Assembly (NCBI GenBank): GCA_026399415.1
Contig: JAPLQZ010000012.1
Span: forward strand, 1 to 32,805
Direction: 5' to 3'
From: Rhodocyclales bacterium
GTDB lineage: Bacteria > Pseudomonadota > Gammaproteobacteria > Burkholderiales > Rhodocyclaceae
DNA length: 32,805 nt
The translations under genes and the position numbers were made by a program. This document shows positions 1 through 32,805 of the stretch, piece by piece (positions within the stretch are counted from its first letter, which is position 1; the number at the start of each line of letters is the position of its first letter). The notes under the pieces were generated by a model. The model was not told the DNA's origin. It saw only the letters and a program-made list of their open reading frames with translations, and ran no database searches.

Positions 1-630
1 GTTGTAGGAGGCCAGCGCCAGATGCCAGTCGCCGTGCATTTCGTAGATGGTTTGCAGATAGTCGAGCGCGGCGCCGGTCGAGGCGACGATGTCGCGGCGC
101 TGGTCGAACCACCAGTTTTGCTGCAGCTTGTAGGTCCTGCCCGTGGCGGGAATGAATTGCCACATGCCCAGCGCGCGGGCTGACGAGTAGGCCAGCGGAT
201 TGAAGGAACTTTCGACGATCGGCAGCAAGGCCAGTTCGGTCGGCATGCCGCGCTTTTCGAGTTCGACCACGATGTGGTACAGGTAGCGCCGGCTGCGCTC
301 GAAGACGCGCTTCAGCAGATCGGGCCGGTTCAGGTACCAGGCCTGGCGGTCGGCCACCAGCGGGCTGTCGAGGTCCGGCATGGAAAAGCCGTTGCGCATG
401 CGCTGCCACAAGTCGTCGGGCGGCGTGGTGAGGTCGATGGTCGGCATCGGCGGCAGGTCGTCTTTCACTTCCCGCGACTCTTCTGGCAGTTGCATTGGCG
501 GCAGCGCCGTGTTGAACGACAGGCCGGGCGGTGACGCCATTTCCGCCGTCAGTTGCAGCGCCTGCTGGGCATGTGCGGAACCGATCAACAGAAGCAGCAG
601 CGGGGGGAAAAGGCAGCGCAACAGGAACAT
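1..630 (-). CDS. mltD: Membrane-bound lytic murein transglycosylase D-like (partial, runs off the window start)
   Basis: Reverse translation from ATG at 630 gives a signal peptide (MFLLRCLFPPLLLLLIGSAHA) and then ...ELALLPIVESSFNPLAYSSARALGMWQFIPATGRTYKLQQNWWFDQRRDIVASTGAALDYLQ, typical of the MltD SLT domain. It is not in the ORF track because it is truncated. Confidence 0.9.
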   Translation of the reverse strand, partial: MFLLRCLFPPLLLLLIGSAHAQQALQLTAEMASPPGLSFNTALPPMQLPEESREVKDDLPPMPTIDLTTPPDDLWQRMRNGFSMPDLDSPLVADRQAWYLNRPDLLKRVFERSRRYLYHIVVELEKRGMPTELALLPIVESSFNPLAYSSARALGMWQFIPATGRTYKLQQNWWFDQRRDIVASTGAALDYLQTIYEMHGDWHLALASYN

Positions 631-776
631 TGGCGGGAGAGGCACCGGCTAAGGTGCGCGTGAAGGCGGCGAATCTTATCATCCGCGGCGGCGAGGTCGG
701 CGTCTTTTGCCGCATCTGACCCGGGTAGCGCTGCTTTGGATGATCAGGGCGCTATGCCGGTCCTGCGCGAGTTCCG

Positions 777-2645
777 CTACAAAGCGATGGCTTGCTGGCG
801 CAGGGCGACGAGTTCATGTACTTCGGTCTGGCCGAAACGACCCATCTTGTTGTGGGTGACAAATTCACGCTTGATGCCGAAAATCAGCCCGGGAACCAGC
901 CAGAATCGAACCTCAAGGCGCGCACCTACTGTAGTGTTCCAGCCCTGCCCCTCGATCCTGAAGGTATCGAAAGTTCCCGCCGGCACGCTGATGGTTTCCC
1001 TCTTGATGATTTGCATATCATAGTAGGCATTGGTTGTCACGCCTCTTTGCGTCCGGCGGAAGGCTGCCGTCCATTTCTTGCCTACCTGAAACTCTGCCGG
1101 AGTGAATTGCACCGGCGTGTCGAACTCGATCGGTCCGTTCTTGATGGAGTTGCCCATCAGGTCCGTGATGGTGTTGCCATTGTTGAATTCAACCCGGTCC
1201 TCGTCGTAATCCACCCGCGTTACTCGCGGTGAGTAAGTTCGCTCTTCGATGCCGGTCAATATGTCCGACTGTCTGAAGGTGGCCACATCACCGACCGTGA
1301 AAATGCGGCCGAGCGGATAGCGCCCGGCGGAGAAGGGATTGGCGGAGGGTGCAATCAGTATTGGTACCGGTACGCCGGCCCGGATATCGATCATGGGCGC
1401 GCCGGAAGGTGCCGCCGTCGGGGGCGATGCGGGTGCCGGACCCGGAGCGGACACCGTCGTCGGAGTGGCTTGGGCCGGCTGAACCGGAGCGGGTTTCGCC
1501 GTGGCTGCCGGCGCCACTTTCTGTTGCTCGATGCGCTTTTGCTCAGCCAGCTGGCGTTGCTCCTGCTGCTTGCGCTCGTCTGCGGCGCGCTCGGCCTCAA
1601 GAATCCGCTGGCGCTCGCGATCCAGGCGTTCCTGTTCCATCCGGTTCTTGACTTCGAGACGCTGCTGCTCTTCCCTTTGCCGCTTTTCGGCCGCCAGTTT
1701 CTCGTCTTCCGCCAACAGGCGGGTCAGGCGCATCTGGGCGATCTCGGCGAAGCGGCCGTTGGGAAAGGTGTTGAGGTAGCCTACCCAGTCGTCAATCTTC
1801 TTCGAGGACTTGATGCGCGCCCGTGCGGTGGCATCGGCTTCGACCAGCTTTTCCATCTCGGTTTCGGTGAACTTCTTCTGCCCTTCGTTGAAGATGAAGA
1901 CGTCGCCTTCCAGCGAGGTGGTCTCCCACGGAATCTGGTCGCCATGCGAGGCCAGGCGCACATTGAGCCGGACGCGCTTGAGGGCGTCCTCGATGCGGGT
2001 ACCGCGCTTGGACAATTCGCGCACCAGGTTCTCGGTGTACAGGCCGTTTGCGCCGTCGCCATCCGAGGCCACGTTGCCGGGCGAGGTGGCGTAGGCGAGC
2101 AGGCTGCCGACCGGCGCGTCGAACTGCGACAGGCCCTTCTGCTCGGGCCGATAGGAGGCGCCAAAGGGGTTGTTGCGGCAGGCATCGAGGATGACGACGA
2201 AGGTCTTGTCCTTGGCGGCACTGAACTGGCCGAGCAACAGGCCGAGATCGACGCAGCGCTCCTTCATGTGCTCCTGCTTTTCCACCACGGCATCGACCGG
2301 CAAGAGGTAGTTGCGCCAGTCAAGCTGGGCGCCATGGCCGGCGTAGTAGAACACCACCAGCCTGGTCTCCGGCTTCTTGACTGCCGCGCCGAAGCGTTCG
2401 ATCGCAGCCATCATGTCGGTGCGCTTGGCGTTGAGGTGCGAATCGACGGTGAAGCCGGCCTGGGTGAACAGGCCGCTGACGGCCTTGGCATCGTTGGCCG
2501 GATTGACCAGCGGCGCATCGTGGTAGCTGCTGTTGCCGATGATCAGCGCCAGCCGCGAAGGATCGGGAGCGGCCCAGACGTTCCGGAAAGACAGTGCCGG
2601 CGGGATCGCAGCGAGGGTTTGAATGAAGCGGCGGCGGCTGGTCAT
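777..2645 (-). CDS. Caspase-like (peptidase C14) protein with Tat-type signal, coiled-coil/Pro-Ala linker and C-terminal beta-rich domain
   Basis: ORF 777..2765; likely start at MTSRRRFIQTLAAIPP (2645). Caspase dyad motifs YYAGHGAQ (His) and ILDACRNNPF (Cys); SRRRF twin-arginine motif; E/R/Q-rich central region; P/A linker. Confidence 0.85.
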   Translation of the reverse strand: MTSRRRFIQTLAAIPPALSFRNVWAAPDPSRLALIIGNSSYHDAPLVNPANDAKAVSGLFTQAGFTVDSHLNAKRTDMMAAIERFGAAVKKPETRLVVFYYAGHGAQLDWRNYLLPVDAVVEKQEHMKERCVDLGLLLGQFSAAKDKTFVVILDACRNNPFGASYRPEQKGLSQFDAPVGSLLAYATSPGNVASDGDGANGLYTENLVRELSKRGTRIEDALKRVRLNVRLASHGDQIPWETTSLEGDVFIFNEGQKKFTETEMEKLVEADATARARIKSSKKIDDWVGYLNTFPNGRFAEIAQMRLTRLLAEDEKLAAEKRQREEQQRLEVKNRMEQERLDRERQRILEAERAADERKQQEQRQLAEQKRIEQQKVAPAATAKPAPVQPAQATPTTVSAPGPAPASPPTAAPSGAPMIDIRAGVPVPILIAPSANPFSAGRYPLGRIFTVGDVATFRQSDILTGIEERTYSPRVTRVDYDEDRVEFNNGNTITDLMGNSIKNGPIEFDTPVQFTPAEFQVGKKWTAAFRRTQRGVTTNAYYDMQIIKRETISVPAGTFDTFRIEGQGWNTTVGARLEVRFWLVPGLIFGIKREFVTHNKMGRFGQTEVHELVALRQQAIAL

Positions 2646-2661
2646 GGCTCGGCCCTCCTTC

Positions 2662-3441
2662 TCAGAAGCGATTCTTCCATTCGCGGATGGCGGTGAAGGT
2701 CTCCACCGCGTCGGCCGGAATGCGTCCGAGGCGGCTTGCCGCTGCAGCGCGCACGGCGGGGGCATCCCAGCGCAGGAAGGGGTTGGTTTCGAGTTCGCTG
2801 CGGATGCTGGTCGGGATCGTCGGGCGGCCTGCGGCGCGATCTTTGGCTACGTTTTCGCTGCGCCGCTGCACGGCGATGCTGCCCGGTTCGACGGCCAGGG
2901 CAAAACGCAGGTTGCTCTGGGTGTATTCATGGGCGCAATAGACAAGAGTCGGCGCTGGCAACACGGCGAGTTTGGCCAGGGAATCCTGCATTTGTGCCGG
3001 AGTGCCTTCGAACAGCCGCCCGCAGCCGGCGCCGAACAGCGTGTCGCCGCAGAAGACCGCGCCGTGGCCGTTGAGAGTTGGGCCATAATAGGCGATGTGG
3101 CCGCGGGTATGTCCGGGCACGGCGATGATGTCGAGGTGAAGCGAAATTTCCGGCAGTTCGATGCGTTCGCCGCCGGCCAGCGAGTGGCTAACGCCGGGGA
3201 TGTTCTCCAGGCCCGGGCCGAACACGGGGACGGGAAAGCGGGAGAGAAGTTCCGCCAGACCACCGACGTGGTCGCCGTGATGATGGGTAGACAGAATGGC
3301 GCAGAGGCGGTCGCCGCTCCGTTCCAGGTAGGCGAGTACCGGCGCGGCATCGCCCGGGTCGACCACCGCAACGTGACCTCCGGCGCGCAGCAGCCAGATG
3401 TAGTTGTCGTCGAAAGCGCGCAGTCCGAGTATTTCAGTCAT
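2662..3441 (-). CDS. gloB: Hydroxyacylglutathione hydrolase (glyoxalase II)
   Basis: Metallo-beta-lactamase motif STHHHGDHVGG, VPGHTRGHIAY, FCGDTLFGAGCGRLFEGTPAQM; adjacent to mltD/rnhA/dnaQ as in other proteobacteria. Confidence 0.93.
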   Translation of the reverse strand: MTEILGLRAFDDNYIWLLRAGGHVAVVDPGDAAPVLAYLERSGDRLCAILSTHHHGDHVGGLAELLSRFPVPVFGPGLENIPGVSHSLAGGERIELPEISLHLDIIAVPGHTRGHIAYYGPTLNGHGAVFCGDTLFGAGCGRLFEGTPAQMQDSLAKLAVLPAPTLVYCAHEYTQSNLRFALAVEPGSIAVQRRSENVAKDRAAGRPTIPTSIRSELETNPFLRWDAPAVRAAAASRLGRIPADAVETFTAIREWKNRF

Positions 3442-3468
3442 AAAGCGATTTTCTCCAAATACTGCACA

Positions 3469-4191
3469 ATGTCAATTCAAGGATTCGAAGACTGGCTGGA
3501 AACGCCGGCCGGCCGGTATGTGCTCAACTGGGAACAGCAGCAGCACGACCTGCTGGTCGCCGACATTTTTGGCTTCAATGCGGTGCAGCTTTCCTTGCCT
3601 ACCCATGATTTCCTGCGCGCCAACCGCATGTCGCTGCGTTTCCGTTGTGATGACGGACGCTACGCCGGCGCGTCGGAGGTGCGCTCCGATCTGCATTATC
3701 TGCCCTTTGCGGCCAACAGCATCGATCTTGTGGTGATGCCGCACACGCTGGAATTCGACGCCAATCCGCATCAGGTGCTGCGCGAAGTGGAGCGCGTGCT
3801 GGTGCCGGAGGGGCATGTGATCGTCACCGGTTTCAATCCCTTCAGCCTGTGGGGCGCCAGGCGCAAGCTGTCGCGGCGGCAGGCGCTGCCGCCGTGGCGC
3901 GGCGCCTACCTCAGCGTGCCGCGCCTGAAGGACTGGTTCTCGCTGCTCGGCTTCGAGATGCAGGCGGGCGCCTTCGGCTGTTACGCACCCGCCGTGACGC
4001 AGGAAAAATGGCTGCGCCGCTTTCAGTTCATGGATGCCGCCGGCGACCGCTGGTGGCCGATTGCCGGCGCGGTGTATATCGTTCAGGCCGTCAAGCGCCA
4101 GCAAGGCATGCGCCTGATCACGCCGACCTGGAGCGACCGCATGGCGCGCGCCAAGGCCCTGGTAACCGTTACGCAGCGAGTGGATCAATGA
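3469..4191 (+). CDS. Class I SAM-dependent methyltransferase (YafS-like position)
   Basis: [21 protein letters not shown]...; [52 protein letters not shown]. The true start is inside the longer ORF 2623..4191, whose 5' part is antisense to gloB. Confidence 0.85.
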
Positions 4192-4625
4192 TCGAAATCT
4201 TTACCGACGGTGCCTGCAGCGGCAATCCCGGCCCCGGCGGCTGGGGCGCCATATTGCGCCATGGCACGACCGAAAAGGAACTGTTCGGCGGCGAGGCCCT
4301 GACCACCAACAACCGCATGGAAATGATGGCGGTGATCGAAGCACTGCGTGCCTTGAAGAAGCCGGTGCAGGCGCGTGTGCATACCGATTCGCAGTATGTG
4401 CAAAAGGGCATCAGCGAATGGATACACGGCTGGAAACGGCGCGGCTGGAAAACCGCCGGCAAGCAGCCGGTCAAGAATGAGGACCTGTGGCGCGAACTGG
4501 ACCGGCTGGCAGCCCAGCATCAGGTCGAATGGATCTGGGTCAAGGGCCATGCCGGTCATGCCGAGAACGAGCGTGCCGACGTGCTGGCACGGCGCGGCGT
4601 CGACCTCGCCCGCAACGGAGGCTAG
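4188..4625 (+). CDS. rnhA: Ribonuclease HI
   Basis: [26 protein letters not shown]...[15 protein letters not shown]...[23 protein letters not shown]...[19 protein letters not shown] overlap with the upstream methyltransferase. Confidence 0.97.
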
Positions 4626-4632
4626 GAGGCAA

Positions 4633-5340
4633 ATGCGCAAGGTCATACTCGACACCGAAACCACCGGGCTCGATTTCAAGACCGGCGATCGCGTCGTCGA
4701 AATCGGTTGCGTCGAACTGCGCGGTCGCCAACTCACCGGTCAGCGCTTCCATGCCTATCTGAACCCGGGGCGTCCGGTTGCCGACTCGGAACGAATCCAC
4801 GGCCTGTCCGACGACTTCCTCGCCGACAAGCCGAAGTTCGCCGAGGTCGCCGCCGACTTCATGGAGTTCGTCCGCGGCGCTGAACTGGTGATTCACAACG
4901 CCGCCTTCGACATCGGCTTTCTCAACAACGAACTGGGCCTGTTGCAGCACGAGAGCATGGAGCAGCTTTGCGGCGAGGTGATCGACACGCTGCGCATGGC
5001 GCGCGAGATGCGGCCGGGCAAGAAGAACAATCTGAACGCCCTGTGCTCCGAATTCGGCGTGGACAATTCCGGCCGCCAGTTGCACGGTGCGCTGCTCGAC
5101 GCCGAACTGCTGGCCGAGGTTTACCTGGCCATGACGCGCGGCCAGAACTCACTGGAGATCGAGTTCGACAGCCCCGCCGTCGACTATTCCATGGGCGGCA
5201 CGCGCCAGCGTCCGCCGCTGATGGTGCTGCGCGCCAGCGCCGAAGAACTCGCCGACCATGCCCGCGTGCTCGGCGAAATCGACAAGGAGAGCAAGGGCAA
5301 GTGCCGCTGGCGCGACCTGGAGAGTTCGCAGCAGGCGTGA
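4633..5340 (+). CDS. dnaQ: DNA polymerase III epsilon subunit (3'-5' exonuclease)
   Basis: MRKVILDTETTGLDFKTGDRVVEIGCVELRGR...RIHGLSDDFL...LVIHNAAFDIGFLNNEL; GGAGG RBS just upstream. Confidence 0.95.
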   Translation: MRKVILDTETTGLDFKTGDRVVEIGCVELRGRQLTGQRFHAYLNPGRPVADSERIHGLSDDFLADKPKFAEVAADFMEFVRGAELVIHNAAFDIGFLNNELGLLQHESMEQLCGEVIDTLRMAREMRPGKKNNLNALCSEFGVDNSGRQLHGALLDAELLAEVYLAMTRGQNSLEIEFDSPAVDYSMGGTRQRPPLMVLRASAEELADHARVLGEIDKESKGKCRWRDLESSQQA

Positions 5341-5576
5341 GTTGCGCTGCCCGTCCGCTACCTGCGGTGACAAATCTGTTTCGACTTCTTGATCGGCACC
5401 CGGAACCGCTGAACGAATTGCAGAACTGATCTCGCTGGCTCTTCGCGGCCAGTCGCGCTCATTTGCCGTGCGCGGACCTGCACAAAACGAAGGTCCGCTG
5501 CTTGCCGGATAGCTGACCCTCGGAAACATCAGGCTTGAGATGCAATGGCATCAATTGACAACCTCGAAAGATGGGG

Positions 5577-7031
5577 TCAAAGGCCGCCAAAGCACAAATA
5601 CTTGACCTGCAAATACTCATCGATGCCGTAATGCGAACCTTCACGGCCGATGCCTGACTCCTTGATGCCGCCGAAGGGTGCCACCTCGTTCGAGATGATG
5701 CCGTCATTGATGCCGACCATGCCGTACTCGAGTTGCTCGGCGACGCGCCAGACACGGCCGATGTCGCGCGAGTAGAAGTACGAGGCCAGGCCGTAGCGCG
5801 TATCGTTTGCCATGCGCACGGCGTCTTCGTCGGTCTTGAAGCGAAACAACGGTGCCACTGGCCCGAAGATTTCTTCCTGGGCAAGGTCCATCGCCGAAGT
5901 CACCTCGGTCAGAATCGTTGGCGCATAGAAATTTCCACCTCTGGAATGTCGGCCGCCACCGAGTAACACCTTGGCACCCTTGGCAACGGCGTCGGCTACC
6001 AGCTTCTCGACCTTGGCGATCGCCGCCTGATTGATCAGCGGACCGATCTGCGCTCCAGGTTCAAGACCGTCATCGACCTTCATCGCCGCCACGGCTTCCG
6101 CCAGTTTGGCGGCGAAGGCGTCGTAGATTCCATCCTGCACCAGCAAGCGGTTGGCGCAGACGCAGGTCTGGCCGGCGTTGCGGTACTTCGAAGCCATTGC
6201 GCCGCGCACCGCCGCGTCGAGATCGGCGTCGTCGAACACGATGAAGGGTGCATTGCCACCCAATTCGAGCGACACCCGCTTGATGGTGCCGGCGCATTGA
6301 GCCATCAGGCGTTTGCCAACCGGCGTCGAGCCGGTGAAGGAGAGTTTGCGGACGATCGGACTCGACGTCAGCACCTCGCCGACCACTGCGGGACGCGCGG
6401 TGGTCACGATGTTCAGAACGCCGGCAGGGATGCCGGCGCGGGTCGCCAATTCCGCCAGAGCCAGGGCCGACAGTGGAGTCGCCTCGGCCGGCTTGACCAC
6501 CGACGTGCAGCCGGCGGCCAGGGCCGGACCGACCTTGCGCGTGATCATGGCAATGGGAAAATTCCACGGCGTGATGGCCACCGTCACGCCCACCGGTTGC
6601 TTGATCACCACCAGGCGCTTGTCCGCGGTGGGCGCGGGAATCACGTCGCCGTAGACGCGCTTGCCCTCCTCGGCGAACCATTCGATGAAGGAGGCGCCAT
6701 AGGCGACTTCGCCACGCGCTTCGGCGAGAGGCTTGCCTTGCTCAAGGGTCATCAGCACGGCCAAGTCCTCCTGGTTGGCCATGATCAGGTCGTGCCAGCG
6801 CCGCAGCAGCGCGGCGCGTTCCTTGGCGGTCTTGTTCCGCCAGGCCGGCAGGGCAGCATCGGCGGCGGCGATGGCGCGCTCGGCCTCGGCGGCGCCGAGG
6901 TCGGGCACGCGAGAGATTTCGGCGCCGGTAGACGGATTGCAGATGGCATGAGTGGCGCCGTCATCGGCGCCAACCCAGGCACCGTTTATGAAAGCAAGGC
7001 TTTTTAGCAGCGAAGCGTCTTTGAGTTGCAT
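5577..7031 (-). CDS. gabD: NAD(P)-dependent succinate-semialdehyde dehydrogenase family (ALDH)
   Basis: 484 aa; ITPWNFPIAMITRKVGPALAAGC, LELGGNAPFIVFDDADLD, NAGQTCVCANR, EEIFGPVAPLFRF, GIKESGIGREGSHYGIDEYLQVKYLC. Exact substrate not determinable. Confidence 0.85.
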   Translation of the reverse strand: MQLKDASLLKSLAFINGAWVGADDGATHAICNPSTGAEISRVPDLGAAEAERAIAAADAALPAWRNKTAKERAALLRRWHDLIMANQEDLAVLMTLEQGKPLAEARGEVAYGASFIEWFAEEGKRVYGDVIPAPTADKRLVVIKQPVGVTVAITPWNFPIAMITRKVGPALAAGCTSVVKPAEATPLSALALAELATRAGIPAGVLNIVTTARPAVVGEVLTSSPIVRKLSFTGSTPVGKRLMAQCAGTIKRVSLELGGNAPFIVFDDADLDAAVRGAMASKYRNAGQTCVCANRLLVQDGIYDAFAAKLAEAVAAMKVDDGLEPGAQIGPLINQAAIAKVEKLVADAVAKGAKVLLGGGRHSRGGNFYAPTILTEVTSAMDLAQEEIFGPVAPLFRFKTDEDAVRMANDTRYGLASYFYSRDIGRVWRVAEQLEYGMVGINDGIISNEVAPFGGIKESGIGREGSHYGIDEYLQVKYLCFGGL

Positions 7032-7058
7032 GGTTGAGCTCCTTCAGAAGAGTTGGAA

Positions 7059-7490
7059 TCAGGTCAGGATTGCGGCCAATACTTCGCGGGTGGTCGCCGG
7101 TACCGGCACCGATTGGCCGCTCCGGCGATCGACGTAAACATGGACAAAATGCCCGGCGGCGGCGATCTCTTCGTCGTCATTGCGGAACAGGCCGACCTCG
7201 TAGCGGATGCTTGAGTTGCCGATCCGAGCAACGCGGATTCCGGCGGCCACCGCATCCGGAAAGGCCAGAGGACGGAAATAGCCGCACGAGGTCTCGACCA
7301 CGAAGCCGACGATATCGCCCTGATGGATGTCGAGAGCACCGCATTCGATCAGGTACTGGTTGACCGCCGTGTCGAAGTAGCTGTAGTAGTTGACGTTATT
7401 GACATGTCCATAGATATCGTTGTCCATCCAGCGGGTGGGAATGATCTGGAAATGCCGGTAATCGGAACGACGTTGATCACGCAGGGACAT
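7059..7490 (-). CDS. Acyl-CoA thioesterase (hotdog fold, 4HBT family)
   Basis: PTRWMDNDIYGHVNNVNYYSYFDTAVNQYL hotdog thioesterase signature. Confidence 0.85.
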   Translation of the reverse strand: MSLRDQRRSDYRHFQIIPTRWMDNDIYGHVNNVNYYSYFDTAVNQYLIECGALDIHQGDIVGFVVETSCGYFRPLAFPDAVAAGIRVARIGNSSIRYEVGLFRNDDEEIAAAGHFVHVYVDRRSGQSVPVPATTREVLAAILT

Positions 7491-7502
7491 GTCGGCGCTT
7501 CC

Positions 7503-8657
7503 TCAAAACGCAGCCTGGTAAATCGCCAGGGCGTCGTCATAGGCCATGTCGCGCGGGTTGTTCACCAGCAGGCGCTGGATGTTCATGACGTCCTTCGCCA
7601 GCATGGGCAGATCGTCTTGCTTGACGCCGGACTCGCGCAGGGTCTGGGCGTAGGGCATGGCGGCGACCCGTGCGCGGATGGCCGCGACGAAAGCGGTGGC
7701 GGCCACCTGGTCGCTGGCGGCAACCAGTTCCGGCAGGATGGCGCGACCCAGCTCGGCATACAGGGCTTTGGCCGCCGGCAGGTTGAACTCCAGCACGGGA
7801 CCCAGCACCAGCGAATTGGTCAGTCCATGCGGCAGGTGGTAATGGCCGCCGAGCGGGTAGGCCAGCGCGTGCACCGCGGCCACGGGCGCATTGGCGAAGG
7901 CCATGCCGGCGAATAGGGAACCGACGAGCATGTTCTCGCGCACCGTCGCGTCCTTGCCGTCGTTTACGGCGGCCAGCAGGTTGGCGTAGAGCAGTTGCAA
8001 CGCCTTGATGGCCAAGGCATCCGAGAGCGGATTCTTCTTCAGCCGGGTAGTGAAGGCTTCGATGGCATGGACCATGGCATCGACGCCGGTCATGGCCGTG
8101 ACGGCGGGTGGCAGGCCCAGCGTCAGGCGGCTGTCGAGCAGCGCCACATCGGGATAGAGCAGCGGCGAGACAACGCCCTTCTTTTCGTGGCTGGGCGTGG
8201 TCAGGATGGAGATCGGCGTGACCTCGGAACCGGTGCCGGCAGTGGTCGGCACCTGGATCAGCGGCAGACGCGGCCCGCGCGCGAGGCCGATGCCGTAGAT
8301 GTCGGGCAGGGTCTGCGGTGTGCGCACCAGCAGTGCCACCAGCTTGGCCGTATCGAGCGAACTGCCGCCGCCAAAACCGACCACGCCGTCGACGCCCGCC
8401 GCACGGGCCGCGTCAACGGCTGCCTGCACGCTGGTTTCCGGCGGATCGGCGAGAACATCCGAGAACACCATCGTGGTGACGCCGGCGGCGGCGAGCGAGG
8501 CAACCGCCCCGTCGATCAGTTTGGCCTTGATCAAGCCGGCGTCGGTAACCAGAAACAGGCGGGAGATGCCGAGGCTGCGGGCGATTTCGCCAAGGCGATC
8601 GGCGCCACCTTGTTCGCAGATGATCTTGGGAGTGGTTTCAAAGGCAAATTGCGACAT
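7503..8657 (-). CDS. Iron-containing alcohol dehydrogenase
   Basis: GVVGFGGGSSLDTAK, PTTAGTGSEVTPISI, MVHAIEAFTT, HALAYPLGGHYHLPHGLTNSLVL (Fe-ADH His residues). Confidence 0.9.
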   Translation of the reverse strand: MSQFAFETTPKIICEQGGADRLGEIARSLGISRLFLVTDAGLIKAKLIDGAVASLAAAGVTTMVFSDVLADPPETSVQAAVDAARAAGVDGVVGFGGGSSLDTAKLVALLVRTPQTLPDIYGIGLARGPRLPLIQVPTTAGTGSEVTPISILTTPSHEKKGVVSPLLYPDVALLDSRLTLGLPPAVTAMTGVDAMVHAIEAFTTRLKKNPLSDALAIKALQLLYANLLAAVNDGKDATVRENMLVGSLFAGMAFANAPVAAVHALAYPLGGHYHLPHGLTNSLVLGPVLEFNLPAAKALYAELGRAILPELVAASDQVAATAFVAAIRARVAAMPYAQTLRESGVKQDDLPMLAKDVMNIQRLLVNNPRDMAYDDALAIYQAAF

Positions 8658-8688
8658 GAGGATTCCCTTCTTTCAGACAGTGTTGAGT

Positions 8689-9338
8689 TCAGGATGCGCG
8701 GACAACGCCGCGCTCGATGCGATAAGCCAGGTCCACCAGTTCGGCGCTGTGCGTGTCGTCCGATTCGGAGAGAATGATCGACAGACCTTCCTGCCGCAGG
8801 CCGCCGATAACCTCGACAAGGCGGCGCGAAAGCACCGGCGCCACCCCTTCGAAAGGCTCGTCGAGCAGCAACAGCTTGTTCCCCGGCATCAGGGCGCGGG
8901 CCAGGGCCACCAGCTTCTGCTGGCCTCCGGAAAGCTGCATGGCGCGCCGCGTACGGAATTCGAGCACCTCCGGCATCAGCCCGTAGATCCATTCGAGGCG
9001 AGTGGCCGCCTCACGGATTCCGTTGGCCCAGGCCGGCAGAAGAACGTTTTCCTCGACGGTCAGGGCGGGAATCAGGCGCCGATCTTCCGGCATGTAGCTG
9101 ATGCCGCGGCGGGCCAGGGCATATGGCGCCAACAACTGGAGATCCTCGCCGTCGGCGGCGAGGCGGGCGGCATGGCGGGGCATCAGGCCCATGATGGCGC
9201 GCATCAGCGTGGTCTTGCCGGCGCCGTTGCGGCCGATGAGGCCGACCATCTTGCCCGCCGGCACTTCCAGCGAGACATCGCGCAGGACAGGGATGCGGTC
9301 GATGGCGACGTTAAGCGAGCGAACTTCAAGGGCGGCGT

Positions 9339-9342
<4 letters not shown>
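8689..9342 (-). CDS. livF: Branched-chain amino acid-type ABC transporter ATP-binding protein LivF
   Basis: GLIGRNGAGKTTLMRAIMGL (Walker A), QLSGGQQKLVALARALM, LLLLDEPFEGVAP. Confidence 0.9.
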
Positions 9343-10118
<776 letters not shown>

Positions 10119-10136
10119 TGGACTACCTTCCCCCAG

Positions 10137-10229
10137 CCCCCTGCCCAAGGCAGGGGGTGACGGTGGTTCGCCGCTGCGCGGCTCCGTATGTTGGCTGCGC
10201 CCCCCTTGGGGCGGCCCGGCGGGGGGCGC
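10137..10229. repeat. Dispersed structured repeat, copy 1 (three hairpins) between livM and livG
   Basis: CCCCCTGCC-CAA-GGCAGGGGG; GCCGC-TGC-GCGGC (10170-10182); GCGCCCCCC (10197-10205)...GGGGGGCGC (10221-10229). 32-nt core 10153-10184 matches copy 2 with 2 mismatches. Confidence 0.85.
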
Positions 10230-11192
10230 TCATGCTTCCACCTCCCGCTTCCTGTCGCGCGCCACAAGGCTCCACAGCCCCTTGGGCAGGAACAGGATGA
10301 GGGCGAGCAGGATCACGCCCAGGGTCATCTGCCAGAAATGGGGCGCCTCCTGGATGGCGAAGGTACGGATCACCGAGAACACGATGGCGCCGATGAAGGG
10401 CGCCGCGACGTGGCCGGTACCGCCGAGAATGGCGATGAAGACGAACTCGCCCGAGGTGGTCCAGATCGCCATGTCGGGATCGATGTGGCCGCTAGCCAGA
10501 GCCGTCAGCCCGCCGCCGAGGGCAGAGACGCCGGCCGCCGCCACGTAGTTGACGAAGAGCACGCCCTGGGGCGAGATGCCGAGGAAGTCGACGCGAATCT
10601 CATTCTCGCGCACGGCCTCGGTGACGCGGCCCAGGCTGGAGACCATGAAGCGGTGAAAACCGATGGCCACGACAGCGGCAACGAGGACAGTGAGCAGATA
10701 CATGGTCCGCTTCCTCGCATCGCCTTCGGGTACCCAGCCGAGGAAACTGGGCGGTACCACGTTGAAGCCGTCGGTCGAACCCAGTGCGGAGGATTTGACC
10801 AGCACGCCGTAGAGAACCATTGACAGCGCCAGCGTCAGCATGGCGTAGAAAATTTCGCGGTAGCGCGTCAACAGCCAGCCGCAGGCGAGCGCCAGCAGGA
10901 TCGCGGCGACCGTCCCCAGTGCCAGCAGCGCAAAGGCATCGCCGATGCCCAGGTACTGGGCGGCGAGGCCGACCCCGTAGCCGCCGATGCAAAAGAACAG
11001 CGCCTGGCCGAATGACACCAGTCCGGCGCGCATCTGGATGACGACGCCGAGCACCACCAGCGCCTTGGCCAGGGCCAGCGTGAGCAGAAAGGCCAGCCAG
11101 GCCGGCATCAGCCACGCGCCGGCGGCGAAAACGGCTGCGGCCAACAGCAGCGCCGGTTCGGTCGGCGAGGAAAAGCAGTTGCGAAGGGACAT
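10230..11192 (-). CDS. livM: Branched-chain amino acid-type ABC transporter permease LivM
   Basis: Multi-TM; MRAGLVSFGQALFFCIGGYGVG, FVFIAILGGTGHVAAPFIGAIVFSV. Confidence 0.9.
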   Translation of the reverse strand: MSLRNCFSSPTEPALLLAAAVFAAGAWLMPAWLAFLLTLALAKALVVLGVVIQMRAGLVSFGQALFFCIGGYGVGLAAQYLGIGDAFALLALGTVAAILLALACGWLLTRYREIFYAMLTLALSMVLYGVLVKSSALGSTDGFNVVPPSFLGWVPEGDARKRTMYLLTVLVAAVVAIGFHRFMVSSLGRVTEAVRENEIRVDFLGISPQGVLFVNYVAAAGVSALGGGLTALASGHIDPDMAIWTTSGEFVFIAILGGTGHVAAPFIGAIVFSVIRTFAIQEAPHFWQMTLGVILLALILFLPKGLWSLVARDRKREVEA

Positions 11193-12095
11193 TCAGATTC
11201 TCCTGGCCAGGGTCTGCCCGAACAGCCCTTGCGGACGGATGGCGAGCACCAGAAACATCACGCCGTAGATGACAAATAGCTCGAACTCCGGCGCGACATG
11301 GACCGCAAAGGAACGCGACAGGCCGACCAGGATGGCACCGGCGGCGGCGCCACCGATGCTGCCGAGGCCGCCGACCACGACCACGGCAAAAGCCAGCACG
11401 ATGACTTCGACGCCGATCCCCGGCGTGACGGAAATTGCCGGCGCCGTCAGTGCCCCGGCCAGCGCACCGAGCACCGAGCCGATGGCGAAGGTCGCGGCGA
11501 ACATCGCATTGACGTTGACGCCCATGGCAATCGCGATCTCGCGATCGTGAATGACCGCGCGCAGCAGGCGGCCCTTGTTGGTCCGGTTGAGCACGAACCA
11601 GGCGGCGAGTCCGACCAGAATGGAAACCGCGATCAGCACCAGGTCGTAGTTGGCAAAGCGCAAACTGCCACCGACTGCCGTCTGCCCGAGCAGCCGGTAG
11701 GGTTGGTAGGCGAAGTAGGGGTCGACGCCCCAGATCAGCTTGGTGGCATCTTCAAGAATCAACAGCAGCGCGTAGGTGACGATGACCATCAGGATTTCGT
11801 CGCGGCCATGCAGGAAGCGCAGCAAGCCCTTCTCGATAATGACGCCGACGATGGCGCCGGAGACCAGCGCGCAGCCGATCAGCAGCAAAAAACTCCAGTA
11901 GGGGTTGCCATGCTCGCCGGAGAAATACCAGCCCACCAGCGAGGCCGCGGAATAGGCGCCGATGGCGTAGAAACTGCCGTGCGCCATGTTGAGCACGCGC
12001 ATCACCCCGTAGATGATGGTCAGCCCTGCCGCCACCAGGAACAGCCACGAGGCATAGATCGCCCCGTCAATCAGGATCGCAAAAAAACTGGTCAT
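11193..12095 (-). CDS. livH: Branched-chain amino acid-type ABC transporter permease LivH
   Basis: MTSFFAILIDGAIYASWLFLVAAGLTIIYGVMRVLNMAHGSFYAIGAY...VVVVGGLGSIGGAAAGAILVG; RBS GAAGGGAG at 12100-12107. Confidence 0.9.
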   Translation of the reverse strand: MTSFFAILIDGAIYASWLFLVAAGLTIIYGVMRVLNMAHGSFYAIGAYSAASLVGWYFSGEHGNPYWSFLLLIGCALVSGAIVGVIIEKGLLRFLHGRDEILMVIVTYALLLILEDATKLIWGVDPYFAYQPYRLLGQTAVGGSLRFANYDLVLIAVSILVGLAAWFVLNRTNKGRLLRAVIHDREIAIAMGVNVNAMFAATFAIGSVLGALAGALTAPAISVTPGIGVEVIVLAFAVVVVGGLGSIGGAAAGAILVGLSRSFAVHVAPEFELFVIYGVMFLVLAIRPQGLFGQTLARRI

Positions 12096-12107
12096 GAAAC
12101 TCCCTTC

Positions 12108-12132
12108 AGGGCGAGGCAAAATGCCTCGCCCT
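12108..12132 (-). other. Intercistronic hairpin between SBP gene and livH (11-bp perfect stem, 3-nt loop)
   Basis: AGGGCGAGGCA-AAA-TGCCTCGCCCT, directly adjacent to the livH RBS; no T-tract. Confidence 0.85.
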
Positions 12133-12166
12133 GCCACACGGATTACAGTCGATAGCTGGTCCTGGT

Positions 12167-13489
12167 CTAGTTACACTTGGCGCCCGGAAAACCCGCCTTG
12201 ATCCAGTCCGCGGCATTGCTGCCGTCCGGCGGCATCAGGCATTCGCCGGCATAGGTCTTGACCTTGGCGACGCTGGCCTTGCCTGACTTGGCATCGAACT
12301 GGTACTCGCCGAAGGAGACGCTCTGCACTGCCTGGTGACCCTTGGAGCGGGACATGATGACGGTGCCGCTGGGCGCTTCGAAGCTGAGCCCGGCCAGGCC
12401 TTGGACGATATTCTCGGCAGTGGGCATGGCGCCTGCTTTGGCGGTCTTCTCGGCGGCTGCCTTGAGGCCGAGGATGGCCTGCACCATCTTGTAGGCTGGG
12501 TAGGTCGGCGGCTCCTTGAACTGCGCCGTGAAGGCCGGGCGGAACCAGTCGTTGAGCGCGTTCTTCGGCGCGAACGCGCCGAAGGGGCCGCGGCCGCCAA
12601 TGACGGTGCCGTTGGGGACGTTGGCCTTGAAGTGCTCGACGCCGGTCTCGCCGGCGGTCAGCACGGCGACGGACTTGTCGAACAGGCCGCGGGCACCGCC
12701 TTGCAGCATCAGCGCTTCCATGTCGCCGCCCCAGAAGCTGGAGTGAATGAGATCCGGAGTGCTCACGGAAATGGCCGAAATTTCTGCGCCGTACTGGCCT
12801 TGTCCGAGCTTCGGCCACTGTTCCGAAACCACCTTGACTTCAGGTTTGATCTGCTTGAAGGCGAGGATGAAGTCATTCCAGGAATCCTGGCCCCACGCGT
12901 AGTTCTGCTGGATGCTGGCGACGCTCTTGACGTTCGGCCGCGTTTCAGCGATGTAGCGCGCCGCGGCGACGTTATCTACCACTGCGTCGAGGCCGGTGCG
13001 GAACAGGAACTTGGGATTCTTGACGGTTTCGAAAACCTTGGAGGTGCCACAGTCGAAGAAAATGGTCGGGACTCCCAGTTCCTCGACCGCCGGCGCGATG
13101 GCGATGCAATCGCCGGAGGATATGTAGCCGATCACGGCATCGACCTTCTGACGTTGCACGAGGTTGCGGAATTCTTCGGTCTGTTTGGTGGCGCCGCCGG
13201 CCTCGTCGATGATCACGGTTTCGATCTCGATACCGTTGATGCCCTTCTTGCCATAAGGAGCCGGCAGCTTGCCGGCATTGAGAGCCTCAACCGCGAGTTT
13301 GGCCGCATTCGCCGCCGGCACGCCGAATGGCCCCGCCGCCGCCCCGGACAGGAAGGTGACAATGCCGATCCGATACTTGCCGTTGTCGGCGGCAAGGGCG
13401 GAGGTCGAGACCGCTCCTGCCAAGGCAAGCGCGGCGGCGATGGCGGAAAGGCGAAAACTGGGGCGAGAGAACTGCGGCGAGGCTTGCAT
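12167..13489 (-). CDS. ABC transporter substrate-binding protein (periplasmic binding protein type 1, Liv/HAAT family)
   Basis: Signal peptide ...LALAGAVSTSALA; KYRIGIVTFLSGAAAGPFGVPAANAAKLAVEALN...VIIDEAGGATKQTEEFRNLVQRQKVDAVIGYISSGDCIAIAP. Confidence 0.9.
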   Translation of the reverse strand: MQASPQFSRPSFRLSAIAAALALAGAVSTSALAADNGKYRIGIVTFLSGAAAGPFGVPAANAAKLAVEALNAGKLPAPYGKKGINGIEIETVIIDEAGGATKQTEEFRNLVQRQKVDAVIGYISSGDCIAIAPAVEELGVPTIFFDCGTSKVFETVKNPKFLFRTGLDAVVDNVAAARYIAETRPNVKSVASIQQNYAWGQDSWNDFILAFKQIKPEVKVVSEQWPKLGQGQYGAEISAISVSTPDLIHSSFWGGDMEALMLQGGARGLFDKSVAVLTAGETGVEHFKANVPNGTVIGGRGPFGAFAPKNALNDWFRPAFTAQFKEPPTYPAYKMVQAILGLKAAAEKTAKAGAMPTAENIVQGLAGLSFEAPSGTVIMSRSKGHQAVQSVSFGEYQFDAKSGKASVAKVKTYAGECLMPPDGSNAADWIKAGFPGAKCN

Positions 13490-13498
13490 GGACGACTC

Positions 13499-14881
13499 CT
13501 ATTGAGTTGGTATGGGTGGTGGGGCGGGACTTCCGGTGTCGCCGCGCGCACGAACGCGGCGGGAACGAACGAGGTCGAGTGGCGGCTGCAATTCTTCGGC
13601 GCGATACACGACCCAGCGGCCGAGCATGACCTTGGCCGGCGCAAAGGCACTGTTGGGCACGACCTCGCCGATGGCCTGGGCCTGGACGATCTGGTGGGTT
13701 TCCGCATCGATGTGGGACACATACCCCTCGGGGTCTTCCGGCAGGCTCAGGTGCAAGCCCTCGAGGGTGCGAATCAGTTGTTCGTTGCCGGCCCGTTTGC
13801 CGGCCAGCGCCAGCGCCCGGCCGATGGCCATGATTCCGGCATAGGCGCCTTCGGCCGCGTAGGTGGGGAAGCGCCCTTCGAGATGATGAAAATCGTCGAC
13901 GAACTTGCGGTTACGGGCGGTCTCCGGCCAGTTGTTGTGGTGCCGCGCGGAGAGGATCAGGCCGCTCGGAGCCTGCTCGCCGAGGGAAACGAGCACGTCG
14001 AAATTGCCGCCGGTATCGAAGTTGGCCAGCCGGGTCTTGTCGAGCAGACCGGAAGACAGCGCCTGCTTGAGGAAAGCGATGAAATCGCCGCCCCACAGCG
14101 CCGTCACGATGACGTCAGGTTTGGCTGCCTTCAGTTCGGCGATGTAGGCAGTGTAGTCGGGTTCATACAGGCGCGGCCAGAGGTGGCCGGCCATCTCGTA
14201 GCGGACGCCTTGACTGGCCATGGCATCTTCGAGATCGCGCCAGGCGATATGACCGTAATCGTAATCGGGTCCGATGAAGGCCATGCGTCGCCAGCCGCTG
14301 GTTTTCTGCAGATTGGCGAGATAGCGGGCGCCGGCCGCCATCGACGTGTAGGTGTCGTTGGAGACCCGAAAATAATGCCGGTGGAAATCCTCTATGGTCA
14401 GCCGTGATGATGCATGGTCGGTGCCGATCATGATTACCTGGCGCGCACGCGAGACGCGGCTGACGGCCTGGGCAACGCCGGAACTGACGACGCCGCAGAG
14501 AAAGCGCACTTTGTCGCGGGTGATGAAATTTTCAGCGATGCGCGTCGCCACCGACGCCTTGGAGCGGTCGTCCTCGACCAGAATGCGCAGCTTCGGGGCG
14601 GTGCCAGGTGGCAATTCGGCTGCCAGGTCGGCCAGGGCCAGCTTCATGCCGGCGATGCTGTCGCGGCCATAAATCGCCGCGCGTCCGGCGAGCGGAAACA
14701 TGCAGCCGACCGTGGCGTCGGCCGACCGTGGTGAAGCACCGAATTCGATGCGAGCCTGGCCAGAAATGGGCCAGGCGATTACCGCGAGGCCGATCGCCAG
14801 CCGAACTCGCCATGCGGCACATCGCCCGGCGGCGAGCAGCGGATCAGTAAGGTGCTTGCGGAAACAAAATGAAAACAACAT
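13499..14881 (-). CDS. Second ABC transporter substrate-binding protein (Liv/HAAT family)
   Basis: Start MLFSFCFRK at 14881 preceded by GGAGGAGAAG; TVGCMFPLAGRAAIYGRDSIAGMKLALADLAAEL...ARQVIMIGTDHASSRLTIEDFHRHYFRVSNDTYTSMAAGARYL. Confidence 0.87.
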   Translation of the reverse strand: MLFSFCFRKHLTDPLLAAGRCAAWRVRLAIGLAVIAWPISGQARIEFGASPRSADATVGCMFPLAGRAAIYGRDSIAGMKLALADLAAELPPGTAPKLRILVEDDRSKASVATRIAENFITRDKVRFLCGVVSSGVAQAVSRVSRARQVIMIGTDHASSRLTIEDFHRHYFRVSNDTYTSMAAGARYLANLQKTSGWRRMAFIGPDYDYGHIAWRDLEDAMASQGVRYEMAGHLWPRLYEPDYTAYIAELKAAKPDVIVTALWGGDFIAFLKQALSSGLLDKTRLANFDTGGNFDVLVSLGEQAPSGLILSARHHNNWPETARNRKFVDDFHHLEGRFPTYAAEGAYAGIMAIGRALALAGKRAGNEQLIRTLEGLHLSLPEDPEGYVSHIDAETHQIVQAQAIGEVVPNSAFAPAKVMLGRWVVYRAEELQPPLDLVRSRRVRARGDTGSPAPPPIPTQ

Positions 14882-14962
14882 CTTCTCCTCCGATGGCTGG
14901 ATCATGACAGCGCCTATTGTGATTGTTAACGGCGGTGTTCACTGGCCAGCACGGGGAGGTAT

Positions 14963-14978
14963 CGCAAGACATATGCCA
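14963..14978 (-). promoter_or_regulatory. Putative sigma-54 (-24/-12) promoter for the SBP-liv operon
   Basis: Minus strand reads TGGCATATGTCTTGCG; sigma-54 consensus TGGCACG-N4-TTGCW. TGGCA and TTGC match with correct spacing; about 80 bp upstream of the ATG at 14881. Confidence 0.75.
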
Positions 14979-15076
14979 TGCGCTCGGGCCGCAAGGCGAA
15001 GCGCTTGCTGGACAAGCGAAGAGGAGTAATTCGAGAATGCAGCCCGTGGCCCGCGCGTTCAATACGGGCCTGAGGA

Positions 15077-15093
15077 TGAGCGGAAACCGCTCA
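15077..15093. promoter_or_regulatory. 17-bp palindromic site, copy 1 (putative enhancer/UAS for the NtrC-family regulator)
   Basis: TGAGCGG-AAA-CCGCTCA, perfect 7-bp arms; identical to copy 2 at 15118-15134. Confidence 0.75.
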
Positions 15094-15117
15094 CGGGTGA
15101 TCGGCGTTAATTTGCCA

Positions 15118-15134
15118 TGAGCGGAAACCGCTCA
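15118..15134. promoter_or_regulatory. 17-bp palindromic site, copy 2 (overlaps the stop codon of the response regulator)
   Basis: TGAGCGG-AAA-CCGCTCA, identical to copy 1; offset 41 bp. Confidence 0.75.
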
Positions 15135-16508
15135 AGCGATGCCAAGTCTTTGCAGGCGACGCTTGAAGGCATGCCTTGAGATACCGAGGTGATCCGCTGC
15201 ACGACCCTTGTGGCCGCCACACCGCTCGAGGGCGGAGAGAAGGAGATCGCGCTCAGTATCAGCGAGGGTAGTGCCGATGGATGCGCTGGTGCGACTGGAC
15301 GCTTCCGCATTTCCGGCAACCGTCGCTGCTTGATCGATCGGCCCGGTGACGGCAATCTCCGTTGGAAGATCCACGATGCCGATCTCCCGCCCCGGGAACA
15401 GGATGGTCAGGCGCTCGATCAGGTTTTTCAGCTCGCGCACATTGCCTGGCCAGCGATAGGCCGCCAGCAGTTTTCCCAGGGAGTCGGTAATCCGGATCGG
15501 CGCCACCCCTTCCTCGTGGGCATAGTGATGGGCGAAATGCTCCGCCAGCTGTACGGCATCGCCCCCTCTGGCGCACAGGGCGGGAACCTTCAGGCAAATG
15601 ACATTGAGGCGATAGTAGAGATCCTCGCGGAAGCGTCCGGCGCTTACCTCGGCGGACAGGTCGCGGTTCGTCGCAGCGACGACTCGGACATCGGCCTGCG
15701 CGGAACGTGTCGAGCCGATCGCCCGGTACTGGCCGTCTTCCAGAAAGTGCAGGAGCTTGGCCTGGAGGTTGAGCGGCATTTCCCCGATCTCGTCGAGGAA
15801 CAGCGTGCCCTTGTCGGCCAGACTGACCAGGCCAACGCGGCGCTGATGGGCGCCGGTGTAAGCACCTTTTTCCGCGCCGAACAGCTCGGCTTCGATCAAT
15901 TGTTCCGGCAGCGATGCGCAGTTGATCTCGATGAAGGCCCCGCCGGCACGAGCGCTACCGGCATGAATGGCCTTGGCGACGAGCGCCTTGCCGGTACCGG
16001 ATTCGCCCAGCACCAGAATGCGGGTGGCATTGCTGGCCGCAATGCGTTCGACGGTGGCGGCCAGTTCGCGCATCGCCGTACTTGCGCCGACCAGCCCGGT
16101 GTTGCGTAATGCGGCACGACGGTGAAAATCGATCTCGACAGCCATCTGGCCACGTTCGAGCACCGTGCGTATGGTGTGCAGCAGGTCATCGAGATCGAAG
16201 GGCTTGGTGAGGTAGTCTGCGGCTCCCATCTTGACGGCCTTCACCGCCGCCCGCGTGTCGCCGTGGGCCGAGATCATGATGACCTGTGGCGCGCCGTTGG
16301 TCCGCTGCATCGTTTCAAGGACTTCCAGCCCGGTCCGGTCGGGGAGGCGCAGATCGAGCAGCACCAGGTCGGGCCGCAACTCGGCCACGGCGTTCAATCC
16401 AGCCAGCGCGGTACCGGCTCCATGGACCGTGTAGCCTTCTTCTTCGAGCGCAAAGGACAGGGAACTGACGAGGCTGCTCTCGTCGTCAATGATCAGGATG
16501 GTTGGCAT
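15132..16508 (-). CDS. Sigma-54-dependent response regulator (NtrC/DctD-like)
   Basis: Receiver ([29 protein letters not shown]), AAA+ ([43 protein letters not shown]), Fis-type HTH ([28 protein letters not shown]). Confidence 0.95.
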
Positions 16509-18178
16509 GGCTTGGCAATGGGAAGCAGAACGCGAACCACGGTACCGTGTCCGGGCGCGCTGTCAATACCTATCTGTCCACCGTTCAATTCGCACAGTTG
16601 GCGCGAAATGCTGAGTCCCAGACCGACCCCTTTGGTTTTGGTGGTGAAGAAGGGGTCGCTGACCCGGCCCAGGAGTTCCGCTGGAATGCCGCAACCGGTA
16701 TCCCGGACCTCGATGGCTACCTGCCCGTTTTCGGACGTCGCGCGCAAAATCACGGCGCCCTTGGCCGGCGTAGCCTGGACGGCATTGAGGGCCAGGTTGA
16801 GGACGATCTGCTGCAGATGGTCCGGGTCGGCCCACACTTCCAGATCGGGATTGCCCTGACAGCTGAAATGCACGCCGCGCACCAGTGCTTCCGGCTCGAT
16901 AATCGCCGAGATCCGCCGGGCCAATTCACGAACCGACACCGCTCCCGGAGCTGGATGGCGAGGCCGCCCGAAGTCGACCAGATCGCTGACGACCCGCGCC
17001 AGGCGATCGATTTCTCCCTCCATCTCCGCCAGCAATTGTGTGCGTTTGGGGTCGCTCTCGCGCCGCGCCAGGGCTTGAACGCTGGTCTTGATGGCCGCCA
17101 GCGGATTGCGAATTTCGTGCGCAATCCCGCTGGCAAATTCGCCCAGCACCGCGAGTTTCTCCAGGCGCACGGCGCGCTCGAGATGCTCCTTGAGCTTGCC
17201 TGACATGGCGTTGAAGGCGTGCGACACGGACGCAATTTCGTCGCTTCCGTGCTCGGCAATCCGATGGTCGAGTTGTCCCGAAGAAATCGCCTTGGCCCCA
17301 CTCAGGAGTAGACCGATTCGTTTGCGCAACTGCTGGGACAGGCGGTAGAAAAGTAACACGATCAGCGCGGCACTCACGAGCGCCGCAATCAGCAGCACCC
17401 GCCGTTCGAGCGCGAAGGACTTGAGCACGGCCATCGATTCGACTTCGAGCAACGGACGCCAGCCAGGCAGGATTTCCGGACCGGCGACAATTTCCCCGTG
17501 AGCGGCAGCCGCCTGGCCGACCGTATTGAAATCGCCGGCGGGCGTTCGCAGCAAGGGCTGCAGGGCGCCTGCCGCGGCGTTGGCGCCAAGTTGTTCGGTG
17601 AGCGAGGCGAGGCGGACGTGCAAGGCGATATAGCCGGTGATCTGGTCGGCTTGCCGGCCGCGCAGCGGGTGACGCAACAACAGCCAACCCGAATCGCCGC
17701 CGGTCGCCGGCATGGGGCCGATGATCTCGGTTTCGCCGAGCGTCGTCTTCGGTAGCCCGGCAGTTGCGAAGGGACGGTCGGCCCAGTAGGGCGGACCCGA
17801 TGCCGCCTGGCCGGGCACCGCAAGCTGCAGGCGGCCGTCGGCGGCGAAGAAGAGAATGCCGTAGAGATCCGGAAGGTCGGATTCGATCTGCAACAAGGCT
17901 GCCACCTCGTCGCTTGTCTCGCCCTTGCGAGCACTTGCAAAACCCGAGATTCCCGGATAATTGGCCAGCGTCTCGATCTGGTAGCGCCGCGCCTCGATGT
18001 AGGCACCGAGCCGGTTTGCGGTTGCCGTCAGATGCGTCGAGATCTTCTCGCCGAGCAATTGTTCGAGCGCATTTCCCGTGAAACGATCATAGAGCAGTCC
18101 GATTGACAGTACCGGAAGAGTGGACGCAAGCACGGACAGGATCACGTAGCGTCGAACGATGCTCTTATCTATGACCAT
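16493..18178 (-). CDS. Membrane sensor histidine kinase with periplasmic sensor domain and HAMP (DctB/ZraS-like class)
   Basis: N-terminal TM, periplasmic region, second TM VLLIAALVSAALIVLLFYRL, HisKA LGEFASGIAHEIRNPLAAIKTS, HATPase LNLALNAVQATPAKGAV...DTGCGIPAELLGRVSDPFFTTKTKGVGLGLSI. Overlaps the RR start. Confidence 0.93.
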   Translation of the reverse strand: MVIDKSIVRRYVILSVLASTLPVLSIGLLYDRFTGNALEQLLGEKISTHLTATANRLGAYIEARRYQIETLANYPGISGFASARKGETSDEVAALLQIESDLPDLYGILFFAADGRLQLAVPGQAASGPPYWADRPFATAGLPKTTLGETEIIGPMPATGGDSGWLLLRHPLRGRQADQITGYIALHVRLASLTEQLGANAAAGALQPLLRTPAGDFNTVGQAAAAHGEIVAGPEILPGWRPLLEVESMAVLKSFALERRVLLIAALVSAALIVLLFYRLSQQLRKRIGLLLSGAKAISSGQLDHRIAEHGSDEIASVSHAFNAMSGKLKEHLERAVRLEKLAVLGEFASGIAHEIRNPLAAIKTSVQALARRESDPKRTQLLAEMEGEIDRLARVVSDLVDFGRPRHPAPGAVSVRELARRISAIIEPEALVRGVHFSCQGNPDLEVWADPDHLQQIVLNLALNAVQATPAKGAVILRATSENGQVAIEVRDTGCGIPAELLGRVSDPFFTTKTKGVGLGLSISRQLCELNGGQIGIDSAPGHGTVVRVLLPIAKPCQPS

Positions 18179-18220
18179 GGCTTTTCGAGGATTGTCGGGA
18201 AAGGCGAACTTGCACTCTAA

Positions 18221-18236
18221 AGCAAAATTCCGGCCC
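18221..18236 (-). promoter_or_regulatory. Weak sigma-54-like element upstream of the sensor kinase
   Basis: Minus strand GGGCCGG-AATT-TTGCT keeps the GG and GC dinucleotides with correct spacing, but TGGCA is degraded. Confidence 0.3.
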
Positions 18237-18312
18237 GCCCAGATCAGAGTTCACTGCGAGCAGTTTTGCCTGGATCAATGACCGCTTGGAGGCTGCGGAC
18301 TCAACCGGTGGA

Positions 18313-18353
18313 TGCAACACACTAGAGATTGCATAAGCAGAAGAAGTGTTGCA
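18313..18353. repeat. Inverted repeat upstream of the sensor kinase (8-bp arms, 25-bp spacer)
   Basis: TGCAACAC ... GTGTTGCA, perfect arms. Confidence 0.6.
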
Positions 18354-18459
18354 AATGAAACAAAGACCACGGATCCATTACACGGAGAGTCAGAGGGTCT
18401 TGATGTAGGAGCGCTGGCAGACAGTCGAGTCCCTCCAGCAGATCGCACACTAGTGTCGA

Positions 18460-19440
18460 TCAGGTGTTCGGTAGCACCACTATTTTTCCCTTGACCTGAC
18501 GGTTGGCGATTTTTGCGATTGCATCAGCGGCGGCCGCCAGCGAAAAGTGTTCGCTGACCACGGGGCGAATGGTGCCGGCGGCGAACCATGCATGGAGCTG
18601 GTGCAGGTTGGCGAGATGGCCGGCCGGGTCGTGCTTGGTCGAGTCGCCCCAATACACGCCGACGATCGAGCGCTCCTTGAGCAGTGCGAGGTTGAGCGGA
18701 ATTTTCGGAATATCGCCGGCGGCGAAGCCGATCACCAGCAGCCGTCCGTGCCAGGCCAGGGCGCGCAGCGCCGGCTCGGTGTAGGGTCCGCCTACGGGAT
18801 CATAGACGACGTCGGCGCCTTTGCCGGCGGTGAGTTCGTTGATGCGGTCCTTGAGGTTTTCGGTGCTGTAATTCACCGTGTCGTCAGCGCCGACTCTCTT
18901 GCACAGTTCCAGCTTGTCGTCGCTGGAGGCGGCGGCGATCACCCGCGCGCCCATGGCCTTGCCGATCTCGATTGCCGCGATGCCGACGCCGCCGGCGGCG
19001 CCCAGCACCACCAGGGTTTCGCCGGCCTGCAGATGACCGCAGTCGCGGAGTGCGTGCAGCGAGGTGCAGTAGGTCAGCACCAGCGCCGCACCGGTTTCGA
19101 AATCCATGCCCGCCGGCAGCGACATTGTTTTCGCGGCGTCGGCCAGACATTCCTCGGCGAAGCCGCCCTGACCAACGATGGCGATGACCCGGTCACCGGC
19201 CTTGAAGTGTTTTACCTCGGCGCCGACGGCCTTGACGATGCCGGAAATCTCCGCGCCGGGCGTGAAGGGCAGCGGCGGCTTGACCTGGTAGAGGCCCTGC
19301 ACCATCAGCGCATCGGGGAAGTTCACGGCGGCGGCCCTGACTTCGATCAGCAGTTGTCTGGCACCGGGCACGGGGGAGGGGATGTCCTTGATGACGAGAT
19401 TGTCGATCGGACCATAGGCTTCGCAGATCAGGGCTTTCAT
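18460..19440 (-). CDS. NADPH:quinone oxidoreductase / MDR-family zinc-independent alcohol dehydrogenase
   Basis: MKALICEAYGPIDNLVIKDIPSPVPGARQLLIEVRAAAVNFPDALMVQGLYQVKPPLPFTPGAEISG; LVLGAAGGVGIAAIEIGKAMGARVIA. ORF extends to 20034, but that extension is antisense/out of frame to the SDR gene. Confidence 0.9.
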   Translation of the reverse strand: MKALICEAYGPIDNLVIKDIPSPVPGARQLLIEVRAAAVNFPDALMVQGLYQVKPPLPFTPGAEISGIVKAVGAEVKHFKAGDRVIAIVGQGGFAEECLADAAKTMSLPAGMDFETGAALVLTYCTSLHALRDCGHLQAGETLVVLGAAGGVGIAAIEIGKAMGARVIAAASSDDKLELCKRVGADDTVNYSTENLKDRINELTAGKGADVVYDPVGGPYTEPALRALAWHGRLLVIGFAAGDIPKIPLNLALLKERSIVGVYWGDSTKHDPAGHLANLHQLHAWFAAGTIRPVVSEHFSLAAAADAIAKIANRQVKGKIVVLPNT

Positions 19441-19454
19441 TGGGGGTTTTCCTG

Positions 19455-20294
19455 TTATGCCAGCGGCGTCGGATTGCGCTGGTTCATGATGTCGTCCATC
19501 CGCAACTGGATGGCGTTGTTGATCTTGCGGTGGGGGATGACATAGAAGCGTCCCTCGCCGATGGCGTCGAACACGGCGCTGGCCATGTCGGTGGCGGTCA
19601 GGCGGCCGGACTTGACCGCCTGCCCCATGCGCTCCTCGTAGGCGGCGGAAAGGCCGGCGGCGGGCGCGGCGGAACCGTAGCGATCCTGCCGGTTGCGCGA
19701 GGACTGGTGGATGCCGGTCGGCACCCAGGCCGGGCACAGCAGCGAGACGCCGACTTTCGCCTTGGCCGCGGCGAGTTCGCCGTAGAGCGTTTCGGACAGC
19801 GTCACCACGCCGTGCTTGCTGACGTTGTAGGCCGCCATGCCCGGCGTGGACAAGAGCCCGGCGACCGACGAGGTATTCACGATGTGGCCGTCGTCGCCCT
19901 GCGCCAGCATCTTCGGCAGGAAGTGGTGGATGCCGTGAATCACGCTCCAGAGATTGACGCCGAGCACCCATTCCCAGTCGGCCGTGCTGTGCTCCCAGGT
20001 GACGCGCGTCAAGCCGACGCCGGCGTTGTTGCACAGCAGATGCACGCCGCCAAAGCGGGCGAAGGCGGCGTCGGCCAGCGCAGCGATTTCATCTTCGCGG
20101 CTGACGTCTGTCCTTTGCAGCAGCAGTCGTTCGGCGGGCAGGCCCAGCGTTGCCGTGGCTTCTTCCAGCCGGCTGAATTCGATATCGGCCAGCACCAGTT
20201 GCATGCCCTCCTGGGCAGCGCGCCGTGCCAGTTCGAGGCCGATGCCGCTGGCAGCGCCGGTGATGACCGCGGTGCGGTCGCGGAAGTGTTTCAT
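19455..20294 (-). CDS. Short-chain dehydrogenase/reductase
   Basis: MKHFRDRTAVITGAASGIGLELARRAAQEG (TGxxxGIG), NNAGVG, YNVSKHGV (YxxxK). Confidence 0.9.
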   Translation of the reverse strand: MKHFRDRTAVITGAASGIGLELARRAAQEGMQLVLADIEFSRLEEATATLGLPAERLLLQRTDVSREDEIAALADAAFARFGGVHLLCNNAGVGLTRVTWEHSTADWEWVLGVNLWSVIHGIHHFLPKMLAQGDDGHIVNTSSVAGLLSTPGMAAYNVSKHGVVTLSETLYGELAAAKAKVGVSLLCPAWVPTGIHQSSRNRQDRYGSAAPAAGLSAAYEERMGQAVKSGRLTATDMASAVFDAIGEGRFYVIPHRKINNAIQLRMDDIMNQRNPTPLA

Positions 20295-20470
20295 GAGCGG
20301 GTCCTCGTCGGGTATGCCCGGCTGACAGGGCGGGTGAAGGGGTTTTAGAGTCCTGCCTCTAGAGGGCAAGTGGGCTGGCGTGTTCGGATTATACTGATCC
20401 GGAAAGGGTGCCCGGGCCTGCTGGAGCCAGCAGCTTGGCGGCACAAGGCAGCGTTCCGACAGGGGAGTGC

Positions 20471-22033
20471 ATGAGCGGGAAACATAGCAGGGATTCCGGG
20501 ATCGAAACCCTTAGCGGTGTCGATGGCGCTTTTCTCAATCTCGAAACCGCGGCGACGCCGATGCATGTCGGCTCGCTGCATCTGTTCGAGGTGCCGGCAG
20601 GCTACCAGGGCAACTTCTTTGCCGCCGTCAGGCACATGATGGAGAGCCGCATGGTGCCGGTGCTGCGTCGCCGTCTGGCGACCCTGCCGCTGCAACTGGC
20701 GAATCCGGTCTGGCTGCAGGGCGAGATCGATCTTGACCATCACGTCCGCCGCGTGCGCATCCCCAAGCCGGGCACCTGGGCGCAGCTGGAGGCCGTGGTG
20801 GCCGACCTGCATGCCGAGTTGCTCGACCGTTCGCGTCCGCTGTGGATGCTGTATGTACTGGAGGGCCTCGCCAGCGGCGAGAAGGCCTACTATTTCAAGA
20901 TCCATCACGCCATGCTCGACGGCCAGGCCGGCGTGGCGCTGGCCGGCGCGCTGTTCGATACCTCGTCCGATGTCGTGCCGGCGCGGAAGCGCAAGGCGCA
21001 GCCGGTCGCATCCGGCACAAAACCGGCCGCAGGCAAACCGGGAACACCGGCGTTGATCGCGGCCGCTTTCCGTCACGACGCTGCGCAATACATCAAGCTG
21101 GTGCGCGAACTGCCGGGCGTGGTGCGAACGTTGGCGGGCATCGTCAGGAGTTCCGCCGGCCGGGCGCGCGGCAAGGCGGGGACGGAGCAGGCGGCTGATC
21201 TTGGCCAGCTGCGCCGCAGCGTCTCCTTTGGTCCACGCACCGCATTCAACGTGACGATCACCCCCGAGCGCGGTTTTGCCACGGCCGCGGTGCCGCGCGA
21301 CGAGCTGAAGGCGATTGCCGCCGCCAACGAGGCGACCGTCAATGACGTTGTCCTCGCCCTGTGCAGCGGCGCCCTGCGCCGCTACCTGCAGCGCAGCGGA
21401 CCGATGCCGCGCAAGTCGCTGATTGCCTCGATGCCGATCTCGCTGCGTGAGCAGGGCAACACCGAGATGCGCACCCAGGCCACGCTGAGCCTGGTCAGCC
21501 TGGCGACCAACGTGGCCGACCCGGTCAAGCGCCTGCGGGCCATTCGCGACTCGGCCGGCGCCACCAAGGCGGTGGCGCGCAGCGCCAAATCGGTGATACC
21601 GACCGATTTCCCGCTGATCGGCGTGCCCTGGATACTCGGCGCACTGGCCGCGCTGTATGGCCGCAGCCGCGTCGTCGATACGCTGCCGGTGCTGGCCAAC
21701 GTGCTGGTGTCCAACGTGCCCGGTCCCCCGGTGTCGCTGTATGTCGATGGGCTGCGCATGAGCGGCTACTGGCCGTTGTCGATCGTCGAACATGGCGTCG
21801 GCCTCAACATCACGCTGATGAGCTATGCCGGCAGGCTGTGCCTCGGCTTCGTCGTCGCGCGTTGCGCGGTGCCCGACGCGCGGCAACTGGCCGACGATTT
21901 CCTCGATGCCTTCGAGGAATTGAAGCAGCGCATGCAGAAGCCCGCAAGAGCACCGCGCCAGGCCGCAGCGGCGCAGCCGGCGGCAGCCCGCGCCAGGCCC
22001 CGGCGTCCACGCGCAGCCGCGACCGCGAAATGA
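20471..22033 (+). CDS. WS/DGAT-family wax ester synthase/diacylglycerol acyltransferase, copy 1
   Basis: LSGVDGAFLNLETAATPMHVGSLHLFE, RPLWMLYVLEGL, active-site HHAMLDG, ATVNDVVLALCSGALRRYL, SNVPGPPVSLYVDG; basic Ala/Arg/Pro tail. Confidence 0.93.
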   Translation: MSGKHSRDSGIETLSGVDGAFLNLETAATPMHVGSLHLFEVPAGYQGNFFAAVRHMMESRMVPVLRRRLATLPLQLANPVWLQGEIDLDHHVRRVRIPKPGTWAQLEAVVADLHAELLDRSRPLWMLYVLEGLASGEKAYYFKIHHAMLDGQAGVALAGALFDTSSDVVPARKRKAQPVASGTKPAAGKPGTPALIAAAFRHDAAQYIKLVRELPGVVRTLAGIVRSSAGRARGKAGTEQAADLGQLRRSVSFGPRTAFNVTITPERGFATAAVPRDELKAIAAANEATVNDVVLALCSGALRRYLQRSGPMPRKSLIASMPISLREQGNTEMRTQATLSLVSLATNVADPVKRLRAIRDSAGATKAVARSAKSVIPTDFPLIGVPWILGALAALYGRSRVVDTLPVLANVLVSNVPGPPVSLYVDGLRMSGYWPLSIVEHGVGLNITLMSYAGRLCLGFVVARCAVPDARQLADDFLDAFEELKQRMQKPARAPRQAAAAQPAAARARPRRPRAAATAK

Positions 22034-22893
22034 CCGGAGCGCTTGCCATGCCCCATCGCCGCGCCGTCGTCCGCCATGCCCACGTCGGTTCACCCCATGC
22101 GCTGAACTCGATCCTGGAGCCCCGCGCGCTGCTCGAAATGGCGTTGCTGCCTGCTTCGCTGCCGTTGCTGCTGCAGGCGCCGCGCGGCGACGGACATCCG
22201 GTGCTGCTGCTGCCGGGCTTTCTCGCCGACGAAAAGTCGCTGATCGCGCTCAAGCTGTTTCTGCAGAGCAAGGGTTATGACGTGCACACCTGGGGGTTGG
22301 GGCGCAATCTGGGTTTTCGCAGCAAGCACGCCAGCGCCCTGCCGCAGAAGATTCGTTATCTGCATCACATCGCCGGACGCAAGGTGAGCCTGGTCGGCTG
22401 GAGCCTGGGTGGCGTGTTTTCGCTCTATGGCGCCGAGAGCACGCTCGAATGCGTGCGTTCGATCATCACCCTGGGCAGCCCGGTCAGCGTCGATGCCGCC
22501 GGCAGTCAGTCGCCTCCCGCCGTGAAAGCCCTTTACCGGCTGGTGTCGCATCGCCTCGGCGCCGCGGCACATGTGATGCAGCCGCGGGCCAAGACGCTGC
22601 GCGAGAAGCGCCGGCTGGCGATTCCCACCAGTTGCCTGTACTCGCTGGGCGATGGCGTGGTGCCACCGCAGGAGGCCACCATCGACGGCGATCCGGCCTT
22701 CCACGAAAACATCCAGGTGCCCGGCAGCCATCTCGGGCTGGGCTTCAACGGCATCGTGCTGGCCATCGTCGCCGATCGTCTGGCGCAGCCGGAAGAAGAC
22801 TGGCAGCCGTTTCACCCGCAGCGCATGCTCGGCCGCGTGTGGCACATGACTTCGGGCGCGTCGCGGGTCGACGCGCCTGCCCAGGCGGCTTGA
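22030..22893 (+). CDS. Alpha/beta hydrolase (lipase/esterase-like)
   Basis: HPVLLLPGFLADEKSL, GRKVSLVGWSLGGVFSLYGAE (GxSxG); overlaps the WS/DGAT stop by 4 bp. Confidence 0.85.
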   Translation: MTGALAMPHRRAVVRHAHVGSPHALNSILEPRALLEMALLPASLPLLLQAPRGDGHPVLLLPGFLADEKSLIALKLFLQSKGYDVHTWGLGRNLGFRSKHASALPQKIRYLHHIAGRKVSLVGWSLGGVFSLYGAESTLECVRSIITLGSPVSVDAAGSQSPPAVKALYRLVSHRLGAAAHVMQPRAKTLREKRRLAIPTSCLYSLGDGVVPPQEATIDGDPAFHENIQVPGSHLGLGFNGIVLAIVADRLAQPEEDWQPFHPQRMLGRVWHMTSGASRVDAPAQAA

Positions 22894-22912
22894 ATCTCAT
22901 CGAAGGAATCGA

Positions 22913-24448
22913 ATGCGACAACTCAGCGAACACGATGCCGCTTATATCTATTCGGACAGCGCCCACGCCAACTCCAACGTCACACTGCTGCATATCTACG
23001 ACCAGTCCACCGCGACCGGCGGCATGGTGCGCTTCAAGCAGATCCGTGCGCATGTCGAGAGCCGGCTTGGCCAGTTGCCGATCTTTCGCCAGAAGATCCT
23101 GCGTGTGCCGCTGGATCTCGACTACCCGTACTGGATCGAGGACGAGAACTTCGACATCGAATATCACGTTCGCCACATCGCCCTGCCCAAGCCCGGCGAC
23201 TGGCGCCAGTTCTGCATCCAGGCCTCGCGCATCCACGCGCGCCCGCTCGACCTGCAGCGTCCGCTGTGGGAAATGTATGTGATCGAAGGGCTGGACAGTT
23301 TTCTCGACCTGCCGCTGGGCAGTTTCGCCGTGTTGCTGAAAATCCATCATGCCGCGATCGACGTTGCCCGCAACAACGAAATCACCACCCTGCTGCACGA
23401 CATCTCGCCCGATTCGCCGCCGCCGGCGCCGCCCGCGCCCTGGTTTCCCGAGTCGGCGCCGGGAAGTTTCGGCCTGCTCTGTCGCGCCGGTCTGAATTTG
23501 GCCACCTTTCCGCTGCGCATGGCGCAGCCGGTGCGCCGCAGTTGGACAACGCTGAAGTCGGCGGCAAAAACCCTGGTCGGCGAATTTCTCGGGGAGCCGC
23601 ACGAATTTCCCATGACGCGCTTCAACAGCGAAGTGTCGCCGCACCGCGTGTTCGAGACGCGCCGTTTTGCGCTGAAGGATTTCAAGGCCATTCGCGGCCT
23701 GGTCGATGGGGCGACGGTCAATGACGTGGTGCTCGCGGTTTGTGCCGGTGGCTTGCGGCGCTACCTCGACATGCAGGGTGAGTTGCCCGAGGAGAGCCTG
23801 GTCGCGGCGACGCCGGTGGGCGTGCGCGCAATGCGTGACAAAGCGGGCGAGGCGGTCGGGCAGGCGAAATTTGCCTGGGTGCGCGTCGGGCTCGGCACCG
23901 ATATTGCCGATCCGGTGCAACGGCTGGCCGCCATCCATGCCACCAGTTCGTCGTCGACCGTCATGGCGCAGGCCATCAGCGCACGCGAACTGATCGACCT
24001 CGCGGAACATGCCCCTTCCGCCGCGATTGCCGCCACCAGCAAAATGCTGCGCTCGGCCTCGGCCCTGCTTGGAGACTGGGCGCCGCTGGCCAACTGCGCC
24101 ATCACCAACGTGCCCGGACCGCAGGTGCCGCTCTATCTGCAGGGCGCCCGTCTGACTTACGTGTCGGCGATCATGCCGATTTCCGACGGCATGGGGCTGG
24201 TGTTTTCGGTGACCAGTTACAACGACATGATCGTTGTCTCATTCACTGCCTGCTACGAGCAGGTGCCCGATCCCGGCGTCTTCGCCCAGTGCCTGCGCGA
24301 CAGCTTTCAGCAATACCTGGCGCTGGTGCATCCCCCGGCAAGGCGCAAGCCGCGGCCACTGGCAGCGACGACAGCGCGCCGCAAGGTCGTTGCAGCAGCG
24401 CCGAAGGCGCCGCGACGCAAGGCCGCGGCCCGCGCGGCGGTGCATTGA
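22913..24448 (+). CDS. WS/DGAT-family acyltransferase, copy 2 (altered active-site motif)
   Basis: LSEHDAAYIYSDSAHANSNVTLLHIYD, RPLWEMYVIEGL, IHHAAIDV in place of HHxxxDG, ATVNDVVLAVCAGGLRRYL, NVPGPQVPLYLQGARL; basic tail. Confidence 0.9.
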   Translation: MRQLSEHDAAYIYSDSAHANSNVTLLHIYDQSTATGGMVRFKQIRAHVESRLGQLPIFRQKILRVPLDLDYPYWIEDENFDIEYHVRHIALPKPGDWRQFCIQASRIHARPLDLQRPLWEMYVIEGLDSFLDLPLGSFAVLLKIHHAAIDVARNNEITTLLHDISPDSPPPAPPAPWFPESAPGSFGLLCRAGLNLATFPLRMAQPVRRSWTTLKSAAKTLVGEFLGEPHEFPMTRFNSEVSPHRVFETRRFALKDFKAIRGLVDGATVNDVVLAVCAGGLRRYLDMQGELPEESLVAATPVGVRAMRDKAGEAVGQAKFAWVRVGLGTDIADPVQRLAAIHATSSSSTVMAQAISARELIDLAEHAPSAAIAATSKMLRSASALLGDWAPLANCAITNVPGPQVPLYLQGARLTYVSAIMPISDGMGLVFSVTSYNDMIVVSFTACYEQVPDPGVFAQCLRDSFQQYLALVHPPARRKPRPLAATTARRKVVAAAPKAPRRKAAARAAVH

Positions 24449-24451
24449 ACG

Positions 24452-25357
24452 ATGACCGGTCAGTCGCTGCACATCGAATACGAATCACTTGGCGATCCGT
24501 CGCAACCGACTATCCTGCTCATCATGGGGCTCGGCATGCAGTTGCTTGGCTGGCCGGATGCCTTCTGCCACGGACTGGTGGCGCGCGGCTATCGCGTGGT
24601 GCGTTTCGACAATAGAGATTGCGGTCTGTCTGCCCGCACACCGGGAAAGAAGCGCGCCAATCTGCTGCTGGCCATGGCCGCCGCCGCGCTCGGCCTGCCG
24701 GTACGTACGCCCTATACCCTGCAAGACATGGCCGGTGATGCGGTCGGGCTGATGGATACGCTGGGCATAGAGCGCGCGCACATCGTCGGCGTGTCGATGG
24801 GCGGCATGATCGCCCAGGTGCTGGCGGCGCACTTCCCGCAGCGCGTGCTGAGCCTGACGTCGATCATGTCGTCCTCCGGCAACCGGCGCGTTTCGCGGCC
24901 GAGCAAGCCGGCGCGCAAGGTGCTGCTGAGCCGGCCCGCCGACCCGAAGAATCCCGAGTCGGTGATCGACCACCTGGTGGAAATGTTCGGCGTGATCGGC
25001 AGTCCCGGCTATCCGTCGAGCCGCGAAGAATTGCGCCAGCGCGTGGGCCACAGCGTGCGGCGGGCCTACGAGCCGGCCGGCACCGTGCGCCAGTTGCTGG
25101 CCATCATCGCCTCCGGCGACCGGCGCAAATTGCTGCGCACCATCGCCGTGCCGACGCTGGTGATCCACGGTGCCAGCGATCCGCTGGTGCCCCTCGCGGC
25201 CGGCCGCGATACCGCACAGCAGATTCCCGGCGCGTCGCTGCTGGTGATCGACGGCATGGGCCACGACCTGCCGGAAGCGCTGCTGCCGCGCCTGGTGCAG
25301 GCCATCGCCGATCATTGCCAGCGCAGTGTCCCGGTGGTGCAGGCGGCTGCCGCCTAG
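24452..25357 (+). CDS. Alpha/beta fold hydrolase
   Basis: TILLIMGLGMQLLGWPDAFCHGLVARGYRVVRFDNRDCGLS; HIVGVSMGGMIAQVLAAHFPQRV (GxSxG); GHDLPEALLPRL. Confidence 0.9.
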   Translation: MTGQSLHIEYESLGDPSQPTILLIMGLGMQLLGWPDAFCHGLVARGYRVVRFDNRDCGLSARTPGKKRANLLLAMAAAALGLPVRTPYTLQDMAGDAVGLMDTLGIERAHIVGVSMGGMIAQVLAAHFPQRVLSLTSIMSSSGNRRVSRPSKPARKVLLSRPADPKNPESVIDHLVEMFGVIGSPGYPSSREELRQRVGHSVRRAYEPAGTVRQLLAIIASGDRRKLLRTIAVPTLVIHGASDPLVPLAAGRDTAQQIPGASLLVIDGMGHDLPEALLPRLVQAIADHCQRSVPVVQAAAA

Positions 25358-25391
25358 CGGCAACTCTTCCGCACGGGCAGGGAGCGGCGGC

Positions 25392-26741
25392 ATGTCATGT
25401 TCATGGGGCGCGAGCTTGATGCTGCGACTGGCCCTTGGATTGCTGTGGGGTCTGTCGGGATTTTCCAGCCAGGCCCAACCTTTGACCGGCGGCGATCAGG
25501 ACTACGACGCCCTGCTGGCAATGACGGCCGGTGCGCGGGTGGTCATGCTCGGCGAGGCCACCCACGGCAGCCGCGAGTTCTACCGCGAGCGGGTACGAAT
25601 AAGCCGCCGCCTGATCGAAGAGCAGGGCTTCGGCGCGGTGGTGCTGGAGGCGCCCTGGGAGCCGGTGCGGCGTCTCGATGCCTACATTCGCGGCGAGGGC
25701 CGTGACGCCGATGCTGCTGCCGCGCTGGGCAGCTTCGCGCGATTTCCCGACTGGCCGACGCGCAACAGCGAAATCCGCGATTTCGTCGAAGTCCTGCGCG
25801 CCATCAACCGCGTCCGTCCCTCGCATGCAGCTCCTGTGCGGCTGTACGGCATGGATCTCTACAGCCTTCCCGAGTCGGCTGATGCCGTGGTGCGCCACGT
25901 TGCGCGGCACTCCATTGCCGCGGCGGCTGCTGCGCGCCAGCGCTATCTCTGCTTCGACGATTACCTGCCCGAGCCGATGCTCTACGGGCGCGAGGCGGTG
26001 GCGGGCCGCGCGCCTTCCTGCGCCGAGGGCGCCGCGGCACAGCTCGCCGAAATGCCGGTTGCATCAGTGGACGAGGATGACTTTCTCGCATGGCAGAGCG
26101 CGCGGGTGGTGAGCGGCGGCGAGAGCTACTACCGGGCCTTGTATCGCGGGGAGAGCGTGGGCTCGTGGAACCTGCGCGAGCAGCACATGGCCGGCACCGT
26201 CGACCATGTGCTGGAGCGCATGGGGCCGCAGGGCCGGGTCGTGGTCTGGGGCCACAACCTGCATCAGGGCGATGCGCGCGCTACCGGCCAGGCGGTACAG
26301 AAGGAGCTCAGCGTCGGCCAGTTGATGCGCGAGCGCCATGGCGAGCAGGCGGTGCTGGTCGGTCTGTCCACCTGGCGCGGTCGGGTGCGCGCGGCGCCGG
26401 AGTGGGGCGCGCGCGACCGCGTCTCGCGTTTGAGGCCTGCCCTGCGTGGGAGCTGGCACGAAGTTTTGCGCCGTAGCGGGCCACCCGCCGTGCTGCTGAT
26501 TTTCCGCGGTGCGCCGGCGCTCGCCGCGGAGTTTGCGGCGCGGCGACTGGAGCGCGCGGTCGGCGTCATCCACCTGCCGCGCACCGAGCGCAAGGACCAC
26601 TACTTTTACGCGTCGCTGTCCGGGCAGTTCGACGCCGTGATCCATCTCGACATCACCAGCGCCCTCGATTCCCTCGGCGTCAGTTCCGCTTCGCGTCCGC
26701 CACGGCGAGGACCAGGCCGCAACGCTGCAGCGCCAGACTGA
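25392..26741 (+). CDS. Erythromycin esterase family protein (predicted exported)
   Basis: Hydrophobic leader MLRLALGLLWGLSGFSSQAQP; ARVVMLGEATHGSREFYRERVRISRRLIEEQGFGAVVLEAPWE; VVVWGHNLHQGDAR. Confidence 0.85.
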   Translation: MSCSWGASLMLRLALGLLWGLSGFSSQAQPLTGGDQDYDALLAMTAGARVVMLGEATHGSREFYRERVRISRRLIEEQGFGAVVLEAPWEPVRRLDAYIRGEGRDADAAAALGSFARFPDWPTRNSEIRDFVEVLRAINRVRPSHAAPVRLYGMDLYSLPESADAVVRHVARHSIAAAAAARQRYLCFDDYLPEPMLYGREAVAGRAPSCAEGAAAQLAEMPVASVDEDDFLAWQSARVVSGGESYYRALYRGESVGSWNLREQHMAGTVDHVLERMGPQGRVVVWGHNLHQGDARATGQAVQKELSVGQLMRERHGEQAVLVGLSTWRGRVRAAPEWGARDRVSRLRPALRGSWHEVLRRSGPPAVLLIFRGAPALAAEFAARRLERAVGVIHLPRTERKDHYFYASLSGQFDAVIHLDITSALDSLGVSSASRPPRRGPGRNAAAPD

Positions 26742-27669
26742 TTTCGGGCGCCCTGCGCAATTCGCGTATCTCGCGGTACAGCAGCGCGGCCGCGGGGTAG
26801 CTGCGCTGCATCATGCCCAGCCACTGCTTGAGGCGGCCGGGCGACAGGTGGGGCGGCAGCTTCACCTGCGCCCGCGCCCAGAACTCCGCGATCATGCGCT
26901 TGATCGCTTCCCAGTCGTCCGTCGTCGCGTGCTCCTCGACGCCGTCGCCACCACCACGAATCCGCCGCGCCAGCAGCGGGTCGGCTACCGCGCCGCGGCC
27001 GAGCATGACGTCGGTGCAAGCGGTGGCGGCGCAAATGTTGCGATAGTCGGCGACGTTCCACACCTCGCCGTTGGCGATGATCGGCAACTTCACCACTTCG
27101 CGGATGCGTGCAATCCACTCCCAGCGCACCAGCGGGCTGTAGCCGTCGGCTTTGGTGCGGGCGTGCACCACCAGTTCCTGCATGCCGCCGGCTTCCAGCG
27201 CCAGCGCGCAGTCCAGTGCGCGGTCGGTGTCCTCGATGCCCAGACGCATCTTGGCGGTGACCGGAATTGTTTGCGGCACGGCGGCGCGCACGGCGCCGGC
27301 GATGCGCTGCAACAGTTCGGGCTCGCCCAGCAGCGCCGCGCCGCCGCGATTGCGGTTCACCAGCGGCGTCGGGCAGCCGAAATTGAGATCGATGCCGGCC
27401 GGATTGAGCAGCGCCAGGTGCGCCGCGTTGGCGGCCATGACTTGCGGATTGGAGCCGAGCAGCTGGATGCGCACCGGCGTGCCGCTCGCAGTGCGCGAGC
27501 CGCTTTTCAATTCGGGACTGAGGCGGGTGAAACAGGAGTGCGGCAGCACGGTGGTGGTGACGCGGACGAATTCGGTGACGCACCAGTCATAGCCTCCGGC
27601 GCCGGTCAGCACCGCGCGCAGGACGTCGTCGGCGAGGCCCTCCATCGGCGCGAGGATGAGGCGGGTCAC
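26680..27669 (-). CDS. dusC: tRNA-dihydrouridine(16) synthase
   Basis: MTRLILAPMEGLADDVLRAVLTGAGGYDWCVTEFVRVTTTVLP...VRIQLLGSNPQVMAANAA...GIDLNFGCPTPLVNRNRGGAALL...VTAKMRLG. Confidence 0.92.
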   Translation of the reverse strand: MTRLILAPMEGLADDVLRAVLTGAGGYDWCVTEFVRVTTTVLPHSCFTRLSPELKSGSRTASGTPVRIQLLGSNPQVMAANAAHLALLNPAGIDLNFGCPTPLVNRNRGGAALLGEPELLQRIAGAVRAAVPQTIPVTAKMRLGIEDTDRALDCALALEAGGMQELVVHARTKADGYSPLVRWEWIARIREVVKLPIIANGEVWNVADYRNICAATACTDVMLGRGAVADPLLARRIRGGGDGVEEHATTDDWEAIKRMIAEFWARAQVKLPPHLSPGRLKQWLGMMQRSYPAAALLYREIRELRRAPEISLALQRCGLVLAVADAKRN

Positions 27670-27688
27670 TGGACCGCACTCCCCCCGG

Positions 27689-27750
27689 CCCCCTCGCCAG
27701 GCGAGGGGGTGACCATGGTTCGCCGCTGCGCGGCTCTGCGTGGTTGACTG
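27689..27750. repeat. Dispersed structured repeat, copy 2, between dusC and the rlhA-like gene
   Basis: CCCCCTCGC-CAG-GCGAGGGGG; core 27705-27736 GGGGGTGACCATGGTTCGCCGCTGCGCGGCTC versus copy 1 GGGGGTGACGGTGGTTCGCCGCTGCGCGGCTC. Confidence 0.85.
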
Positions 27751-27784
27751 CGGCGTCCCACCAGTGCCGACTCGTGCAGCCCGC

Positions 27785-29671
27785 TCAATGCGCGACCGGA
27801 AGGATGCTGATCTGCCGGCCCTTCTTCAATTTGCCGATGACATGCATTTCGCATTGCTTGCAGTCGAAGCGCAGGGTGAGCTTTTCCTTGCCATTGACCA
27901 GCGTCATCGGGTCGGGCCGGATGCCTTTCACTTCTTTCGGGCAAAGGTTAAAGCTGTAGCGCAGGCAATGTTTGGTGATCATCAGCGAGACCTCGCCCTT
28001 TTCGGTATTGGTCTCGTAGGCGTCGGCGATCAGCGTCACGCCGTGCTTTTCGTAGAAGGCGCGGGCCGCGCTGTTGAGCACGTTGCCGAGGTAGGAGAGT
28101 TCGTTTTCCGGATAGGGTGCGGGCGGTTCCACCGCCACGGCGCGCGGCGGACGCACATAGGCGGCGGCACGCGCCGCCACCAGCGCGGCAACCGCGTCGC
28201 GGCGCAGGGCGTTGATCGAGGCAGCCGGCAGGAACCAGGGCTGCGAAAGTTTCTGCACGATTTCGGTCGCGGTGAAATCGGTGCCGCCAAGTTTGCCGAG
28301 TGCCTCGCCCAGCGCCACCATGGCCCGCTCGGCGTTCTGCGCCGGTTCCCTGGCGTGGGCCAGCGTCGCGCCTGCCGTGATGCCGTCTTCGTCGGTAATC
28401 TGCAGCGCAAAACCCTCCGGCGTTTCGCCGAATTGCATGCCGACGCGGATGCGTCGCGTGGCGGATTTCTTTTCCAGCGCGCGCTCGAATTCCTGATCGC
28501 GGTTGCGGTAGAGCGCTGTGCCGATGGCCAGATCGTCCGGCATCTGGTTGGGAAAAAGTCGCTGTCCGTCGGCGCGATTGATGCGCAGGCCGACCAGTTC
28601 GCGGTGGCTGTCGAAATAGCTCAGGCCATCGCCGTTGTGCAGCGGCGCGCTTGCCGCCACCTCGAACCAGTCAGGCCCGATGCGGCTGACGTCGCCGATC
28701 GCCTCGCCGGAAAATTTCGGCGTATCGAAGGCGCCGATGTCGACCTGGCGCTCATTGACGAAGTAGTCCGTGGCGCCGCGGTTGAAGGTCTTTTCCGGGC
28801 GCGGCGTGAAGGTGAAGCTGCAGCGCCCGGACGAGGCGCGGCCGTATTGCGGCGACTGCTCCAGAAATTCGTCGAGCAGCGTGCGGTAGTGTGCCGTGAT
28901 GTTCTTGACATAGGAAAGGTCCTTCAGCCGCCCCTCGATCTTGAACGAGCGGATGCCGGCCTCGATCAGGGCCTGCAGGTTGGCGCTCTGGTCGTTGTCC
29001 TTCATCGACAGCAGGTGCTTGTCGTGGGCGACGATGCGGCCGGCCTCGTCTTCCAGCGTATAGGGCAGGCGGCAGGCCTGCGAGCATTCGCCGCGATTGG
29101 CACTGCGCCCGGTGTGGGCGTGGCTGAGGTAGCACTGGCCGCTGTAGGCGACGCACAGCGCGCCATGCACGAAGAATTCCAGCGTCGCCGTCTCGCCAGC
29201 GCCGACTCTTAAACCGGCTGAAATCTTCGCGATCTCCTTCAGCGACAGTTCGCGCGCCAGCACGATCTGCGAGAAGCCAACATCCTGCAGGAAGCGCGCC
29301 TTCTCCAGCGTGCGGATGTCGGTCTGGGTGCTGGCATGCAACTGGATCGGCGGCAGGTCGAGTTGCAACAGACCCATGTCCTGCACGATCAGCGCATCGG
29401 CGCCGGCATCAAAAATCTGCCAGGCCAGTTGCCGTGCGCCTTCGAGTTCTTCGTCGCGCAGAATCGTATTGAGCGTGACGAAGACCCTGGCGCGATAGCG
29501 ATGGGCATGCGCCGCCAGGCGCTCGATGTCCGCCACGCTGTTGCCGGCACCGGCGCGCGCACCAAAGGCTGGCCCGCCGATGTACACGGCATCCGCGCCA
29601 TGCTTGATCGCCTCGATGCCGAAATCGGCATTCTTGGCGGGGGCGAGGAGTTCGAGGGAGGAAGGGGTCAT
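27785..29671 (-). CDS. rlhA: Peptidase U32 family protein, RlhA (YdcP)-like 23S rRNA hydroxylation protein
   Basis: MTPSSLELLAPAKNADFGIEAIKHGADAVYIGGPAFGARAGAGNSVADIERLA...ALIVQDMGLLQLDLPPIQLHASTQTDIRT; long C-terminal part ending with a CxxC-containing segment (CLRYSFNLCPKE...CKQCEMHV). Confidence 0.8.
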   Translation of the reverse strand: MTPSSLELLAPAKNADFGIEAIKHGADAVYIGGPAFGARAGAGNSVADIERLAAHAHRYRARVFVTLNTILRDEELEGARQLAWQIFDAGADALIVQDMGLLQLDLPPIQLHASTQTDIRTLEKARFLQDVGFSQIVLARELSLKEIAKISAGLRVGAGETATLEFFVHGALCVAYSGQCYLSHAHTGRSANRGECSQACRLPYTLEDEAGRIVAHDKHLLSMKDNDQSANLQALIEAGIRSFKIEGRLKDLSYVKNITAHYRTLLDEFLEQSPQYGRASSGRCSFTFTPRPEKTFNRGATDYFVNERQVDIGAFDTPKFSGEAIGDVSRIGPDWFEVAASAPLHNGDGLSYFDSHRELVGLRINRADGQRLFPNQMPDDLAIGTALYRNRDQEFERALEKKSATRRIRVGMQFGETPEGFALQITDEDGITAGATLAHAREPAQNAERAMVALGEALGKLGGTDFTATEIVQKLSQPWFLPAASINALRRDAVAALVAARAAAYVRPPRAVAVEPPAPYPENELSYLGNVLNSAARAFYEKHGVTLIADAYETNTEKGEVSLMITKHCLRYSFNLCPKEVKGIRPDPMTLVNGKEKLTLRFDCKQCEMHVIGKLKKGRQISILPVAH

Positions 29672-29783
29672 GGGGCCGGGATTCTACCGGAGCGGGGTAG
29701 GTGGTTTGCGTAGACGATGCGGTCGATGGCGCAGTTCAATGCCATCTGTGTTGAGCAGACACGCAACCAAGCATCTCACCGCC

Positions 29784-29815
29784 AAAAAAGAAAGCGACCC
29801 ACGGGGGCCGCTTTC
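29784..29815 (-). terminator. Rho-independent terminator
   Basis: Minus strand GAAAGCGGCCCCCGTGGGTCGCTTTC hairpin (one mismatch in the stem) followed by TTTTTT; downstream of the 29907-30857 minus gene. Confidence 0.8.
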
Positions 29816-29906
29816 CTGAACCGACTATGTAAGCTCGTCGCGCTCTACTCACGCCTGCGCGGAAAGGTTAGGCCGCGCGATGCTTGGCCCGGCCCGGCCG
29901 GGACCA

Positions 29907-30857
29907 TTAAGAACCTGGCCTGCACTCCGGTTGGCGAATCGTCTTGCCACTGAACATGCAGTTCTTCGACTTATTGGCGGCACACTGGCAGCTACATGTG
30001 ACCTCCGATGGACATGCGGATCCATAGTCTTTCCCGCTCTGAGTTCTATAGATGCAGTTCGCATTCGGCTTAATTCCATTGGCATCCCATGCGGTTTGGC
30101 ATGAGGGCGCGCTTGCCGCGCTGGAGTGCGTGGAAGTGGTAGTCGGCGGGGGAGCTATCTTGCCGAGGATATAGCAGGTTTTTCCAACCCCGGGAGCAGG
30201 GTCGTCAACCCCCGTATCCACCGGTGTGCTCACAGAAGGAGCTTTCACGAAGCCCTTAGGAAGACAGGTAAACCGGTCTTTGCCGGCAATGGGCGCAAAC
30301 TTGCCAGGCACGCCATACACTCCGCTCCAGTCGCCGACGGCATCGCACACCTTGCCGTCGCTCGCGCATACGACCGCTCCGCTGGGAACCGACGCTACCA
30401 ACTTGCCGGCAGCGGTTGCTACGGGCGCTGCGGACGGTGGGGGAGCTGCGGGCGGTGGCGGCGCTGCGGGCGGTGGGGGCGCTACGGGCGCTGCGGGCTG
30501 TGTCCCTCCACCTGAAGCCATCAGGTAGCAATCCTTGTCGCCGCCCGGCACAGGGTCGTCAACCCCCAAATCCTGCGGTGTACTGGCGGAGGGAAATTTC
30601 ACGAAACCCTTCGGAAGACAGCTGAAGTTTCCCGTGCCTTGTGCGGTGTTGAACTTGCTTCCCTTGCCATAAACCACATACCCAGTGGCACCGGCAGGAA
30701 CTTTGCATACCTTGCCGTTTCCCGCACAAAGCGTGAAGCCAGCGGGAACCGCATTCAGCGTCGCCGGGTTCCCCGGCCCATATGAGCCGGAGTGCGCTGC
30801 GGACACCAGTCCTAGACCTGCCAATGCACCAAAAATGAATTTACTCAACATTTTCAT
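29907..30857 (-). CDS. Secreted Cys-rich protein with two ~70-aa repeats, Pro-Ala linker and distinct C-terminal 8-Cys module; unknown function
   Basis: Signal peptide MKMLSKFIFGALAGLGLVSAAHSGS; repeats VPAGFTLCAGNGKVCK...FSCLPKGFVKFPSASTPQDLGVDDPVPGGDKDCYLM and VPSGAVVCASDGKVCD...FTCLPKGFVKAPSVSTPVDTGVDDPAPGVGKTCYIL. Confidence 0.85.
   Translation of the reverse strand: MKMLSKFIFGALAGLGLVSAAHSGSYGPGNPATLNAVPAGFTLCAGNGKVCKVPAGATGYVVYGKGSKFNTAQGTGNFSCLPKGFVKFPSASTPQDLGVDDPVPGGDKDCYLMASGGGTQPAAPVAPPPPAAPPPPAAPPPSAAPVATAAGKLVASVPSGAVVCASDGKVCDAVGDWSGVYGVPGKFAPIAGKDRFTCLPKGFVKAPSVSTPVDTGVDDPAPGVGKTCYILGKIAPPPTTTSTHSSAASAPSCQTAWDANGIKPNANCIYRTQSGKDYGSACPSEVTCSCQCAANKSKNCMFSGKTIRQPECRPGS
30427..30480 (-). 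repeat. 18-bp tandem repeat (3 units) encoding the APPPPA linker
   Basis: gctgcggacggtggggga / gctgcgggcggtggcggc / gctgcgggcggtgggggc on the + strand, inside the secreted-protein gene. Confidence 0.8.
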
Positions 30858-31208
30858 GATATCTCTCCTTGGGGAAGTCAGCCGATAAGCCAGCTCTATT
30901 TTGTGCCCCCCTGGAACAACCGGGCGACAGCGCTATCATATCGGCAAAACGCCCGATCAACACAGTCGGAATCCCGATGTCAACTGAGGCACTACCAAGC
31001 TCTTCCGACTGTCCCCGGCGGTCAGGCGATGGCAGTGATTCCGGAACAGATTGTCTAGCCCGCTGGGTTGGTATAAAGCTAGTAAAGTTGGCTTTTCGAT
31101 CGTCGGAAACCAACCATGGTCGATAGTTTGCGTTCGGCACTGCCGTATCGTTAACGTTCGGCGTTCTGACAAATCCACCGTCAGCAGTCGGGCAGGTATC
31201 ATTGGCAT

Positions 31209-31709
31209 ATGGTGACAGCCAATGCCGCTCCGGCCCCGCCGGTGACTTCTCTTCGTTTCCTCCTGCGTTCCGCCGCCCTGGCTGTTTTTCTGCAAGGCTG
31301 CGCCAACACGCCCGCGGTGCCGCCGAAGATCGAACGCATGACGGCGGCGGAACTGGAGGCGCGCCTGCCGCAGCCGGTCACCGCGCTGCCGCTGGAACAG
31401 GTCGTGGCACTGGCGCGCCAGGGCATCGGGGCCGGAGAAATCATTGCTCGCATCAGGGCCTCGGGTTCGCACTACCGCCTGGCGGCGAGCCGGATCGTCG
31501 AGTTGGCCGCGCAGGGTGTGCCGGTCGAAGTCCTCGATCACATGGTGTCCGCCGAGCGCACCCGCATCTTCGATGACATGGCCGTGGAGGCCCAGCGCCG
31601 CGAGCAGGTCTGTTTGCAGCGCATCGAGCAGGAGGCCAGCCTGTATCGCCTGCAGGCCATGCAGCCGATGTCGCCCTGCTGGCCGTATCCGATGAACCGG
31701 TTCCCGTAG
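31209..31709 (+). CDS. Hypothetical lipoprotein
   Basis: Lipobox-like AVFLQGCANTP; VVALARQGIGAGEIIARIRASGSHYRLAASRIVELAAQGVPVEVLDHM helical motif. Confidence 0.7.
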   Translation: MVTANAAPAPPVTSLRFLLRSAALAVFLQGCANTPAVPPKIERMTAAELEARLPQPVTALPLEQVVALARQGIGAGEIIARIRASGSHYRLAASRIVELAAQGVPVEVLDHMVSAERTRIFDDMAVEAQRREQVCLQRIEQEASLYRLQAMQPMSPCWPYPMNRFP

Positions 31710-31718
31710 CCGCCGGGC

Positions 31719-32462
31719 TCAGTCTTGCGGGGGCGCCTCCTGCTTGGTGGCGTTGGCACCAGCGGAGTCGGCCAGCACCTCACGCAGCCAGGTTTCGATG
31801 TCGCGGATCTCCTCCATGTTCACCGCATGTTCCATGGGATACGCGCGCCACTGCACCGGGTAAGCCATGCTCCGCAGTTTCTCGGCGGAGCGTTGGCCGA
31901 GTTCGCAGGGGATCACCGGGTCGTCCCGGCCGTGGGCCATGAACACCGGGATGTCACCGTTGGCGGCGTCGACCTCGGCGGCCAGCGTCGCCGCCAGCGG
32001 CAGGTAGGTGGACAGGGCCATGAGGCCGGCCAGACGGCGCGGATGACGCAGTGCCGTGTGCAGCGCGATGGCGCCGCCCTGCGAAAATCCGGCCAGCACG
32101 ATATGCCGGTCCTCGATGCCGCGGGCATTTTCGCGCGCCAGCAGGGCTTCGATCTGCCGGGCCGATTGGCGCACGCCGTCCGCATCCTCGCGGCGGTCGG
32201 CGAAATCCATGGAGAGGATGTCGTACCACGCCGGCATCACATAGCCGCCATTGATGGTGACGGCGCGCATGGGCGCGTGGGGAAACACGAAGCGGGTCGG
32301 CGGCAGCCGCTGCCGGTCGAACTCGCCGACGACCGGCTCGAAATCGTGGCCGTCGGCGCCGAGGCCGTGCAGCCAGATGACGGCGCGAACCGGCCGCGGC
32401 CCGGTTTCGATTTCGACGGCTGGCAGCAGCGGCTCTTGCGCTGCGTCGGGGCGTGCATCCAT
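31719..32462 (-). CDS. Carboxylesterase/phospholipase family alpha/beta hydrolase
   Basis: [38 protein letters not shown] (GxSxG), [15 protein letters not shown] at 32462 preferred ([14 protein letters not shown]). Confidence 0.9.
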
Positions 32463-32644
32463 TGCCTTGTCCTCTTGGTAGCAGGGCGCCCGATTGTAGC
32501 CCCCGCCAGGGGCTTTGTCGGCGATGCAACGGCCCTGATCGATTAAACTGTGCGGCTTGCGCCCATGAAGGGCGCCATCGGTCGCCGGCATCCTGCAAGG
32601 TAGCGGCATCGATCGACACTCATCGCAGAAGGGAAGAGCGTTTC

Positions 32645-32805
32645 ATGATCAAGATCGACTTTGAAAAAATGGGCGGGTTGATTCCCGCCGTGATCCAGGA
32701 TGTCGACAACGGCGAGGTGCTGATGGTCGCCTTCATGGACGAGAAGACGCTGAACCTGACCCTGGAGACGGGCAAGACCTGGTTCTTCAGCCGCACCCGC
32801 AACAA
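32645..32805 (+). CDS. hisI: Phosphoribosyl-AMP cyclohydrolase (partial, runs off the window end)
   Basis: Translation [53 protein letters not shown]; HisI motifs VLMVAFM and SRTRN. Confidence 0.85.

Follow-up and report, generated by a model that had tools for sequence, protein, structure and literature searches.

Introduction

Carbohydrate-binding modules (CBMs) are usually laid out as a terminal module on a Ser-rich linker, and rhamnose-binding lectins of the SUEL type (SUEL/RBL) are best known from animals, their use in bacteria being unusual. In the latrophilin RBL, rhamnose is contacted through loop 2 (Gly117 and Lys120), together with Tyr63 and Glu42, and the corresponding PF02140 profile holds seven conserved cysteines, with an eighth required for folding (PMC2430599). 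Here we compare both kinds of system with a cysteine-rich protein encoded by an uncultured freshwater bacterium of the order Rhodocyclales, on a 32,805-nucleotide stretch of DNA that was analysed as a whole (the window). Judged from its sequence, this window protein has, in our estimate, about an even chance of being an exported, non-catalytic glycan-binding protein of CBM- or lectin-like character.

The gene, its product and its locus

The open reading frame is a real gene under protein-level selection. Two further genomes of the genus, both of them Lac Pavin Rhodocyclales metagenome-assembled genomes, encode orthologues with the full architecture (63–65% identical), and this architecture occurs in 3 of the 31 genomes of the genus; dN/dS between the window gene and its orthologues is 0.19–0.20, and all 16 cysteines are invariant across the three aligned proteins. 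Both orthologues came from an alignment-based scan of genome contigs; a single-protein scan had returned neither.

The architecture (Table 1) is largely the one given in the original prediction, which had described an exported protein with a duplicated four-Cys domain, a Pro-Ala linker and a separate eight-Cys C-terminal module. Export is borne out by a putative classical Sec signal peptide, which reads as MKMLSKFIFGALAGLGLVSAAHS followed by GS (cleavage probably between AHS and GS, versus AQA and GP in the orthologues). The cysteines fall into even groups, as had been noted, at residues 44, 51, 80 and 110, at 164, 171, 198 and 228, and at 253, 268, 282, 288, 290, 292, 300 and 312 (4+4+8). Duplication of the four-Cys domain is clear: 41 of 80 positions are identical between the repeats (51%, E = 2 × 10−25), and their alignment score of 210 lies far above the 30 ± 5.7 (maximum 51) of 1,000 shuffles, so the likeness is not due to chance. 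Two details of the earlier description needed correction, in that the first cysteine pair is spaced C-x6-C in both repeats, rather than C-x5-6-C, and the two units are not directly adjacent, a Pro/Ala linker of about 40 residues lying between them.

Table 1 Features of the window gene and its product (window positions)
Feature	Position	Strand	Basis
CDS, secreted modular protein, 316 aa	29907..30857	-	ORF, orthologues, dN/dS
Shine-Dalgarno AGGAGA, 6 nt upstream of ATG	30864..30869	-	Sequence
Predicted Sec signal peptide, residues 1-23, cleavage AHS/GS	30789..30857	-	Read from sequence; orthologue alignment
4-Cys domain copy 1, residues 34-112 (C44, C51, C80, C110; YG; DPVPGGDK)	30522..30758	-	Repeat/profile comparison
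Pro/Ala-rich linker, residues 113-151	30405..30521	-	Sequence; low pLDDT; length differs between orthologues
4-Cys domain copy 2, residues 153-232 (C164, C171, C198, C228; YG; DPAPGVGK)	30162..30401	-	Repeat/profile comparison; predicted all-beta, pLDDT 82.7
Second linker, Pro/Thr/Ser-rich, residues 233-249	30111..30161	-	Sequence; orthologue alignment
C-terminal 8-Cys module, residues 250-316 (C-x14-C-x13-C-x5-C-x-C-x-C-x7-C-x11-C)	29910..30110	-	Sequence alignment
Intrinsic terminator (13-bp stem, 4-nt loop, T-run)	about 29783-29817	-	RNA folding

The gene had also been called monocistronic, with its own terminator and a lower GC content than its surroundings, and both statements stand. Beginning 90 nt beyond the stop codon, a hairpin and T-run form part of a 56-nt stretch that folds at −26.2 kcal/mol (z = −3.6), and an equivalent hairpin lies downstream of one of the orthologues (L030). 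An automatic consensus terminator scan did not pick up this element, in our opinion because extension of the stem uses up the T-run; given the hairpin, the T-run and the equivalent element in the orthologue, we retain the terminator despite that miss. GC content is 59.8% overall and 61.5% at third codon positions, versus 63–69% and 73–88%, respectively, in nine other genes of the window.

The immediate neighbours read like U32 peptidase, dihydrouridine-synthase-like and esterase genes, and reading of the window revealed no polysaccharide enzyme beside the gene. The orthologues, in genomes G025 and G028, are located at other sites with flanking contexts that differ from those of the window. Comparison of flanks across relatives delimited a spot that varies within the genus (window positions 29657–31197) between the U32-peptidase gene and a small lipoprotein-like gene: the same interval measures 0.2–0.25 kb in three relatives (L098, L099 and L100) and is filled by 1.35–4.8 kb of unrelated DNA in seven (L097 and L102–L107), so the window gene is one of several alternative cargoes. 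In the closest relative, whose flanks are about 90% identical, the spot (L097:2662-7025) is occupied by four genes, two of which resemble, on reading, BadF/HgdC-type ATPase activators and the other two HgdB/benzoyl-CoA-reductase-like subunits. A phage or plasmid origin of the window gene was considered and rejected, as the full protein had no match in phage and plasmid collections. Adjoining one orthologue (L003:1885-2349) is a gene for a small, exported-looking protein of GSFLGEDGKYHPQ repeats.

A domain family shared with secreted enzymes

No named family was recognized in the original prediction, and none was found here: the window protein and each of its parts matched no Pfam family, even at E = 10, the protein matched nothing in NCBIfam, and searches of PDB sequences with the full protein and with the repeat profile yielded no solved relative. 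The PDB sequence matches that did appear, for the full protein (CD6, a lytic polysaccharide monooxygenase (LPMO) and others, at E = 1.5 or worse) and for the repeat profile, were set aside as linker or chance similarity. The repeat is not isolated, however, as its description as undescribed-looking had implied. Sequence comparison identifies it as a long-loop form of a widespread domain of about 60 residues, CAxExxxC...VxYGxxxxF...C.N.FGDPxPGxxKxC, and profile–profile alignment of the window-type repeats with enzyme-borne copies of this domain gave a probability of 97.2 and an E value of 3.3 × 10−11 (hhalign). What survives of the claim to be undescribed is the want of a Pfam or NCBIfam name and a C-terminal module with no relatives beyond the two orthologues.

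A single profile retrieves both window-type and enzyme-borne groups. The repeat profile matched 8 of 200 genomes of the family, with up to eight copies per genome, and with a wider profile 12 of 399 Pseudomonadota genomes proved to carry the domain. The eight-copy maximum belongs to a genus of relatives within the Rhodocyclaceae (g35), in which nearly all copies sit at the N terminus of a pectin-degrading enzyme, with a Ser-rich linker after them. Fusions were found to polysaccharide lyases of families PL11 (PF21348), PL3 (PF03211, twice), PL1 (PF00544) and PL10 (PF09492) and to a PL9-like domain (PF22842); further partners include a subtilase, hemopexin repeats, DUF1996 and a metallophosphoesterase with Laminin_G_3, and proteins that read as parallel beta-helices carry up to three copies. 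Copies of the domain are also encoded on plasmids of Cupriavidus, Glaciecola, Eleftheria and Deinococcus. Enzyme-borne copies are typically terminal and joined across Ser-rich linkers. In IMG/VR, the long-loop repeat had no relative, and canonical domains were present on five contigs, apparently on bacterial-type exoenzymes; four contigs classed as viral (L078–L081), with the domain on exoenzyme-like proteins (parallel beta-helix, DUF1996), may be misclassified bacterial DNA.

Window repeats and canonical copies share the C-x6-C pair, VxYG, the third cysteine and the DPxPGxxK-x-C end, and in both cases the domain is a linker-separated module of an exported protein. The order of the four cysteines is likewise preserved in both window repeats, YG lying between the second and third and DPx5K ahead of the fourth (DPx5K is absent from some pectinase copies), and the canonical spacing of 26 residues between the second and third cysteines recurs in repeat 2. 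Two differences stand out. First, about 14 extra residues (CLPKGFVKxPSxSTPxDxGVDDP) separate the third cysteine from the DPxPGxxK loop in the window repeats, whereas canonical copies lack them; a protein of the window's own genus (L005) is without the long insert and bridges the two forms. The other concerns the Glu three residues after the first cysteine (CAxE) in most canonical copies, which is Asn in window repeat 1 and Asp in repeat 2; since this Glu is also displaced or absent in some pectinase copies, we do not count it as obligatory.

The window protein also differs from its enzyme-borne relatives in its partners. Where homologues carry the domain, CBM-like, as a discrete linker-joined module on PL1, PL3, PL9, PL10 and PL11 enzymes, no catalytic family was found in the window protein with Pfam or NCBIfam. 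A similar layout is seen in small secreted proteins from another Pseudomonadota family (L052–L054), which likewise consist of a signal peptide, a domain, a low-complexity linker and a second domain, with no enzyme, but whose domains are of the canonical short-loop form and which have no C-terminal 8-Cys module. A paralogue in the window genome itself (L002, G000:C290) likewise has a signal peptide and shares the long-loop repeat (66% identity over the N-terminal approximately 130 residues), but in a single copy; where the window protein continues with its second repeat and the 8-Cys module, the paralogue has two CFW/CYW modules and then a SUEL domain.

No Pfam or NCBIfam model covers any of the homologous domain copies that we checked, and a literature search for the FGDPxPG motif found nothing; the family may nonetheless have a name in CAZy, InterPro or AlphaFold DB. 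What is new here is thus an uncurated domain family and its long-loop variant, whereas the kind of system, a modular secreted binding protein, is already known.

Predicted fold and comparison with rhamnose-binding lectins

Modelling of a single repeat followed by a fold search, a check that the original prediction had proposed, was carried out on repeat 2. The AlphaFold model, built from an alignment of 12 domain sequences, is confident and all-beta (pLDDT 82.7, pTM 0.75), with the extra loop as its least certain part, and Foldseek gave no match to it below E = 2 in the PDB. Against a viral library (BFVD), the best matches were two Tupanvirus proteins (A0A6N1P2N1 and A0A6N1NXP6) and mimivirus L701, with a probability of 1.00, TM scores of 0.55–0.62 and 22–24% identity, but E values of 0.02–0.13; no other fold match of the repeat reached high probability. 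These results suggest that the four-Cys domain belongs to a fold family of which no member has been solved. A literature search on mimivirus L701 found nothing, and the giant-virus matches make gene exchange around amoebae a worthwhile question. A full-length AlphaFold model built from three sequences was set aside (pLDDT 44), its Foldseek matches being meaningless.

The paralogue L002 brings rhamnose-binding lectins into the comparison, as its C terminus matched PF02140 (E = 1.5 × 10−5, below the curated cut-off) and rhamnose-binding lectins in the PDB (E = 1.6 × 10−9 and 9 × 10−9). Between its 4-Cys repeat and the SUEL-lectin-like domain lie two modules of about 45 residues, ACFWMSNTPGNPW...GGGCYKW (L002:1462-2541). 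The canonical domain profile itself matched a SUEL lectin in the PDB (5h4s, E = 1.4 × 10−7), as the sum of three weak loop matches (NxVFGDPxxGxxK, an 18-residue loop) with a per-domain E of about 1 each. SUEL/RBL lectins such as CSL3 and the latrophilin-1 RBL have, like the window repeats, a YG and later a DPxPGxxK-type loop with the same spacing; this spacing is common to the window repeats (DPVPGGDK and DPAPGVGK), many canonical copies and the L002 SUEL domain (DPVFGCRK), and also matches loop 2 of the latrophilin RBL, going by published residue numbers (PMC2430599). Of the SUEL sugar contacts (Glu one residue after the first cysteine, Tyr of YG and Lys of DPxPGxxK), the Glu is absent from the window repeats, whereas YG and DPxPGxxK are present; because the folds differ, any equivalence of these residues is tentative.

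The likeness ends at the loop. PF02140 is among the Pfam families that the window protein failed to match at E = 10; SUEL/RBL domains have eight cysteines each and the window repeats four; and a four-stranded antiparallel sheet on a helix in the lectins stands against seven strands and no helix in the repeat model, for which Foldseek returned no RBL entry among the matches listed. Direct homology to SUEL lectins was accordingly rejected, the loop-only matches being weak and the predicted fold in disagreement, and because fold and cysteine number differ we keep the resemblance as a loop analogy, not as membership.

The C-terminal module

All eight cysteines of the C-terminal module are invariant in the orthologues, as are the long stretches AWDA-GIKPNANCIY and CSCQCAANKSK. 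Among the genomes searched, the module occurs in three only (the window genome and the two orthologue genomes); apparent matches in 12 other Pseudomonadota genomes were attributed to chance (18–25 bits, several across in-frame stops). By eye the module recalls Kazal-type inhibitors, but no Pfam match appeared even at E = 10 and the likeness was discarded.

Possible function

The glycan-binding reading is favoured by the homologous domains carried as accessory modules by secreted polysaccharide lyases and other exoenzymes, by the paralogue that couples the repeat to a SUEL domain, by the loop spacing in common with rhamnose-binding lectins and by the small two-domain relatives that lack an enzyme. 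On this reading, the window protein would be exported by the Sec pathway, after which the signal peptide would be removed and disulfides formed. Each repeat would then present the DPxPGxxK loop beside the VxYG strand on a predicted all-beta scaffold held by two disulfides, with the loop binding a saccharide, the two copies providing avidity and the 14-residue longer loop reshaping the site relative to enzyme-borne versions. The mature protein would be released or displayed outside the cell (a gene for GspD, the type II secretin, is present in the genome above the cut-off, making a type II route across the outer membrane possible), where it could bind extracellular polysaccharide as an adhesin, matrix protein or substrate tether, without an enzyme. 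We go no further than an even chance because the Glu is lost and because a protease, too, carries the domain; the protease fusion also means that a ligand other than sugar is possible. Counting against the reading as well are the restriction of the lectin likeness to an 18-residue loop, the missing RBL helix in the repeat model and the lack, on reading of the window, of a neighbouring polysaccharide enzyme.

A broader proposal, which we hold tentatively and consider rather doubtful, is that the repeat represents a new CBM or lectin family of unsolved fold, common to pectinolytic and other bacteria and to amoeba giant viruses, of which the window protein would be a stand-alone representative with the long loop, a new 8-Cys module and no enzyme attached. 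The weight might instead lie on that module, as a small protease-inhibitor-like knot, for example, with the repeats as structural or protein–protein modules (disulfide-stabilized spacers). The invariance of its eight cysteines and long stretches would fit such a working part, as would the presence of the repeat family on a subtilase and not on polysaccharide enzymes alone, but the inhibitor likeness was by eye only, with no Pfam match, and such strict conservation of the YG and DPxPGxxK loops would not be expected of spacers; we consider this unlikely.

It is less probable still that the protein acts in trans, as a scaffold or targeting subunit bringing a separate secreted enzyme to the substrate of that enzyme. 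In relatives the domain is covalently part of enzymes, and a free copy could have split from its catalytic partner; against this, the gene forms a monocistronic unit closed by a terminator, its U32 peptidase, dihydrouridine-synthase-like and esterase neighbours offer no obvious partner, and the orthologue contexts differ. The patchy distribution (3 of the 31 genus genomes), the low GC3, the abundance of cysteine, the insertion at a spot that is empty in several relatives and the predicted fold matches in amoeba giant viruses would all suit a secreted antagonist, bacteriocin-like or directed at eukaryotes, that forms the cargo of a variable locus, but no toxin family was matched in Pfam or NCBIfam, no immunity gene is evident next door, and the related domains serve degradative enzymes as accessory modules, and we regard an antagonist as very improbable.

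With its occurrence on five pectin-lyase families and on subtilase, hemopexin and phosphoesterase proteins, and with its giant-virus matches, yet with neither a Pfam or NCBIfam model nor a detectable solved fold, the domain is a promising candidate for a new family of binding modules, and the repeat is compact and can be expressed singly, making its ligand directly testable. Should pectin or rhamnogalacturonan be bound, an additional targeting module for plant-polysaccharide degradation would have been found; the window protein shows that the module exists without an enzyme too, possibly in a freshwater adhesion or matrix protein.

Elsewhere in the window, two ORFs read like WS/DGAT-like acyltransferases (20408–22033 and 22913–24448) with an alpha/beta hydrolase between them, an arrangement that suggests wax-ester or triacylglycerol storage.
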